Source: Alphaproteobacteria bacterium (GTDB lineage: Bacteria; Pseudomonadota; Alphaproteobacteria; Sphingomonadales; Emcibacteraceae). Taken from it: a stretch of 64,000 nt of DNA. Where the stretch lies: positions 148,130-212,129 of the forward strand of contig NVTE01000001.1 of assembly GCA_002401455.1 (NCBI GenBank), read 5' to 3'. Under the pieces are notes generated by a model. That model had not been told where the DNA came from. It saw only the letters and a list, made by a program, of their open reading frames with translations, and did not search any database. A program made the position numbers and the translations under genes. Shown piece after piece: positions 1 through 64,000 of this stretch. Every line of letters starts with the position of its first letter. Positions within the stretch are counted from its first letter, which is position 1.

Positions 1-368
1 CCGCGTTAACGGCGAACTGTCGCTAAAAGTCCATCTATGCGACCTGACTATTCTAACAATGCAATCGTAAATAACAAGTTAAAATGTCAATATGTGAATA
101 GGGCAATAATATCAACATGATCGGTTATCCGTATTCTTGAATAATTATAAAAACCACACCCTCAAGTCAAACTATAGGCGACTCACTAAATCAGAATGAT
201 GTGACATTATTTAAGGATATCACCCGTATCGATGGGGTCGGATGGGGCAGAGGGGGAATTTGCCTTCTGTGCAGCGATGTCCAGCATCACCCTATAGGTC
301 TATAATAGAGTCGATTAATTTTATGACGTTCGCATTCGTTGGCTAGAATTGGCGGGGAGGCAAGCTCA

Positions 369-397
369 TTGACGGAAAAGCTTCATTAGCCTATAAC
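369..397 (+). promoter_or_regulatory. Sigma-70-type promoter of the phd/parE pair
   Basis: TTGACG (369-374), a 17-nt spacer and TATAAC (392-397) match the housekeeping sigma consensus closely. The predicted transcription start is near 404, about 35 nt before the antitoxin ATG at 439. Confidence 0.6.
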
Positions 398-400
398 AGA

Positions 401-417
401 GAATAACATGTTTATTC
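401..417. promoter_or_regulatory. Inverted repeat overlapping the transcription start, candidate antitoxin operator
   Basis: GAATAA (401-406) and TTATTC (412-417) are perfect 6-bp arms around CATGT. The site lies just downstream of the -10 box, where a Phd-family repressor would block initiation. Autoregulation by such antitoxins is well established; binding here is inference. Confidence 0.4.
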
Positions 418-438
418 ACTGCTTGACGAGATTGGCCC

Positions 439-714
439 ATGTTTAAAAGTTCTGACATTCACACCGTGACCGATTTCAGCCGCAAGCCGGCGGAGCATAT
501 TAAGCGGCTTAAAAAGACCAAACGCCCAGAAATTCTAACCGTAAACGGCAAAGCGGCCGTCGTGGTGCAGGATGCCGAGACATACGAGAGAATGGCGCAG
601 CTTGCGGATTATGCCGAGAGTATTGTCAATATCCGTCAGGCGTTATCTGAAAAAGGCCGTCCGCTCAAAGACTTTACATCTGAATTTGAAGCCAGACACG
701 GCATTACCCGTTGA
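439..714 (+). CDS. Type II antitoxin, Phd/YefM family
   Basis: A 91-residue protein of the Phd/YefM type. The N-terminal half (about 1-55) has the DNA-binding fold signature, with an S-x-K segment (FSRKPAEHIKRL) followed by a beta hairpin ending in LTVNGKAAVVVQD and the usual Y-E-R-M helix. The C-terminal third should be the disordered toxin-wrapping tail. It overlaps the toxin gene by 4 bp (714/711), typical of a two-gene operon read from the promoter at 369. Family role (known): neutralises the RelE/ParE toxin and represses its own operon. The exact toxin partner class is inferred from the neighbour. Confidence 0.85.
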   Translation: MFKSSDIHTVTDFSRKPAEHIKRLKKTKRPEILTVNGKAAVVVQDAETYERMAQLADYAESIVNIRQALSEKGRPLKDFTSEFEARHGITR

Positions 715-1007
715 GAAAATATCGGGTTGAGATAAAACCAACGGCAGAAGCCGACCTTATTAAACGCTATCATGAAATAGGGGAAGGCTCGCCACAAAAC
801 GCTTTGAACTGGTATTTAAGTATTATTGATGCCATAGAAAAGCTTGATGAATTGGCCGAGCGTTGTCCTATCGCACCGGAAGACAGAGAATTTAACCAAG
901 GCATCCGGCATCTGATCATTGGCGATTACCGGGCACTGTATCATATTGTCGGTGACGCCGTCGAAATTCTCCATATCCGCCACTCTGCCATAGACAGAAA
1001 ATTATAA
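711..1007 (+). CDS. Type II toxin, RelE/ParE family
   Basis: A 98-residue protein with the ParE/RelE pattern: an N-terminal strand (YRVEIKPTAEADL), two helices around residues 15-50, then GIRHLIIGDYRALYHI and a final strand ending in VEILHIRHSAID. The length and the R-H-x-x-x-D ending match ParE-like toxins. It overlaps the antitoxin stop (ATG inside the upstream gene's end, TTGA junction), so translation is coupled. ParE members poison gyrase while RelE members cut mRNA at the ribosome; the sequence alone does not decide between them. No terminator is obvious before the convergent gene that ends at 1067. Confidence 0.85.
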   Translation: MRKYRVEIKPTAEADLIKRYHEIGEGSPQNALNWYLSIIDAIEKLDELAERCPIAPEDREFNQGIRHLIIGDYRALYHIVGDAVEILHIRHSAIDRKL

Positions 1008-1066
1008 CGAAATCAAGGGGTCAGAGGTGATTGATTTGTTGACCCCATCGGCCGATTACTTATCGG

Positions 1067-2485
1067 CTATTTAGACCTAAAAGGGCCGCAAACCAAGGCG
1101 CGTTCAACACCCGGCGTTAACTGTTGCAGGCCGTCAATAAGCCTCTCAGGGCCAATTAAAACCTCGACAATTTGACCGGAATAGCGAACGGCGGTTTCGC
1201 GCATCATGCCCATCATGGGCCAGCCCCATAACGCGGAAATTAAAACGCCGTCCTGGACAAAATAAGGTTCCGTTAGAAAACTGCAACTCATCACCGCTTC
1301 AACCGGACTTCTATTGGTCGGGCTGCCGCCGACTAAATCAATCACCACGGAATGCTCGGGTATTAAGTCCTGAATATGCTGATTGCTGATCAAAAAGTTT
1401 TTACCTCTTAACTCTGACGATTGCTCGGCGCCATTGATCACGATATCGGCGTCTTTGAGCCAGAAATCAATGCGACTTTTTGCTGTTTGAGCCCGACCGA
1501 GCACATGAATTTTTTTAACGCCTTGTTGGTATAATTCATCCAAAGCCCCTTGGCCGACGTTGCCATACCCCAGAATAACCGCCTTGATATTTTCCTTATC
1601 GACAGAGGGTTTGCTTTGACTAAGTAAGTCCAAGCCATATCTGGCCCCTGCCTGCCCGGTTTCATGTAAACACTGAATACGGCGCAGACCAAATTCGGAG
1701 GGCGGATGGCTTTCCCGATAGGCGTTAATGGCCTGCTGACCCTGGGATGCCTCAAATTCGTTAAGGTCAAATAAGGCGGTGTTAACAGAGCGTAATTTGT
1801 TCAATATGCCTTTGGGGTCGTTAAAACTTTGGCTGTCGTAAAAATACAGGGCATTTTCACCCGTGGCATCGAGCGCGTCAAAGGGCAGCGACGGCTGAAT
1901 AATCTGCAGTGATCGAGGGCTACGATTGCCGCAGCGGTTAATGGCCCCCCGCAAACGGTCGCTCCAGCCAATGATTCTGACCCGCAATCCGCCAATGGTA
2001 TTGTCCTGAAAGAACGGCGTTAAGGCGGCGTTCATGGCGAGACGGCCCAGGATGCGCTGATCCGTATCGCGTTTGGGGGATTCGCATATTTCTTCCATCG
2101 CGATGACATTGATCCGCCGATCCTGGAGCAATTTAGCCCGGTCGGGGTAAGAGTGAAAATGGGCCATACAGAATAATGTGCCGCCTTCACTCATTTGTTC
2201 GATAGAGGCAAGCGCCGGACCTTTAAACTTAATGATCAGGGCTTTATCTTTATATATTTGTTCAGCCGTTTGCATGATGGCTTTATTTTGCACGTATTCC
2301 TCATCGCTAAAACCAACACCTTCTCCTGCGCCAACCTCAACATAAACCTGAATGCCCGCCTGCACGAGCAGACCGACATCACTCGGCACCAGAGCTACGC
2401 GTTTTTCTAATCCTCCGGGATTTTCAGGCGACTCTATTTCTTTAACAAGGGCGATGGAGGAATAACGCGTAAAAGTCTGTTGCAT
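1067..2485 (-). CDS. Alanine dehydrogenase/PNT-family NAD(P)-dependent dehydrogenase, substrate unknown
   Basis: About 472 residues from an ATG at 2485. A further in-frame ATG at 2548 adds 21 residues that fit no domain, while the inner start has a GAGAG element upstream. Residues about 10-140 are an AlaDH/PNT N-terminal domain (KRVALVPSDVGLL, then VEVGAGEGVGF, then the MAHFHSY region). A later Rossmann motif, VILGYGNVGQG, is the nucleotide site. Lysine-forming saccharopine dehydrogenases share this architecture and are an alternative. Between the halves lies a poorly conserved stretch of about 100 residues that I do not recognise. No operon partner indicates a substrate, so the call stays at family level. 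Confidence 0.7.
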   Translation of the reverse strand: MQQTFTRYSSIALVKEIESPENPGGLEKRVALVPSDVGLLVQAGIQVYVEVGAGEGVGFSDEEYVQNKAIMQTAEQIYKDKALIIKFKGPALASIEQMSEGGTLFCMAHFHSYPDRAKLLQDRRINVIAMEEICESPKRDTDQRILGRLAMNAALTPFFQDNTIGGLRVRIIGWSDRLRGAINRCGNRSPRSLQIIQPSLPFDALDATGENALYFYDSQSFNDPKGILNKLRSVNTALFDLNEFEASQGQQAINAYRESHPPSEFGLRRIQCLHETGQAGARYGLDLLSQSKPSVDKENIKAVILGYGNVGQGALDELYQQGVKKIHVLGRAQTAKSRIDFWLKDADIVINGAEQSSELRGKNFLISNQHIQDLIPEHSVVIDLVGGSPTNRSPVEAVMSCSFLTEPYFVQDGVLISALWGWPMMGMMRETAVRYSGQIVEVLIGPERLIDGLQQLTPGVERALVCGPFRSK

Positions 2486-2624
2486 AGATGTACTCTCAGG
2501 TAAGAAATGTGAAAACGATACCGGAGCATAACATGAAATATGACCCACCGTTTTTTATCTTTAGGGCCCCCCATTTATTGGACAGGTTTGCCCACATCAA
2601 AGAGGTTCATCGGGGATACAACAG

Positions 2625-3113
2625 CTATTTATCAGCCATAAACGCCAGCTCATCACCGGTAGGCCGCTCGAACAGGTCTTCGCAGAAATCGAACATGCCC
2701 CGGTCCACGTCCATGGTATAGGTCTCGCCCTTAGCGGCATTGCGGCCCTGAACCCGGCCCCAGCGCACCTCCCGGTCCGCGTCCACCAGATGCAGGCAGA
2801 TGTTAAAACCCTCAGCCCCCGCCAGGTCATAGAATTTCTGCCGATGATCCCGCTGCAACAGGCCGAGGTCGAGCACCGCATCCACGCCCAACGCCATCAA
2901 TTGGCTGACATGGGACCAGATCAGGCTTTCCATGCGACCGATTCTCTCCATGGCCCAGTCATATTCGATCGCGCCCGACAGGTCCGGGGTGAACAGGCTG
3001 GTCATCCATTGATCAATGGAGAAATGCAGCGCCCCGGTCTCTTGGCACAGCTGCTTGGCAAAGGTGGTTTTCCCGGCCCCGACCGGCCCGCAGATCAAAT
3101 GAACTGTCGACAT
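2625..3113 (-). CDS. P-loop kinase-like ATP-binding protein
   Basis: About 162 residues from an ATG at 3113, placed 8 nt after AAGGGG; in-frame GTG and ATG codons at 3122 and 3119 are closer to that site and less likely. The Walker A motif GPVGAGKTT sits near residue 10, followed by a conserved-looking HFSIDQW, an acidic Walker-B-like VDAVLDLGLL near the middle, and an arginine-bearing REVRWGRVQGRN lid. This is the layout of small AAA_33/zeta-type kinases that phosphorylate small molecules or RNA. Substrate unknown. It lies downstream of rpmF but behind a strong terminator, so it is probably transcribed separately. Confidence 0.75.
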   Translation of the reverse strand: MSTVHLICGPVGAGKTTFAKQLCQETGALHFSIDQWMTSLFTPDLSGAIEYDWAMERIGRMESLIWSHVSQLMALGVDAVLDLGLLQRDHRQKFYDLAGAEGFNICLHLVDADREVRWGRVQGRNAAKGETYTMDVDRGMFDFCEDLFERPTGDELAFMADK

Positions 3114-3185
3114 TGGCATCACCCCTTAAATTCTAAACAGCCCAAAAACAAAAAAACCTTTCTAAAATCTTGGGCCCCAAAAAAC

Positions 3186-3220
3186 AAAAAAACCGGCGAG
3201 GAATAATCCAGCCGGTTTTT
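3186..3220 (-). terminator. Rho-independent terminator of rpmF (bidirectional)
   Basis: AACCGGC (3191-3197) pairs with GCCGGTT (3211-3217) around a 13-nt loop. A T-run follows on the minus strand just past the rpmF stop, and another on the plus strand, so it could also stop plus-strand readthrough. Confidence 0.75.
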
Positions 3221-3242
3221 ATGCAGTTTAGTGTGACAGAGC

Positions 3243-3428
3243 CTAGTAGTTGTCATTAGGCTCTAAGATCTGACGACCCCGATATTTCCCTGTGCTCAGG
3301 TCAATATGGTGACGGCGGCGCAATTCGCCACTTTCATTATCTTCTACATATGTGTCGACGGTCAAGCTATCGTGTGACCGACGGTTACCACGGCGATGTG
3401 GTGATATTTTCCTTTTAGGAACAGCCAT
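3243..3428 (-). CDS. rpmF: 50S ribosomal protein L32
   Basis: A 61-residue basic protein starting [20 protein letters not shown], with the internal [11 protein letters not shown] and KYRGRQIL segments that define alphaproteobacterial L32. Length is normal for the family. It lacks the CxxC zinc ribbon seen in some phyla, as is usual for this lineage. It is a component of the large ribosomal subunit. A strong hairpin follows the stop. Unlike in enterobacteria it is not followed by plsX/fabH here; the neighbours are an unrelated kinase-like gene and a small membrane protein gene. Confidence 0.95.
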
Positions 3429-3600
3429 TTTCTTATCCTACTATCTATTATTTTCCGGATGCCTGCCTTTATATATCTGCATATATCAGCATCATCTCTG
3501 CCCTTGACTAAAGAATACCCAAGGACTCTGAATCTCAAAAACAGTGTCTTATCGTTAAATGGGCTGTAATTGTCAAGCACTTCTTGACTCTTAATGACAG

Positions 3601-3900
3601 TTATTCCCCCGCCTCACAATGGCGGCTGATAAAGACCAAAAACAGCCCCACACCCAGCACCAACGAAAGCAGCGGCATGGTAATCACCGCGTCCATGAAT
3701 TCGGCTATAAAGCTTGCCAAGCCGCCTTTGCCGCCCATGACTATGATACTGCCCAGACTTTGATCATATTTCCACAGCCAGGCCTCGGCCAGGGTCAGCG
3801 GCGCAAAGACATGAGTCTCGACATATCTATATATCTCAAGAAAGGTCAACAACACGGCACTGCAACATAAACCCAGGCCGACATATCTGAAAAGGATCAT
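3601..3900 (-). CDS. Small inner-membrane protein of unknown function
   Basis: A 99-residue protein with two hydrophobic segments, residues about 4-22 (YVGLGLCCSAVLLTFLEI) and about 72-90 (MPLLSLVLGVGLFLVFI). Between them is a roughly 45-residue loop containing a glycine-rich MGGKGG stretch. I recognise no family. It lies upstream of rpmF on the same strand with a 170-bp gap. The predicted hairpin of two membrane helices is seen in sequence; any role is unknown. Confidence 0.55.
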   Translation of the reverse strand: MILFRYVGLGLCCSAVLLTFLEIYRYVETHVFAPLTLAEAWLWKYDQSLGSIIVMGGKGGLASFIAEFMDAVITMPLLSLVLGVGLFLVFISRHCEAGE

Positions 3901-4052
3901 GATTTCACCTGTATCTAGACCAGCAAATTATAGCGCAAAAGGGCTTTTCTGGCAATATTGTCCAGAAAACAAAAAATATCCCTAAATAATACAGATGATC
4001 CCTTGCATCCTCATTCAGGATAGGTATATTGCGCCATCAAAGCCGTGGACAT

Positions 4053-4142
4053 GGAGAGGTGGCCGAGTGGTTTAAGGCGCACGCTTGGAAAGCGTGTATA
4101 CTAGCAATAGTATCGAGGGTTCGAATCCCTTCCTCTCCTCCA
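4053..4142 (+). tRNA. tRNA-Ser (GGA anticodon)
   Basis: A complete class II tRNA. The acceptor GGAGAGG (4053-4059) pairs with CCTCTCC (4132-4138). The anticodon loop is TTGGAAA with anticodon GGA, there is a long variable arm built from TATACTA/TAGTATC, and the T-loop is TTCGAAT with an encoded CCA (4140-4142). The discriminator base is T (4139) rather than the G usual for tRNA-Ser, and the T-stem closes with a G-U pair. It reads UCC and UCU codons. Confidence 0.95.
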
Positions 4143-4149
4143 GGGAGGC

Positions 4150-4190
4150 AAAGACTTAGCAGTTACTCTGCCTAAGTCTTTTTTCTTTTT
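4150..4190 (+). terminator. Rho-independent terminator of tRNA-Ser
   Basis: AAGACTTAG and CTAAGTCTT form a strong stem with a CAG/CTG extension around a short loop, followed by TTTTTTCTTTTT. It starts eight bases after the encoded CCA. Confidence 0.8.
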
Positions 4191-4480
4191 GCGGCTTAGT
4201 TCATCCCAAATACATTTCCCGCGACGATTTGACCGGCTCAAGTAAAGAATCTGAATTAAAACAGGTCATTGAGCTATAAATTTTATTATGCATAACCCGT
4301 GACCTCATGTAGTCTAATTAATGATTTCAACATGATCGTCGCTTGATTAATCCTTGATGAGACCATGATCGCTGCGGTATTCGCTGCCCTCACATTGGTC
4401 GCTATCGGTATCCATCTCGTGAACCGCCAAAGCAAAGCCCACCCTGCTTCGCTAATAGTAGATGGAACAACGGAATAAGT
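4191..4480 (+). other. Gap between tRNA-Ser and the MFS gene with possible gene remnants
   Basis: This stretch has no full gene. Two short plus-strand frames look more protein-like than chance. One at 4193-4279 has no start codon (reads HPKYISRDDLTGSSKE). The other is an ATG frame at 4365-4478 encoding 37 residues with one hydrophobic segment (VFAALTLVAIGIHLV), ending 2 nt before the MFS start. They could be decayed genes or a tiny membrane peptide; neither is assigned. Confidence 0.25.
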
Positions 4481-5674
4481 ATGAATTTATTAGACCGGAA
4501 TAATAACGCGGCCATTTTACTGGCGGGCATTATTTCTTTGATTATCGGGATTGGGATAGCGCGATTTTCCTTTACGACGTTACTGCCTTTTATGCTTGAT
4601 GATTTCTTGAGCTTAACTTTTGCCGGAATTTTAGCTTCTGTAAATTATGCGGGATATTTAACCGGGTCTATTTTTTCCATTTTCATCAGGGACATAAACG
4701 CCAAAATTAAATACTTCAGAATCGGGATCGTTCTCTGCATCATAACGACCCTTTTTCTTGGCATATCTACCCATGACGTTGTCTGGCTTATATCACGGTT
4801 TGTCGCGGGCTTTGGCGCGTCTATGATATTGGTTGTCGGCTCTGCCATTGTCATGACGAAATTACACTTTAGCGACAAGACAAAGGCGATGGGCATTCAC
4901 TTTAGCGGGCTTGGTTTATCCATCCTCATTACTGACATCATTTGTCGTATTGTTCTGTCTCAGGAGGCAGACTGGCAAACGTCCTGGATCGTTTTAACCC
5001 TTTTTGGAACCATTTGTGCAGTATATTGCGTTTATATTCTTTCAAATAATTCCCCTAAAAAACAGGCCGTCCCCATATATAAATTTGATAAATCCATTTT
5101 TTCAGGATTTGTCTTACTCCTCATTCTCGCCTATTTCACCGAAGGTGTCGGTATGGTCGTACAAGCGACTTTCCTGCCCGATATTATCAATTCATTGGAC
5201 GGATTAAGCGGATATGGCGGAGTAACCTGGACCGCCGTCGGTATTGCAGGAATACCGTCCTGCATTATATGGATGCGGCTGGCTCATCGGTTTGACAGCA
5301 TCAATGTCATTATTTTTGCAATGTCATTACAAGTCATCGGAATCCTCATTCCGGCGCTGACGTCAAACATATATTTAATTATTCTGAGCAGTTTATTATA
5401 CGGCGGAACCTTTGTCGGACTAGTTGCGTTGTTTATGAATCTTGGCGGCAAGTTAGCGGGAAAAAACCCGGTTATATTAATGGGATCGCTAACCACGGCA
5501 TATGGAATTGGGCAGGTTTTAGCCCCTTTATATAGCGTCGCGCTGACAGACTATTATAAAAGCTATGATTATGCCTTAATGGTTACCGCGACAATAGTAT
5601 TTAGTGGCGTCATAGTCCTCCTCTTTGCTCGAAAAATGAACCTCCCAAAAGATGATAATTCCCTCCATTTTTAG
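4481..5674 (+). CDS. MFS transporter, YbfB/YjiJ family
   Basis: A 397-residue polytopic membrane protein with about 12 predicted helices. The N-terminus (residues 12-35, SLIIGIGIARFSFTTLLPFML) and the following NYAGYLTGS segment are characteristic of the YbfB/YjiJ (MFS_4) branch of the major facilitator superfamily. It is probably an inner-membrane exporter; substrates are not known for most of this branch. The gene is clearly more AT-rich than the topoisomerase and nuo genes nearby and stands alone after a tRNA gene. This suggests, but does not prove, acquisition by transfer. Confidence 0.85.
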   Translation: MNLLDRNNNAAILLAGIISLIIGIGIARFSFTTLLPFMLDDFLSLTFAGILASVNYAGYLTGSIFSIFIRDINAKIKYFRIGIVLCIITTLFLGISTHDVVWLISRFVAGFGASMILVVGSAIVMTKLHFSDKTKAMGIHFSGLGLSILITDIICRIVLSQEADWQTSWIVLTLFGTICAVYCVYILSNNSPKKQAVPIYKFDKSIFSGFVLLLILAYFTEGVGMVVQATFLPDIINSLDGLSGYGGVTWTAVGIAGIPSCIIWMRLAHRFDSINVIIFAMSLQVIGILIPALTSNIYLIILSSLLYGGTFVGLVALFMNLGGKLAGKNPVILMGSLTTAYGIGQVLAPLYSVALTDYYKSYDYALMVTATIVFSGVIVLLFARKMNLPKDDNSLHF

Positions 5675-5851
5675 GAGGTCGAATTCCCACAAAGGCAGAT
5701 AAACAGGATAATATTCAGACTGCGATATCAATGTTACTACATTTCTCGCCAATGCCACCGAATGTATGCCCTTTAAGGGCTATAGCGAAGATACCCACAG
5801 CGTCTTTATGACCAGAACCCTGGAAAGGGCCTCATCTCATCATTTGAAGGA

Positions 5852-8152
5852 TTAATTAACAGGCCCCTGTCCGCCACCGGGTTTGTTTTTGTTGAAGGCC
5901 TTGTCGAGGAACTGGCTGGCGGCATCGGCGGTGACTTTCTCGGGATAGCCCGCAGGCGCCGCCTCGCCCTGGCCCACCAGCTTGGTGACCCAGATCATCT
6001 GCTTTTCAGACGCCAGTCTCGGTGGGGCCTTGACCTTGGCCTGATCAATCCACAGCCGCAGGGTCTCCGCTGACTTTAAGGTCTCTTCGGGGATCACGTC
6101 GCCGATCTGTTTCTCCAACGTCCGGGCATAGCCCAGTTGCCGCTGGGTCGGGCTGCCATCTTCCGGGGCCGCTTCGACATTATTATCGATGAACAGCCGG
6201 CAGACGGCAAAATCAACCATGGCCGCCGGTGGCAACGGGATATTTTTCTCCGCCGCCAGCCGCCGGGCAAAGCCGAGCATCTTGTCACTGGGCGGATGAT
6301 TCTTGGTCAGCTCCGTCGAGCGGTAGCTGTTCTGGATCTGGTCGACCATATTGCGCAGGCGTTCAATGGCCTGGTCAAAGACCTCATCGGCGGAATTCTC
6401 GCCCAGCTGAATGCTGTCGAGGAACAGTTCCATGCGCGCCGTCGCCCCGGGGTCCACTATTTCGGGAAGGTTGGTCTCCAGCAGCTCAAACAGGCGCATG
6501 CCATAGCGGGTGGCATAGATTTTCTTGCGTTTGATCTCGAAACATTTCTGCTTCAGGTTTTCGATGATCTGATCCCGGGTCGCCGGTGTGCCAATGCCCT
6601 TGGCCATTTTCAGCCGTTCTCTTTCGGCTTCATTGTCAACAAATTTCCAGGCGTTCTGCATGGCATTGATCAGATCGCCCTCGCCATAAGGTTTCGGCGG
6701 CGTGGTTTTCTTCAGCGCCGATTTCGCGCCCTCTGACGTCATGATGTCACCGTCATTGATCGGCGCCAGGGTGACGTCTTTGTCGGCCTTCTTGCCTTTG
6801 GCGTCTTTATCGCTTTTCGGGAACAGGCCCTTCCAGCCCTCCTGACGGGTGATCTTGCCGATCTCGGAGAAGGAATATGGCTTGGCCCCGCTCAACACCT
6901 CGGCGGTCAGGGTGGTCTGGTCATAGACATTATCCTCGCCCACGCCTTCGATATAGCTGCGGGTGATCAGGTCGAACAGGGTCCGGTGATCCTCGTCCAG
7001 CCGCTCATACAGCACCGGGAAATATTCCGCCACCGCCAGATTCGGAATCAAGGCATGGTGACTTTCTCCCTCCAGAGCCTTATCGGAGAAATAACCCGGC
7101 CGGCCTTTACGGATCACCGCCGTCGCCAGCGGTATCTGGCTCAGGTGCGGCATCTTTTTCAGCTGGTCGAGCAGGCTCTGGGCGTCAGGGATCATCACTT
7201 CGGGCAAGGAACGCACCGCCGCCCTGGGGTAGGTGATGATTTTATGCTTTTCATACAGCGACTGGGCGACCTCCAGGGTGCGCGAGGCGGTAAAGCCCTT
7301 TTTGCCGGCTTCCTTCTGCAGGGTCGGCAGGTCGAAAAATTTTGGCGGGGCCTGCTTTTTCTCTTCACAGACCACCTTGAGCGGTCCCTGCCAGACCTTC
7401 GCGGCATCGACCAGTGCCAGGGCTTCGTGTTCCTCGTAAATCCGGCCGTCACCTTTGGGCCGGAAATGGACCGCTACCTTGCCCTTGTCCCCGGCCAGCT
7501 TCATGGTAATTTCATAGAAGGGCCGGGTTTCAAAGGCCTCAATCTCGCGCTGGCGGCGACAGACGATGGCCAGGGTTGGTGACATCACCCGGCCGACCCC
7601 GATCGCGCCTTTGGCCCCGGGCTTTTTAAAGCGCACCGTCACCACCCGGGTCAGGGTCAGATTGCACGCCTTGTCGACCGCAGCCCGGGCATAGAAAGCC
7701 TCATACAGCCGGTCATAGTCGGCGGCCGGTTTCAGGTTATTGAAGGCCTTGGTTAGGGTTTTTTTGTCTTCGGCGGAAAACATCGCCCGCAGGATCTCGC
7801 CGTCAAAATTATGATACAGCAGCAGTTCCCGGCCAATGCCTTCGCCTTCCCGGTCACAGTCGGTGGCGATGATCACGGATTTGGCCGACTTCAGGGCAAT
7901 TTCGATATCCCGCAGGCGCGCGTCCTTGCCCCCGCCCTCGGACGGCCGGTAATTAAAGCGCCGATTCTCTGGAATCAGGATGTCATAATTCCACCGCGAC
8001 CAGGCCGGGTTGATTTCCTCCGGCATCTCCAGACGCAGCAGATGGCCCTGTGCCGGCAGGATTTTGCCAAAATTATCTCCGATTGCCGCCCGGATATTCC
8101 GGGCCTGTGAGGGCTTCTCACAAATCACTACGGTCTCGTTTTTATTGATCAT
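5852..8152 (-). CDS. DNA topoisomerase III (type IA), TopB-like
   Basis: About 766 residues from the ATG at 8152; a longer frame to 8230 adds 26 unrelated residues. The Toprim domain has the conserved Glu (VICEKPSQA, near residue 12) and the metal triad in TDCDREGEG (near 98-106). The active-site tyrosine is Y308 in HKIITYPRAAVRSLPE, and the HHALIP motif follows. The S/T-D pair that normally follows the catalytic Tyr-x-Arg is Ala-Ala here. The last 130 residues contain three related segments of the type P-x-x-x-Q-x-x-x-A-x-x-L, and no Cys4 zinc fingers. The enzyme should relax negative supercoils and decatenate DNA. It is transcribed alone. Confidence 0.9.
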   Translation of the reverse strand: MINKNETVVICEKPSQARNIRAAIGDNFGKILPAQGHLLRLEMPEEINPAWSRWNYDILIPENRRFNYRPSEGGGKDARLRDIEIALKSAKSVIIATDCDREGEGIGRELLLYHNFDGEILRAMFSAEDKKTLTKAFNNLKPAADYDRLYEAFYARAAVDKACNLTLTRVVTVRFKKPGAKGAIGVGRVMSPTLAIVCRRQREIEAFETRPFYEITMKLAGDKGKVAVHFRPKGDGRIYEEHEALALVDAAKVWQGPLKVVCEEKKQAPPKFFDLPTLQKEAGKKGFTASRTLEVAQSLYEKHKIITYPRAAVRSLPEVMIPDAQSLLDQLKKMPHLSQIPLATAVIRKGRPGYFSDKALEGESHHALIPNLAVAEYFPVLYERLDEDHRTLFDLITRSYIEGVGEDNVYDQTTLTAEVLSGAKPYSFSEIGKITRQEGWKGLFPKSDKDAKGKKADKDVTLAPINDGDIMTSEGAKSALKKTTPPKPYGEGDLINAMQNAWKFVDNEAERERLKMAKGIGTPATRDQIIENLKQKCFEIKRKKIYATRYGMRLFELLETNLPEIVDPGATARMELFLDSIQLGENSADEVFDQAIERLRNMVDQIQNSYRSTELTKNHPPSDKMLGFARRLAAEKNIPLPPAAMVDFAVCRLFIDNNVEAAPEDGSPTQRQLGYARTLEKQIGDVIPEETLKSAETLRLWIDQAKVKAPPRLASEKQMIWVTKLVGQGEAAPAGYPEKVTADAASQFLDKAFNKNKPGGGQGPVN

Positions 8153-8253
8153 GGAAAAGTTATAACAGAAGTTTTTCAGATCAAAAGCCGGAAATTGGAC
8201 TTTGTCTGGACGGGGGGTCCAGACGGGCAAGTCAGCTTACTTTAACTGGTCTC

Positions 8254-9021
8254 CTATTTATCAGGCGTGAACCAGTTTTTCATCAGGTTGATTGGGAACG
8301 GAAAGACGATGGTCGAGGTCCGTTCCGTGGCCAGGTCCTGGAGCGCGGTCAGATACCGGATTTGCATGGCCTCCTCCCGCTTATGGAGTATTTCCGCTGC
8401 CTCGAGGATTTTGCCCGCCGCCTGGGCTTCCCCCAGGGCCGAGATCACCTTCGCCCGGCGCAGGCGTTCTGCCTCGGCCTCCTTGGCGATGGCGCGGATC
8501 ATGCTTTTATCCAGATCCACATGTTTTAGTTCCACATTGGACACCTTGATGCCCCAGGCGTCGGTGCGGCTGTCCAGAAGCTGCTGGATATCCTTGTTGA
8601 GCATTTCCCGTTTTGACAGCATCTCATCCAGCTGATGCTGACCGAGCACCGAGCGCAGGGTGGTCTGGGCCAGTTGGCTGGTAGCGAACTTAAAGTCCTC
8701 GACCTCGATGATCGCCCGCTGAGAATCGACCACCCGGTAATAGACCACCGCATTGACCTTGACCGAGACATTATCTTTGGAAATAACATCCTGCTCCGGC
8801 ACATCCATCACCGTGGTCCGCAGATCGACCCGGACCATTTTCTGAATGATCGGGATGACGATGATCAGGCCCGGTCCCTTGACCTTCCAGAAACGGCCGA
8901 GCTGGAAAATCACCCCGCGCTCATATTCCCTGAGCACCCGGAAAGCATAAAGGATAAATCCGAGAAAGAAGAAAATCGGCAGATATATGCCAAAGCTCTG
9001 GCCAATGTCTATTTCAGTCAT
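8254..9021 (-). CDS. SPFH-domain slipin (stomatin-like) membrane protein
   Basis: A 255-residue protein. One N-terminal membrane segment (residues about 10-28) precedes an SPFH/band 7 domain containing [26 protein letters not shown] and [16 protein letters not shown], then a coiled alanine/glutamate-rich helix ([16 protein letters not shown]) and the conserved C-terminal FPFPI. Slipins oligomerise into membrane scaffolds. It overlaps the upstream NfeD gene by 4 bp; the slipin/NfeD pair is a known conserved operon in which the NfeD protease is thought to act on the slipin C-terminus. Function here is inferred from that pairing. Confidence 0.92.
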
Positions 9022-10460
9022 TTTACATCTCCATTATCAGGTTTTTCGTCGTTATCTGGCGTAACTTCCAGCACCAAACCGTCGCGGGCCGTCACCCGCA
9101 CCTGGACGCCTTTTCTTAAATCTTCTTTTAAGTCTTCTTTTAAGTTTTCTGGGCAGACCGCGGACCAAACTTCACCGTGGGTCGCCACATGGCCGGTGCC
9201 CTGATGCCAGTCGATGATCGTGCCCGGAATGCCGATCATGCCTTCGGGGCCACTGACCGCCGGTCGCCGCCAGGCGCGCACCGCCATGGTAATGAACATC
9301 AGACCTAGCATACTGCTGATGGTCGCCAGCCCGCCGATCAGATAGGGCGAGACCTGAAAGCCCGGCAAGTCGCTATCAAACAACATGATTGAGCCAAAGA
9401 CGAAGGTCACAATGCCGCCAATGCCCAGAATACCAAACGAGGGCACAAAGGCCTCGGCCGTGATCAGGGCCAGCCCGAGCACCAGCAAGGCCAGTCCGGC
9501 ATAATTCACCGGCAGCATCTGTAACGCATAGAGCGCCATAATCAGGGAGGCGGCCCCGACAATGCCCGGCAGGATAAATCCCGGATTGGAAAATTCAAAA
9601 ATCAGGCCGTAAATGCCGATCAGCAAAAGGATATAAGCGATGTTCGGGTTGGAAATTGCTGCCAAAAATTCATCGCGCCAGGTCGGCAGCACCCGGACAA
9701 TCTCTGAATTATTGGTATCCAGGGTCCAGACCGTGCCTTTAACGTCTATCTGTTTACCGTCCACTGCCCTTAACAAGTGCCGGATTGAGGCCTCCCGATA
9801 GTCGATGATGCCATATTTCAGGGCTTCACTGTCGGACACGCTGGCCGCTTCCCGCACGAACCGTTCAGCCCAGTCCACAGGCCGGTTGCGCATTTCGGCG
9901 AGACCGCGCATATAGGCGGCGGAATCATTGAGAATTTTCTCACTCATTCCGGGTTTTGATGTTGGTGCTTGCTTGGGTTTCGAGCCAGACTTGTCATCTG
10001 ATTCCTGTTCGGGCTTCTGCTCTTTCTGGGGTTGAGGCTGACCGCCCCCCGGAGAAGGTGCCCCGCCGCCGATCGACACCGGCGTTGCCGCCCCGATTGT
10101 GGTCCCGTGGGCCATGGCGGCAATATGACAGGCCATCAGGATATAGGTTCCGGCACTGGCGGCGCGGGCTCCGCTGGGCGCGACAAAACAGATCACCGGC
10201 TTGTCGGACTCAAGAATTGCCTGAATGATTTCCCGCATGGAAGTGTCGAGCCCGCCCGGGGTATCCATGGTCAGAAGTATCGCTGAAATTTCCCGGTCCT
10301 GGGACGCCTCTATGGCTCTGACAACAAAGGAGGATACCCCCGGCCCGATGGGACCATCTATGGTGATCTGGACAACCGGCGCCGCCACCGCCCGAGTCAG
10401 ACCTATGGTCAGAATCAGGGGCAGAAACAGACAACAGATTACTAAGAATATTTTTCTCAT
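9018..10460 (-). CDS. NfeD family membrane serine protease (ClpP-fold, long form)
   Basis: About 480 residues from the ATG at 10460 (a TTG two codons upstream is also possible). A signal peptide (about 1-28, ending AVAAP) is followed by a ClpP-like serine protease domain with [17 protein letters not shown] (catalytic Ser) and [11 protein letters not shown] roughly 40-residue Pro/Gln/Lys-rich insert (near 135-175) precedes the helix carrying the expected catalytic Lys ([10 protein letters not shown]). Four to five membrane helices (about 270-400) and a small OB-fold NfeD domain end the protein ([12 protein letters not shown]). Long-form NfeD proteins cut stomatin-type partners, and a slipin is the next gene in this operon. 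Confidence 0.92.
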
Positions 10461-10576
10461 GAGCAACCGACCTTAAACGTTTACCCCCAAGCAATCTCTT
10501 CACTCAAAAATTTTGTTTCCTCCAGTACCCGGCCCCTGCGACCCCTCATTAATATCGGGCTTAGAAATGGATACCG

Positions 10577-11062
10577 CTAATGTGTTGACGCTTTGTTGTG
10601 TTCTGATTTCAGGATGAAAAACCAGTCATCAAAATGATTTCTGGCTCTGGATGTTTCCGTAAACAGAACGATTTCGGCCCTGCCAGAACCGGGGTTCAGG
10701 AATTGATTTTCAAAGTCATCCAGGGTCAGGGTCCCGGATTTATAAGGGAATTCCTCATCACTGTGACGCAGGCCAATCACTTTGGTGACTACGATCTGGA
10801 GAAACCAGTAGTTTTGCTCTATCAGCGGCTCCACATCAAGGATCGCCTTCACGGAAACCAGATGGAGATTCTCTGCCTTACTGACCCCAAAAGCCAGATA
10901 ATCGAAATCTTCTTCGAAGGAATATTCCTTCCAGGCACTCTTATAAAAGTTCAGATGAATATGTTTTTCCAGGATTTCCTCCCGCAACCATCCCACTAAA
11001 TCATGAGGGGGAATATTTAGGGTAATTTTATCCAGAATATCAGCGTTTCTCAGTCCAGCCAT
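10577..11062 (-). CDS. Hypothetical protein
   Basis: A 161-residue soluble protein preceded by a good AAGGAG ribosome site 7 nt before the ATG. It is rich in aromatic and acidic residues (NFYKSAWKEYSFEEDFDYLAFG, NYWFLQIVVTKVIGLRH). No signal peptide or membrane segment is visible. I do not recognise a family. It is divergently oriented from the complex I operon, sharing the 430-bp upstream region, and could be read from a promoter in that AT-rich region. Confidence 0.6.
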   Translation of the reverse strand: MAGLRNADILDKITLNIPPHDLVGWLREEILEKHIHLNFYKSAWKEYSFEEDFDYLAFGVSKAENLHLVSVKAILDVEPLIEQNYWFLQIVVTKVIGLRHSDEEFPYKSGTLTLDDFENQFLNPGSGRAEIVLFTETSRARNHFDDWFFILKSEHNKASTH

Positions 11063-11287
11063 GGCAACTCCTTATGCCGAAAGTATGGCATAATTCTGCG
11101 ATAATGTAAATATTAGTAAAATCTTAATAATAACACTTTTTGCGGGTAATTTTACATTCCCCCAAAGGGCTTAATTTTATGAAAACTGGCCCGCCAAGAC
11201 GACTTTTCAAGGGCAGGAATAACCCTGACCTCACCCTTTCCCAGTCTCTGACTCATTTTCAGCCTCGCCTCTTTTTTACCTGAATAC

Positions 11288-11316
11288 TTTACAAACTACT
11301 TATGTGCCTATACTAT
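11288..11316 (+). promoter_or_regulatory. Candidate promoter of the nuo operon
   Basis: TTTACA (11288-11293) is followed after 17 nt by TACTAT (11311-11316); the overlapping TATACT at 11309 gives a 15-nt spacer. It would produce a leader of about 170 nt. The match to sigma-70 consensus is moderate. Confidence 0.35.
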
Positions 11317-11357
11317 AAGTAAAGAGATTAAATAGTTTGTTCGCAAGTGTTTATGTT

Positions 11358-11399
11358 GAAACCGGCGTGTTACTGTTAAATTTGTCTCGTGCCGGTTTC
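11358..11399 (+). promoter_or_regulatory. Leader stem-loop upstream of nuoH
   Basis: GAAACCGGC (11358-11366) and GCCGGTTTC (11391-11399) are perfect 9-bp arms around a 24-nt AT-rich loop. No T-run follows, so it is not a plain terminator. It could be an RNA leader structure or a DNA operator with spaced half sites. Confidence 0.45.
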
Positions 11400-11493
11400 G
11401 CACCGCTCCTGTCAGAAGTTTCTGAAAAGAGCTCCCTTGAATAATGACCAGATAAATCGAATTTTATCCTGGTGTGCGAGGAGACCCGGCAAA

Positions 11494-12480
11494 ATGGAAA
11501 GCGTCATAGCTATCCTACCCTTACTGATCAAGATGGCCGTCATCGTGGCGGTGCTGCTGCTGTTGCCCATGCCCCTGACCTGGCTGGAACGTAAAATCGC
11601 CGGTCATATCCAGCAGCGTCCCGGCCCCATGAGGGTCGGCTGGCATGGGGTGCTGCAGCCAGTGGCCGATGCCATCAAGCTCCTGACCAAGGAAGACCAC
11701 ATCCCGGCAGAGGCTGACCGCCTGCTGTTCAAGATCGCCCCCATCGTCGCCCTGGTGCCGCCTTTCGTGGTCTTTGTCGCGATCCCCTTTGGCGAGCCGG
11801 TGCAGATGTTTGGCACAGAAGTGACCCTGTCCCTGTCCAATATGAATGTGGGGCTGCTGTTCATTCTGGCGGTCTCGGGGATCGGCGTGTTCGGGATCAT
11901 CCTGGCCGGCTGGGCGTCCAACAGCAAATATGCCGTGCTCGGCAGCCTGCGCTCCATCGCCCAGATGATCAGCTATGAAATCCCCATGGGGTTTTCGGTG
12001 ATCGGGGTGGTGATGCTGGCCGGGTCCATGAACCTGTTCGACATCGTCGCCCGCCAGGACGGGCTGTGGAATATCGTCTATCAGCCGATCGGTTTTTTTG
12101 TCTTCTTTGTTGCCGGCCTGGCCGAGGCCCAGCGCATTCCCTTTGACCTGCCAGAGGCCGAGGGCGATCTGGGGGCCGGCTATCATACGGAATACAGCGG
12201 AATCCGCTTTTCGTTTTTCATGCTGGCGGAATATCTGGTGGTCGTGGTGCTGGCGATCCTCAATGTGATCCTGTTTTTTGGTGGCTGGCAGGGCACACCC
12301 CCTCTAGTGAATCCGATCTTGTGGTTTTTTCTGAAAGTCGGGTTCTTTATCTGGGTCTTCATGTGGTTTCGGTTCACTTTTCCCCGGTACCGTTACGATC
12401 AACTGATGACCATCGGCTGGAAGGTTCTGCTGCCCCTGTCCCTGGTCAATATTCTAGTGAGTGGGTTTTTTATGTTCTGA
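11494..12480 (+). CDS. nuoH: NADH-quinone oxidoreductase subunit H
   Basis: A 328-residue membrane protein. The start at 11494 has GAGGAG upstream and gives the normal N-terminus (IAILPLLIKMAVIVAVLLL). Conserved landmarks are TWLERKIAGHIQQRPGP, QPVADAIKLLTKED, the long acidic quinone-chamber loop AQRIPFDLPEAEGDLGAGYHTEYSG, and the RYRYDQLM ending. NuoH forms the quinone-binding chamber and links the peripheral arm to the proton-pumping arm in the inner membrane. It is the first gene of the operon, which is unusual: complex I operons normally open with nuoA. Confidence 0.95.
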   Translation: MESVIAILPLLIKMAVIVAVLLLLPMPLTWLERKIAGHIQQRPGPMRVGWHGVLQPVADAIKLLTKEDHIPAEADRLLFKIAPIVALVPPFVVFVAIPFGEPVQMFGTEVTLSLSNMNVGLLFILAVSGIGVFGIILAGWASNSKYAVLGSLRSIAQMISYEIPMGFSVIGVVMLAGSMNLFDIVARQDGLWNIVYQPIGFFVFFVAGLAEAQRIPFDLPEAEGDLGAGYHTEYSGIRFSFFMLAEYLVVVVLAILNVILFFGGWQGTPPLVNPILWFFLKVGFFIWVFMWFRFTFPRYRYDQLMTIGWKVLLPLSLVNILVSGFFMF

Positions 12481-12497
12481 TGAAGTGAGAGATAATA

Positions 12498-13109
12498 ATG
12501 GCGAGGACAATGACAAATAAGAGCGGTTGGATCGGCAAGGTCTTCTTCCTTGACCTGCTCCATGGCCTGTCCCTGACCCTGCGCTATATGTTCGCCCGCA
12601 CTGTCACTCATATGTATCCCGACCATGAAAAGTGGATTCCCTATTCCCGGCACCGGGGTCATCATTTTATCAAAACCAATGACGAGGGCGACGTTAATTG
12701 CGTGGCCTGTGAACTCTGCTCAAAAATCTGCCCCTGTGACTGCATCATTGTTATTCCCTTTGAGGATGCCAAGGGCAACCGACGGCCCCAGGTTTTCGAT
12801 ATTGATCTTGCCCGCTGCCTCTATTGCGGTCTGTGCGAGGATGCCTGCCCGGCGGATGCGATCAAGCTGGGTCAGGAATATGAGATTTCGGCCACCACGA
12901 CCGAAGCGCTTGTGGTTCATCTGGAGGACCTTATCGCCGCCCCGGGGAAAGCGGAAAACGGTGGTCAGGTTATGCCGGCCAAACTCATCACACCGGACAA
13001 GACGGCCCTGAAAAAGACGGGCAAAGACACCCGGACCCACTCCGTTACCGTTGAGGGAACACTGAAGGCTGCGGAGGGCTATGACTGGTGGCAGCGGATC
13101 AGAAAATAA
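12498..13109 (+). CDS. nuoI: NADH-quinone oxidoreductase subunit I
   Basis: A 203-residue protein with two 4Fe-4S motifs, CVACELCSKICPCDC and CLYCGLCEDACPADAI, for clusters N6a and N6b that pass electrons to the quinone site. The N-terminal amphipathic region (LLHGLSLTLRYMF) matches the membrane-docking helix of NuoI. Compared with typical NuoI the C-terminus is extended by about 40 lysine-rich residues ending in GYDWWQRIRK. It lies 17 nt after nuoH in the same operon. Confidence 0.94.
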   Translation: MARTMTNKSGWIGKVFFLDLLHGLSLTLRYMFARTVTHMYPDHEKWIPYSRHRGHHFIKTNDEGDVNCVACELCSKICPCDCIIVIPFEDAKGNRRPQVFDIDLARCLYCGLCEDACPADAIKLGQEYEISATTTEALVVHLEDLIAAPGKAENGGQVMPAKLITPDKTALKKTGKDTRTHSVTVEGTLKAAEGYDWWQRIRK

Positions 13110-13184
13110 AAACAATGACAGGGACGACCCAAGGAAATGTAAATAACGCTTATTCAGGATATAATTACAAAAAGGGACCAAATC

Positions 13185-13658
13185 ATGCTGGTGAAAACAG
13201 TTTTAGATAAAAAGGGCTTTGACGTTTTTTCGGTGCTGCCGGAAGATACAATCCTGACGGTTTTGAAAATATTCAGCATCAAGAAAATTGGCTTTTCCAT
13301 CGTCGGCGACCCCCTCAGCAATATAGAGGGCACGGTATCGGAACGGGATATCTGTCAGGCGCTGGCCGGGGGCGCTCACCGTGACACCATCATAAAAGAC
13401 GTCATGACCCTGGATTTCGCCACCTGTTCGCTGGAGGATAACCTGGCCAAGGTTATGGCCCTGATGACCGAGCACAGAACCCGCCACGTCCTGGTCTATA
13501 ACGGCACCGACATCCGGGGCATCATCAGTATCGGCGATGTGGTTAAACACCGTCTGGATGAGACCCTGCGCGATGAAGTGGCCATGCGCCAATATATTGA
13601 AGGCACCGGCTACAGTTATTTAGCCGAGACTAAACTTTATCCCGAAGAACAGGAGTGA
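13185..13658 (+). CDS. CBS-domain pair protein encoded inside the complex I operon
   Basis: A 157-residue protein made of two CBS repeats. The first is about residues 12-65 (ILTVLKIFSIKKIGFSIV, TVSERDICQAL) and the second about 70-130 (VMTLDFATCSLEDNL, HVLVYNGTDIRGIISIGDVV). Tandem CBS domains form a Bateman module that usually binds adenosine nucleotides. No catalytic or DNA-binding domain is attached. It sits between nuoI and nuoJ with gaps of 75 and 62 nt, all on one strand, so co-transcription is likely. A role in adjusting complex I to adenylate or NAD(H) levels is inference only. Confidence 0.88.
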   Translation: MLVKTVLDKKGFDVFSVLPEDTILTVLKIFSIKKIGFSIVGDPLSNIEGTVSERDICQALAGGAHRDTIIKDVMTLDFATCSLEDNLAKVMALMTEHRTRHVLVYNGTDIRGIISIGDVVKHRLDETLRDEVAMRQYIEGTGYSYLAETKLYPEEQE

Positions 13659-13720
13659 CCTTAATTTTTGCCTAAATATTTTGTTGATAAACATAGAAAA
13701 TAACAACACAGGAGGAGCCA

Positions 13721-14266
13721 ATGGAAGAAGAGTTTTTTTTATTACTTGCTGTCGTCGCAACCGCAACTGGCCTGCTGGTGGTGGTGGCGAAAAACCCCAT
13801 TCACAGCGCCCTGGCCCTGGTCGCCTGCTTCGTCCAGGTCGCGGCGCTGTTTATCCTGCTCGGTTCGCCCTTTCTCGCCGTTATCCAGATCTTTGTCTAT
13901 GTGGGGGCAGTGATGGTGCTGTTTCTCTTCGTCATTATGATGCTGGATGTGCAGAAGGAGGCCAAAACCCGGTTCCTCACCCCGGGGGCGGTGCCGTCAC
14001 TGATCGTGCTGTTATTGCTGGCCGGGGAAATGTTGTTCCTGCTGCTGCAGAGCGACCGGCTTCAGACTTTCAGGGCCGCCTCCCCTCCAGACCAGACCCA
14101 GACTCCGGCAGACATCAGTGAGCTGAGCCTACTGTTATTTCAGGATTACCTGCTGCCGTTCGAAGTCGCATCAGTAATCCTGCTGGTCGCCCTGGTCGGG
14201 GCGGTGGTGCTGGCTCAGGCAGACCCTGAGGACAATACACATACATCAGGGGAGGAGGCCAAATGA
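13721..14266 (+). CDS. nuoJ: NADH-quinone oxidoreductase subunit J
   Basis: A 181-residue membrane protein with five predicted helices. The conserved [52 protein letters not shown] block contains the NuoJ helix 3 that carries the pi-bulge and the conserved Tyr/Gly positions (VYVGAVMVL). NuoJ helps transmit the redox signal to the antiporter-like subunits. It has a good GGAGGA ribosome site and overlaps nuoK by 4 bp. Confidence 0.93.
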
Positions 14267-14565
14267 TCCCGCTGTCCTGGTATCTTATTTTAGGCGCCAT
14301 CCTGTTCGCGACCGGGGCCGCCGGGGTATTGCTCCGGCGCAATGTGCTGATCGTGCTGATGTCGCTGGAGCTGATGCTGAACAGTGTCAATATTAATCTG
14401 CTGGCTTTTGGTCATCAGATGCAGGATCTGCGCGGTCAAATCATGGCCATATTCATCATCGCCATCACCGCCGCCGAAGTCGCGGTGGCGCTGGGTATTC
14501 TGGTGGCCTTACTGCGTAATAAACATACATTGGAAGTGGATGATTTAACCATAATGAAGGGGTAG
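14263..14565 (+). CDS. nuoK: NADH-quinone oxidoreductase subunit K
   Basis: A 100-residue, three-helix protein with the NuoK landmarks [30 protein letters not shown] and [16 protein letters not shown]. The two conserved membrane glutamates of the E-channel are visible, in SLELML and AAEVAV. It starts inside the nuoJ stop (ATGA) and is followed 4 nt later by an MrpD-like gene where nuoL would normally lie. Confidence 0.95.
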
Positions 14566-14568
14566 TGT

Positions 14569-16062
14569 TTGGAGTATATTTTATCGATAAGGCCAATTTT
14601 GGCCATCGCCATATCGCTATTTGCGGCGGGGGCAATTTTATGTCTGTACCGACGCCCTGCCCTGCGGGACGGGGTCTCGGTCCTCGCGGCCCTGATCAAA
14701 TTCGGCCTGGTGATTTCCATGGCCCCGCTGGTGCTGGCTGGCGGCACCCTTGACCTGACCCTGTTTGAGATTTTGCCCGGGGTTGATTTTGCCTTCCGGG
14801 TCGATGCCCTGGGCATGGTGTTCGCCACTGTCTCCAGCCTGCTGTGGATATTGGCGGCGATCTATTCCATCGGCTATATGCGCAGCCAGAAAGAACATGC
14901 CCAGAGCCGGTTTTCCGCCGCTTTCGCCGTATCGCTGTCGGCGGCGGTCGGCGGGGCATTTGCCGCCAACCTGTTCACGCTGGTGATCTTTTATGAGCTC
15001 TTGAGCCTGGTGACCTACCCACTGGTCTATCACAAAGAAACCGATGAATCCTGGTCGGGCAGCCGCCGCTATGTGGTCTATCTGGTCGGCGCGTCCAAGT
15101 CGTTCCTGCTGGCCGCCCTGGCGCTGACCTATCAGCTGGCCGGGACGTTCGATTTTTTGCCCCACGGCCTGTTTAACGATGTGGAGGCCTCCAATATGAT
15201 CCTGACGGTGGTTTATTTCTGTTATCTGGTCGGTTTTGCCAAGGCCGCGATCATGCCCTTTCATGCCTGGCTGCCCGCCGCCATGGTCGCCCCAACCCCG
15301 GTCAGTGCCCTGCTCCACGCGGTGGCAGTGGTCAAGATGGGCGTCTTCTGTATGCTCCGGGTGATTTTCCACGTCATGGGCATTGATCTGATGGACCGGC
15401 TCGGCCTGGGCATCGCCACCGCCTATCTGGTATCCTTCACCATCGTCATGGCCTCGGTCTATGCCCTGACCCGGGATGACCTGAAGGCCCGGCTGGCCTA
15501 TTCGACGGTCAGCCAACTGTCCTACATTATCCTGGGCGCGGTGATGCTGACCCCCATGGCGGCCATCGGCGGCATCACCCATATCGCCGCCCATGGCTTT
15601 TCCAAAATCACGCTCTTCTTTTGCGCCGGATCGATCTATTGCGCCTCGCACCGGAAAAAGATTAGCGACCTGTCGGGCATTGGCCGCCGCCTGCCCTGGA
15701 CCATGACCGCCTTCTTCATCGGGGCGCTGGGCATGATCGGCATTCCGCCGGCCGGTGGCTTTGTCAGCAAATGGTATCTGGTGGTCGGCTCGGTTCAGGC
15801 CGGGGAGATGGTGTTCCTGGCGGTACTTCTGGTCAGCGCGGTGCTCAATGCGGCCTATTTCCTGCCGGTGATCTATACGGCGTTTTTTGAGCCGGAAAAA
15901 CCGTCCTCGGACCCGGATCTGTTGCCGCTGGAGCATGTCCGGGAAATTCCCATGGTGACGGTGCCGCTGATGGTCACGGCCCTGCTGTCTTTGGCGCTGG
16001 GATTCTATCCGGACTATTTCCTGACCCTGGCCCGGTCGGTGATGACGGGAGCGGGTTTATAA
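14569..16062 (+). CDS. MrpD-like antiporter-type subunit (first), complex I associated
   Basis: A 497-residue, roughly 14-helix protein of the proton-conducting NuoL/M/N-MrpA/D superfamily, closest in look to the cation/proton antiporter subunit D group. The TTG start at 14569 follows GAAGGGG. Channel residues are all present: Glu143 (IFYELLSLV), Lys225 (GFAKAAIMPFHAWLPAAM), His250 and Lys256 (SALLHAVAVVKMG), and Lys401 (GGFVSKWYL). It lacks a NuoL-type C-terminal arm. It occupies the nuoL slot directly after nuoK, so it is probably a proton-pumping subunit of this complex. NuoL identity is disfavoured by length and the missing arm. Confidence 0.85.
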   Translation: MEYILSIRPILAIAISLFAAGAILCLYRRPALRDGVSVLAALIKFGLVISMAPLVLAGGTLDLTLFEILPGVDFAFRVDALGMVFATVSSLLWILAAIYSIGYMRSQKEHAQSRFSAAFAVSLSAAVGGAFAANLFTLVIFYELLSLVTYPLVYHKETDESWSGSRRYVVYLVGASKSFLLAALALTYQLAGTFDFLPHGLFNDVEASNMILTVVYFCYLVGFAKAAIMPFHAWLPAAMVAPTPVSALLHAVAVVKMGVFCMLRVIFHVMGIDLMDRLGLGIATAYLVSFTIVMASVYALTRDDLKARLAYSTVSQLSYIILGAVMLTPMAAIGGITHIAAHGFSKITLFFCAGSIYCASHRKKISDLSGIGRRLPWTMTAFFIGALGMIGIPPAGGFVSKWYLVVGSVQAGEMVFLAVLLVSAVLNAAYFLPVIYTAFFEPEKPSSDPDLLPLEHVREIPMVTVPLMVTALLSLALGFYPDYFLTLARSVMTGAGL

Positions 16063-16316
16063 TGATGCACAGACTGATCAATTTCTTTGGCGATGAAAAA
16101 TACCTTAAAATCCGCTGGCGGCTGTTGCTGCTGGTGTTGGCGCTGGTTCTGCTGGCCGATTTCCTGGTCACCCGTCACCCTACGGCCCACTTCTGGGACG
16201 CCATCCCCGGCTGGGGGGCTTTCTTTGGCTTCATCAGCTGCGCGGTGATTATTTTTGTCAGCAAATTCATCGGCAAGAAGGGCGGCATCATGAAAGATGA
16301 GGACTATTATGACTGA
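16062..16316 (+). CDS. Small two-helix membrane protein between the MrpD-like subunits
   Basis: An 84-residue protein with two hydrophobic segments (about residues 19-37, LRWRLLLL-type start, and 50-68, FFGFISCAVIIFVSKFIG). The N-terminus is charged, and the cytosolic-looking tail KKGGIMKDEDYYD is acidic. The start overlaps the previous stop (TAATG), and the tail overlaps the next gene's start (16309), so all three are translationally coupled. I do not know the family. The position suggests a structural accessory subunit of the membrane arm. Confidence 0.75.
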   Translation: MMHRLINFFGDEKYLKIRWRLLLLVLALVLLADFLVTRHPTAHFWDAIPGWGAFFGFISCAVIIFVSKFIGKKGGIMKDEDYYD

Positions 16317-18096
16317 ATGGTTCCACCCCGCCATAACCCTGATCCTTGGGGGCCTGCTGCTGCCCCTGTTCCGGGGCCAGTCCCTAAAAGCGATGTCGCT
16401 GATCCTGCCGGCGCTGGTGATTTATCAGGTGTCCCAGCTGACCCCCGGCACTTACGGCCAACTTGATTTTGCCGGTATTAGCCTGGTGATGTTCAAGGTC
16501 GACAAGCTGGCGCTGGTTTTTGGCTGGGTCTTTGCGATCATGAGTTTTATTGGTAATCTCTATAGCCTGCATCTGGAAAAACCCGGCCAGCGGGTGGCCG
16601 CGTTCCTCTATATGGGCAGCGCCTTCGGGGTGGTTTTTGCCGGCGACTGGTTCACCCTTTTGGTCAGTTGGGAGGTGATGGCCTTTGCCTCCGCCTATCT
16701 GATTTTCGCCGCCCAGGGTGATCCGGCGATCCGGGCCGGCTTTCGCTACCTGATGATCCATGTGGCGGGCGGCGTGCTGCTGCTCGGCGGTATCGTGCTC
16801 CACGGCATAGACAGCGGCTCCTATCTGTTTGGGCCATTGCAAACGGGTCCGGATATGAGCCCGCAAGGTAATCTGGCCTATACGCTAATTATGGTCTCCT
16901 TCATGCTCAATGCCGCCGTGCCGCCGCTGAACGCCTGGCTGACCGACGCCTATCCCGAAGCCACCGTCACCGGGGCGGTGTTCCTCAGCGCCTTTACCAC
17001 CAAAACCGCGGTTTATGTTTTGATCCGCACCTATCCCGGGGCCGAGGTCCTGGTCTGGTTCGGGGTGATGATGGCGCTGTACGGCGTGGTCTTTGCTGTG
17101 CTGGAGAATGACTGCCGGCGATTGCTGGGCTATCATATCGTCAGCCAGGTCGGCTATATGGTCGCCGGGGTCGGCATCGGCACCGAATTGGCGCTCAATG
17201 GCACCGCCTCCCATGCCTTTTCCCATATCCTCTATAAGGGCCTGCTGTTCATGGGCGCGGGTGCGGTGATCCATATGACCGGCCGCCGAAAGCTGACCGA
17301 ACTCGGTGGTCTGTACCGAACCATGCCCTGGACGGTGGCGCTCTATATGATCGGGGCCTTTGCCATCTCGGCCTTCCCCTTCTTCAGCGGTTTTGTCAGC
17401 AAAAGCATGGTGATCGCGGCGGCGGCCGGCGATCATTCGGCGACAGCAGCACTACTGTTGACGGTGGCCTCTTCGGGCACCTTCCTCCATACCGGACTCA
17501 AGCTGCCCTATTATATGTTTTTTGGCAAAGACTGTGGCCTGCGGCCCAAGGAGCCACCGCTCAACATGCTGCTGGCCATGGGCATTGCGGCGGTCTTCTG
17601 TGTCGGCATCGGGGTCTTTCCGGGCTATCTTTATGACCTGCTGCCCTACCCGGTTGATTTTGAGCCCTATACCGCGGTCCATATCACCGAGAGCCTGGGC
17701 ATCCTGATGTTCACCCTGTTGGCCTTTGTCCTGTTCCTGAAATATCTCGACCCGGAAAACACCATCAGCCTCGACACCGACTGGCTCTACCGGCGCGGGG
17801 CGCGGCTGTTCATGTGGTTTGCCCACCGGCCGGTTCTGGCCTGGGAACAGATGGTCATTACCCTCGGCGATGGCCTGGGCCTCAGGACCGTGCACCGCCT
17901 GTCAAAAGAAAGTATGCGAGCCGACACCCATATGGTCGACGCGGCGGTCAATGGTGTCGCCCGACTGTCGCTGGCCACTGGCGGTCTGCTCAGACGCTTG
18001 CAAACCGGCATTGTCTCCCATTACGGCTTGGCGATGGTGGTCGGGCTGATGGTCATGGGCGGCTTTTACCTGCTGGTTCAGGGGGGCGTGCTATGA
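16309..18096 (+). CDS. MrpD-like antiporter-type subunit (second) with NuoL-like C-terminal arm
   Basis: About 595 residues from the ATG at 16309 (GAGGA 6 nt upstream; an ATG at 16297 is less likely). It belongs to the same superfamily: Glu122 (VSWEVMAF), Lys232 (FTTKTAVY) and Lys365 (GFVSKSMV) are kept. Aligned on the AWL motif, the TM7 lysine is Asn201 (FMLNAAVPPLNAWL) and the TM8 histidine is Leu226. After residue about 485 there is a roughly 85-residue soluble or amphipathic arm, then LLRRLQTG and a final membrane helix, resembling the lateral helix and anchor of NuoL. Likely role: the distal subunit carrying the lateral arm, with a weakened or altered proton path. Confidence 0.82.
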   Translation: MTEWFHPAITLILGGLLLPLFRGQSLKAMSLILPALVIYQVSQLTPGTYGQLDFAGISLVMFKVDKLALVFGWVFAIMSFIGNLYSLHLEKPGQRVAAFLYMGSAFGVVFAGDWFTLLVSWEVMAFASAYLIFAAQGDPAIRAGFRYLMIHVAGGVLLLGGIVLHGIDSGSYLFGPLQTGPDMSPQGNLAYTLIMVSFMLNAAVPPLNAWLTDAYPEATVTGAVFLSAFTTKTAVYVLIRTYPGAEVLVWFGVMMALYGVVFAVLENDCRRLLGYHIVSQVGYMVAGVGIGTELALNGTASHAFSHILYKGLLFMGAGAVIHMTGRRKLTELGGLYRTMPWTVALYMIGAFAISAFPFFSGFVSKSMVIAAAAGDHSATAALLLTVASSGTFLHTGLKLPYYMFFGKDCGLRPKEPPLNMLLAMGIAAVFCVGIGVFPGYLYDLLPYPVDFEPYTAVHITESLGILMFTLLAFVLFLKYLDPENTISLDTDWLYRRGARLFMWFAHRPVLAWEQMVITLGDGLGLRTVHRLSKESMRADTHMVDAAVNGVARLSLATGGLLRRLQTGIVSHYGLAMVVGLMVMGGFYLLVQGGVL

Positions 18097-19583
18097 TGGA
18101 CCTGCCCCTGTTGAGCATCCTGATCTTCCTGCCATTAATTGGCGTGCCGCTTCTGCTGCTCTCGCGCCGGGACAATATGGTGCGCTGGCTGACCCTGATC
18201 ATACTGGTCGCCGATTTCCTGATCGCCACCGGGCTTTTGATCGCCTTTGACCCGACCACCGCCCAAATGCAGTTCCGCGAAAGCCTGCCCTGGGTACCGG
18301 CGCTGGGCATTGGCTATAAGCTTGGCATTGACGGGATCAGTGTCTGGTTTCTGTTCCTGACCGCCCTGCTGGGCTGGATATGTGTCCTGGCCAGCTGGAC
18401 CTCGATCACGGTCCGGGTCAAGGAATTCATGATCAATCTTCTGGTCATTCAAAGCCTGATGCTCGGGGTGTTCTGTGCCCTTGACCTGTTCCTGTTCTAT
18501 GTCTTCTGGGAGGCGATGCTGGTGCCCATGTATCTGATCATCGGCATCTGGGGCGGCACGAACCGGGTCTATGCCGCGTTCAAGTTTTTCCTCTATACCC
18601 TTCTCGGCAGTCTGTTGTTCCTGATCGGTATTCTGGTGTTGTATTTCCACGGCGGCCGGACCTTTGATATACTGGCGCTGATGGCCGGCAGCTATGATTT
18701 CCCGGTTCAGGCCGGAGTCTTCATCGCCTTCCTGATAGCCTTTGCGGTCAAGGTGCCCATGGTGCCGTTCCATACCTGGCTGCCCGACGCCCATGTCCAG
18801 GCCCCAACAGCGGGCAGTATCATCCTGGCCGGGGTGCTGTTGAAGATGGGCGCTTACGGCTTCCTGCGCTTTTCCCTGCCCATGCTGCCTGACGCCTCCC
18901 ACTATTTTGCCCCGATGATGATCGGCCTGTCGGCAGTGGCCATTGTCTACGGCGGTTTTCTCGCCTTGGCCCAAAAGGATATCAAAAAGCTGATCGCCTA
19001 TTCCAGTGTCAGCCACATGGGGTTCATCACCTTAGGCATCTTCACCTTCACCCTCAATGGCCTGTCGGGGGCGATCATCCAGATGTTCAACCACGGCATC
19101 ACCACCGGCGCGCTGTTCCTGTTTGTCGGCCTGATATACGAGCGCACCCACAGCCGGGATATTCCGTCCTACGGCGGCATGATCAAGGCCGTTCCCCTGT
19201 TCGGCATCCTCTTTGCCACCTTCCTGCTGGCGTCCATGGCGGTACCGGGTACCAACGGTTTTGTCGGTGAGATTCTGGTGATTGCCGGCACCTTCGCGGT
19301 CAGTGGATGGGCGGCGACGGCGGCGGTGGTCGGGGCCCTGATCGGGGCCGCTTACCTGCTGGGGCTTTATCGTCAGATGCTGCTGGGGCCAGTGCGGATT
19401 CCCGGCAATGCCAAGCTCTGGGACCTGAGACTGCGCGAGCTGGTCTGCGCCGCCCCGCTGCTGATCTTTGTCTTCTGGCTCGGGCTTTATCCCAAGCCGT
19501 TCCTGAGCATCCTCGGGCCAACCCTGGACAATCTGATGTCCCAGACCTCTCCTATCATCCAGGCACAGGGGACGCGGCCATGA
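18093..19583 (+). CDS. nuoM: NADH-quinone oxidoreductase subunit M
   Basis: About 496 residues, starting at the ATGATG at 18093 that overlaps the previous stop. An open frame extends back to 17814, but that part has no membrane character. NuoM landmarks are FWEAMLVPMYLIIGIWGG (TM5 Glu), FAVKVPMVPFHTWLPDAHVQAPTAGSIILAGVLLKMG (TM7 Lys, TM8 Lys), IKKLIAYSSVSHMGF, and GFVGEILV (the TM12 glutamate diagnostic of NuoM versus L and N). It is one of the proton-pumping antiporter-like subunits of complex I. Confidence 0.95.
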   Translation: MMDLPLLSILIFLPLIGVPLLLLSRRDNMVRWLTLIILVADFLIATGLLIAFDPTTAQMQFRESLPWVPALGIGYKLGIDGISVWFLFLTALLGWICVLASWTSITVRVKEFMINLLVIQSLMLGVFCALDLFLFYVFWEAMLVPMYLIIGIWGGTNRVYAAFKFFLYTLLGSLLFLIGILVLYFHGGRTFDILALMAGSYDFPVQAGVFIAFLIAFAVKVPMVPFHTWLPDAHVQAPTAGSIILAGVLLKMGAYGFLRFSLPMLPDASHYFAPMMIGLSAVAIVYGGFLALAQKDIKKLIAYSSVSHMGFITLGIFTFTLNGLSGAIIQMFNHGITTGALFLFVGLIYERTHSRDIPSYGGMIKAVPLFGILFATFLLASMAVPGTNGFVGEILVIAGTFAVSGWAATAAVVGALIGAAYLLGLYRQMLLGPVRIPGNAKLWDLRLRELVCAAPLLIFVFWLGLYPKPFLSILGPTLDNLMSQTSPIIQAQGTRP

Positions 19584-19593
19584 GGAGACAGCC

Positions 19594-21069
19594 ATGGATA
19601 TGACCCTGATCACTCAGTCTGTCCTGGCCTCGGGACCGGAGATTATCATCATCATCGGGGCCTGTATCGCCCTGATGCTGTCGCTGGTGCCCCATCCCCG
19701 TCAGGAGGCGGCGCTGATCGGCTTTTCCCTGGTGATGATTATCCTCGCCGCCGCCATGAGCTATAGCCTCAATGACCGGCCCCAGTCGGCCTATTCCGGT
19801 ATGTTCGTGGTTGATGATTTCTCCACCTTCTTCAAGATGCTGCTCTATCTGGGCACGGCGCTGACGGTGCTGATGTCAGGCAAATATCTGGCGAAAGAAG
19901 GTGTGGTCAAGGGCGAATATTATGTCCTGTTGCTGTTTTCCCTGGTCGGGGCGATGATCATGGTCTCCGGCACCGATCTTTTAATGATCTATATCGGTCT
20001 AGAATTGCAGGCCCTGTCGATCTATGTGCTGACCGGCTTCCTGAAAAAGGGCGTGCGCTCCAATGAGGCGGCGCTGAAATATGTCATCCTCGGGGCCTTC
20101 TCCTCCGGCATTTTCCTCTATGGCATGTCGCTGTTCTATGGCCTGACCGGCACCACCCAGCTGGACCAGATGGCCATAATACTCACCGCCCAGGACCTGG
20201 CCCAGGACCAAAATGACCCGATGCTGATCCTCGCGACCCTATTCCTGCTGGTGGGATTGCTGTTCAAGGTTGGGGCCGTGCCGTTTCACATGTGGGTGCC
20301 GGATATTTACGAGGGCGCCCCAACGCCGATCACCGGCTTCATGTCGGTGGCGGCCAAGGCGGCGGCCTTCGCGGTGATCATCCGCATCTTCATGGACAGC
20401 CTCGTCGTCCTGCAGCCTGTATGGCTAATCAGTGTCGCGGCCATCGCCGTCCTGACCTTAAGCATCGGCAGCTTCGTAGCGCTGGTGCAGAATAATATCA
20501 AACGCATGCTGGCCTATTCCAGCATCGCCCATGCCGGGTTCCTGCTGCTGGGTCTGGTCGCGGGCGGCGATGAAGGCCGAAGCAGCATCATGCTCTACCT
20601 GCTGGTTTATACCTTCATGAATATGGGCATTTTTGCCGTGGTCGTCCTGCTCAACCGGGGGTCCGATGTCGGCGAGCCGCTGACGGATTTTTCCGGACTG
20701 GCCAAGAGCCACGCTGGCCTCGCTTTTCTCGCCCTGTTTTTTCTATTTTCCCTGGCTGGCATTCCGCCGACCGGGGGATTTTTTGCCAAATTTTATGTGC
20801 TGGTGGCCTTGGTCAGCAGTGGCCATGTGGCCCTGGCTGTGATCGCGGTCGTGCTCAGCGCGGTGGCGGCCTGGTTCTATATCCGGATCATCATGCTGAT
20901 GTATGTTGCGGCCCCGGAAGGCCCCCGGACTATTCAGATTACCTTCTCTATGAAAGTGGTTTTGCTGGTGACCTTTATGGGCACCCTGCTGACCGGAATT
21001 TTACCGGCCTGGTTTTTGGATTTGGCCGGGGGTCTTAACGGGGCCGCGCCCCTGCCGGGCCTTGGTTGA
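19594..21069 (+). CDS. nuoN: NADH-quinone oxidoreductase subunit N
   Basis: A 491-residue, 14-helix protein. Landmarks are MIYIGLELQALSIYVLTGF (TM5 Glu), LLFKVGAVPFHMWVPDIYEGAPTPITGFMSVAAKAAAF (TM7 and TM8 lysines), IKRMLAYSSIAHAGF and GIPPTGGFFAKFYV (TM12 Lys). It is the antiporter-like subunit closest to NuoJ/K in the assembled complex. It follows nuoM by 10 nt and is the last gene before the 111-nt gap that separates the two halves of the operon. Confidence 0.95.
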   Translation: MDMTLITQSVLASGPEIIIIIGACIALMLSLVPHPRQEAALIGFSLVMIILAAAMSYSLNDRPQSAYSGMFVVDDFSTFFKMLLYLGTALTVLMSGKYLAKEGVVKGEYYVLLLFSLVGAMIMVSGTDLLMIYIGLELQALSIYVLTGFLKKGVRSNEAALKYVILGAFSSGIFLYGMSLFYGLTGTTQLDQMAIILTAQDLAQDQNDPMLILATLFLLVGLLFKVGAVPFHMWVPDIYEGAPTPITGFMSVAAKAAAFAVIIRIFMDSLVVLQPVWLISVAAIAVLTLSIGSFVALVQNNIKRMLAYSSIAHAGFLLLGLVAGGDEGRSSIMLYLLVYTFMNMGIFAVVVLLNRGSDVGEPLTDFSGLAKSHAGLAFLALFFLFSLAGIPPTGGFFAKFYVLVALVSSGHVALAVIAVVLSAVAAWFYIRIIMLMYVAAPEGPRTIQITFSMKVVLLVTFMGTLLTGILPAWFLDLAGGLNGAAPLPGLG

Positions 21070-21180
21070 AAGGGCAAAATAGTGTATTATATTTAAATAA
21101 GTAGCGTCTGGTACGCGTGCGGTGAACAAAGCGCATTCGGTACGGGGGGGGAACAGACCCCAGAGAAGTGGATTGCTGCG

Positions 21181-21543
21181 ATGCCTATTGATTTTTTACC
21201 AGTGTTTCTGATGGTTGCCGTCATTGTGGCGCTGTCCGGCTTCATCCTGACCCTGTCCTGGCTGGTCCGGCCCGACAACCCCTACCCGGAGAAGAATCGG
21301 CCCTATGAATGTGGCGTCGATCATGTGGGTGAAGCCTCGGCTGGCCTGTTCAAGGTCCAGTATTTTGTTATTGCCATTTTATTTGTCGTCTTTGACGTGG
21401 AGACCATGTTCCTCTTCCCCTGGGCTGTGGTGCTCTCTGATATGGGCCTGTTTGGCTATATTGAGATGTTTGTCTTCATCATGCTGCTGCTGGTCGGCTT
21501 TATTTATGCCTGGGTGAAAGGAGCTTTGGAATGGGAATCCTAA
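21181..21543 (+). CDS. nuoA: NADH-quinone oxidoreductase subunit A
   Basis: A 120-residue, three-helix protein with the NuoA signature [18 protein letters not shown], the [24 protein letters not shown] acidic second helix, and [14 protein letters not shown] at the end. The cysteine and acidic loop between helices 1 and 2 line the quinone cavity. It follows nuoN after 111 nt, the largest gap within the operon, and overlaps nuoB by 13 nt. GAGAAG lies about 12 nt upstream of the ATG, a longer spacing than usual. Confidence 0.95.
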
Positions 21544-22046
21544 CCAATCGTTTTCAGGACAATATCTTTTTTGCCTCGGTCGACAATGTCATCAACTGGA
21601 GTCGCAAATCGTCCCTGTGGCCGGAAACCTTCGGCATTGCCTGTTGCGCTATCGAGATGATCTCAGCCGGCTGTGCCCGCTATGACCTGGACCGCTTTGG
21701 TGTGGTCTTCCGGCCCTCGCCCCGCCAGTCCGATGTCATGATCATCGCCGGCACCGTGACCAAGAAAATGGCCCCAATCGTGCGCCGGCTGTATGACCAG
21801 ATGCCAGAGCCGCGCTATGTGATCGCCATGGGCACCTGCGCCATTTCAGGCGGGGTCTATAATACCTATGCCGTGGTTCAGGGTTCAGACCTGATCGTGC
21901 CTGTGGATATCCATGTGGCCGGTTGCCCACCCCGGCCCGAGGCCCTGCTGCATGGTTTTGTCCTGCTCCAGGAAAAGATCATGAAGGAAAGAGTGCTCAG
22001 GGCGGAACCGAATACCAAAATCGAGGAGACCGTGGATCATGGATGA
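21531..22046 (+). CDS. nuoB: NADH-quinone oxidoreductase subunit B
   Basis: A 171-residue iron-sulfur protein that ligates cluster N2 next to quinone. The tandem cysteines (GIACCAIEM), [33 protein letters not shown] and [12 protein letters not shown] are all present. It overlaps nuoA by 13 nt and nuoC by 8 nt. It normally docks on NuoD and NuoH/A/J. No oddities were seen. Confidence 0.96.
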
Positions 22047-22548
22047 TGTCTTGCCCCTCAGCCGGATCATAGATCATTTTGAGGACCGGGTCACGGTCGA
22101 TGAGACGGTCAGCGATATGCCCTGTGTTGTGGTCGGCCCCGATGACCTGGTCGCCCTGTGCACATTCCTGCGCGATGATGACCTGCTGCAATTCAATTTC
22201 ATGGCCGATATCTGCGGCGTGGATTTTTATCCGGACAGCCCGCGGTTTCAGCTGGTTTATCACCTCTATTCAATCCCCTTTGGCTGGCGGATACGGATAA
22301 AATGCCTGCTGGCGGACCCGCCGCTGGCCCCGACAATCACCGATATCTGGACCACGGCCAACTGGCATGAACGCGAAGCCTATGACATGTATGGCATTGT
22401 CTTTGAGGGCCACCCGGACCTGCGCCGCATCTACATGTGGGAGGAGTTCGAGGGCTGGCCCATGCGCAAGGATTTCCCGCTCCGGGGCTATAAGGATGCC
22501 TATAATCCTTTTGGCGATGAGAAGAAAGATCAGGGGGATGCGTCATGA
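22039..22548 (+). CDS. nuoC: NADH-quinone oxidoreductase subunit C
   Basis: A 169-residue soluble peripheral-arm subunit (30-kDa family). The conserved block [20 protein letters not shown] is followed by [13 protein letters not shown] near the end. It is separate from NuoD rather than fused as in E. coli. It overlaps nuoB by 8 nt and nuoD by 4 nt. Confidence 0.95.
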
Positions 22549-23762
22549 CTGAAGTCACCGTCGTTCATGAAGAAACCATGGCCAGCGGCCTGACCCGGGA
22601 TGTTTTGCTCAACTTAGGACCCCAGCATCCCAGCACTCACGGCGTATTGCGGCTGCTGCTGCAGCTGGACGGGGAGATTGTCGAACGGGTCGAACCCCAT
22701 ATCGGCCTGTTGCACCGGGGCACGGAAAAGCTGGCGGAGAATTTCACCTATACCCAGATATTCCCCCTGACCGACCGGCTGGATTATCTCTGTCCGCCGT
22801 CCAATAACCTGGGCTATGCGCTGGCGGTCGAGGCGCTGCTGGGCATTGAAGCCCCGAAGCGGGCCCAGTATATCCGGGTGATGATGGCCGAGCTGTCGCG
22901 CATCTCCGGCCATCTGCTGATCACCGGGGCCCTGCCCATGGATGTGGGCGCGATGACCACCCTGCTCTATACCATGCGCGAACGGGAAATGGTCATGGAC
23001 CTTATGGAAATGATCAGCGGGGTCCGGATGCACACCTCCTTTTGCCGGGTCGGTGGCGTGCGCGAAGACCTGCCGCCCGGCTGCCTGGAGCGGGTGCTGG
23101 AATTCTGTGATATTTTCAGCCATCGCATCGCCGATTACGAACAGCTTCTGGAGCATAACCGGATCTTTCTGGCCCGGGTCGAGAATATCGCCACCATCAC
23201 CGGCGACGACGCCATTGCGCTGGGCCTCAGCGGTCCCAACCTGCGGGCCTCTGGTGTTGACTGGGACATTCGCCGGGATGCGCCCTATGAGATTTATGAC
23301 CAGCTGGAGTTCGATGTCATTGTCCGCCAGGACGGCGACTGTTACGACCGCTGGAAATGCCGGGTTGATGAAATGCGCCAAAGTGTGCGCATGATCCGCC
23401 AATGTGCCCGCCAGATGCCGGCCGGACGTTTTCTAGTCGATGACCCGAAGATCGCCTTCCCCGTGGACAAGGGCCTGCTGGCCCATTCCATGGAAAGCCA
23501 TATTCACCATTTTGAGCTGGCGGCTTACGGCTTCAAAGTACCGGCGGGGGAGGTCTATGTGGCCATTGAGGCCCCCAAGGGCGAGCTGGGCTATTACATC
23601 ATATCGGACGGCAGTGAAAAGCCGTTCCGCTTCAAGGTCCGCGCCCCGTCGTTTGTCAACCTGCAGGCGCTGACCGAACGCACCACCAACATGAAATACC
23701 TTGCCGACGTCATTGCCATGCTCGGCAGTCTCGACCCGGTGATGGCGGAGGTCGATAAATGA
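22545..23762 (+). CDS. nuoD: NADH-quinone oxidoreductase subunit D
   Basis: A 405-residue 49-kDa-family subunit that forms the quinone pocket with NuoB. It shows LNLGPQHPSTHGVLRL (the quinone-contacting His loop), HIGLLHRGTEKLAE, RLDYLCPPSNN, GGVREDLPPG and the C-terminal LADVIAMLGSLDPVMAEVD. The tyrosine expected to hydrogen-bond quinone lies in the RLDYL region. Start and stop overlap nuoC and nuoE by 4 nt each. Confidence 0.96.
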   Translation: MTEVTVVHEETMASGLTRDVLLNLGPQHPSTHGVLRLLLQLDGEIVERVEPHIGLLHRGTEKLAENFTYTQIFPLTDRLDYLCPPSNNLGYALAVEALLGIEAPKRAQYIRVMMAELSRISGHLLITGALPMDVGAMTTLLYTMREREMVMDLMEMISGVRMHTSFCRVGGVREDLPPGCLERVLEFCDIFSHRIADYEQLLEHNRIFLARVENIATITGDDAIALGLSGPNLRASGVDWDIRRDAPYEIYDQLEFDVIVRQDGDCYDRWKCRVDEMRQSVRMIRQCARQMPAGRFLVDDPKIAFPVDKGLLAHSMESHIHHFELAAYGFKVPAGEVYVAIEAPKGELGYYIISDGSEKPFRFKVRAPSFVNLQALTERTTNMKYLADVIAMLGSLDPVMAEVDK

Positions 23763-24301
23763 CAGCTGAGCGCACCATAAGCACCATCAGGGATGACCTG
23801 ACCATCGCCATCAGCGAGGTCCGGACCCGTTATCCCAACGCCCGCAGCGCCATCATGCCGGCCCTGTATCTGGCTCAGGATAAATACGGCACCCTGGACG
23901 GCACGGTTTATCAGGCGATCGCGGAAATCCTCGATGTTCCGGAAATCTATGTCTTTGAGGTCGCCAGTTTCTATACCCTGTATCACCGGGAGGCGGTCGG
24001 CCGGTTTCACCTCCAGATGTGCACCAATGTCTCCTGCATGCTGCTGGGGGCCTATGACCTGCTCGGCCATCTGGAAGGGCGGCTCGGCATCAAGGCCGGG
24101 GCCACCACCGACGATGGCCGCTTTTCCATCCGGGCGGTGGAATGCATCGGTGCCTGTGACCGGGCCCCGGTGATGATGGTCAATGAGGACTACCACAACG
24201 ACCTGACCCGGGCGCGGGTTGATGCCCTGCTCGATGGACTTGAGGAAATTGATACCATTCTTGACGACCTGGAAGAAACAATCAGCGAGGGCATGTCATG
24301 A
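23759..24301 (+). CDS. nuoE: NADH-quinone oxidoreductase subunit E
   Basis: A 180-residue thioredoxin-fold [2Fe-2S] subunit (cluster N1a). The four ligands are seen in CTNVSC and CIGACDRAPV. The helical N-terminus contains the usual RSAIMPALYLAQDKYG and FYTLYHREAVG. It overlaps nuoD and nuoF by 4 nt. Together with NuoF and NuoG it forms the NADH-oxidising module. Confidence 0.95.
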   Translation: MTAERTISTIRDDLTIAISEVRTRYPNARSAIMPALYLAQDKYGTLDGTVYQAIAEILDVPEIYVFEVASFYTLYHREAVGRFHLQMCTNVSCMLLGAYDLLGHLEGRLGIKAGATTDDGRFSIRAVECIGACDRAPVMMVNEDYHNDLTRARVDALLDGLEEIDTILDDLEETISEGMS

Positions 24302-25557
24302 CCGAACAGGTTCTGCTGAAAAATGTCAATAACCCGGATGCCCTGACCCTGACCGGCTATGAAAAGGCCGGCGGTTATCAGGGCCTGAAGATCATGTTCA
24401 GGGATTTCTCCCCGGATGAGGTTATTGCTTACGTCAAGGATTCCAATCTGAGGGGCCGGGGCGGGGCCGGGTTCCCCACCGGCCTGAAATGGAGCTTTGT
24501 GCCCAAGGACAGCGGTAAGCTGCATTATCTGTGCTGCAATGCGGACGAAGGTGAGCCCGGGACTTTCAAGGACCGGGTGCTGATGGAGAAAGACCCGCAC
24601 CAGATGATCGAGGGCATGATCATCGCCGCCTATGCCATCGGGGCCAAGACCAGCTATGTCTATATCCGCGGCGAATATGGCCTGTCGATCAGCCGGGTCG
24701 AGCAGGCGATTGCGGAGGCCTATGCCCAGGGTTATCTCGGCCGCAATATTATGGGCACGGACTTCAGCCATGACATGTATGTGCACAAAGGGGCCGGGGC
24801 TTATATCTGCGGCGAGGAAACCGCCCTGCTGGAATCGATAGAAGGCAAGCGCGGTCAGCCGAAACTGAAACCGCCGTTCCCGGCGGTCGCCGGCCTGTAT
24901 GAATGCCCGACAGTGGTCAATAATGTCGAGACCTTTGCCTGCCTGCCACATATTTTCAGCCGCGGTGTCGACTGGTTCACCGCCATCGGCCCCATGGATG
25001 CGCCGGGGCCCAAATTATTCGGCCTCAGCGGTCAGCTGAAGCGGCCCGGGGTCTACGAACTGCCCATGGATATCACCCTCGGGGAGCTGGTGGAGGATTA
25101 CGGCGGCGGACCGTTGACCGGCAAGTTCAAGGCGGTGATCCCGGGCGGGGTGTCGGCACCGATGATCCCCCGGAGCGGCTTTGATGTTAAAATGGACTTC
25201 TCCTCGCTGGCGGCGGTCGACAGCATGCTCGGTTCCGCCGGGGTCATTGCCCTCGATGACAGCGCCTCGATCCCCGTGGTCGCCCGGCGGATCACCGAAT
25301 TCTTCAGCCATGAAAGTTGCGGCAAATGCGCCCCCTGCCGCGAGGGCCTGACCTGGGCGGCCAAGATTTTACGTCGGATAGAGGCCGGGGACGGCCTGCC
25401 CGGGGACCCGGACCAATTGGAGGTGCTGTGCGGCGGCATCTTTGGCACCACCTTCTGTGCGCTGGGTGATGGCGCGGCCTGGGCCCTGCGGGCGACGCTG
25501 AAACATTTCCGTCCTGAATATGACGCCTTAATCTCTAAAAATAATAACAGAGGGTAA
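24298..25557 (+). CDS. nuoF: NADH-quinone oxidoreductase subunit F
   Basis: A 419-residue flavoprotein that oxidises NADH. The NADH/FMN motifs are LRGRGGAGFPTGLKW and CNADEGEPGTFKDR, GAGAYICGEETALLESIEG follows, and the N3 cluster ligands are in ESCGKCAPCREG with a later CALGDGAAW. Length is normal. The overlap with nuoE and the 8-nt gap to nuoG fit one transcript. Confidence 0.96.
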   Translation: MTEQVLLKNVNNPDALTLTGYEKAGGYQGLKIMFRDFSPDEVIAYVKDSNLRGRGGAGFPTGLKWSFVPKDSGKLHYLCCNADEGEPGTFKDRVLMEKDPHQMIEGMIIAAYAIGAKTSYVYIRGEYGLSISRVEQAIAEAYAQGYLGRNIMGTDFSHDMYVHKGAGAYICGEETALLESIEGKRGQPKLKPPFPAVAGLYECPTVVNNVETFACLPHIFSRGVDWFTAIGPMDAPGPKLFGLSGQLKRPGVYELPMDITLGELVEDYGGGPLTGKFKAVIPGGVSAPMIPRSGFDVKMDFSSLAAVDSMLGSAGVIALDDSASIPVVARRITEFFSHESCGKCAPCREGLTWAAKILRRIEAGDGLPGDPDQLEVLCGGIFGTTFCALGDGAAWALRATLKHFRPEYDALISKNNNRG

Positions 25558-25565
25558 CTGGAAGT

Positions 25566-27962
25566 ATGGCAAAATTCATCTTGGACAATCATGAGCTGGA
25601 GGTCGAGAGCGGCACAACGATCCTCAAAGCGGCGCGGGCCATCGCCATTGACATTCCGACCTTCTGTTATCAGGACCGGTTGTCGACCCTGGCCTCCTGC
25701 CGCATGTGCCTGGTGGAAGTTGAAGACCACCGCAAGCTGGAGCCAGCCTGTTCGACCCCGGTAACCGAGGGCATGGTGATCCATACCCGCTCGCCGAAAG
25801 TCGTCGCCACCCGGGAGGATATGCTGGAGATTCTTCTGGCCAACCATCCGCTGGACTGCCCCATCTGCGATAAAAGCGGCGAATGTGAGCTTCAGGACAC
25901 GGTGTTTGACTATGGCAAGGGCGAGAGCCGCCTCCATGACCCCAAGCGGGTGTTCCGGACCCGGGATATTGAGCTCAACAAGGTGATCATCTTCAATGCC
26001 GACCGCTGCATTCAGTGCCAGCGCTGTGTCCGGGTCTGTGAGGAAATTGTCGGCGAAGTGGCCCTGGGCACCGCCGAACGTGGGCTCGATTCAGAGATCA
26101 CCGGCGTCGGCAATAGCCTGTCAGATTGCAGCCACTGCGGCAATTGCATCGAGGTCTGCCCGGTCGGTGCCCTGATGAGCTCCCCCTACCGCTATAGCGC
26201 CCGGCCCTGGGATCTGGAGCGCACGGATACCATCTGCACCATGTGCGGCACCGGCTGCAGCCTGACCATTGAGACCCGTGACGGCGAGCTGATGCGGGTC
26301 AAAAGCGCCTATGATACCGGTATTAATGGCGAACTTCTCTGTGCCAAGGGCCGGTTCGGGTTTGATGTCATTGACGGCGCTGAGCGGCTAACAACGCCCC
26401 TGATCCGCAAGGGCGGCATCCTGACCCCGGTCAGCTGGGACGAGGCGATTAGCTTCATCAGCACCACCGCCCGGAGTATCCAGAACAACGGCGGTCATAT
26501 TCAGGGCCTGATCTCTGCCCGCCAGACCAATGAAGTCGCCTATATGTTTCAGAAACTGATCCGCCATGTTTTTACCTCCGGAAACCTGAGCACCAGCACC
26601 CGTTTCACGGGCCTGAAAAGTTCCCAGAGCCTGACGGCCCTGGCCCAGGTTATGGGTCACCGTTATGACCGCCAGCCCTTGCGGACCCTGTTGCAGGCCG
26701 ACTGCATTCTGTTGCTGGGCGCGGCCATTACCGAGGAAAACCCGGTCAGCGGCTATCTCATTCGCGAAATCCTGCGCGACCGGCCAACGCCCTTATTTAT
26801 TGCCAGCGCCCGGCCCTGCGGCCTTGATGATATCGCCCGTGCCTCCTTTCGCCTTCTGCCCGGGCATGAGGGCCAGTTGTTAGCCCGGCTGACAACAGAG
26901 GTCCCGCCCCCCGACGACCCTGTCATGGCGGAGTTTATCTCCCGCGCCAGAGAGGCCCTGACCGCTGCGGATAGTATCACCCTTCTGGTCGGAACAGATT
27001 TTCTGCGAGCCCCTGATGCCGCCGATTGTCTGAAAAACATTGATCAGGCGGCCCTGATGTTGGAGCGCACAGGCAAAAAAGTTCATGTTCAATTTTTGTT
27101 TGACCGGCCCAATCAGCTGGGTGTCTGGGATATGGGATGTCTGACGGATATCAATCCGGGATGGCGTTATGCCAAAACTCATAACCTGACCCCCGTTCCC
27201 TACATGATCTATGTTCTGGGAACTGATCCCTGTGCAGTCACTGACCTGCAAACCGCCTGTCTGATCGTTCAGGACAGCCATATGAGCCGGACCGCAGAAC
27301 TGGCCACGGTCGTCCTGCCCGCCCCGTCTTATGGTGAGGAAAGCGGGACCTATACCAATAATGAAGGCCGGGTCCAAAAGCTCCGCGCCATCCGGCCTCC
27401 GGGGGTCGGCATCCTGCCCAAGGTCGATGTCTTCAGCCGGATTTCCGCCGCCATGGGCAAGACCTATGGCCCAGCACGGGTCGAGCAGATATATGCCGAA
27501 ATTACCCGGGAAATCCCCGCCTACCGGGATCTGGACATCTGGTCCGATAAAGATGATTTTGGCCTGACCCGCAGCCTGCCGGCCGAGGTGGCCATGACAT
27601 TGCAAACTTTTCCAGGCTCATTTCCTGACCCTGTCCTCCATGCGGGATATATGCTGATTACCGGTGATAGCCTGTTCCAATCCGGTTTGTTGACCCGGCA
27701 GTCTGAAATTCTTACCGGCCTCGGCGACGGCCCTTATGTGGAGATGAATCCGGGAAAAGGTATCACTGAGAATGCCGAGGGTTATGAGGTCACAGTCAGT
27801 CGCAAGGGGGCCAGTCTCACCGCCCGCCTAAAGGTCAACACAGGCTTTCCCATGGGTGTGGTGTATATTCCGGAGAATATGCTGTCCGGCCCACCGGCCA
27901 GACTGCTCAGCGCCGAAGACTACCCGAGCCCGGTTGAGGTCACGATCCAGCCAACCAGATAA
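25566..27962 (+). CDS. nuoG: NADH-quinone oxidoreductase subunit G
   Basis: A 798-residue iron-sulfur subunit. The N-terminal 2Fe-2S domain has CYQDRLSTLASCRMC. The His-Cys cluster is in HPLDCPICDKSGEC. The next pairs are CIQCQRCVRVC and CSHCGNCIEVCPVGAL. Then comes a molybdopterin-oxidoreductase-like domain from about residue 220 (TICTMCGTGCSL, a possible extra N7-type cluster motif). The C-terminal half is divergent, as in most NuoG. It is the last subunit gene; RNase D follows after 127 nt. Confidence 0.94.
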   Translation: MAKFILDNHELEVESGTTILKAARAIAIDIPTFCYQDRLSTLASCRMCLVEVEDHRKLEPACSTPVTEGMVIHTRSPKVVATREDMLEILLANHPLDCPICDKSGECELQDTVFDYGKGESRLHDPKRVFRTRDIELNKVIIFNADRCIQCQRCVRVCEEIVGEVALGTAERGLDSEITGVGNSLSDCSHCGNCIEVCPVGALMSSPYRYSARPWDLERTDTICTMCGTGCSLTIETRDGELMRVKSAYDTGINGELLCAKGRFGFDVIDGAERLTTPLIRKGGILTPVSWDEAISFISTTARSIQNNGGHIQGLISARQTNEVAYMFQKLIRHVFTSGNLSTSTRFTGLKSSQSLTALAQVMGHRYDRQPLRTLLQADCILLLGAAITEENPVSGYLIREILRDRPTPLFIASARPCGLDDIARASFRLLPGHEGQLLARLTTEVPPPDDPVMAEFISRAREALTAADSITLLVGTDFLRAPDAADCLKNIDQAALMLERTGKKVHVQFLFDRPNQLGVWDMGCLTDINPGWRYAKTHNLTPVPYMIYVLGTDPCAVTDLQTACLIVQDSHMSRTAELATVVLPAPSYGEESGTYTNNEGRVQKLRAIRPPGVGILPKVDVFSRISAAMGKTYGPARVEQIYAEITREIPAYRDLDIWSDKDDFGLTRSLPAEVAMTLQTFPGSFPDPVLHAGYMLITGDSLFQSGLLTRQSEILTGLGDGPYVEMNPGKGITENAEGYEVTVSRKGASLTARLKVNTGFPMGVVYIPENMLSGPPARLLSAEDYPSPVEVTIQPTR

Positions 27963-28089
27963 TACAACATGTCCAAGGCTGTTTTCGGCTTTATTTCAGG
28001 TTCTTACCGGAATAGGGTTGCCTGAGGGGGGCGCTTAACGGTATTATCAAGGCACATTATTCAAGTATTTCAAAGGAAAAGGGACATTT

Positions 28090-28704
28090 ATGTCAATCGA
28101 ACTGCACCGGGGCGACCTGCCGGACTCCGTAAAATTTACCGGCTCCGTGGCCATTGATACGGAAACCATGGGACTGAACCCGCACCGGGACCGCCTGTGC
28201 TTGATCCAATTGTCCGCCGGCGACGGCACGGCTCACCTGGTCCAGATTGCCCAGGGCCAGACCAAGGCCCCGAACCTGAAGGCCCTGCTCGAAGACCATA
28301 ATCTGATCAAGATTTTTCACTACGCCCGGTTTGATGTGGCGGTGCTGAAGAAGTATCTCGATGCCCGGGTCCGGCCAGTATTCTGCACCAAGATCGCCTC
28401 ACGGCTGGTGCGGACCTATACGGACCGCCACGGCCTGAAAGACCTGTGCCGGGAACTGATCGGCGTCGACCTGTCCAAGAAACAGCAGAGTTCCGACTGG
28501 GGCGCCGATGAATTGTCCCAGCAGCAGCTGGACTATGCCGCCTCAGACGTTTTGTACCTACATAAGCTGGTCAGCCGGCTGAATGTGATGTTGGAACGCT
28601 CAGGACGCATGCAACTGGCCCAATCCTGTTTCGACTTTTTACCAACCCGCACAGACCTTGATCTGGCGGGCTGGGGTGAGCAGGATATTTTCTCCCATAG
28701 TTAG
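28090..28704 (+). CDS. Ribonuclease D-type 3'-5' exonuclease (short form)
   Basis: A 204-residue DEDDy exonuclease: AIDTETMGLNPHRDRLCLIQLS (first D and E), FHYARFDVAVLKKY (second D), and YAASDVLYLHKL (the D with Tyr four residues before it). It is the catalytic domain alone, without the HRDC domains of E. coli RNase D, as is common in Alphaproteobacteria. Likely role: trimming 3' ends of tRNA and other structured RNA. It lies downstream of nuoG on the same strand, with its own AAGGAAAAGGGA-type ribosome site. Confidence 0.92.
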   Translation: MSIELHRGDLPDSVKFTGSVAIDTETMGLNPHRDRLCLIQLSAGDGTAHLVQIAQGQTKAPNLKALLEDHNLIKIFHYARFDVAVLKKYLDARVRPVFCTKIASRLVRTYTDRHGLKDLCRELIGVDLSKKQQSSDWGADELSQQQLDYAASDVLYLHKLVSRLNVMLERSGRMQLAQSCFDFLPTRTDLDLAGWGEQDIFSHS

Positions 28705-28713
28705 GGAGAATTT
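28690..28713. terminator. Hairpin between convergent RNase D and M20 genes
   Basis: TTCTCCC and GGGAGAA form a 7-bp stem around an 8-nt loop spanning the RNase D stop codon, with short T-rich flanks on both sides. It may be a weak bidirectional terminator. Confidence 0.35.
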
Positions 28714-28724
28714 CTAGCGGATGC

Positions 28725-30044
28725 CTATTTTGGCATCAACTCCATAAGCGCATGAACCGTAGCCTCGACCCCGCTTTTAACGGCGGGTTCAGGCGACACC
28801 TTAAACAATGGTGAATGATGGCTCGGCACGGCCGGTCCGCCCTTCTTAGCCGCCTCGATTTCCGCTTTCGGGGTGCCGCCAATGACAAAATAGACGCTGG
28901 CGATTTCAGGATCAGTGGTGAAAAAGGGGAAATCCTCCGCCCCCATACCTGTGGGCGGAATATCAACCACCGCCTCTTCGCCCATCTTGGCTATCCAGGT
29001 TTTCTTCAGGCGCCGGACCAGAGCTGCATTATTCAATGTCGGCGGCACGCTATTTTTGGAAATGATCACTTCAGGCAGTTTGTCTTCGGGCAGACCGGCG
29101 ACACGGCCCATATTCTCCGCGATCCGCTTGATACCGTCCAGAAGAAGTTTTGCCGTCGCTGGATTGGTGTTGCGCACCGTCAACTGCAAATGCGCCCGGT
29201 CTGAAATAATATTATGTTTGGTGCCGGAATGGAACGACCCCACCGTCACCACACCAGGCTGACGGGGCGATAATTCACGGGAGACCAAGGTTTGAAGGGC
29301 GACGACAATTTGACTGGCCAGCAGCACCGGATCTTTCCCGGCGTGGGGCGACGCCCCGTGGGCCCCGATGCCATGAACGATGATATCCACCGAATGGGAG
29401 CCGGCGAAGGGCGCGCCTTCCGTTACATTAATAATCCCGGCCTCATTGCCGGACGAGACATGAAAGGCCAGGGCATAATCAGGCTTGCCAAACCGCTGCC
29501 ACAGATTGTCTTTCATCATGGCCTTAGCCCCCATGATCCGTTCTTCGGCCGGCTGACCAATGAGCATTAACGTGCCAGACCATTGGTCCTTCATGGCCGC
29601 CATACGCCGGGCGGTACCGACCAGACTTGTCATATGAACATCATGGCCACAGGCATGCATCACCGGAACCATCTTGCCGGTAATCGGCGATTTCTGGGTC
29701 ACATTCGAGGCAATAGCCAGCCCGGATTTCTCCTGAACCGGCAGGCCATCCATATCGGCCCGCATCATCACCATCGGCCCGTCACCATTTTTCATGATCG
29801 CCACAATACCGGTGCCACCAACGCCCTCAGTTACCTCAAAGCCCTGGCTCCGCAATTCTTCTGCCAGACGGGCTGCGGTTTTATGTTCCACGGTGCTGAG
29901 TTCAGGGTTTTTATGAAAATAGACATAGAGGTCCGACAGATGACTGTCATAATCCTTGACCACGGCTTGTTTGATCGTATCCTGTGCAAAAGACGCATTT
30001 GCCAGCAGGGCAAGACTGATGGCAGTGACAAGTGTTTTTCTCAT
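28725..30044 (-). CDS. M20 family amidohydrolase, exported
   Basis: About 439 residues from the ATG at 30044, which has GAGGGA 8 nt upstream; a longer frame to 30104 adds 20 residues in front of the signal peptide. A signal peptide (MRKTLVTAISLALLANASFA) targets the periplasm. Metal ligands typical of the M20D/amidohydrolase group are visible: HACGHDVHMT, GQPAEE and a later GAHGASPHAG dimerisation-domain motif. Such enzymes cleave N-acyl or amide bonds of amino-acid conjugates. Substrate unknown. Confidence 0.9.
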   Translation of the reverse strand: MRKTLVTAISLALLANASFAQDTIKQAVVKDYDSHLSDLYVYFHKNPELSTVEHKTAARLAEELRSQGFEVTEGVGGTGIVAIMKNGDGPMVMMRADMDGLPVQEKSGLAIASNVTQKSPITGKMVPVMHACGHDVHMTSLVGTARRMAAMKDQWSGTLMLIGQPAEERIMGAKAMMKDNLWQRFGKPDYALAFHVSSGNEAGIINVTEGAPFAGSHSVDIIVHGIGAHGASPHAGKDPVLLASQIVVALQTLVSRELSPRQPGVVTVGSFHSGTKHNIISDRAHLQLTVRNTNPATAKLLLDGIKRIAENMGRVAGLPEDKLPEVIISKNSVPPTLNNAALVRRLKKTWIAKMGEEAVVDIPPTGMGAEDFPFFTTDPEIASVYFVIGGTPKAEIEAAKKGGPAVPSHHSPLFKVSPEPAVKSGVEATVHALMELMPK

Positions 30045-30134
30045 GATTTTCCCTCTATGTTTTTGGTTCAGAAAAGAGCCTATCAGAACCAGCCCCCAGC
30101 GCAAACAAGTATTTAGGATCAGGAGCCTAATAGC

Positions 30135-30743
30135 CTATTTTGCCGACATCTCTACCCGCATAGGGCGCTCAAGGCACCGGGCCAACCAGGCCTGAACATG
30201 GGGGGTGGCTGAAAAATCATAGCCTGTTTTCCGGGGATACTCCAGAATGGCCGCCAGGTTAAGGTCGGCGAGGGTAAAGCGCTCTGCCACCAGATAATCT
30301 TTGCCCGCCAGATGACCGTCCAGAACTTTCGCATGCAGGGCCAGGGTCTCTTCTGCGGCACACAGACAATCCGCATCACGCATTTCCTCAGGCAGAACAA
30401 ATTTATGGAGCAGGCAATCCACCGCTGGTCCATCAAGGCTGGAGGTTCCAAAAACACACCATTGCATGATCAGGGCTTCCTCCCGGGCGTCGTCTGACCA
30501 TAACAGGCCGTCGCCATAGTTCTTAGCCAGGTAAAAATTGATCGCCGCGGATTCCCACAGGATAAACCCGTCTTCTTCCAATACCGGGACCAAACCGTTG
30601 GGATTAAGCGCCAGAAAATCAGGTTTCTTTGTATCGCCTGCCATCGGGCTAACCGGATTGATTTCATAGTCCAGCCCCAGTTCCTTCAGGGCCCAAATGA
30701 CATAATTTGTTCTGGCTTCAGGATGTCCGTGAATAATACGCAT
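30135..30743 (-). CDS. Glutathione S-transferase family protein
   Basis: A 202-residue protein with an N-terminal thioredoxin-like domain (ARTNYVIWALKELGLDYEI, then PNGLVPVLEEDGFILWESAAINFYLA, where the VPVL cis-proline and ES pair contact glutathione). An all-helical C-terminal domain contains FTLADLNLAAIL. It is transcribed alone on the minus strand. GST members detoxify electrophiles or act as isomerases; the catalytic residue near Arg/Thr/Asn 11-13 is not enough to assign a class. Confidence 0.9.
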   Translation of the reverse strand: MRIIHGHPEARTNYVIWALKELGLDYEINPVSPMAGDTKKPDFLALNPNGLVPVLEEDGFILWESAAINFYLAKNYGDGLLWSDDAREEALIMQWCVFGTSSLDGPAVDCLLHKFVLPEEMRDADCLCAAEETLALHAKVLDGHLAGKDYLVAERFTLADLNLAAILEYPRKTGYDFSATPHVQAWLARCLERPMRVEMSAK

Positions 30744-30824
30744 ACTATTTCCTTTACATTATGACAGGTCATCAGGATGTAATTCACCCTGTGCTTCTCA
30801 CTCTATAATATGTATGGTGAGCAT

Positions 30825-31613
30825 ATGCACAGAATTTTTACACTATTCGCCATCCTGGTATGTTTTAATTCCCCCGGCAGAGCTGAACCATCCGACCTGC
30901 GCACCGAGCTCAAAAAATCAACCAGCCAGAAAGTTACCAGAATCATTGACGGTGACACGGTCATCCTCAAGGATCAAACACGGGTCCGGCTGGTGGGCAT
31001 ACAGGCCCCAAAATTACCTCTCGGACGCAGGGGTTTCAAAGGTTGGCCCTTGGGTTTCGCCTCCAAGAAATACTTGTCCGATCTGATTTTGGATAAATAT
31101 GTCACCCTCTATTTCGGCGGACAACGTCAGGATAGATATGGCCGCGCCCTCGCCCACCTGTTCCTGGAGGATGGAACGTGGGTTCAGGGCGAGATGCTGA
31201 AAGCGGGCATGGCCCGGGTCTACAGCTTTGCCGACAATCGCGCCATCATCCCCGAAATGCTCCAGGCCGAACAGGAGGCGCGACGGGTGAGCACGGGCAT
31301 ATGGGCGCTGGCGTTTTATCAACCTAAAGACCAGCAGAAGAGTGCAAGTTTTCACAATAGTTTCCAACTAGTGCGCGGTACGGTCACCGAGGTCGCCAAG
31401 ATCCGCGGCACCTATTATGTCAACTTTGGCGAGGACTGGCGCCAGGATTTCACCATCGTCATCAAATCCCGTGCCGCCCGGAAATTCATCAAGGCGGGCA
31501 TAGACCCCACAAGCTATGGAGGCAAAACAATCGAAGTAAGGGGCTGGCTGAAATCATATAATGGCCCTATGATTGAAGTTACCCACCCGGAACAGATCAT
31601 GATTATTCAATAG
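30825..31613 (+). CDS. Secreted SNase-fold (thermonuclease family) protein with altered active site
   Basis: About 262 residues from the ATG at 30825 (an ATG at 30810 would add five residues before the signal peptide). A signal peptide (HRIFTLFAILVCFNSPGRA) precedes an SNase domain: IDGDTVILKDQTRVRLVG, then DRYGRALAHL. Compared with staphylococcal nuclease, the two N-terminal aspartates and both arginines are kept, but the calcium ligand Asp40 is Gln60 and the catalytic Glu43 is Lys63 (GIQAPKLPLGR). A second beta-rich region (about 170-260) follows. The protein is probably exported and nuclease-inactive or differently active. It precedes an M48 lipoprotein gene by 10 nt. Confidence 0.82.
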   Translation: MHRIFTLFAILVCFNSPGRAEPSDLRTELKKSTSQKVTRIIDGDTVILKDQTRVRLVGIQAPKLPLGRRGFKGWPLGFASKKYLSDLILDKYVTLYFGGQRQDRYGRALAHLFLEDGTWVQGEMLKAGMARVYSFADNRAIIPEMLQAEQEARRVSTGIWALAFYQPKDQQKSASFHNSFQLVRGTVTEVAKIRGTYYVNFGEDWRQDFTIVIKSRAARKFIKAGIDPTSYGGKTIEVRGWLKSYNGPMIEVTHPEQIMIIQ

Positions 31614-31623
31614 AGGACACGCT

Positions 31624-33132
31624 ATGGGCAGAATTATCTTTACCAGAACCACACTGGCCACCAGCCTGATCATCACAAGCCTGCTGCTTCAGGGCTGTGT
31701 CACCACCAACCCGGCCACCGGCGGCTCCGACTTTACCCCCTTCATGAGCCCGGCCAAAGAATTGGCCCTCGGCAAACAACAGCATCCCCTGGTGATCAAA
31801 CAACATGGCGGCGTGCTCGACGTGCCCCGGGTCGCGGGTTATGTTGCTGTGGTTGGCGGTCGGCTGGCCGCAGTTTCGGAGCTTCAGAAAAGTCCCTTTA
31901 CCTTCACGGTGCTCAACTCGCCGATTGTCAATGCCTTCGCCCTGCCCGGCGGTTATATTTATGTCACCCGGGGCATCCTGGCCCTGTTTAATTCTGAATC
32001 CGAGATGGCGTCTGTTCTGGGCCATGAAATCGGCCATGTCACCGCCCGACATTCGGCAAAAAGATATAACCAACAGTTATTCACCGGGCTCGGGGTGGCC
32101 CTGCTCGGCGCGGTTCTCAAGAGCAAGGACGTGGGCGATGCATTGGGCTATGGCTCACAGCTGTACCTGAAAAGCTATTCCCGGGGCAATGAATATGAAT
32201 CCGACCAGCTGGGGGTGCGCTATTCGACCCGGGCAGGATTTGATCCCTATGCCGCCGCCCATATGCTACGCTCCCTGGATGCGGAAAGCACGCTCAAGGA
32301 TCAGATTGCCAACCGCACGGGCCGTCAGCGGCCACCGGAATTCTTCTCGACCCATCCCAATACCCAGGACCGGGTCAGCCGCGCCTATGCCGCCGCCCAG
32401 AAGACCGGCCGTGATCCAAATAGCCCAAACCGGGTTCAAGACAGGAACCGTTACCTGAACGTCATCGACGGCATGATTTACGGCGACGACCCGGTCCAGG
32501 GGGTCATCCAGGGCCGGGAATTTCTCCATGGCCCCATGCAGCTCAAATTTAAGGTGCCGGCCCATTACCGCCTGAACAACGGGCTTGAAATGGTCACCGC
32601 CGTCGGCAGCGGCCCCGCAGAGGGCGGCATTATTATCTTCTCCGGTGACCCGTTAAAGGGGCGAAATATGATCGAATTCACCTCCGACACTTGGAAGTCC
32701 TTTGCCAAGGAGACCAGCCTGCGCGGACTGGAGGACCTGACCATCAATGGCATGGCGGCGATCACGGGTTGGAATGACATTACCGTCGCTAAAATCCCAT
32801 CCCGGGTGCGGATTATCGCCATCCGCCATTCCGCCAATCAGGCCTATTTTTTCCTGACCATCACCCCCCTGAACAAGCTGGACAGCCTGGGCACCGACCT
32901 CCGGCGCATGACCTATAGCTTTCAAAAACTCAGCCCCCGTCAGGCAGCAAATATCAAGGGCAAAGTTATCCGTATCGTCACCGTCAGGCCAGGGGATACC
33001 GACACAAAACTATCCCGCAGAATGGCCTTTACCGATCATAGGCTGGACCGATTTCTGGTCCTGAACGGCCTGCAAGGAGGCCAACGATTGCTGGTCGGGG
33101 AGCGGATGAAGCTGATTGTCTATGACCGGTGA
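31624..33132 (+). CDS. M48 family metalloprotease, lipoprotein, with LysM-like tail
   Basis: A 502-residue protein. The lipobox LLLQGC near residue 25 marks an outer-membrane or periplasmic lipoprotein. The zinc site HEIGHVTARH (near 138) and the downstream Glu of NEYESDQLGVRY define the M48/BepA-like peptidase domain. The final 50 residues (ITVRPGDTDTKLSRRM, LVLNGLQGGQRLLVGERMKL) look like a LysM or related binding module. BepA-type enzymes do outer-membrane protein quality control. It is probably co-transcribed with the SNase-fold gene 10 nt upstream. Confidence 0.9.
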   Translation: MGRIIFTRTTLATSLIITSLLLQGCVTTNPATGGSDFTPFMSPAKELALGKQQHPLVIKQHGGVLDVPRVAGYVAVVGGRLAAVSELQKSPFTFTVLNSPIVNAFALPGGYIYVTRGILALFNSESEMASVLGHEIGHVTARHSAKRYNQQLFTGLGVALLGAVLKSKDVGDALGYGSQLYLKSYSRGNEYESDQLGVRYSTRAGFDPYAAAHMLRSLDAESTLKDQIANRTGRQRPPEFFSTHPNTQDRVSRAYAAAQKTGRDPNSPNRVQDRNRYLNVIDGMIYGDDPVQGVIQGREFLHGPMQLKFKVPAHYRLNNGLEMVTAVGSGPAEGGIIIFSGDPLKGRNMIEFTSDTWKSFAKETSLRGLEDLTINGMAAITGWNDITVAKIPSRVRIIAIRHSANQAYFFLTITPLNKLDSLGTDLRRMTYSFQKLSPRQAANIKGKVIRIVTVRPGDTDTKLSRRMAFTDHRLDRFLVLNGLQGGQRLLVGERMKLIVYDR

Positions 33133-33142
33133 GGTTGGCCAT

Positions 33143-33170
33143 AAAAAAGGGCGACCCTGTGGCCGCCCTT
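33143..33170 (-). terminator. Terminator of the efflux operon
   Basis: On the minus strand AAGGGCG pairs with CGCCCTT around a 10-nt loop, followed by a run of six T residues. It lies 20 nt past the stop of the RND gene and is the end of the three-gene operon. Confidence 0.7.
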
Positions 33171-33190
33171 GTTAACACTTTTCAATCGCT

Positions 33191-36100
33191 TTATTCCGCC
33201 GGCTCCGGCAGGATTTCCGGCAAGTCCCAGCCAAACAGGCCATAGATCCTGTCCCGCGCCCGGGACATCAGGATATAGAGCACCGGCACCAGGATCAGCG
33301 TTACCACCGTAGCAAACAACACCCCAAAGGCCAACGACACCACGGTTGGGATCATAAACTGGGCCTGGACACTGGTTTCCATCATCAGGGGGATCAAGCC
33401 GATGAAAGTGGTGAAGGAGGTCAGGAAGATCGGACGGAACCGTTCTTCCGCCGCCACTTCAATAGCCTTGATCACATCATAGCCCTGGGCCCGAAGCCGA
33501 CAGATATAATCCATCAGCACCAGGTTATCGTTGATCACAACCCCCATGGCCGCCGCAATGCCGAGGATCGAGAAGATACTGATATCCATGCCCAGGAACA
33601 GATGGCCCAGGATCGCCCCCATATAGCCAAACGGCAGGGCCGTGAAGATCACGAAAGGCTTGAAATAGGACTTGAAGGCGATGGCAAATAACACATAGAT
33701 GATCATCAGGCCAAAACCAAAATTAGTGATAATAGACTTCAGGAATTCAGCCTGTCCTTCATCACCGCCACTTTTATGACGGGTGACGTTAGAATATTTC
33801 TTTTCCCATTCCGGATAGAAATTCTCATTCAGGTCATCCTTGATGCGCTTGATCTCGGCATCCTTGCCTTCTTCCAGAGAGGCAATGATGGTCAGGGTCC
33901 GCGCCCGGTCCGTCCGCCGAATGGAGGTATAGGCCGGATGATAGGTGATATTTGCCACCGATTCAAAGGGCACCGCGGAACCGTCACTGGTCTGGATCCG
34001 CATATCGCCCAAGGTATCAAATGACTTGCGGTCCTGTTCCGGATACCGCACCATCACTTTGACATCATCAATACCGCGCGGCACCCGCTGGACCTCATCA
34101 CCGTAAAAGGCCTGGCGTACCTGACGACCAAGGTCGCGCAGGGACAATCCTAGATTTTCCGCACTGGGGTCAAGGGACAGAACCGCTTCAGACTGAGCAG
34201 ATTCAGCGGTATCGGTGACATAATAGATCGCATCATAGGTCGCCAATTTAGCTTTGAGGGCGGCAGCCGCCTCTTCAATAGCCTCAATATTGGAGGACGA
34301 CAGACGAATCCTCATGCCACGGCTATTGTTGTTGAATGTATTGTCGAACTTGATTTCCTTGGCATCGGGGAACGGCGGTGTCGCTTCACGCCACATCCTG
34401 GTAATTTCCTCGGTCGTAACCGGTCGATCTTCCCCCGGCTCCAGCACGAAGAAGGCCCGGGCACCGCGACCACTGGCAAAAGACATGGTCGCCTTGAAAA
34501 TCTTAGTATCCGGATATTGCTCTTCCAGGTCAGTGACGACCTTATAGGCAGAAGCCTCCAGTTCCCGCGCCGCCCGTTTTACCGTGTTATAGGGCACACC
34601 GCTGGGGAAGGTATATTCCGCCCGGACAAAATCCTGGGGAATGGACGGCTGGAAAGCAAAGCCAACCAGGCCCCCCATCTGGATGCCGCCAATGACAAAA
34701 ATCAGCATGGCGATAAAGACGCTCATGGTAACGCCCTTCCGGCGCAGACAGGTGTCCAGGAAAGGCCGGTAATATTTGGTAATCATCACGTCAAGAAAGT
34801 GGGCCGCCCAACCCCGGGCAATATTCACTATTCTTGTCAGGCCGATAACGGTGAAGAATTTGGCCAGCAGACCCGGCTTCTCTTCGCCGCCGTGACGCAG
34901 ATGCGTCGGCAGGATCAACAGGCTTTCAATCAGGGAGAAAGCCAGGGTCAGAATGACCACGACCGCAATGATCACGGTAAACTGGCGGGTATCGCCTGGC
35001 ACCATGGCCAGCGGGGCAAAAAAGATCATCGTGGTCAGTGCCGAGAAAATAACCGGTTTGGCCACTTTGGTCGTCCCAAGCACCGAGGCTTTGGCCCCCT
35101 TGATGCCGCGTTGGTTCTGCCGGTGAACATTTTCGCCGACAATGATCGCATCATCAACCACGATCCCTAAAATCAGGATAAAGGCGAACATGGTGAGCAT
35201 ATTCAGGGTTTCGCCGGTAAAGGGCAGGAACATAAAGGTGCCCAGAAAAGAAACAAAGATACCGACCACGACCCAGGCCGCCAGGCGCGGGGTCAGAAAC
35301 AACATCAGCCCAACGAAGACCAGGGCCAGACCGCTGATCCCATTAGTGGCCAGCATATTGGCCCGGCTTTTAAAGCCTTCGGAATTATCCATCCAGATAA
35401 CCGCCTCGACACCTTCGGGCAGTCTGGGCTTCAGGGTATTTTCGATATAATCCTCAACCGCCTCACTGACGGCAACAACATTCGGGTTTTCGCTGGTATT
35501 GACCCTTAAGAGGATGGCATTCTTGCCATTGACCCGGGCGGTAAAACGATCCTCTGTGAAGCCATCGATTACAGTGGCCACGTCCCGCACCAAAACCCGG
35601 GTGCCGTCGCCGGTACGCAACACGACAATATCTTCGAAATCCTCGCCTGTGTAACCCTGCCCCCGGGTCATGATCTGAATTTTACCGGCATCATTGTCCA
35701 CCTTACCGGCGGGCATATTAACCGATGTCCGGGAAATGGCCTGGGCGACATCGCTAAAACTAATGCCATATTCCCGCAGCTTCATTTCGGAAACCTCGAC
35801 CGAAATTTCATAGGGCCGGACCGCGTCTAGTTCCACATTACTGACGCCCTTAAGGGCGGCAAGTTCGTCCCGCACCCGGCGTCCCAGCTCTTTCAGTTCA
35901 GCTTCCGGAATATCCGCCGCCAGTGCAATTCTGCTGACGCTGTTGTTAAAGACCGGTTGGCTGACGGTGGGCCGCTCGGACAGGGTCGGAAAGGTATTGA
36001 TCGAATCGACCCGGGATTTCACTTCATTGAGCAGCTTCTGCATATCATAATCATCAATGGCCCGGATGGTCACACTCCCCCGTCCTTCACGGGCGGTGGA

Positions 36101-36355
36101 ATAGATATGCTTGATGCCGTCCAGGTCATAAATCGCTTCCTCAATGCGGATGATAATGCGTTCTTCGACCTCTTCTGGTCCGGCCCCCAGATAAGACACG
36201 GAAACGTCAATCCGACTAGGACTCATGCTGGGCATGGATTCCTTGCCGACCGTCATCAGGCCGAACAGACCGCCGACGATCAGCATGACCATTAACAGGT
36301 TGGCCGCCACAGGGTTGTGGACAAACCATTTCACAATATTATTGTTGCTCATCAT
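33191..36355 (-). CDS. RND efflux transporter permease (AcrB/HAE1-like)
   Basis: A 1054-residue inner-membrane protein of normal RND length. It has the 12-helix, two-porter-domain layout. The N-terminus VKWFVHNPVAANLLMVMLI, the early periplasmic PGPEEVE-type motif (GAGPEEVEERI), the helix-4 proton relay GIVVDDAIIVGENVHR and the helix-10/11 motif GIAAAMGVVINDNLVLMDYI are all seen. It overlaps the adaptor gene by 4 bp. Together with the membrane-fusion and outer-membrane genes upstream it should form a tripartite pump driven by the proton gradient. Substrates cannot be predicted. Confidence 0.95.
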   Translation of the reverse strand: MMSNNNIVKWFVHNPVAANLLMVMLIVGGLFGLMTVGKESMPSMSPSRIDVSVSYLGAGPEEVEERIIIRIEEAIYDLDGIKHIYSTAREGRGSVTIRAIDDYDMQKLLNEVKSRVDSINTFPTLSERPTVSQPVFNNSVSRIALAADIPEAELKELGRRVRDELAALKGVSNVELDAVRPYEISVEVSEMKLREYGISFSDVAQAISRTSVNMPAGKVDNDAGKIQIMTRGQGYTGEDFEDIVVLRTGDGTRVLVRDVATVIDGFTEDRFTARVNGKNAILLRVNTSENPNVVAVSEAVEDYIENTLKPRLPEGVEAVIWMDNSEGFKSRANMLATNGISGLALVFVGLMLFLTPRLAAWVVVGIFVSFLGTFMFLPFTGETLNMLTMFAFILILGIVVDDAIIVGENVHRQNQRGIKGAKASVLGTTKVAKPVIFSALTTMIFFAPLAMVPGDTRQFTVIIAVVVILTLAFSLIESLLILPTHLRHGGEEKPGLLAKFFTVIGLTRIVNIARGWAAHFLDVMITKYYRPFLDTCLRRKGVTMSVFIAMLIFVIGGIQMGGLVGFAFQPSIPQDFVRAEYTFPSGVPYNTVKRAARELEASAYKVVTDLEEQYPDTKIFKATMSFASGRGARAFFVLEPGEDRPVTTEEITRMWREATPPFPDAKEIKFDNTFNNNSRGMRIRLSSSNIEAIEEAAAALKAKLATYDAIYYVTDTAESAQSEAVLSLDPSAENLGLSLRDLGRQVRQAFYGDEVQRVPRGIDDVKVMVRYPEQDRKSFDTLGDMRIQTSDGSAVPFESVANITYHPAYTSIRRTDRARTLTIIASLEEGKDAEIKRIKDDLNENFYPEWEKKYSNVTRHKSGGDEGQAEFLKSIITNFGFGLMIIYVLFAIAFKSYFKPFVIFTALPFGYMGAILGHLFLGMDISIFSILGIAAAMGVVINDNLVLMDYICRLRAQGYDVIKAIEVAAEERFRPIFLTSFTTFIGLIPLMMETSVQAQFMIPTVVSLAFGVLFATVVTLILVPVLYILMSRARDRIYGLFGWDLPEILPEPAE

Positions 36356-37545
36356 GATGTCGCCCCTTGGTCCAGAGCATATTTGACCAGCAAGCCATCC
36401 ACATCGACACCAAGTTGGGATTTACAGATGATATCGCCTTCCTGGATTCCTTCGGTGATCACGACAAAATTACGGTTGGATTCGACGACTTTAACTGTAC
36501 GAGTATGAAGTTTCTTGTCTTTATCAACCACCAGAATCTGGTTGCCCTGACGCAGAACATCCCGGGGCAGTTGGAAAGCATTGTCATAGACCCGGCCTTC
36601 GATTTCTGCGGTGACAAACTGACCAATACTTAGGGGCATATGGCTATGCATGGCCTCTAATTGCTCGCCTTTCAGCTGCGCGACGACAAACATAATGCGG
36701 GTTTTGCTGTTAATCAGCCCTTCGGTCCGCATGATCCGGCCCTGCCAGACATTCTTCTGGCCGGCAAATTCACCGGTCAGGGTCACATCAAGGTTGCTCT
36801 CGCCAGCATAAAATTTAGTCAGGTCAAACTGGGCAAGGTCCCGGCTCGACAACGGCAGTCGCACTTCCAGAACGTCAGTTGAAAAATATTTTCCCACCTT
36901 GCTGCCCGGGCTGAGGAATTGGCCCAAATCAACATTTTTGGAGGTCAGCAGGCCGTTGAAGGGGGTACGTATTTCCGACCGTTCCAGGTTAAGTTCTGCG
37001 ATCCGCAGCGCCGCCTGGGTCGCGCCAAGCTTGGCCTCGGCGTCGGCAAGCTGTGGTTTGCGCAGGGTCAGGTCAGAGGCGTCGCCACTGCCCAACAGGT
37101 CCCATTCGGTTTTCGCCAGCGCGGCTTCGGCCCGCTCCCGAATCAGAAACTGCTGGCTTTCCGTTACCCGTGCTGCAGCGGAGGTCACCGCATATTGATA
37201 ATCCCGCGGGTCCAGGCGCAGGATAACCTCGCCCTTTTTAAACAGGCCCCCGGCAACAAATTTATCGGAGACAAAAACCACCTGACCAGAGACCTGGGGC
37301 ACCAGATCAATCATCTGTTTTGCCTCAACCGTGCCCTGGGTACTGACCGACAGGATGACCCGGCTTTGATGAGCCGTGACCACCCGTATATTCCGAGCGA
37401 TTTCAACCACATCTTTCTTTTCCGGCTCGGGCTTGGCCATCACCAGGAGGGCGCTGGCCCCAACGGCGACCAAAACAATCACGACGGGTAACAGAACAGA
37501 GAGTATTTTTTTCATGCCCTTAGGTCTTTCAATTGCGATATTCAT
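36352..37545 (-). CDS. RND efflux membrane-fusion (adaptor) subunit, HlyD family
   Basis: A 397-residue protein with one N-terminal membrane anchor (residues about 12-32, MKKILSVLLPVVIVLVAVGASALLV). The lipoyl/barrel-sandwich halves (STQGTVEAKQMIDLVPQVSGQVV and RSEIRTPFNGLLTSKNVDLGQFL) flank a helical hairpin rich in alanine. A beta-barrel and membrane-proximal domain follow. It links the RND pump to the outer-membrane channel. It overlaps both neighbours by about 4 bp in one operon. Confidence 0.94.
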   Translation of the reverse strand: MNIAIERPKGMKKILSVLLPVVIVLVAVGASALLVMAKPEPEKKDVVEIARNIRVVTAHQSRVILSVSTQGTVEAKQMIDLVPQVSGQVVFVSDKFVAGGLFKKGEVILRLDPRDYQYAVTSAAARVTESQQFLIRERAEAALAKTEWDLLGSGDASDLTLRKPQLADAEAKLGATQAALRIAELNLERSEIRTPFNGLLTSKNVDLGQFLSPGSKVGKYFSTDVLEVRLPLSSRDLAQFDLTKFYAGESNLDVTLTGEFAGQKNVWQGRIMRTEGLINSKTRIMFVVAQLKGEQLEAMHSHMPLSIGQFVTAEIEGRVYDNAFQLPRDVLRQGNQILVVDKDKKLHTRTVKVVESNRNFVVITEGIQEGDIICKSQLGVDVDGLLVKYALDQGATS

Positions 37546-38984
37546 AATGCATTTCCTTCATTGGTCTCACCCTTGGGGTCGCCGTACTTCATTGTGTGAG
37601 CCTGAATATCTTCCGGACCTGAAAAGTCACCACCTAAGGCAAGGTGAAGTGCGATTCTATTATTAATACGTTGTTTTTTGACAGATATAAGTTGGCTTTG
37701 CTGGGCCAGGCTTTGGCGTTGCGATTCCAGCAAAACAGATATTTTAATTAACCCCCGACCATATTGATCAAGCGCCACCTTTTCCGCGGCCATGGCATTT
37801 TCAGCGGCTTTCCCAGTATGGAGCACCTGTTCTTTCAGGGCCCGCTCACTGGACAGGGCATCTTCGACTTCCCTAAAAGCCGCCAGTAGAGTCCGGGCAA
37901 AAACCTGTTTTTCCGCCTCAAATAATTCTTGTGCCCCCTTGGCCGCATAACGCAATTTACCGCCCTGGAATATCGGCTGGGTCATGTTACCAACCAGGTT
38001 CCAGAAAATATTGTCAAAGCGCAGCAGGTCACTAAAATTTGACGAGCTATTATTACCCGACGCGGTGATGGAGAAGCTGGGCAATAAAGCCTTGCCTGCG
38101 GCCTGGCTGCTGTAACCAGAAGACACCAGCCGCGCCTTGGCGGCCTGCAAATCAGGGCGCCGTTCCAGTAAACTCACCGGCAGTCCCGCCGGGACATCCC
38201 CGTTCAGGTCCGGAATGTCCCCGGTGGCCATAATTTTTGCCGCCGGATACCGACCGGCTAAAATCTCAAGCCGCCGCTTCTGCTGGCTCAATTGATTCTT
38301 CCGGCTGCTCAGGCTGGCCCGGGAGGCTTCCAGATTGCTGATGATCAGGCGCAGGTCAAGGCCCGTGCTCAGGCCCCGGGCGAAGCGTTTTTCAACAACC
38401 CGCACCGCCCGCGCGTAACTTTCCACTGTTTGCGTGGCCAGATCAACCTGTGCCTGGGCTTCCATGGCATCGAACCAGGTCTGGGTCACCTGTGCCGCCA
38501 GAGAAAGTCGCGCGCCTTCCTGATCATAACGTGCCGCGACATAATCCGCCTCTGCCGCGCCAGTCTGAGCCGACAACCGACCCCAGACATCGGCTTCCCA
38601 ACGGGCATCAAAGCCCAAGGAAAGGCTATTACTTGTCTTATCAGGGTTGCTGACCCGTTGACGACTGCCGCCAAAGGACGCGTTTAGGGTGGGGTAAAGA
38701 TTACCCCGAGATACCCGCGCACTAAACCCGGCCGCTTCCATGCGGTGGGCCGTGGCCTGAAAATCCGGGTTATTCGCCAGAACTTCATCAACAAAGCTTG
38801 ATAACTCTGCAATTTTAAGGTCGTTCAGCCAGCCATCGCGCACGTCAAAGGATGCCTTATCAGTGGTACTCCAGTTAGTGGAAATATCGGAGAATGGAAG
38901 TTTCTTATCCGTTACCGGCACAGCGGCACATGACGCCAAAGCTATCACAGAAACGGAAAGGACCAAATACTTGGCGCTTTTCAT
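37542..38984 (-). CDS. Outer-membrane efflux channel, TolC/NodT lipoprotein
   Basis: A 480-residue protein with a lipobox (VIALASC, Cys near 19), as in NodT-type channels. Two repeats with long coiled helices fit the TolC fold (first: DEVLANNPDFQATAHRMEAAGF; second: LLERRPDLQAAKARLVSSGY). It is the first gene of the efflux operon. The upstream 187 nt (38985-39171) presumably hold its promoter; no dedicated regulator gene is next to it. Confidence 0.94.
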   Translation of the reverse strand: MKSAKYLVLSVSVIALASCAAVPVTDKKLPFSDISTNWSTTDKASFDVRDGWLNDLKIAELSSFVDEVLANNPDFQATAHRMEAAGFSARVSRGNLYPTLNASFGGSRQRVSNPDKTSNSLSLGFDARWEADVWGRLSAQTGAAEADYVAARYDQEGARLSLAAQVTQTWFDAMEAQAQVDLATQTVESYARAVRVVEKRFARGLSTGLDLRLIISNLEASRASLSSRKNQLSQQKRRLEILAGRYPAAKIMATGDIPDLNGDVPAGLPVSLLERRPDLQAAKARLVSSGYSSQAAGKALLPSFSITASGNNSSSNFSDLLRFDNIFWNLVGNMTQPIFQGGKLRYAAKGAQELFEAEKQVFARTLLAAFREVEDALSSERALKEQVLHTGKAAENAMAAEKVALDQYGRGLIKISVLLESQRQSLAQQSQLISVKKQRINNRIALHLALGGDFSGPEDIQAHTMKYGDPKGETNEGNAL

Positions 38985-39171
38985 TTTATTATCCTTATAC
39001 CAACAGGCTATTTTTAGCTCTGCAGATTCCGTAGTTCACAGTTATATATGTGATATCTTCCAAGTATCAATATATCGGAAAGATTTGAAGAAGGCGATAT
39101 GTCAAAAGCGATCTGATCTCAAATTAATGTTCTTTTATCGCAAAACATGGGGCATCGAATTGAAAACGGCC

Positions 39172-40008
39172 CTACGTCGACGGCACTGACAGGTGATCTA
39201 CGATGTCCCCGTCTGGGGAAAAACACACCGCATTCAAGGCCCCACCCCGGCCACTTCCCCCATCAAGTGTCGCCGTATGAGGATGATTCAGGCGCAGCCC
39301 CTTATTAGCATGATCATAGCCCCGGACAATGCGTGAAAATCCAGAATAGGCGGCGTCAATATGGTCAAAACGACCATTATCCCACCAGAAATTATCTTTT
39401 TGCATGGTTAGGGGGCGTGATACATCCAACGACGCATGGACAAAAAGTATTTTGCCTTCCCGAGTAAAGGCAGCCCGACGCAGACCGCTCAGAAGAGCCG
39501 CATGGCCAGCGTGACTATTGATCACCCGGCGCAGACCACTGGTCCATTTGGAAATTGACAGGGTCCCTTCGCGGGCAATGGCCCGGGCCACAGAAGGCTT
39601 GGTACCATAACTTTCGATAACAGGCCCAAGATAATGGCCCAAAAGCCAGTCCATGACCTCTGACGGGTTAGGAGCGAATTGCAATTGAAGCAGCTTGGTC
39701 AGCATCTCTTCCCGGGCGCCGCGCAAGTAGACAAACGCATTTGGTTTTGACGTCTCGCCCACGGCCATTAATTTTCGGCGCGTCAGAAGGAGTTCGTTTA
39801 ATGTTTGGGTCGCGGTTACCTGATTCCCAAAATAATTTCCCAGATAAACCAGCCTGTCTCCCGCCTGAAAACGGGAAACAAGGTCCTCGTGCAAAGCCTT
39901 CAGGGCCTCGACCTCTCCGTGAATGGCCCCTACAGCCCAGATGCGCTTAGACCGGTCAAGGCAGCCAAATTTTTCCGAATCCATATTTGAGAGATCAGTC
40001 GCATTCAT
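39172..40008 (-). CDS. Degenerate calcineurin-like phosphoesterase (probable pseudo-enzyme)
   Basis: A 278-residue protein with the order of motifs of bacterial PP1-like phosphatases, but with the metal ligands replaced. The usual GDIHG reads VGAIHGE (Asp to Ala28, His30 kept). The GDxxDRG motif reads LGNYFGNQ (Asp58 to Asn, DRG lost), and GNHE reads RGAREE (Asn-His to Ala-Arg). The later VHASLD and RGYDHANKGL regions are recognisable. Without these ligands the two-metal site should not form, so a binding or regulatory role is more likely than catalysis. It is the next minus-strand gene after carD, beyond a terminator. Confidence 0.7.
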   Translation of the reverse strand: MNATDLSNMDSEKFGCLDRSKRIWAVGAIHGEVEALKALHEDLVSRFQAGDRLVYLGNYFGNQVTATQTLNELLLTRRKLMAVGETSKPNAFVYLRGAREEMLTKLLQLQFAPNPSEVMDWLLGHYLGPVIESYGTKPSVARAIAREGTLSISKWTSGLRRVINSHAGHAALLSGLRRAAFTREGKILFVHASLDVSRPLTMQKDNFWWDNGRFDHIDAAYSGFSRIVRGYDHANKGLRLNHPHTATLDGGSGRGGALNAVCFSPDGDIVDHLSVPST

Positions 40009-40060
40009 AGACAGTCACATCTTCCCGTTCTTTAACCGTTAACACTTGGCTATTCACGAG

Positions 40061-40090
40061 AAAAAGAGCCCCCATAACAGCCAGGCTCTT
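40061..40090 (-). terminator. Terminator of carD
   Basis: On the minus strand AAGAGCC pairs with GGCTCTT around a 16-nt loop, followed by TTTTTC. It separates carD from the phosphoesterase-like gene. Confidence 0.75.
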
Positions 40091-40155
40091 AATCTCTTAT
40101 CGAAATCATTTTTCAGAAGTCGTCATTCTTGAAAGATAACCATTATCCAAGACAA

Positions 40156-40659
40156 TCAGGCAGCCGTCAAAACTTCTGCCAGTTTTAACATGGCATCTTT
40201 TTCAGCAATTTCTTCGACCGCCGCAACCTCACGGGCCAGACGGCTAATGGCTGATTCATAAATCTGTCGTTCGCTATAGGACTGCTCGGTCTGATCCCCA
40301 CCCCGGTGTAAATCCCGCACCACTTCGGCCAGATGAACCAGGTTACCAGAATTTATTTTTGCTTCATATTCCTGGGCACGACGGCTCCACATGGTCCGCT
40401 TCACGCGGGCCCGGCCTTTCAGGGTGGTATAGGCTTTGTCCATGATTATCTGGCTTGACAAACCGCGCATACCAGAAGGTTCGGCCTTGTTTGTCGGAAC
40501 CCGAAGGGTCATTTTTTCACTTTCGAACCGGATAACATAAAGTTCCAGTTTCATACCGGAAATTTCCTGTTCGCTAATTTCTGTAATAACACCCACGCCA
40601 TGCTTTGGGTATACAATATGGTCGTCTACCGCAAAGGCCAACTTCTTTTCTTTCGCCAT
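40156..40659 (-). CDS. CarD/CdnL-family transcription regulator
   Basis: A 167-residue protein. The N-terminal Tudor-like RNA-polymerase-interaction domain reads FAVDDHIVYPKHGVGVITEI and continues to LRVPTNKAEPSGMRGL. The C-terminal helical DNA-binding part contains KRTMWSRRAQEYEAKINSGN and a conserved LAEVVRDLH. CarD/CdnL proteins stabilise open promoter complexes, notably at rRNA promoters. It lies downstream of the fdxA gene with a 412-bp gap, an arrangement common in Alphaproteobacteria. Confidence 0.95.
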   Translation of the reverse strand: MAKEKKLAFAVDDHIVYPKHGVGVITEISEQEISGMKLELYVIRFESEKMTLRVPTNKAEPSGMRGLSSQIIMDKAYTTLKGRARVKRTMWSRRAQEYEAKINSGNLVHLAEVVRDLHRGGDQTEQSYSERQIYESAISRLAREVAAVEEIAEKDAMLKLAEVLTAA

Positions 40660-41071
40660 CTTAAAATCACAACTCCAAACTGGTTACAAAATATTAGGTT
40701 TCGCAAAGTTTCGGGTCAAAACACTAACATTAGTGACCGCCTGTAAAACGTTCAAAACTATTTCTATTACAACACCACAATGAACAAAAAATATGTTAAA
40801 ATTATGGTTAACAAATGTTTAAAAAATATACTGCTCGCATATAAACCACGTGCCAAACCCCTAAAGATCTGACACCATAACCCCTCTTCCAAGATCAGTT
40901 CTTTAAAACAGTGCCTTAAAAAACATACCCAAAACCGCTATAATTCGTACATTATAACATAATTTCAGAGAAAAAACACCCACAAAAAACACCACCACCC
41001 CTTAAACTAGGAGCGGTTTCAATCATTATGAGAAGTTAGAAATGAGCGTGACGCCCCGATGTCCGCAAAAA
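40660..41071. other. Gap between fdxA and carD
   Basis: 412 bp with no supported gene. The half next to carD is very AT-rich (stretches such as GTTAAAATTATGGTTAACAAATG) and is the likely carD promoter region. I found no clear hairpin terminator for fdxA and no repeat. Confidence 0.5.
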
Positions 41072-41407
41072 TCAGGTGCCAGCCCCAGGTTTTTCACTTA
41101 ATGCCGCCAGCTTGTTGTCTTCATTCATCACATCATCGGCACCGGGCAAAGGGTCAATCTTTTCAGTAATATTAGGCCAGACCGCCGCATATTTTTCATT
41201 GACCTCAAACCATTTCTCCAAACCGTCTTCCGTATCGGGCAGAATGGCTTCAGCCGGGCATTCTGGTTCACAAACGCCACAATCAATACATTCATCCGGG
41301 TTAATGACAAGCATGTTTTCACCCTCGTAAAAACAATCCACCGGACAGACTTCAACACAGTCTGTATATTTACATTTGATACATGCCTCAGTAACCAAAT
41401 AGGTCAT
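41072..41407 (-). CDS. fdxA: 7Fe ferredoxin, FdxA type
   Basis: A 111-residue protein from the ATG at 41407, preceded by AAGGAGA; a six-residue longer frame is less likely. [29 protein letters not shown] and [16 protein letters not shown] carry the cysteines for one 3Fe-4S and one 4Fe-4S cluster, the CxxxxxxC spacing being typical of 7Fe ferredoxins. The C-terminal helix ([16 protein letters not shown]) is also diagnostic. It is a soluble electron carrier; its partner enzyme is unknown. Neighbouring carD is a conserved association. Confidence 0.95.
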
Positions 41408-41539
41408 GGCGTTCTCCTTATACAATCACCCAGAACAAAACCTGCTCCTTCACACAAACTGCATATAACATCTCACGAACATGATACAACCAAAAAAACG
41501 TCAAAGCCGGCTCTTTTTTAGAAGAATAATGCCCAAATA

Positions 41540-41998
41540 CTAGTTTAAGCCCAACCGAGCTTTGACTTTTTTCTTAATCTGACCACTCTGCTTATCGGAA
41601 ATATACAGCAGACCGGTCACCCGGCGCAGAAGATTGCTTTCATAGAGGTCTTCCTTGCCATCGGCAAAAACCACTTCCCACATCAGCTCCAGGATATGTT
41701 GCCGCCCGGCCTCATCAAAATGGTCCTTTATTTTACGGGTAAAGCTCAGAATATGGTTCGCGTCATTCTGGGTCGCGATCGCTTCGACAAAAAGTTCTAA
41801 CGCTTCCGCTTCGGACAGGCCCAGTTTATTTTCCAGAAGATGCAGGATATGCTCGCGCTCCACCCGGGATATTTCCCCATCATGGGCCGCCACCTCGACC
41901 ATCAGGACGGCAGCCGCCAGTTTTTCATTTTCAACCTTTTGCGGCGCCTCAACGGGGCTTTCCTTGAGCATATTGCTCAGACGTTTCAAAATAGACAC
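41540..41998 (-). CDS. TerB-family (tellurite-resistance-like) protein
   Basis: About 152 residues from a GTG at 41998 that follows AAGGAA and gives MSILKRLSNML. A longer frame to 42103 runs into the TetR gene and is not supported. The core (VAAHDGEISRVEREHILHLLENKLGLS, then a second half with FADGKEDLYESNLLRRVTGLL) has the two acidic D-G-E/D-G-K loops of TerB domains, thought to bind metal. It is widespread beyond tellurite resistance, and no other ter genes are present, so that phenotype is not inferred. It lies 28 nt after the TetR gene. Confidence 0.85.
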   Translation of the reverse strand: MSILKRLSNMLKESPVEAPQKVENEKLAAAVLMVEVAAHDGEISRVEREHILHLLENKLGLSEAEALELFVEAIATQNDANHILSFTRKIKDHFDEAGRQHILELMWEVVFADGKEDLYESNLLRRVTGLLYISDKQSGQIKKKVKARLGLN

Positions 41999-42026
41999 GG
42001 CTATAGTTCCTTGTTGTAAAAAAATG

Positions 42027-42671
42027 TTATGTCTTAACCAGTGAATTGCAGAAGAATTTGACCACCTGTTCGGCAATTTGGTTCCGATCACCAAAATTCT
42101 CAAAATGATCTTCTCTCATATGCTCCATCATGGACTGGTTCATCAACAGAACCGTAAGGCCGTGAACCATGGACCAGATTCCAAACTGGGCCACTGACGG
42201 ATCAAGCTTTCGGGCAGACGGTAAAGCCAGACATTCATTTACCGTTTCCTGCAAATATCTAAAACTATTATCAGAAACATCATGAAGGGCGCAATATTTA
42301 TTGTAATCGGCCAGTTCATATTCGAACATAACCTTAAAGTGGGCCGGATAAACTTCCGCGAACTGGACATAACTCATGCCGAGCTTGAAAAGACGATCCA
42401 AAGGGTCCTCCTCAGTCGACATCAATGCCAGCATGCCTTCGCCAAGCTTACACAGACCTTCTGCCTTCAGCACCGCAATCAGGGCTTCCTTATCCTCAAA
42501 ATGCCGGTAGGGGGCCGTCTGGGACACGCCAGCCCTCCGCGCCAGTGCCCGCAGGCTCAGGTCGGCTAAAGTGCCCTCTTTCAAGATATCCAATGCAGAC
42601 TCAATCAATGTCTCGCGCAGATTACCATGATGATATGATTTTTTGCCCTCAGGACAAGGTTCTTTATTCAA
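42027..42671 (-). CDS. TetR/AcrR-family transcription regulator
   Basis: About 214 residues from a TTG at 42671 placed 6 nt after GGGAG; an ATG at 42716 with no ribosome site is the alternative. The helix-turn-helix (LRALARRAGVSQTAPYRHFEDKEAL) is preceded by the KKSYHHGNLRETLIESALDIL helix, characteristic of TetR members with a WHG-type C-terminal ligand domain. It may repress the downstream TerB gene or its own promoter; the target is not shown by sequence. Confidence 0.9.
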   Translation of the reverse strand: MNKEPCPEGKKSYHHGNLRETLIESALDILKEGTLADLSLRALARRAGVSQTAPYRHFEDKEALIAVLKAEGLCKLGEGMLALMSTEEDPLDRLFKLGMSYVQFAEVYPAHFKVMFEYELADYNKYCALHDVSDNSFRYLQETVNECLALPSARKLDPSVAQFGIWSMVHGLTVLLMNQSMMEHMREDHFENFGDRNQIAEQVVKFFCNSLVKT

Positions 42672-42789
42672 CCGAAACTCCCGGATTAAAACGACCTCGC
42701 AACAGGCCCTCCCCATAAATCTATCGTGATTATCCTCTGTAATGTTTACGCTGTCAATATTAAAGTCACCAGAAAGTAGCCAAGTGGAA

Positions 42790-43344
42790 TTAAGGCTTGA
42801 GGATCATTTCCCGATTTTCCACCGTGAAGCCGGACAGTTTATTGAGAAAATTCATCCCCAGCAGAGAAATATCCATCCGGCCCCGCTGAGAGACGGAAGC
42901 GGACATATTGGATAGCTCAATAGACTCCAGGGAGATATGGTCCAGGGTGACAATTGCCTTGCGACTGGTGCCATTGGCGGTCTTGAAAATCCGGTCGTAG
43001 GTCAGCCCGGACGGGTTAAGGCCTGCCGCCACCGCATCTTTATAACTCAAGGAAATATGACTGGCCCCAGTATCGACAACAAATTTGACCGGGGCCCCGT
43101 TTACCTCAAGGATCACCCAATAATGTCCATCCCGGCTCATGGGGATACGAACATCACCGCCGTAATAAGAACCATTGCTCTTGGTATACACCGGGGCATA
43201 AACCGGAGCATTTCCAGGGGGCCGAACCGTCGATTTTTGACTGCCAGCTAACTGTGAGCCCAGCAGGACAAGCTGATCGCCAAAATAGGCAAAAACCGCT
43301 ACCACACAGAAGGCCAGGATGAGTATTCTTACTGGGTTAGTCAT
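42790..43344 (-). CDS. Membrane-anchored retropepsin-like aspartic protease (TIGR02281 type)
   Basis: About 184 residues from the ATG at 43344 (a longer start at 43377 is possible). An N-terminal membrane segment (RILILAFCVVAVFAYFG) is followed by a single aspartic protease lobe with FVVDTGASHISLS (catalytic Asp in DTGAS) and a later LLGMNFLNKL flap-end motif, as in single-lobe proteases that work as homodimers. Known relatives occur across Alphaproteobacteria, mostly uncharacterised. The protease domain is predicted to face the periplasm. Confidence 0.88.
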   Translation of the reverse strand: MTNPVRILILAFCVVAVFAYFGDQLVLLGSQLAGSQKSTVRPPGNAPVYAPVYTKSNGSYYGGDVRIPMSRDGHYWVILEVNGAPVKFVVDTGASHISLSYKDAVAAGLNPSGLTYDRIFKTANGTSRKAIVTLDHISLESIELSNMSASVSQRGRMDISLLGMNFLNKLSGFTVENREMILKP

Positions 43345-43458
43345 TATCTCTGTCCCGTCAACTCGCACACTAATCATTTCCGGACCGATCCTACAGCAGT
43401 TCCTTTAAAATAATTTTAACAATAGATAGAATTTTTACTTATCCCAATTCCGGCATGG

Positions 43459-44730
43459 TCAGTCCTTATAGATCCGACCATTTTTCATGACAAAGATCAC
43501 CTTTTCAATATTGTCAATATCCTGCAACGGGTTGGCGGACAGAGCGATGATATCGGCATATTTACCGGCCTCCACCGTTCCCAGGTCGCTCGACTGATCC
43601 AGAAGGTCCGCCCCATTGACCGTGGCCATCTTAAGGGCATCAGAGGGCGTAATACCCAGGTCAACCAACCGTTCTATCTCCCGGTAATTCTTGCCGTGGG
43701 GCACCACTCCCGCATCACTACCAGTGGCAATTTTTACGCCTTTGCTGTAGGCGTTCTTAATGGTTTCGGGGTGGATCTTCATGAAAGTATCATTATGGGC
43801 TAGGACACGGCCCTTGACCTTACCCTCCCGTTTCAATTTTTCCAGCATGTCATGGACCCCTACGGTCGGAACAAAATAAACCCCCTGTTTTTTCATGGCC
43901 TTTAGGGCTTTATCGTTCATGAACGAGCCATGTTCGATGGAAGACACCCCGTACTTCAGGACAAACAGTGCACTGTCGCGGGGGTGGGAATGGGCCGCGA
44001 CCTTGACGCCGTATTTTTTGGCAACCTCTGTCACCGCCGTAATTTCATCGTCAAAAAACACCGGCGCGCCGTCTTTATTGGAGCATAATTTACTGCCACT
44101 ACAAGAGGAATAGATTTTAATCCAGTCGGCCCCCTTGGCGATCAGGGACCGGGTTGTCCGGCGACAGCTTTCCACCCCGTTGCATTCCAGGCCACCGTCC
44201 AAGGCACCGACCCCGATGATCTGACCGGCGGCAAAAATCCGCGGGCCGTCAATATCGCCCTTGTTAATCTTTTTACGCAGCTTGAAAATCACATCGCCCA
44301 TGGACCCCACATCCCGAACGGTGGTATAGCCGGCCATCAGGGTTTTTTTCGCATTGATCACCCCGGCCAAAGCGCTGTCATCCGGCCCATCGCCCCCGTC
44401 TTCCCCCATGGTCAGATGGACGTGAACATCCATAAGCCCGGGCAGGACAAATTTATCCTTCAGGTCAATGATCCTGGCATAGGGCAGCAGCAGATCGGCG
44501 CCGGTAACATACCCGGCATGAACCTCCTTGATCCGCGCACCATCAATGACGATGGTCTGCTCAGTCAGCGTGTCCTGGCCCGGTACTGCCAACAGCGTTC
44601 CCGCATGGATCAGCGTGATATTTTTCTCCACTGCCTGTTTTTTAGGTTTGGCTTTTTCTTCGGCGTGACTGATGGGGGATGACAGAACCATCCCCACCAT
44701 GATCATTAGAATGACGGTTATCTTTTGCAT
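43459..44730 (-). CDS. Exported amidohydrolase family protein (imidazolonepropionase/prolidase-like)
   Basis: About 423 residues from the ATG at 44730, which has GGAGGC upstream; a longer frame to 44817 is unsupported. A signal peptide (ITVILMIMVGMVLSSPISHA) precedes a TIM-barrel metal hydrolase: LPGLMDVHVHLTMGE (HxH ligands), VAAHSHPRD, SIEHGSF and IATGSDAGVVPHG (metal Asp). Periplasmic members hydrolyse Xaa-Pro or aryl dipeptides. Substrate not determined. Confidence 0.9.
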   Translation of the reverse strand: MQKITVILMIMVGMVLSSPISHAEEKAKPKKQAVEKNITLIHAGTLLAVPGQDTLTEQTIVIDGARIKEVHAGYVTGADLLLPYARIIDLKDKFVLPGLMDVHVHLTMGEDGGDGPDDSALAGVINAKKTLMAGYTTVRDVGSMGDVIFKLRKKINKGDIDGPRIFAAGQIIGVGALDGGLECNGVESCRRTTRSLIAKGADWIKIYSSCSGSKLCSNKDGAPVFFDDEITAVTEVAKKYGVKVAAHSHPRDSALFVLKYGVSSIEHGSFMNDKALKAMKKQGVYFVPTVGVHDMLEKLKREGKVKGRVLAHNDTFMKIHPETIKNAYSKGVKIATGSDAGVVPHGKNYREIERLVDLGITPSDALKMATVNGADLLDQSSDLGTVEAGKYADIIALSANPLQDIDNIEKVIFVMKNGRIYKD

Positions 44731-44831
44731 TATTGCCTCCCAGAATGCATGAAATTTCACAGATACCATGACACGCATTGGGCGCAAATAATATAATTTT
44801 TCGTCGGAGGAGCCCAAAAAAAACTAATGGG

Positions 44832-45227
44832 TCAATCAGGAAAGACATCCCTCAGGCGGTCAGTTGCCCGGCGTTCGCTCTTGGTGGGACGCCCGGCACC
44901 CCGGTCACGGCGGGCCACTTTGGACCGTTCAATCTTCTCTGTTATCGCCCGCGGCGGGGTCATGTCGTGATACAGAGCCTGGGCTTCCGGGGCCGGACCG
45001 CGCCGGCTATTGAAGGCCAAAATTTTGGCGACCCGGAGGATATTGGGCTGGGGAAAGGTCAGCACATCGCCGACCACCACCGGCGTCTTGGCCTTGGTGA
45101 CCTTGATGCCATTCAGGCGGACCTTGCCCGCCCGGCATATTTTTGTCGCTAAGGACCGGGTCTTGAAAAAACGGCCATGCCAGAGCCAGATATCTATGCG
45201 TTGATTTTCTGGCTTCTGGTTATCCAT
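44832..45227 (-). CDS. RNA-binding S4-domain protein (Hsp15-like)
   Basis: A 131-residue basic protein: IDIWLWHGRFFKTRSLATKICRAGKVRLNGIKVTKAKTPVVVGDVLTF is a complete S4 domain. A positively charged C-terminal tail (RRDRGAGRPTKSERRATDRLRD) fits the Hsp15 family, which binds stalled 50S subunits. It lies 9 nt after the SUV3-like helicase, so both are probably translated from one transcript. The pairing is conserved in Alphaproteobacteria. Confidence 0.92.
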   Translation of the reverse strand: MDNQKPENQRIDIWLWHGRFFKTRSLATKICRAGKVRLNGIKVTKAKTPVVVGDVLTFPQPNILRVAKILAFNSRRGPAPEAQALYHDMTPPRAITEKIERSKVARRDRGAGRPTKSERRATDRLRDVFPD

Positions 45228-45236
45228 GGCCGGCCG

Positions 45237-48200
45237 CTATTTCTTGGATTTCAGTTGATCCTTCAGTCCGGCCAGCGCGGCAAAAGGACTATGAGGATCA
45301 AGCACCACCGCTTTGCGGCCAGGTTTATGACCTGATTTATGATTTGGCTTGTGACCAGAAGATTTTTTGCCGTCAAATTTTTTGCCGCCAGCACCGTTGC
45401 CTTTAGCAACGCCTCTTTTTCCTTTAAAAGACGCACCATCAGCCTGGCCTTTCGGGCCACCGGCGAACGGTTTACGCGGGCCGCGCTGTTGGGCTTTCTG
45501 ATACGGCTGATGGCTGAACAGGAAGACTTTTTCCGGTTCTACAGGCGCTTCTTCGGCCTTAGCCCCTTCAGCTTCAACTTTAACTTCTTCAGCAGGGGTG
45601 TCTTCAGTCTTGACCTCTATAGCAGGAGTTTCTTCAACCTTAGCTTCTTCAACAGGAGTTTCTTCGACTTTGACCTCTTCGGCCTTAGCTTCTTCCTGGG
45701 GAGCCTCTTCTGCCTTTACTTCTTCCTTTACTTCTTCCTTAGGTGCTTCGGTAGCCTCAGGTTTCGCATCCACAGTTTCAGCATCAGGAGCCTTTTCTGT
45801 TTTCTCGGCTTCAGCTTTTTCGGCCTTCTCGGCTTTTTCAGCCTCAGCTTTTTCGGCCTCTTTGGCGGAACGGGTTTCGGCGATCTTTGCCGCTTCTTCC
45901 GGGCTATATTCTTTATTGACGTAGCCCAGATAGCTCATAATTTCGACAAAATCATCACCACTGGTACCCACCAGGCTCATCAGGTCAGGGTCGGCCGGGA
46001 ACGGGCCTTTCAGGGACACATCGCGGGCGGCATTGGCCAGCCGTTCCAGCATATCAAGCCGGACCGCATTCTTGCCCACCACCCGGTAGCCAGAAACTTC
46101 ATAGAAGCTGCGCGGGGCTTTTTGATCAATTGTGATCGTACACAGGCCCGCCACCGGCACTTCCGGCAGGCGGTCCATATCATTAAACAGCGCCCACAGG
46201 AACAGGCGCAGCTGAGCCGGTGCCGGTTTCAGCAGGCTGGGAATATACAGGCTGGCCGAACCGAGCCAGATGCCCAGTTGTTTCATCTGGAAGCGGCCTT
46301 CCCGCTCCACACCACGGAAATCACGGGCGATCATCCGGCGCGGGATGGTGCCGAGCTTTTCCAGCATCTGGAAAGCGATGCCCCGGGCCATGCCGTCAAT
46401 CAGCTCCTTGCCTTCGGTGTCCTTGGCGCCATTCACCGCTTCCTGCAGAGCAAACAGCGGCGCCAACACTTCGGCCACATGATTATTCAGCCAGCGGTCA
46501 ACGCGGGCCTGAACCAGGCTCAGCACGTCGCCCTGCAACACAGGGGTCGGGGTGACCACGGCTTTGGGGACCAGAAGCGTGCTGCCCTTTTCAACCCGGG
46601 CAATGACAATGCCGCGCCAGGTGATATTTGAGCGGGTCATGGGATCACCCAGGATCAGGCTCAGCTCGCCGTCTTCGGCCTGGGCCAGCTCATCGGCTTT
46701 GGTTTTGATCTCCTGTGACAGCACCTGATCGGCCGCCGCACGCAGGACCTTGCTGTCCTCGCCGTAAGCCGCCGGATCCTCTTTAAACTGGAACCCCTCA
46801 AGGGTGCCAATAAAGTGGCCTTCCACGTAAATGCTGCCGTCTGTATCAATATTTGCCATTAAACGTCCTTTTTGGCGTAATTCTCTCATCAAAACCGACA
46901 TCCGTCGATCGACAAAGCGATGTGTTAACCGTTCATGTAGCGCATCTGACAGGCGGTCTTCAATATCTCTTGTCAATTCCTGCCAATATTTTGCATCGTC
47001 GAACCAGCTTGCCCGGTGGGAAATATAGGTCCAGGTCCGGATATGGGCGATGCGTGCGGACAGGGTATCCACGTCGCCATCGGTCCGGTCCAGAGGGGTA
47101 ATATGCCCGGCCAGCCAGTCCGGGCCAAGGGTGCCAGAATCCGCAGAAGTCTGCCGATAAATCTGTCCCAACAGCCGGATATGTTCGTCGTCAGAGACCC
47201 GGCGAAAGTCGGGAATCTGACAGACCTCCCACAGGTTTTTTAAGGCCGCTGGCCCGCCCAGAAGGGACCGAATATCCGGCGTATTTATCAACTGACGCAG
47301 TGACGTCAAATCGATGTTCTCCAGCGTCCGACTCAGGCCTTTTCGCCCCGGTGCCGCGTCCAGAGACCGAATCAGTGCCGTCGGGTGACTGAAATCCAAC
47401 GCACTGTTGCGCCATTGCAAAACAGTCAGCGGGGCAAAATCGTGATTTTCCACCGCAGAGATCATCTCGTCACTGAGCCCGGCCTGATCATCCGCCCCGT
47501 CCTGCAGGCAGCCAAAGGTGCCATTATTCATATAGCGCCCGGCCCGGCCGGCAATCTGGGCCAGTTCGGACGCGGTCAGGCTGCGCATGCGCCGACCGTC
47601 AAATTTCGAGGTACTGGCAAAACAAACATGATCAATATCCATATTCAGGCCCATGCCGATGGCATCGGTGGCGACCAGGAAATCCACGTCGCCATTCTGA
47701 TAAAGCTCGACCTGTTTATTGCGGGTCCGGGGGCTGAGACTGCCCATGACCACCGCCACCCCGCCCTTTTGCCGGCGCAGCATCTCGGCATAGCCATAAA
47801 CATTATGGGCCGAGAAGGTGACCAGCGCCGTCCGCGGGTTCAGACGGCTCAGCTTCTTCGGATCGGTATAGATCAGCTCTGAGAAGCGCGGCCGGACGGA
47901 AAACTCCACATCAGGCACAAAGCGGCGGATCAGGGGGCCGATGATTGACGAGCCGAGGAACATGGTCTCCTGGGTGCCCCGGGCCCTGAGCAAACGATCT
48001 GTAAACACATGGCCCCGGTCCATATCCGCCGCCAGCTGAATCTCATCAATGGCCAGAAACGCCACGGTCTTGTCCACCGGCATGCTTTCGACCGTGCACA
48101 CCCACCAGCGCGGATTACGCGGGATGATCTTCTCTTCCCCGGTGATCAGGGCGACGCTATTCTTGCCGCCGGGGTTCTGCGGTGACGTGACCACCCGGTC

Positions 48201-48377
48201 ATAAACCTCCCGCGCCAGCAGACGCAGCGGCAGGCCGATCATGCCCGTCGAATGGGCCAGCATGCGTTCGACCGCCAGATGGGTCTTGCCGGTATTGGTC
48301 GGGCCGAGCACTGCCTTGATATGACTGGTGCTGGAGACCGCCCGATCGGACAGGGATGTGACGCCACGTGTTTTCAT
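45237..48377 (-). CDS. SUV3-like DEAD/DExH helicase with acidic low-complexity tail
   Basis: A 1046-residue protein. The helicase core starts with AVLGPTNTGKTHLAVERM (Walker A), then AIDEIQLAADMDRG (DEIQ box), LVTFSAHNVYGYAE, VATDAIGMGLNMDIDHVCF, and the AGRAGR motif VI, matching mitochondrial SUV3-type RNA helicases. The roughly 130 residues near 850-980 are an Ala/Glu/Lys/Val repeat (EKAEAEKAE, EEAKVEETP), followed by a basic Gly/Lys region (GKRGVAKGNGAGGKKF). Such tails can tether RNA or degradosome partners. It is upstream of the S4 gene. Confidence 0.93.
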   Translation of the reverse strand: MKTRGVTSLSDRAVSSTSHIKAVLGPTNTGKTHLAVERMLAHSTGMIGLPLRLLAREVYDRVVTSPQNPGGKNSVALITGEEKIIPRNPRWWVCTVESMPVDKTVAFLAIDEIQLAADMDRGHVFTDRLLRARGTQETMFLGSSIIGPLIRRFVPDVEFSVRPRFSELIYTDPKKLSRLNPRTALVTFSAHNVYGYAEMLRRQKGGVAVVMGSLSPRTRNKQVELYQNGDVDFLVATDAIGMGLNMDIDHVCFASTSKFDGRRMRSLTASELAQIAGRAGRYMNNGTFGCLQDGADDQAGLSDEMISAVENHDFAPLTVLQWRNSALDFSHPTALIRSLDAAPGRKGLSRTLENIDLTSLRQLINTPDIRSLLGGPAALKNLWEVCQIPDFRRVSDDEHIRLLGQIYRQTSADSGTLGPDWLAGHITPLDRTDGDVDTLSARIAHIRTWTYISHRASWFDDAKYWQELTRDIEDRLSDALHERLTHRFVDRRMSVLMRELRQKGRLMANIDTDGSIYVEGHFIGTLEGFQFKEDPAAYGEDSKVLRAAADQVLSQEIKTKADELAQAEDGELSLILGDPMTRSNITWRGIVIARVEKGSTLLVPKAVVTPTPVLQGDVLSLVQARVDRWLNNHVAEVLAPLFALQEAVNGAKDTEGKELIDGMARGIAFQMLEKLGTIPRRMIARDFRGVEREGRFQMKQLGIWLGSASLYIPSLLKPAPAQLRLFLWALFNDMDRLPEVPVAGLCTITIDQKAPRSFYEVSGYRVVGKNAVRLDMLERLANAARDVSLKGPFPADPDLMSLVGTSGDDFVEIMSYLGYVNKEYSPEEAAKIAETRSAKEAEKAEAEKAEKAEKAEAEKTEKAPDAETVDAKPEATEAPKEEVKEEVKAEEAPQEEAKAEEVKVEETPVEEAKVEETPAIEVKTEDTPAEEVKVEAEGAKAEEAPVEPEKVFLFSHQPYQKAQQRGPRKPFAGGPKGQADGASFKGKRGVAKGNGAGGKKFDGKKSSGHKPNHKSGHKPGRKAVVLDPHSPFAALAGLKDQLKSKK

Positions 48378-48456
48378 TCCCCGGCTTTAGCACACTCCGG
48401 CGCACAGGTCACCGGTGAAATTCATCCCCGCCCCCGGAGCCCCGAAATATCATTTT

Positions 48457-48470
48457 AGGGGAATTCCCCT
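48457..48470. promoter_or_regulatory. Palindrome upstream of the nitroreductase gene
   Basis: AGGGGAATTCCCCT is a perfect 14-bp palindrome, abutting a TTGAAC element 70 nt before the gene start. A related imperfect copy, GGGGAATGTTCCCC, follows the gene's stop (49254-49267). It could be an operator; the -10 region (TATAAT near 48481-48503) is AT-rich but ambiguous. Confidence 0.3.
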
Positions 48471-48539
48471 TGAACAACTGCTATAATATCGCTAGATTAT
48501 AATTGAAAGTTCAACTATATTATTAATGAGGCCTCTGCC

Positions 48540-49253
48540 ATGACACCAAAGAAACCAACCGGAACCATCCTGCCCGTGGGCGACGGTTATCAGGCCCTGG
48601 CCCTGCCCGATCGCTGGCAGCTAACCGATGACCAGATGCAGGTTCGGTCAGAGGATTTTCTGGCGCTGATGAAAACCCGTCATTCGATCCGGGATTTCAG
48701 CCCCCGGTCGGTGCCGCGCAAGATCATAGAAACCTGTCTGGAGACTGCGGGCCTCGCCCCCAGCGGCGCCAATCATCAGCCGTGGCATTTCGCCGTCATT
48801 GAGACCCCCGCCGCCAAGGCCCAGGTCCGCGCAGCTGCCGAAGAAGAGGAACGCAACTTTTATGCTGGTCGTGCTGGCGATGAATGGCTGGCGGCGCTTG
48901 AGCCCATTGGCACCGATGACAGCAAGCCCTTCCTCGACATCGCGCCCTATCTGATCGTGATTTTCGCCCAGCGCTACGGCATCAACAGCAAGGGCGAGCG
49001 CTATAAAAACTATTATGTCCCGGAATCCGTCGGCATCGCCACTGGCCTGCTGATCACGGCGCTGCATAATGCCGGCCTGGTGACCCTGACCCATACCCCG
49101 AACCCGATGAAGTTCCTGAACGAGCTCTGCGGCCGTCCGGCATCCGAAAAGCCCGAAATGATCCTAGTCGTCGGCCACCCGACCGACAGCGCCACTGTCC
49201 CCGCCCACGCCAAATGGAAAAAACCGCTGGAAGAGATTGTGAGCTTTATTTAG
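48540..49253 (+). CDS. Nitroreductase family flavoprotein
   Basis: A 237-residue protein. The FMN-binding start LMKTRHSIRDFSPRSVP and APSGANHQPWHFAVIE segment are typical of the nitroreductase fold, as is the later TALHNAGLVTLTHTPNPMKFLNEL and a C-terminal glycine-containing GHPTD. These enzymes use NAD(P)H and FMN to reduce nitro groups, quinones or enones, or dehalogenate. It is transcribed divergently from the helicase; substrate unknown. Confidence 0.9.
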   Translation: MTPKKPTGTILPVGDGYQALALPDRWQLTDDQMQVRSEDFLALMKTRHSIRDFSPRSVPRKIIETCLETAGLAPSGANHQPWHFAVIETPAAKAQVRAAAEEEERNFYAGRAGDEWLAALEPIGTDDSKPFLDIAPYLIVIFAQRYGINSKGERYKNYYVPESVGIATGLLITALHNAGLVTLTHTPNPMKFLNELCGRPASEKPEMILVVGHPTDSATVPAHAKWKKPLEEIVSFI

Positions 49254-49329
49254 GGGGAATGTTCCCCGCCCCGCCTTTTATGTCATACTCATGCAGACGG
49301 GCATCCAGTCTTTTTACAACAGGCCTAAA

Positions 49330-49347
49330 CTCCCGCCTGCGCGGGAG
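49330..49347. repeat. Short palindromic repeat element (CTCCCGC-CTGC-GCGGGAG)
   Basis: CTCCCGC and GCGGGAG form 7-bp arms around CTGC, followed by TGACAACG. Elements of this form are scattered in intergenic DNA of many proteobacteria. Here it sits between the nitroreductase and the TIR gene. I cannot count copies genome-wide from this window. Confidence 0.45.
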
Positions 49348-49502
49348 TGACAACGTGGAGATGATATGTTTTTACTTGTACTTTCTATTATTTTTGATAC
49401 TCTTGATTGAATCCTAAGCTTCGGTAAAAAATGACTATTTATTCTAATAAACCGTTGATTTATAAATAAGAATACAGATCTAATAAATTTTGCGAGAAAC
49501 GA

Positions 49503-50429
49503 TTGAAAGTCATTGAAAAAATAAAGTTATTAGACAAAATTGGAAGAGAACTTCAAGCTAGTATGAGTTATTCCGATATTGATGTGTATTTAAGTGCACA
49601 TGGAATAGATTGCAAAGGCTTCGAACCCAGTACAAACAGTAAATGGGTATATGTAAAAGAGCTATTAGCTGACGCACCTCAAGAATTGGTACTAACTATA
49701 GCTGATGACCTTGAAATGGAACATGCTTACACCACAAATATACCTAAAGAAGCTACGTTTTGGAAAACTGGGTATTTCCGCCTTTTCCTTAGTCACCTTG
49801 CAAGCTTTAAGATTCAAGCATCTAGACTTCAGACTGCACTTAGCAAATATGGAATATCTTCATTTGTGGCTCATGAAGACATTGAACCAAGCAAAGAATG
49901 GCAACAAGAAATAGAAGCTAGCCTTCACACTATGGATGCGCTTTCAGCGCTTTTAATGCCTGGCTTCAAAGAAAGTAATTGGTGTGATCAGGAAGTTGGA
50001 GTTGCAGTAGGTAAAGATGTATTGATTATCCCCGTTAGAAAAAAACTAGACCCTTATGGATTTATCGGAAAGTACCAAGGAATACAGGCTACAAACAAAA
50101 ATATTTCTGAAGTTGCGGATGAAATCTTTCAAGTAATTGTAAAGTCCCCTAAAACACGTAATAAAATGCTTCGATCTTTAGCAAATGCAATTTCTCAAGC
50201 CACGGTTAAGGATGAGGCAATTGACAAAATAAAAATATTGGGTTCCGTTAAAAATATTCCTCCTGAAATACTTGAAACCCTTAAACAATCAGTTGCAGAT
50301 AATAACGTCCTTATAAATGAACAAATCTTTATCAACGACCTTAATAAAATCCTGTCTGCCTATTCTATTGATGAGGTAAATCTTGGTGGGAAAATAAAAC
50401 CTGAAGCTTGGGATGAAATACCATTTTAG
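49503..50429 (+). CDS. Orphan TIR-domain protein, putative NAD-consuming defence effector
   Basis: A 308-residue protein on markedly AT-rich DNA. It begins at a TTG (49503), where the N-terminal domain begins; there is only a weak GAGAAA element, and an ATG at 49563 would truncate the domain. Residues 1-80 form a compact unnamed domain (KIGRELQASMSYSDIDVYLSAHGI). Residues about 91-205 are a TIR domain: FRLFLSHLASFKIQASRLQTALSKYG, IEPSKEWQQEIEASL, and SNWCDQEVGVAVGK, where Glu164 aligns with the catalytic glutamate of TIR NADases. The C-terminal 100 residues are unassigned. No partner gene (cyclase, Thoeris or pAgo) is adjacent. Confidence 0.8.
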   Translation: MKVIEKIKLLDKIGRELQASMSYSDIDVYLSAHGIDCKGFEPSTNSKWVYVKELLADAPQELVLTIADDLEMEHAYTTNIPKEATFWKTGYFRLFLSHLASFKIQASRLQTALSKYGISSFVAHEDIEPSKEWQQEIEASLHTMDALSALLMPGFKESNWCDQEVGVAVGKDVLIIPVRKKLDPYGFIGKYQGIQATNKNISEVADEIFQVIVKSPKTRNKMLRSLANAISQATVKDEAIDKIKILGSVKNIPPEILETLKQSVADNNVLINEQIFINDLNKILSAYSIDEVNLGGKIKPEAWDEIPF

Positions 50430-50491
50430 AAAAATTCATGGTTCATTAAAAATATTTACAGAAATTTTCATTATATCCAATTAAATTCTAC

Positions 50492-51091
50492 TCACCCCTC
50501 CTGCTGGCAGAATTTGGCGGAGGTGCTGCCGATCAGCTTGCCGAGCGTGCTGTCTTTCAACAGCGGTAGATAACCCTGCGCCTCATCAATCATGATCCAG
50601 CTTTTGACCTTCAGCCGGCGCGGGGTGTCGCCCGTGCAGACCTTGGCGATCCAGGCCGGGACAAAACGGGACTTGATGCCGATATCGAGACTGCCGTCGA
50701 TCTCCTGACGTTCCAGATTGGCCATCCTCCGCCGCATTTCCGCAATCACCGCCACCTGGTCGTCGGGGATTTTCAGCACCACGCCGTTATGGACCTCGAG
50801 CGGAAAACCGACCCGGTTCACTTCAGGGCCGGTGGTGATCACCTCAATGGCGATGGTCTCCGCCATCAGCAGTTCGTCCCCCTTGCTAAGTTTTAACTCC
50901 AGATCGACACTCTCAAAATCCGCGCCGTCCGGCAGGCCGAGGGCGAGCCGGACCACAGTCGGGTCGACAGTCTTGAAATCCACATTGCGCATGGCCCACA
51001 TGGTGCCCATGTTAAAATGGCTGCAGGCGGTCAGCAGGCTGAGCCCGGCAATCACCAGCGCCACTTTCACAGTCAGAGCAGGTTTGAACAT
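50492..51091 (-). CDS. Hypothetical lipoprotein
   Basis: A 199-residue protein with a lipobox (ALVIAGLSLLTAC, Cys near 23), so probably anchored in the outer membrane or periplasm. The mature part has an AEMRRRMANLERQEIDGSLDIGIKSRFVPAW stretch and no recognised domain. It follows the TPR gene on the same strand, but a strong terminator (51150-51206) lies between them, so it probably has its own promoter. Confidence 0.6.
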   Translation of the reverse strand: MFKPALTVKVALVIAGLSLLTACSHFNMGTMWAMRNVDFKTVDPTVVRLALGLPDGADFESVDLELKLSKGDELLMAETIAIEVITTGPEVNRVGFPLEVHNGVVLKIPDDQVAVIAEMRRRMANLERQEIDGSLDIGIKSRFVPAWIAKVCTGDTPRRLKVKSWIMIDEAQGYLPLLKDSTLGKLIGSTSAKFCQQEG

Positions 51092-51149
51092 GGATATCCC
51101 CTTTTGATCAGCTTAACAAAGGCCCGACTATGGCATAACCACCCCCCAA

Positions 51150-51206
51150 TAAAAAGCCCTAAGTCAGAGTGCCCCGGTCACATTCGGGGTCTCCGCCTTA
51201 GGGCTT
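51150..51206 (-). terminator. Terminator of the TPR gene with a nested inner hairpin
   Basis: On the minus strand AAGCCCTAAG pairs with CTTAGGGCTT, enclosing a second perfect stem (CCCCG/CGGGG around a 7-nt loop), followed by TTTTTATT. It lies 27 nt past the TPR stop. Confidence 0.75.
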
Positions 51207-51232
51207 GTCAGGGTATCAGGGGGTAGGCGGCC

Positions 51233-51739
51233 TCAGTTGCTGGCATGCTGGGCCGGGACAGCTTTCGCCGCCTGCTCAGTCCCCGCGATCAGGGCCGGAT
51301 TGAGGGCGATGGCCTGAGCGAAATCCTGCCGCGCCTTATCATGCTGACCCAGGCCATAATAGGCCAGCCCCCGGTTGTTAAAGCCGCGCCAGTCCTTGGG
51401 CGACATCTTGACAGCCTTGGTGCAATAGCCCCGGGCCTTGTCAAAATCCTGCTGAATATTATGCAGGACACAGAGATCATTGAAGACGGCTTGGCGGTCA
51501 CTGATCCGCAATGTGGTCTGCAGGGCCTTGCGGTACAGGCGCCGGGCCTGGTCGAGCTTGCCGGCGTTGAGCCTGGTCCGGGCCTTCGCCACCAGGTCCG
51601 ACTTGGCAATGGTCCAGAATATCGTGCTTTTGGTGGTGGTGCTAAACTGCTTAGCCTGCGCCGCCTGGCTGCTCAGGCCGACTGTCGATGTGACGATCAG
51701 GGTAAAAATCACTGTCATCAGGGGGAATATTTTGGTCAT
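51233..51739 (-). CDS. Exported tetratricopeptide-repeat protein
   Basis: A 168-residue protein with a signal peptide (IFPLMTVIFTLIVTSTVGLSSQAAQA) and three TPR-like helical pairs (KARTRLNAGKLDQARRLYRKAL, DLCVLHNIQQDFDKARGYCTKAV, NNRGLAYYGLGQHDKARQDFAQAI). It is likely a periplasmic protein-interaction scaffold. Divergent from the LysR gene, with which it shares a 116-bp intergenic region. Target unknown. Confidence 0.85.
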   Translation of the reverse strand: MTKIFPLMTVIFTLIVTSTVGLSSQAAQAKQFSTTTKSTIFWTIAKSDLVAKARTRLNAGKLDQARRLYRKALQTTLRISDRQAVFNDLCVLHNIQQDFDKARGYCTKAVKMSPKDWRGFNNRGLAYYGLGQHDKARQDFAQAIALNPALIAGTEQAAKAVPAQHASN

Positions 51740-51818
51740 GGGTCTTCTCCTATGTTTGTTACCCTCCCAACCTATTCCAAAGAATTTGCATTTAAAATAC
51801 CAGATATGCTATAGTATC

Positions 51819-51834
51819 TATTCATATATGAATA
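51819..51834. promoter_or_regulatory. 16-bp palindrome between the TPR and LysR genes
   Basis: TATTCATA followed by TATGAATA is a perfect 16-bp palindrome, 21 nt before the LysR start. It fits a LysR or other dimeric regulator operator in a divergent promoter region, perhaps for autoregulation. Confidence 0.4.
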
Positions 51835-51855
51835 ACTAATCAGAGAGGAGACAGC

Positions 51856-52746
51856 ATGGACTGGAGTGCTTTGAAGGTATTTCTGGCGATCGCGGAAAGC
51901 GGCAGCCTGACGGCAGCGGCGCGGACCTTAAAAATCAGCCAGCCGACCCTGAGCCGGAAATTGTCGACCCTGGAACAGAGCCTGGACAGTCAGCTGTTTC
52001 AACGCCTGCCCCGGGGGCTGGTGCTGACCGAAGCCGGCGAGAGCATCATGGCCAGCGTGCGCCAGATGGAGGATCAGGCCCTGGAGGTCGAAAAAAAGCT
52101 CACCGGTCAGAATTTGAGGCTCGAGGGCACGGTGCGGCTGACCACCACCGAATTTATTGGCAGCTTCTGGATCACGGAAGATATGCGCGGCTTCCGCGAC
52201 CTCTATCCCGGCATCAGTGTCGCCCTGCAGGTGGATATGCAGGTGCTGAACCTGGTCCGCCGGGAGGGTGACATTGCCGTGCGGCTTGGACGGCCCAGCC
52301 AGCCGGACCTGATTGCCAAAAAGCTCGGCTCTTTTGTCAATTACCTGGCGGCCAGCACCGGCTATCTGGAAAAACATGGCCGGCCTGAAACGGTCGACGA
52401 CCTGAAAGACCATTATGGCGTCGGCTTTAGCCCGGACATGATGCTGCAGCCGCAAATCACCAAGCTCTACAGTCATTTCCATAAGGAAAATATCCTGTTT
52501 TCCAGCAATAGCCTGACCAGTATATATCAGGCGATTAATAACGGCCTGGGCATCGGCATGGTGCCGGACATTGCCGCAGATCACTATCCGGATATTGAGT
52601 TTATCCTGCCGGAGGCGCACAAGATGGAGCTTGAGGTCTGGCTGGTGACCCACGCCGATATCCAGCATAACGCCCGCATCCGGGCCCTATATGATTACTT
52701 GTCAACCACCCTGTCCGCCCGGCTGAAAGGCAACGCCCAGATTTAG
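51856..52746 (+). CDS. LysR-family transcription regulator
   Basis: A 296-residue protein. The N-terminal winged helix-turn-helix (MDWSALKVFLAIAESGSLTAAARTLKISQPTLSRKLSTLEQSLDSQLF) is standard, followed by a two-lobe periplasmic-binding-like effector domain (about 90-290). The start has GAGAGGAGA 5-14 nt upstream. LysR proteins usually regulate a divergent gene, here the TPR protein, and themselves. The effector is unknown. Confidence 0.94.
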   Translation: MDWSALKVFLAIAESGSLTAAARTLKISQPTLSRKLSTLEQSLDSQLFQRLPRGLVLTEAGESIMASVRQMEDQALEVEKKLTGQNLRLEGTVRLTTTEFIGSFWITEDMRGFRDLYPGISVALQVDMQVLNLVRREGDIAVRLGRPSQPDLIAKKLGSFVNYLAASTGYLEKHGRPETVDDLKDHYGVGFSPDMMLQPQITKLYSHFHKENILFSSNSLTSIYQAINNGLGIGMVPDIAADHYPDIEFILPEAHKMELEVWLVTHADIQHNARIRALYDYLSTTLSARLKGNAQI

Positions 52747-52773
52747 GACGAGGTCAGGGTCGAGGTATAGGCA

Positions 52774-53751
52774 TCAGATTTTGGTCTCCAGCTCCAGTCG
52801 TAACTTATCGACCACATCATAGATCAGGGTCAGTTCGCGGATGGTTTTTTCGATGCGGGTGATGTCGGTCAGGTTGGAGAAGGCCGAGCCGCCCTCGAAA
52901 CTGTCATCGCCTTTTTTGATCGCCAGCAGCAGCCGGCCCCGGTCAAAGGCCATCTGCAGATTGCCCGCGCCAACCGCCGCACTCAGGCTACAAATGCGCT
53001 CCATGAAACCCGGCGTCAGCAGATAGCGGCTTTCCACCTGATCGGTACCATAAACCTCAAACAGTTTCTCAAAGGTCGGGTCTTCCAACTTGATCCGCTC
53101 GCCGAGCTTGCCGAATTTGGCGAAGAAATTGCCGAATTTGGTGTGGTCGCGGGTGATGATGGTGGTGCCAACGAAGGTCTTGTGAAAATCAAATTCACAG
53201 AGCAGGCCGCGAAAGACCGTCGTCCGCCGGGTCCGACCCTTGTGGTCACGGGTCTTGCGGATCAGCTTGGCCTCAAACAGGCCAAAATCGACGCCTTTGA
53301 CATCGCCCTCAATCTGGTCTTCGAGCTTTTTCTCATTATAGGACGGAATCAGGTCGAGCTCCCCAAGCCGACCCAGGGACACGCCCCGCGGCCTCAGGTG
53401 ATAATTCAGCCCGAGAAAACGGCACAGGCTGGTCATGGTCCGGACCTTGGCATTTTCCTGCAATCTGGCCAACGGCCGGTAGGCGAGATAGCCAATACCC
53501 ATCACCACCATGGCGACAAGGCCTAGCACCTCTGGCTCGATCGAGGTCATGGTCATGACGATAAAGACGATAGTCAGGCCGACTGATACGGCGGCGCCGA
53601 CGGTCAGGTAAAAGGAGCGAACTTTGGCCGGGCGTTCCTGTTCCAGGGCCGCAAGCTCGGCCTTCAGATCGCGCTCATAGAAGGACCGGAACCCTTCCAT
53701 GGTCGGATAGTCAACGGCGGCTTTTGATCCCCAGGGTGATGGCTGTGTCAT
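52774..53751 (-). CDS. DUF3137 membrane protein
   Basis: About 325 residues from the ATG at 53751 (GAGGG 7 nt upstream). Two membrane helices near residues 40-85 (FYLTVGAAVSVGLTIVFIVMTM and VLGLVAMVVMGIGYLAY) precede a soluble domain with TRKTRDHKGRTRRTTVFRGLLCEFDF and the C-terminal LLLAIKKGDDSFEGGSAFSN block. The arrangement matches DUF3137, which is often encoded with LemA as here (the LemA gene ends 23 bp upstream). Function unknown. Confidence 0.88.
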   Translation of the reverse strand: MTQPSPWGSKAAVDYPTMEGFRSFYERDLKAELAALEQERPAKVRSFYLTVGAAVSVGLTIVFIVMTMTSIEPEVLGLVAMVVMGIGYLAYRPLARLQENAKVRTMTSLCRFLGLNYHLRPRGVSLGRLGELDLIPSYNEKKLEDQIEGDVKGVDFGLFEAKLIRKTRDHKGRTRRTTVFRGLLCEFDFHKTFVGTTIITRDHTKFGNFFAKFGKLGERIKLEDPTFEKLFEVYGTDQVESRYLLTPGFMERICSLSAAVGAGNLQMAFDRGRLLLAIKKGDDSFEGGSAFSNLTDITRIEKTIRELTLIYDVVDKLRLELETKI

Positions 53752-53774
53752 GATGACCCTCAACTCAACTTAAA

Positions 53775-54338
53775 TTACAGATAATCGGAGGCGTCGACCG
53801 GTTTCTTCTCGATCTCAGCCATTTCGAAATAGGGCATGCTGGTAATATTAGCCATGCCTGCGATGATATTGCCGGGGAAAATCTGCACCGCGTTATTAAG
53901 CGCCGTCACCGAGGAATTATAAAACCTTCGTGCTGCTGAGATATGACCTTCGACCTCTTCAAAAGTTTCCTGGGCCCGGATCATATTCTGATTGGCCTTC
54001 AGGTCGGGGTAATTTTCCGCCACGGCAAAAAACTGCATCATCGCCGATTGTAATCCGCTTTCGGCCTGAAGATGGCCCGCGACCTCACCCGGATTACTCC
54101 GGTCATAACTTTTCCCGGCCAGAGCCCGCATTTCGGTGACCTTGGTCATCACGTCCCGTTCATGGTCCATGAACTTCTTGGCGATTTTCAGGATATTGGG
54201 CAGCAGGTCATGGCGTTTCTTGAGCTGAACATCGATTGAGGACAGGGCCTCAAGCGCCCCATTCCGCTTGCCGACCAGTGACACATACCAGAAATATCCC
54301 AAGGCGAGCAGGCCGCCGACAATGGCTAAAAAAATCAT
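53775..54338 (-). CDS. LemA family protein
   Basis: About 187 residues from the ATG at 54338 (GGGA upstream; a TTG at 54353 is the alternative). One N-terminal membrane anchor (IFLAIVGGLLALGYFWYVSLV) is followed by a four-helix domain: KRNGALEALSSIDVQLKKRHDLLPNIL, FFAVAENYPDLKANQNMIRAQETFEEVEGHISAARRFYNSSV. These are signature LemA segments. The N-terminus is thought to face outside, anchored in the inner membrane. It pairs with the DUF3137 gene downstream. Confidence 0.93.
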   Translation of the reverse strand: MIFLAIVGGLLALGYFWYVSLVGKRNGALEALSSIDVQLKKRHDLLPNILKIAKKFMDHERDVMTKVTEMRALAGKSYDRSNPGEVAGHLQAESGLQSAMMQFFAVAENYPDLKANQNMIRAQETFEEVEGHISAARRFYNSSVTALNNAVQIFPGNIIAGMANITSMPYFEMAEIEKKPVDASDYL

Positions 54339-54455
54339 AATAAATCCCGTCAATTGTTTAATGTTTATTTAGTGTGCCAAATTATTATTGCCCTTACAAA
54401 CGGACAAAGCCGACGTGAATCCACCCCGGCCCCGACCCCCAAAATCACAAAACTT

Positions 54456-55157
54456 TTATTTGAATATATTGCCGAGTTTTTTCTTCACATCATCGACAGT
54501 ATTCTTCAGCATATCCTTGGTGACAACCTTACCGAGGCTCTTATTGATTGCGCCAAAAACAGCGGTTCCCACTTCACCGGCCGTCGCCGCCTTATCTTCG
54601 GTACCGATGTTCTTCAGGTGGATATCCGGCAGGGTAAGGCCCGCGCCCTTACCGCCCAGAAGATCCGACGCCAGTTTTACTTTGGTGCCGGTGATATAGA
54701 TATTCTCAACGATGAACTTGGCCTCACTGTCATCATCCGACGCCTCCAGGCCCATGGATTTGCTATAGGCCTCAATATTTTTCTGAATTTTCTTGATGTT
54801 GTTGCCCTTGCTGCCAATCTCATAGATCAGGTCTGCGCCATCAATACGGACTTCCTTGACCCGAATGACATCGGCCAACAAGCTATCCAGATCAATAGTC
54901 ACCGCCATATTACCCACTTTAAAGGCATATTCGGATTTAAACCCCTTTGGGTTGCCGACCGTCAAGTCGCTCAGACCCGCCGTGCCACCGAGCAGAGACA
55001 CGTTGACATTCGCCAGAGTGACCGGTGCCCCGGTAACCTCCGGCGCATAATCCTCCACCGCCTGACGGATAATCGCGCCCGACTTCGACGCCCCGTAGAA
55101 GGCACCGCCAATGATGACCAGAAATATGACCAGGAACCCAATGAATATTTTCTTCAT
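54456..55157 (-). CDS. AsmA-like exported or membrane-anchored protein
   Basis: A 233-residue protein with an N-terminal anchor (MKKIFIGFLVIFLVIIGGAFYGA) and a beta-rich body. Features recall AsmA/DUF748-type lipid-transport proteins (PVTLANVNVSLLGGTAGLSDLTVGNPKGF, then DSLLADVIRVKEVRIDGADLIYE), but it is far shorter than AsmA proper. It could be a single repeat unit working with a larger partner. No operon partners are evident within 100 bp. Confidence 0.6.
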   Translation of the reverse strand: MKKIFIGFLVIFLVIIGGAFYGASKSGAIIRQAVEDYAPEVTGAPVTLANVNVSLLGGTAGLSDLTVGNPKGFKSEYAFKVGNMAVTIDLDSLLADVIRVKEVRIDGADLIYEIGSKGNNIKKIQKNIEAYSKSMGLEASDDDSEAKFIVENIYITGTKVKLASDLLGGKGAGLTLPDIHLKNIGTEDKAATAGEVGTAVFGAINKSLGKVVTKDMLKNTVDDVKKKLGNIFK

Positions 55158-55235
55158 GATTTAAACCCTATGCAGATGAAATATATAGGGTAAGTGTCCT
55201 CCATTGCGCCCCCTAATGCAACCGAAAAAACAGGG

Positions 55236-55646
55236 TTATTTACTGCGTCCTTTTAGTTTTTCAACACTGCGCAGAGCACCCAGACCAAGCAGGGCCAGAA
55301 CCAGCTCCATCATATTATCGGTCGCGATGGCAGGCGCAGTGATCTCCAGCCCTCTGAGCACGATGATCCATTCAAACAGCGGATGCAGCAGAAAGGCCCA
55401 CAGAAAGCCCATCCCACAGACCCAGCCAATGAACGGCCGCCACCCGGCGACAAACAGCGATCGATGCGCTGCCTCAACCCGGTTGATTTCGGCCTGAAGA
55501 AGGTGGGGCTTCTGACGGATTTTAGCCATCAGGATGGCGGCCTGCGCCCGTTCTTCATCACTGGTGAACAGCTGATCAACGACATTGCCCACTGCAGATA
55601 CCGCATCAATGGCCGGTGCCCCAAGCAGTTTTGCAAAAAATCCCAT
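55236..55646 (-). CDS. Holin-like 3-TM protein of gene-transfer/phage type
   Basis: A 136-residue protein with the features of the three-helix holin family associated with gene-transfer-agent release: an N-terminal amphipathic PAIDAVSAVGNVVDQLF, LFVAGWRPFIGWVCGMGFLWAFL, and the C-terminal MMELVLALLGLGALRSVEKL. It lies 2 nt after an M15 peptidase gene, forming a lysis-type cassette. No phage structural genes are in this window, so it may be a remnant or an orphan cassette retained for GTA-like release. Confidence 0.75.
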   Translation of the reverse strand: MGFFAKLLGAPAIDAVSAVGNVVDQLFTSDEERAQAAILMAKIRQKPHLLQAEINRVEAAHRSLFVAGWRPFIGWVCGMGFLWAFLLHPLFEWIIVLRGLEITAPAIATDNMMELVLALLGLGALRSVEKLKGRSK

Positions 55647-55647
55647 A

Positions 55648-56100
55648 TTAAAACTCTTTATAAGTTATGCCGTCAAAAATCAGGCTCATGTTTCGATTTC
55701 GGCCCTCAACATAAGAACAATGAAGCCAGCCGCTGCCCGGATCATCAACCCTGTGAAATTCCAGAATCAGCTGATCAAAGGTAAGATTAGCTTTGATCCA
55801 CCGCGCCACATCACCGTTGGACAGACCCGGAATTTCAAAGTCCACCGCCTGGCCGGTCACATGCTGGGAGCTGGCTTTGGACCCGGCAAGGCGGTTAACC
55901 TCCGGTGCACGGTAGCCGCTGGACGGACTGAAAGGCAGGGCAAAATGCCGTCGCACCGGTTCCAGGACATATGTCGCCAGCCGGGCCAGGTTAAGCACAA
56001 CCTCCGGCCCCGGCACATTTGCAATACCATGACGCTGGGCCAGGGCACTGCGGGTTAATTCATTCAGGGTGAAATGACGGGACAGCTGTTTTAGGGGCAT
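55648..56100 (-). CDS. M15-type peptidoglycan peptidase (endolysin-like)
   Basis: About 150 residues from the ATG at 56100 (start at 56112 overlapping the upstream stop is also possible; longer frames are unsupported). The metal site SSGYRAPEVNRLAG, SQHVTGQAVDFEI and WLHCSY shows the His/Asp/His ligands of D-Ala-D-Ala-type M15 peptidases used as phage endolysins. With the holin gene just downstream it forms a small lysis unit. Confidence 0.85.
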   Translation of the reverse strand: MPLKQLSRHFTLNELTRSALAQRHGIANVPGPEVVLNLARLATYVLEPVRRHFALPFSPSSGYRAPEVNRLAGSKASSQHVTGQAVDFEIPGLSNGDVARWIKANLTFDQLILEFHRVDDPGSGWLHCSYVEGRNRNMSLIFDGITYKEF

Positions 56101-56104
56101 ATTC

Positions 56105-56611
56105 CTATCCATTCCTATTGATGGGAGGTGAAAAAATACTGTAGAGGTCAAGAGACGTCTGAAGGTGGATCTTTGCCCAACCTTTACGTCGGCCCCATTT
56201 CCGATCAACCGCACTCAAAGACAGTTCATCAATGATCACGTCCAGTACCGGCCCAACTGGAAGCCGGGCGGTCGTCATCCGGTCAACCCACTGGCTGTAA
56301 TGGTCTTTAATTTTGATCTCAAATTCACACTCGACCTGACTATCATAGCGGCTGGTCTGCACGGGGACATCGGTGTAGTGAGATACCCGCATCCTGGTGC
56401 CGTCAGTGATAACCTGTACGGCTCGTCTAATGCGCTTAAATGCCCATAATTGCTGATCATTAATGATATCATTCTTTCTGAATCGCACCAGAGGGTCGGG
56501 CTGTAATTTTGCCAAGGTTTCCCGGGTCGGACCGATAGTTGGTTTCTCCATGAACGCTTTTTGAAGTGAGGTTTTCTTTTGTATAAGGGCTTTTTCAAGA
56601 TGGTGTTTCAA
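56105..56611 (-). CDS. Hypothetical basic protein, possibly helix-turn-helix (DUF6456-like)
   Basis: Up to 168 residues. The frame opens at a TTG (56611), and an ATG at 56551 is another option. The mid-to-late region, VGPVLDVIIDELSLSAVDRKWGRRKGWAKIHLQTSLDL, resembles the helical end of DUF6456-type phage-associated proteins by eye only. It ends 5 nt before the M15 gene's ATG, so it probably belongs to the same cassette. Function unknown; it could regulate the lysis genes. Confidence 0.5.
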   Translation of the reverse strand: MKHHLEKALIQKKTSLQKAFMEKPTIGPTRETLAKLQPDPLVRFRKNDIINDQQLWAFKRIRRAVQVITDGTRMRVSHYTDVPVQTSRYDSQVECEFEIKIKDHYSQWVDRMTTARLPVGPVLDVIIDELSLSAVDRKWGRRKGWAKIHLQTSLDLYSIFSPPINRNG

Positions 56612-56656
56612 ACGGCCTTTCCGGCGGCTTTTTCGGAGGACCTTAAAGGAATTTAC

Positions 56657-56740
56657 CTACGGCATCGCCCGGCCCTCCCCCCTGCTCTTTATTTCCGTCC
56701 GGCCAATTTTATTAGCAATCTCTGGTGCCGTATCAAACAT
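56657..56740 (-). CDS. Possible 27-residue peptide upstream of the lysis cassette
   Basis: ATG at 56740 has a strong AGAGGGGCGAG element 6-16 nt upstream. The frame reads MFDTAPEIANKIGRTEIKSR and stops at 56657, about 45 nt before the next gene. It is short and has no family. Listed because the ribosome site is better than that of the following gene. Confidence 0.25.
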   Translation of the reverse strand: MFDTAPEIANKIGRTEIKSRGEGRAMP

Positions 56741-56767
56741 ATTTTCTCGCCCCTCTGGTTATGATGG

Positions 56768-56953
56768 ATGTGCCGACTCTATTTCCCAATGATAGGCATA
56801 AATAAGAACAAAGCAAGAACATTTAGGGAAAAATATCTATTCATAACAACTAATGGAGGTAAATATGCCTCCCTAGCCGCTAAAACACTCCTTGACCTTT
56901 GGGGGATAAACCGGGACAATCGTCCCCTCTTCAAAGAAATATATGACGGGTGA
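56768..56953 (+). CDS. Possible small protein before the AI-2E transporter
   Basis: A 61-residue frame ending 6 nt before the AI-2E start. Composition is basic and plausible (KYLFITTNGGKYASLAAKTLLDLWGINRDNRPLF), but there is no recognisable family and no clear ribosome site. It may simply be leader sequence of the next gene. Confidence 0.25.
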   Translation: MCRLYFPMIGINKNKARTFREKYLFITTNGGKYASLAAKTLLDLWGINRDNRPLFKEIYDG

Positions 56954-56959
56954 TCAGGG

Positions 56960-58018
56960 ATGGGCATTTTATCCTATGCGGGCGGACTGGGGTTAATATC
57001 CCTGACAGTATATATCATGGTGATCGGCCGGGACCTTCTGGTGCCCTTCATGATCAGCATCGCCATCTGGTACCTGATTTCGATCTTGTCAGACTATTAC
57101 CATAACATCCGTCTGGGAAAATGGCAGATTCCCAAGGGATTAAGCTACGCCGCCTCCCTGCTGACCATCATCCTGATCCTCAACTTCCTGTTCGGCATGA
57201 TCAGCAGCAACATCACCGAGGTCAAGGAAGCCGCCCCGCTTTATCAAGAAAATTTTATCAAGCTGACCGCGAAACTCTTCACGATGTTTGGCATCGATAA
57301 AGAGCCCAACATTGCCCAGGTCATTAACCAGATAAATCTGGTGCCCTTCATTACCAATCTGGCCGGCACCCTGGCCTCGCTGGCCGGCAGTGCCAGCCTG
57401 ATCATGATCTATGTGCTGTTTTTAACCCTTGAGCAGAAATATTTTGACGTCAAGCTTGGTCACCTGCTGGCCGGGTCGCCCCATAAGGACACGGTCTTCA
57501 ACATCATTGATCATATCTCCCGGGACATTAAAACCTATATCGGGGTCAAAACCTTTGTCAGCGCCCTGACCGGCGGCGCCTGTTATCTGGTGCTGGTGAC
57601 GGTCGGGGTCAATAATGCCAGCTTCTGGGCGTTTTTCATCTTCCTGCTCAATTTCATCCCGACGGTCGGCTCCATGCTGGCGGTGCTGTTCCCATCGCTG
57701 CTCAGCCTGGTTCAGTTTGATACCTTCACGCCGTTTTTCATCGTTATATCCGCCCTAGTAGTCATTCAGATGGGCATCGGCAATATCCTGGAGCCGAAAC
57801 TGATGGGTAAGAGCCTGAACCTCAGCCCGTTGGTGGTCATGTTGTCCCTGTCCCTGTGGGGCAGTATCTGGGGCATCGCCGGTATGTTCCTGAGCGTGCC
57901 GTTCACGGTAATCCTGATGATCATCTTCTCCCAGTTCCCCAAAACCAAACCGATCGCAATCCTGTTATCACAGGACGGAAATATCCGGCCTCGGGACAAT
58001 ATCATGGTTGGGGATTAG
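56960..58018 (+). CDS. AI-2E family transporter (PF01594)
   Basis: A 352-residue membrane protein with about eight helices. Landmarks are VYIMVIGRDLLVPFMISIAIWYLI, a periplasmic or cytosolic helical loop near residues 85-130, then GASFWAFFIFLLNFIPTVGS-like (NNASFWAFFIFLLNFIPTVG) and NILEPKLMGKSLNLSPLVVMLSLSLWGSIWGIAGMFLSVPFTV. The PTVGS and EPK motifs are diagnostic. Despite the name, members are varied exporters; some move AI-2, others ions. Transcribed alone. Confidence 0.92.
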   Translation: MGILSYAGGLGLISLTVYIMVIGRDLLVPFMISIAIWYLISILSDYYHNIRLGKWQIPKGLSYAASLLTIILILNFLFGMISSNITEVKEAAPLYQENFIKLTAKLFTMFGIDKEPNIAQVINQINLVPFITNLAGTLASLAGSASLIMIYVLFLTLEQKYFDVKLGHLLAGSPHKDTVFNIIDHISRDIKTYIGVKTFVSALTGGACYLVLVTVGVNNASFWAFFIFLLNFIPTVGSMLAVLFPSLLSLVQFDTFTPFFIVISALVVIQMGIGNILEPKLMGKSLNLSPLVVMLSLSLWGSIWGIAGMFLSVPFTVILMIIFSQFPKTKPIAILLSQDGNIRPRDNIMVGD

Positions 58019-58049
58019 GGGTGTTACTCTACTTAATTGCCTTAAGGAC

Positions 58050-58078
58050 TTGTAAATTTATGTACCTTGGGACATAAT
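58050..58078 (+). promoter_or_regulatory. Promoter of the HigBA-like pair
   Basis: TTGTAA (58050-58055), a 17-nt spacer and CATAAT (58073-58078). The initiating ATG at 58084 is only 6 nt beyond the -10, so the mRNA should begin at or within a base or two of the start codon. Inverted AAGG/CCTT arms in the spacer could be an operator. Confidence 0.5.
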
Positions 58079-58083
58079 ACGGT

Positions 58084-58440
58084 ATGAAAAGAAAAAGGTT
58101 AGGGTGGATTAGATCTAGCTATAAAGATTTTATAGCATTTCCTGAAGATGTGCAGGACGTTATGGGGTTTTCGCTTGATATGGTTCAATGTGGTAAAAAA
58201 CCTTTAAATGCTAAACCACTGAAAGGATTTGGGAGTGGTGTGTTAGAATTGATGGACGATCATCGAGGCAAGACCTACCGAGCCGTTTACACTGTCCGAT
58301 TTGAGGATGTTGTCTATGTTCTTCATGCTTTTCAGAAGAAGAGTAAAAAGGGTATTGCCACACCAAAACAGGATATAGACTTAATAAAGCAACGGCTTAA
58401 GAATGCACAGGAGCTTTATTCAGCTATTGTTAAAAAATAG
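58084..58440 (+). CDS. Type II toxin, RelE/HigB (Gp49-like) family
   Basis: A 118-residue basic protein. LGWIRSSYKDFIAFPEDVQDVMGFSLDMVQCGKKPLNAKPLKGFGSGVLEL followed by RAVYTVRFEDVVYVLHAFQKKSKKGIATPKQDIDLIKQRL is the standard pattern of phage-derived RelE-like toxins (HigB/Gp49), which cut ribosome-bound mRNA. The antitoxin follows 11 nt later, the toxin-first order typical of HigBA. DNA here is AT-rich compared with the flanks. A promoter predicts a leaderless start. Confidence 0.88.
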   Translation: MKRKRLGWIRSSYKDFIAFPEDVQDVMGFSLDMVQCGKKPLNAKPLKGFGSGVLELMDDHRGKTYRAVYTVRFEDVVYVLHAFQKKSKKGIATPKQDIDLIKQRLKNAQELYSAIVKK

Positions 58441-58451
58441 GAGCATAGATT

Positions 58452-59063
58452 ATGAAAGACGAACCAGAAGTATATATGACTGAAGGGTCAGTATATAATT
58501 CCATATATGCTGATAATCCTGAAATGGCTGAAGACATGCAAGTAAAATCTGAGCTTGTAATGCAAATTCAGGAAATTAAACAACATCGTGGCTTAACCCA
58601 AGGGCAACTTGGTGAATTGATAAAAATGGATCAAGCACAAATAAGTCGTATGCTAAATGGCAACTTTCGCAAGCTGTCCATTGGCCGTATTATGCTGTGC
58701 TTACGTTACTTAAATAGAGACGTGCATATTGTTGTTGAGCCTCATCCCGTGCGTGATGAAATAGGTACCTTTAGGGTAATGGCAGGTCTAAATATTATAG
58801 ATAGTAATTCTTCCAAGACTAAAATTATTGGTAATAATGATGGAATATCTGGCCGCAATGAAACGTATAAAACCGGGTCCTTAAAAGCTGGAACGAGAAC
58901 GACTTCCGTTAAAGAAGTAAAACTTGGACAACACTCTGGTGTCCAAGTCGTGAAGGTTCAAGGCAAAGAATATCTTCGTGCTAATCCAAATCACTCTAAA
59001 AGCAACAATATAAATCAGGAAAAAAAGAAAGTTCCGAGGACTTATTTGCACCAAAAGAGTTAA
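58452..59063 (+). CDS. HigA-like XRE antitoxin with unusual C-terminal extension
   Basis: A 203-residue protein, about twice the usual length. Residues about 30-95 are an XRE helix-turn-helix (IQEIKQHRGLTQGQLGELIKMDQAQISRMLNGNFRKLSIGRIMLCLRYL) of the HTH_37 type seen in RelE-linked antitoxins, preceded by a short N-terminal segment. Residues about 105-203 form an extra part, beginning RDEIGTFRVMAGLNIID and ending in a Lys/Asn/Gln-rich tail, which I cannot assign. AGGAG lies 9 nt before the ATG. It should neutralise the toxin and repress the pair. Confidence 0.85.
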   Translation: MKDEPEVYMTEGSVYNSIYADNPEMAEDMQVKSELVMQIQEIKQHRGLTQGQLGELIKMDQAQISRMLNGNFRKLSIGRIMLCLRYLNRDVHIVVEPHPVRDEIGTFRVMAGLNIIDSNSSKTKIIGNNDGISGRNETYKTGSLKAGTRTTSVKEVKLGQHSGVQVVKVQGKEYLRANPNHSKSNNINQEKKKVPRTYLHQKS

Positions 59064-59075
59064 CTTAGCATAGAT

Positions 59076-60242
59076 CTACGCCGTTTCGCCGAACAGCTCC
59101 CGCCCGATCAGCATGCGGCGGATTTCACTGGTGCCGGCTCCGATTTCATAGAGCTTAGCATCGCGCAATAAACGCCCGGTGGAGAACTCATTGATATAAC
59201 CGTTACCGCCCAGAGCCTGGATCGCCTGCAGCGCCATCTGGGTGGCTTTTTCGGCAGAATAGAGAATGCAACCTGCAGAATCCTTACGGGTGGTTTCCCC
59301 CCGGTCGCACGCCGCCGCCACAGCATAAACATAGGACCGGCAGGCCGCCAAATCGGTATACATATCGGCAATCTTTCCCTGCATCAGCTGGAACTCGCCA
59401 ATGGGGGTGCCGAACTGCTTGCGGTCATGGATATAGGGCAGCACCACGTCCAGACAGGCCTGCATGATGCCAACCGGACCGCCGCTGAGCACGACCCGTT
59501 CATAATCAAGGCCGGACATCAGAACCCGGACCCCGCCATCAAGCTGACCGAGAATATTCTCTTCCGGCACCTCACAGTCCTCAAACACCAGTTCACAAGT
59601 GTTGGATCCGCGCATGCCCAGCTTGTCGAGCTTCTGGGCGGTGGAGAAACCTTTAAAATCCTTCTCAATCAGAAAGGCCGTGATGCCCCGGGACCCCGCG
59701 GCCAGATCAGTCTTGGCATAGACCACCAGAACATTGGCATCAGGGCCGTTGGTGATCCACATCTTGGTGCCGTTCAGGATATATTTATCGCCCTTCTTCT
59801 CGGCTCGCAGTTTCATGCTGACCACATCGGAACCGGCACCGGGCTCACTCATGGCCAGCGCACCCACATGCTCGCCGGTGACCAGTTTCGGCAGGTATCT
59901 GGCCTTCTGTTCAGGGCTGCCATTGCGGCTGATCTGATTAACACAGAGGTTGGAATGGGCGCCGTAGCTGAGGCCAACACTGGCCGAGGCCCGGGAGATT
60001 TCCTCCATGCAGATGGTATGGGCGAGGTAACCCATTTTCACGCCGCCATATTCCTCATCCACCGTAACCCCCAGAATGCCTAGGTCGCCCATTTTGCGCC
60101 AAAAGCCTTCGGGGAAGGTGTTGCTGGCGTCGATGCCCTCAGCCAGGGGGGCCAATTCCTTGGCGGCAAAGCTCGACACGGTGTCACGCAGCATGTCAAT
60201 ATCTTCACCGAGATTAAAATTCAATGTGGGATAGGAAACCAT
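59076..60242 (-). CDS. Isovaleryl-CoA dehydrogenase
   Basis: A 388-residue acyl-CoA dehydrogenase: [45 protein letters not shown] (FAD/substrate), [20 protein letters not shown], then [16 protein letters not shown] carrying the catalytic Glu in the position used by isovaleryl-CoA enzymes, and a C-terminal [17 protein letters not shown]. It converts isovaleryl-CoA to 3-methylcrotonyl-CoA and passes electrons to ETF. It is the last gene of the leucine operon here, 2 nt after the lyase gene. Confidence 0.93.
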
Positions 60243-60244
60243 CT

Positions 60245-61174
60245 TTACAGTCCTTTACTAATGTTATCATGCCTAATGTTATCACGTAGGGCTACAGCAA
60301 CCTTGGAGGCAGGTTCCCGACCCAGAAAATCTGAAATATACCAGGCGGCCGCGATAATTTTATCAAGGTCAACGCCGGTCTCAATACCTAAACCGTTCAG
60401 CATATAAAGCACGTCTTCGGTCGCCACATTGCCGGAGGCTCCCGCCGCATAGGGGCAGCCACCCAGACCCGCGACCGAACTGTCGATCACGGCAATGCCC
60501 ATCTCAAGCCCAGCCAGGATATTGGCCAGCGCCTGACCATAGGTGTCATGGCAATGGAGCGCCAGTTTCGCCACCGGCACCCGGTCCTGGACTATCCTTA
60601 GCATGTCCCGGATATCTTTCGGGGTGCCGACGCCAATAGTATCGCCGAGGGACACTTCATAGCAGCCCATGTCAATCATGCGGGCCACCACATCGGCGAC
60701 GACCTTGGGATCAATGCGGCCCTCGTAAGGACAGCCGACCACGCAGGAGACATAGCCGCGGACGGCGATGTTCGCCGCCGCCGCCTGAGCCATCACCGGC
60801 TGGAACCGGGCCAGGCTTTCGGTGACCGAACAGTTGATATTCTTCTGGCTGAAACTTTCCGAAGCCGCGCCAAATATGGCCACTTCCGTCGCGCCAGCAT
60901 CCCGCGCCGCCTCAAAACCCTTGACATTCGGGGTCAGCACCGGATAGTCAACGCCGGGCTTCCGGGTGAGCGTGGTCATGACCTCGGCACTGTCGGCCAT
61001 CTGTGGCACCCATTTGGGCGAGACAAAACTAGTCGCCTCGATCTTGCGCAAGCCAGCGGCAGCCAGACGCTCAATCAGCGCCACCTTGACCTCGGTCGGC
61101 ACGGTTTTAGCTTCATTCTGCAAGCCGTCCCGGGGGCCGACCTCATAAATTCTGACGCGGGAAGGCTGGGTCAT
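60245..61174 (-). CDS. Hydroxymethylglutaryl-CoA lyase
   Basis: A 309-residue TIM-barrel lyase: [19 protein letters not shown] (active-site Arg and Asp), [46 protein letters not shown] (metal HxH), and [24 protein letters not shown] (catalytic Cys region). It cleaves HMG-CoA to acetyl-CoA and acetoacetate, the last step of leucine degradation. It overlaps mccA by 4 bp. Confidence 0.94.
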
Positions 61175-63156
61175 TCTTCGGCCTCAACAATCCGGATCAG
61201 GATTTCACCGTCGGTGACCTGATCCCCGGCAGCCAGCGCCAGTCCTTCGACGGTGCCGGTGACCTGGGCCTTAATGGTATGCTCCATTTTCATGGCCTCG
61301 AGAATCATCAACGGCTGACCCTGCTCGACCTGATCGCCAAGGGCGACCATGACCTGGGTCACCTTGCCCGGCATCGGGGTCGTGATGACACCACTGCCGC
61401 CAGCCTCGTCCTCGCCCTCTGCGCCCGGCAGATAATGATGCAGGTGGGACACGGTGGACCCGTGGAAAATGGTGAAATCCTGGCCATTCTGAATGACCGT
61501 GGCCGAGACCTTATGGCCATCAACGGTAATATCAAGGTCGGTGCCTTCGTGACGCAGGACCCGTACCGTAAGCTCCGCCTCTTCAATCACCAGCTTGAAC
61601 GCGTCTTGTTGGTAGCTGACCATAACCTCCCGGTGCTGCTCCCGGTCAATGAAAGTCAGATGGGTGCTCAGGTCCAGGTTCATGCGCCAGCCATCGCTCC
61701 AGTCCCAGGGGTCACGACCCACCATATGGGGCTCAAGTTCGGCCATGGCGGCCAGGGCCAGGGTCGCATGGTCGGCCTGTTTGCCTTGGGGCATCAGGTC
61801 GTCCCGGAACCGCTCAATGAAGCCGGTGTCGAGATCAGCCTTGGCGAAGGCCGGATGGTCAATGATATTTCCGAGAAATTCAAGATTGGTTTTCAGGCCA
61901 GCCACCGCCGTATGCTCCAGCGCACGGCTCATCTGACGCAGGGCCCCCTCCCGGTCCCGGTCCCAGACGATCAGCTTGGCAATCATCGGGTCATAATAGA
62001 TACTGACCTCATCGCCCTGCTCAACCCCGGTATCGAGGCGGAAATGGGTACTCTCTTCCGGGCCGGAAAAATGGCTGATCCGGCCTGTTTGCGGCATGAA
62101 GTTATTTTCCGGGTCCTCGGCATAGAGCCGGACTTCAAAGGCATGACCGATCAGCGGAATATCCGCCTGGGCCAGGGGCAGCGGTTCGCCGGCGGCGATG
62201 CGCAACTGCCAGTCGACCAGATCCTGGCCGGTGATCAGCTCGGTTACCGGATGTTCGACCTGAAGCCGGGTATTCATTTCCATGAAATAGAAGGGTGCGT
62301 CTTCCAGACCCTGTGTCACATCGACGATAAATTCAATGGTTCCGGCACCGCAGTAGCCAATGGCCTTGGCCGCTTGGACCGCCGCGTCGCCCATGGCTTT
62401 GCGCATCTTGTCGGACAGGCCGGGGGCTGGGGCTTCCTCAACCACTTTCTGGTGGCGGCGCTGCAGCGAACAGTCGCGCTCATACAGATAGACCGCCTCA
62501 CCGAAACTATCGCCAAAGACCTGAACCTCAATATGGCGCGGCTTGGTGAGATATTTCTCAATCAACACATGGGCGTTACCGAAAGCCGCCTGGGCCTCCC
62601 GCTGACAGCTTTCCAGGGACGAGATAAAATCTTCGGCCGCTTCCACCAGCCGCATACCCTTGCCACCGCCGCCAGCCACCGCTTTGATTAGCACCGGATA
62701 GCCGATGCCATCGGCCTCGGCCTGCAATATTTTTGGCGTCTGGTCAGCCCCCCGGTAGCCGGGCACCACCGGCACACCGGCCTTTTCCATGATCTCTTTG
62801 GCCCGGTCCTTCAGGCCCATGGAGCGGATGCTGTCAGCGCTGGGACCGATGAAGACAATACCGGCCTTGGCACAGGCTTCGGAAAACTCCGCATTCTCTG
62901 ACAGGAAGCCATAACCCGGATGGATCGCCTGGGCCCCGGTTCGGATCGCCACCTCAAGAATAACATCGGGCCGCAGATAACTGGCGCTGGCCTCGGCCCC
63001 GCCAATATGGTGGGCCTCGTCCGCCAGCCGCACATGGCGGGCCGTGCTGTCGGCATCGGAATAGACCGCCACGGTCTTGATACCATTTTCCTGCGCGGTT
63101 TTAATCACCCGACAGGCAATTTCGCCCCGGTTAGCAATGAGTATTTTACTGAACAT
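61171..63156 (-). CDS. 3-Methylcrotonyl-CoA carboxylase, biotin-carrying alpha subunit
   Basis: A 661-residue protein. The biotin carboxylase domain ([83 protein letters not shown]) is followed by a BT-type linker and a C-terminal biotinyl domain with the biotinylated Lys in [12 protein letters not shown]. It loads CO2 on biotin for 3-methylcrotonyl-CoA. The carboxyltransferase beta subunit gene is not in this window and should lie beyond 64000. Operon overlaps: 4 bp with the lyase gene, 1 bp with auh. Confidence 0.94.
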
Positions 63157-64000
63157 TATACAGTGTCCCCAGTAGATTTTAGAGTAGATTTAAGAGTGGG
63201 ATTATGATTATTCGCTGGCCAGTTGGCCGGTCTTTTCTCCAGAAAGGCGGTCAGGCCTTCTTTGGCCTCTGGCCGGGCACGGATGGCGGCGATCCGCTCC
63301 GCTGACTCATCCATAATTTTGGTACTCAGCGGTTGATCGGCAAAATCCAGAATCAGCCGTTTGGCTTCCCGCATGGCTAGGGGACCATTGGCCCGCACAT
63401 GTTTCAGCATTGCCTGCAACTGGGCTTCCATCTCGTCTTCTGTGGTCACCAGCTCATGAATCAACCCCATATCATAGGCCCGTTGGCCCTTGAACCTCTC
63501 ACCGGTCTGGAAATAGCGCCGAGCATTGCGTTGGCCAATCGCCGCCAACACATAAGGCGATATGGTCGCCGGGATCAGGCCGATTTTAACCTCGGACAGG
63601 GCGAAGGTGGTGTTGACATCGGCAATCACCAGATCACAGCAGGAGACCAGCCCCAGTCCACCGCCCATGGCCGCGCCCCGAACGCAGGCAATGGTCAGCT
63701 TGTTTAAGGAATGAAGGGCATTCAGCATCGACGCCAGATACTCCGCATCCGCCAGATTTTCATTGTGCGAGAAATCCGCCGCCCGCTTCATCCACTGCAG
63801 GTCAGCGCCAGCAGAAAAACTTTTTCCCGCCCCCCGCAGCACCACAGCCCGGCAATGATTATCCTCTTCCACAGTCTGGAAGACATGGCGCAGCTCATGA
63901 ATCATTTTCTCATCAAAGGCATTATGAACCTCTGGCCGGTTTAGGGTGATCCAGGCAATGCCATCATCATCACGGTCCAATAAAACAGTCTCATTCGTCA
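63156..64000 (-). CDS. Enoyl-CoA hydratase, probable methylglutaconyl-CoA hydratase (5' end cut by window)
   Basis: At least 281 residues, crotonase fold. Landmarks are IAWITLNRPEVHNAFDE, RAVVLRGAGKSFSAGADLQWM (first oxyanion-hole motif), ACVRGAAMGGGLGLVSCCDLVIAD (second) and the downstream EVKIGLIPATISPYV. A TTG at 63980 is in frame, but the frame stays open to the edge and reads TNETVLLDRDDDG after a codon xTG that begins at 64001, so the real start is almost certainly an ATG one base outside. Function by context: hydrates methylglutaconyl-CoA to HMG-CoA. Confidence 0.9.
   Translation of the reverse strand, partial: TNETVLLDRDDDGIAWITLNRPEVHNAFDEKMIHELRHVFQTVEEDNHCRAVVLRGAGKSFSAGADLQWMKRAADFSHNENLADAEYLASMLNALHSLNKLTIACVRGAAMGGGLGLVSCCDLVIADVNTTFALSEVKIGLIPATISPYVLAAIGQRNARRYFQTGERFKGQRAYDMGLIHELVTTEDEMEAQLQAMLKHVRANGPLAMREAKRLILDFADQPLSTKIMDESAERIAAIRARPEAKEGLTAFLEKRPANWPANNHNPTLKSTLKSTGDTV

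Follow-up and report, generated by a model that had tools for sequence, protein, structure and literature searches.

The locus described here raises the question of why a gene whose product is predicted to have the fold of a PPP-type phosphatase, but not the metal site of such an enzyme, should be found beside carD. The window, by which we mean the whole 64,000-nucleotide stretch of alphaproteobacterial DNA that was analysed, contains this gene, referred to here as X, together with the neighbours and motifs collected in Table 1. Its product could be a phosphatase copy in decay, an enzyme with a rebuilt site, or a pseudoenzyme that is retained for some other task, with or without a connection to the genes around it. 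We consider that X is a PPP-type pseudophosphatase kept by selection as a binding protein, whose likeliest partner would be found in the CarD/RNA-polymerase/sigma-factor or stress-response machinery, and we assign this reading a probability of about 0.6.

The assembly that harbors X is 2.08 Mb in size and 69% complete. The named relatives closest to the protein come from metagenome bins of Emcibacter or of other Alphaproteobacteria (77-81% identity), and next is an Emcibacteraceae bin at 51% identity. A second match to X within its own genome has an E-value of 0.26 and, because of that value, was treated as chance.

Table 1. Features of the X locus, with coordinates in the window
Feature	Coordinates	Strand	Basis or remark
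X, 278-aa predicted PPP-fold protein, metal site gone, proposed pseudophosphatase	39172..40008	-	uninterrupted ORF, predicted fold, 164 distinct relatives aligned
Motif 6, LDGGSGRGG (canonical IDTGAYxSG)	39241..39267	-	Asp249 kept
Degenerate motif 5, RGYDH (canonical HGHT/S)	39310..39324	-	ligand His replaced by Tyr231; preceding His replaced by Arg229
DxFWW, family-specific (canonical D-(L/M)-W-I-R)	39382..39396	-	Asp205, Trp208, Trp209
Motif 4, FVHASLD (canonical FVHAG)	39424..39444	-	metal-ligand His191 kept in X of the source genome
Degenerate motif 3, LRGAREE (canonical L-GNHE)	39706..39726	-	Asn replaced by Ala98; His replaced by Arg99; Glu100 kept
Degenerate motif 2, GNYFGNQ (canonical GDY-DRG)	39820..39840	-	D2 replaced by Asn58; second D replaced by Gly61; R not conserved
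Degenerate motif 1, GAIHGE (canonical GDIHGR)	39913..39930	-	D1 replaced by Ala28; His30 kept
Candidate terminator-like hairpin with T-run, between carD and X	40061..40090	-	sequence reading and scan
carD, CdnL-type RNA-polymerase-binding factor	40156..40659	-	PF21095 and PF02559; 147 nt upstream of X
fdxA-type ferredoxin, beyond carD	41072..41425	-	PF11953 and Fer4 models
TerB-domain gene, upstream of fdxA	41540-42103	-	TerB also recurs at other class loci

Predicted fold and the former metal site

At E<=1 neither Pfam nor NCBIfam has a model that fits the protein of the source genome, and PF00149, which is matched by all four canonical relatives tested, is matched at E<=0.01 by none of 76 diverse X members. 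The NCBIfam model PRK00166 (Ap4A hydrolase) is weakly matched by 15 of these 76 at the same threshold, with a best value of 2.5e-5. As the family is not identified as phosphatase-like by either Pfam or NCBIfam, its members are likely to be annotated as hypothetical proteins. The AlphaFold2 model, built from a 16-row family alignment, has a mean pLDDT of 92.2 and a pTM of 0.91, and its structure matches, obtained with Foldseek and VIA-align, include 2qjc (Z 20.6, rmsd 2.6, 199 aligned), 5vjv (Z 20.6, rmsd 3.3, 222 aligned), the PnkP phosphatase 4j6o (Z 20.1, rmsd 3.0, 216 aligned), lambda phosphatase 1g5b (Z 18.1, rmsd 3.4, 209 aligned) and the ApaH protein 9ojd (Z 17.6, rmsd 3.0, 201 aligned). 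The 50 PDB matches listed are all PPP, ApaH-type or related phosphatases, with Z from 15.7 to 20.6. As modelled, X has a PPP-type, calcineurin-like alpha/beta fold. The X-family profile also reaches canonical metallophosphatases, with E down to 6e-15, and by this value and by predicted-structure Z scores of up to 20.6 the likeness to phosphatases is not due to chance.

Enzymes of the PPP type bind their metals through six ligands, which are in order Asp, His, Asp, Asn, His and His. The positions of X that we take to correspond to the first four of these ligands fall within motifs that the preliminary description had already picked out as VGAIHGE (residues 26-32), LGNYFGNQ (56-63) and RGAREE (96-101), and all three are present in the protein. 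That description held both their order and their spacing to be preserved; the order stands, as in an alignment with 14 canonical relatives these segments fall opposite GDIHG, GDxxDRG and GNHE, and the spacing is interrupted by an insertion of about ten residues between motifs 2 and 3. Its statement that all core metal ligands are replaced goes too far by two, because His30 and His191 remain, although the other four are indeed lost (to Ala28, Asn58, Ala98 and Tyr231).

The same pattern extends through the 164 distinct X proteins used for the motif tallies, 163 of which contain the motif 1 column. The Asp of motif 1 is kept in none of these 163, its place being taken by A, S, C, P or T, and His30 is present in 138; GD-H-G is found in all 14 canonical relatives. 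At the first Asp of GDxxDRG, 157 members have N, 6 have G, 1 has S and none has D, and the second Asp is G (Gly61) in 163 of 164. The Arg column of DRG is mixed in X, whereas it is invariant in the 14 canonical relatives. At GNHE, the Asn is present in 4 and the catalytic His in 2 of the 164, while Glu100 is invariant and is followed by Glu101 in 160. The motif 4 His occurs in 97 members and is otherwise N, S, A or P, residue 231 is His in 4, and the Thr of motif 6 is G or A. The replacement patterns GNxxG and RGxxEE are themselves conserved across the family, as are Arg229 (151 of 164), Asp249 (155) and the DxFWW residues Asp205 (156), Trp208 (161) and Trp209 (160), of which the first two are specific to X and Trp209 is common to the canonical group.

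No X member retains more than three of the six ligands, and 17 of the 164 retain none. The equivalent of His30 is the sole ligand kept in 45 members. The two surviving His residues, of GDxH and HA, occur together in 88 (86 with just these and 2 with a third), and for that reason a subset of the family may have a weak mononuclear metal site. The metal-binding Asp, Asp and Asn on which active PF00149-type enzymes depend are not maintained in the family, nor are the catalytic His and the phosphate-binding Arg, and X likewise lacks the intact two-metal site needed by ApaH and Ap4A hydrolases. The GDxxDRG aspartates are described as coordinating metal, and changing them as disrupting activity (PMC10317984). 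To judge from its residues, X very probably carries out no classical PPP catalysis.

Extent of the family and selection on it

Profile searches divide the proteins sharply. Within the class, 162 of 385 genomes gave a match at E<=1e-5, comprising 134 at E<1e-40 and 28 that match only at E>=3.8e-11. The strong matches span 63 family codes, in a list compiled by hand from the match table, and all 14 of the weaker-match loci that were read encode intact canonical motifs (GDIHG, GDxxDRG, GNHE, HA and GHT). At the level of the order, matches at E<=0.1 were obtained in 63 of 147 genomes, 30 of them at E<1e-60, together with two fragments at contig edges (G104 and G101). A search of 398 genomes across the phylum found matches at E<1e-90 confined to genomes labelled as belonging to the class of X or nearer; the out-of-class matches reach at best 2.8e-19, which by E-value alone lies within the range of the canonical relatives. 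No viral relatives of X were found, and the plasmid matches, at 24-32% identity, are annotated as metallophosphoesterase or Ser/Thr phosphatase, apart from one of nine in one search that is unannotated. Weak recurrent matches in the sister family f6, which are 114-aa frames with a stop, had been candidates for X remnants; three genomes were re-examined and the matches were rejected as chance antisense frames, since they have no profile match and overlap reading frames that are conserved on the opposite strand.

A tree built with the motif columns removed separates 40 X proteins, drawn from 76 aligned, from 14 canonical proteins on one branch with an SH-aLRT of 100, so that on these sequences the X family is monophyletic. 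All 14 homologues with a full metal site that were read lie on the other side of this branch, and none was seen beside carD in the loci inspected. The preliminary description had named close homologues with full metal sites as the observation that would mark X as simply decaying, and no such homologues appeared.

The view that X is a decaying phosphatase copy in the source lineage draws on the loss of catalytic residues and on the absence of X from some close genomes, as it was matched in 12 of the 16 genomes of its own genus and in the remaining four no match was obtained at E<=0.1. That view is hardly credible, and we regard decay or a sequencing artefact as ruled out, because the same losses are seen in all 164 distinct members, which come from many alphaproteobacterial families, and because dN/dS is 0.04-0.21 by the Nei-Gojobori method in 19 close pairs (of 20 pairs at >=85% identity, 19 have a finite dS). 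The homologues moreover have open frames, with identities of 30-100% to the source-genome protein. The earlier suggestion that selection acts on the fold is thereby strongly supported.

The altered positions rank with the best-conserved columns of the alignment, with Gly57 and Glu100 invariant, Asn58 at 96%, Gly61 at 99% and Glu101 at 98%. Residues specific to X, defined as present in at least 90% of 76 X proteins and in fewer than 20% of the canonical group, include Trp24, Asp51, Asn58, Gly61, Arg77, Arg96, Glu101, Trp155, Thr156, Gly168, Asp205, Trp208 and Arg229, and many of these fall inside the degenerate motifs.

One of the genomes of the genus without a match at E<=0.1, G057, is 99% complete and may represent a recent loss; it could serve as a natural knockout of X.

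Genomic neighbourhood

In the window, carD is adjacent to X, as first described; it is the next gene upstream and lies on the same strand, and an outer-membrane efflux gene begins 187 nt downstream. Neighbours were counted at 134 class loci, taking as denominator the loci with enough flanking sequence (for carD, at least 1.3 kb upstream); a table based on ORF clusters was set aside, as antisense ORFs in GC-rich DNA muddy its counts. On this basis carD precedes X on the same strand at 102 of 125 loci and fdxA is upstream at 69 of 94. A sigma-32-like gene is found downstream at 48 of 128 loci, in 47 cases on the same strand. A representative of this neighbour carries sigma-70 regions 2, 3 and 4, and its naming as sigma-32 or rpoH is our own reading of a gene with sigma-70 regions. 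An S4-domain gene occurs upstream at 30 of 74 loci and a helicase at 25 of 74. TerB also recurs upstream, at 26 of 93 class loci.

The gap between carD and X has a median of 133 nt and is 50 nt or less in 21 of 115 cases. When gaps of 40-400 nt were scanned, with order-level loci included, a terminator-like signal was present in 77 of 122, compared with a fraction of 0.10 in mononucleotide shuffles. These signals suggest that X probably often has its own transcript, apart from that of carD. The hairpin in the window is given as only a candidate because the lowest-energy fold of the 71-nt carD-X stretch pairs differently.

The association of the two genes is not fixed in either direction. No carD is in view at 18 of 134 X loci, some of which are contig ends, and in 15 of 17 tested genomes without carD beside X it was located elsewhere. 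In four genomes of one family (L098, L154, L157 and L165) X lies between an ffh-rpsP-rimM-trmD-rplS block and a dapF-mtaB-ftsY block, and at two loci unlinked to carD (L083 and L114) the sigma-32-like gene is nevertheless found after X. A separate arrangement is seen in genome G238 (L164, L244), where an unusually divergent CarD, 43% identical to that of the source genome, is encoded away from X, and X follows fdxA directly.

Conversely, carD is present in 32 of 35 genomes that were selected because X, or a strong match to it, is absent, and lineages without X thus keep carD, so that X is not required for CarD function. Among 30 carD loci of genomes without a strong X match, no X-like ORF was found at E<=10, nor any close relative with intact sites. 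The fdxA-carD(-rpoH) order mostly persists at such X-less loci. At nine of them (L200-L202, L204, L209, L215, L221, L224 and L225) the sigma-32-like gene follows carD directly, at about 860-990 nt from centre to centre, which would fit either a clean loss of X or its absence from the start. Comparison of loci presents X as a removable but long-retained module. CarD residues 107, 73 and some others also differ between genomes with X and genomes without it (144 versus 29 sequences); these differences are confounded with phylogeny and were not taken as evidence of co-variation.

Proposed role and relation to known systems

The rebuilding of the former site with conserved residues implies a role in binding. 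In outline, the two-metal catalytic site would have been lost once, before X diversified within the Alphaproteobacteria, with the PPP scaffold kept and newly conserved residues built into what had been the active-site face. X would then act by binding and perform no PPP chemistry, with the likeliest binding site being the remodelled face, whose X-specific residues include Trp24, Asn58, Gly61, Glu101, Asp205, Trp208 and Arg229. The likeliest partner would belong to the CarD/RNA-polymerase/sigma-factor or stress-response machinery, and X may tune a transcription programme for growth or stress, as an accessory that binds a protein or senses a small molecule. It is the location of the gene that suggests a partner in the CarD/RNA-polymerase/sigma-32 system, as the link between CarD and X is positional only. 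The idea, proposed from the single locus, that X signals or binds near transcription genes gains from the class-wide fdxA-carD-X-(rpoH) order and loses from the terminator-like separation and from the loci where X is elsewhere. That X acts on the CarD/sigma module can be put forward only tentatively, and it is doubtful that this class-wide, Pfam-invisible PPP pseudophosphatase is a dedicated regulator of CarD, RNA polymerase and sigma-32 whose remodelled site, free of metal, would bind a protein or a nucleotide.

X might also be a pseudoenzyme in a passive neighbourhood, carried along with core genes that form a stable block and employed elsewhere, for instance in RNA, translation or redox processes. 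The long carD-X gaps with their terminator-like signals would fit such an arrangement, as would the mixed content of the block, which also holds fdxA, the S4-domain protein, the helicase and TerB, the alternative position of X between the ffh and ftsY blocks, and the persistence of carD without X. We nonetheless think it rather unlikely in view of the recurrence of carD upstream on the same strand at most class loci and of the sigma-32-like gene that stays with X at two loci where carD does not. A different possibility is that X remains an active enzyme with a rebuilt metal-free or mononuclear site, formed from His30/His191, Glu100/Glu101 and Asp249. Some other supposed pseudoenzymes have proved active, Asn58, Glu101, Asp205 and Arg229 are newly conserved in or near the old motifs, and Glu100, Asp249 and His30 are invariant or widespread; set against this are the absence of any conserved ligand set, many members having His30 alone or no ligand, the variable Arg of DRG and the lost catalytic His of GNHE, which make such an enzyme improbable.

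No account of the X gene, nor of a bacterial family of PPP pseudophosphatases, was found in the open PMC literature; as subscription papers lay outside that search, X is new in the sense of new to the openly searchable literature. CarD/CdnL, a general RNA-polymerase factor, is described as present in virtually all alphaproteobacteria (PMC5324124), its regulation in these bacteria is being worked out (PMC11034885), and the accessible passages of Caulobacter CdnL papers do not mention a phosphatase-like neighbour of carD. X is an uncharacterised conserved protein in around one third of the sampled genomes of the class, usually beside carD, with a predicted phosphatase shape and a uniformly dismantled catalytic site, and would be a new component to test.

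The nearest sequence relatives found are the canonical alphaproteobacterial PF00149 Ser/Thr-phosphatase-like metallophosphoesterases (L174-L187). They share with X the motif order, W121, Y134, H169, Q203, D249 and a number of G positions, but all 14 keep GDIHG, GDxxDRG, GNHE, HA or HG, and GHT/S, and they are encoded away from carD in the loci seen and occupy the separate branch. Among known structures, the putative diadenosine tetraphosphatase 2qjc and the bacterial ApaH 9ojd resemble the predicted fold, whereas X is without their D1, D2, Asn and catalytic His. The Rhizobiales-like phosphatase 2 of 5vjv is also similar in fold, at 18% identity, and differs in having GDIHG and GDYCDRG intact in the profile-aligned stretch.

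In its sequence and modelled structure X resembles a pseudophosphatase, with a predicted phosphatase fold, lost metal and catalytic motifs and a gene under selection; background on such proteins is given in PMC10211241. The closest parallel is PfPPP8 of Plasmodium, called by its authors in 2023 the first pseudophosphatase of the PPP family (PMC10317984). PfPPP8 is like X in having a PPP domain in which the GDxxDRG aspartates are replaced, the first by Asn in both proteins, and in being conserved in related species. It is described there, however, as a eukaryotic protein in which GDxxDRG alone is altered and the positively charged residues of the other motifs remain, whereas X represents a bacterial family in which D1, D2, the Asn and the catalytic His are lost throughout or nearly so, and it would add a bacterial case to the PPP-type pseudophosphatases.
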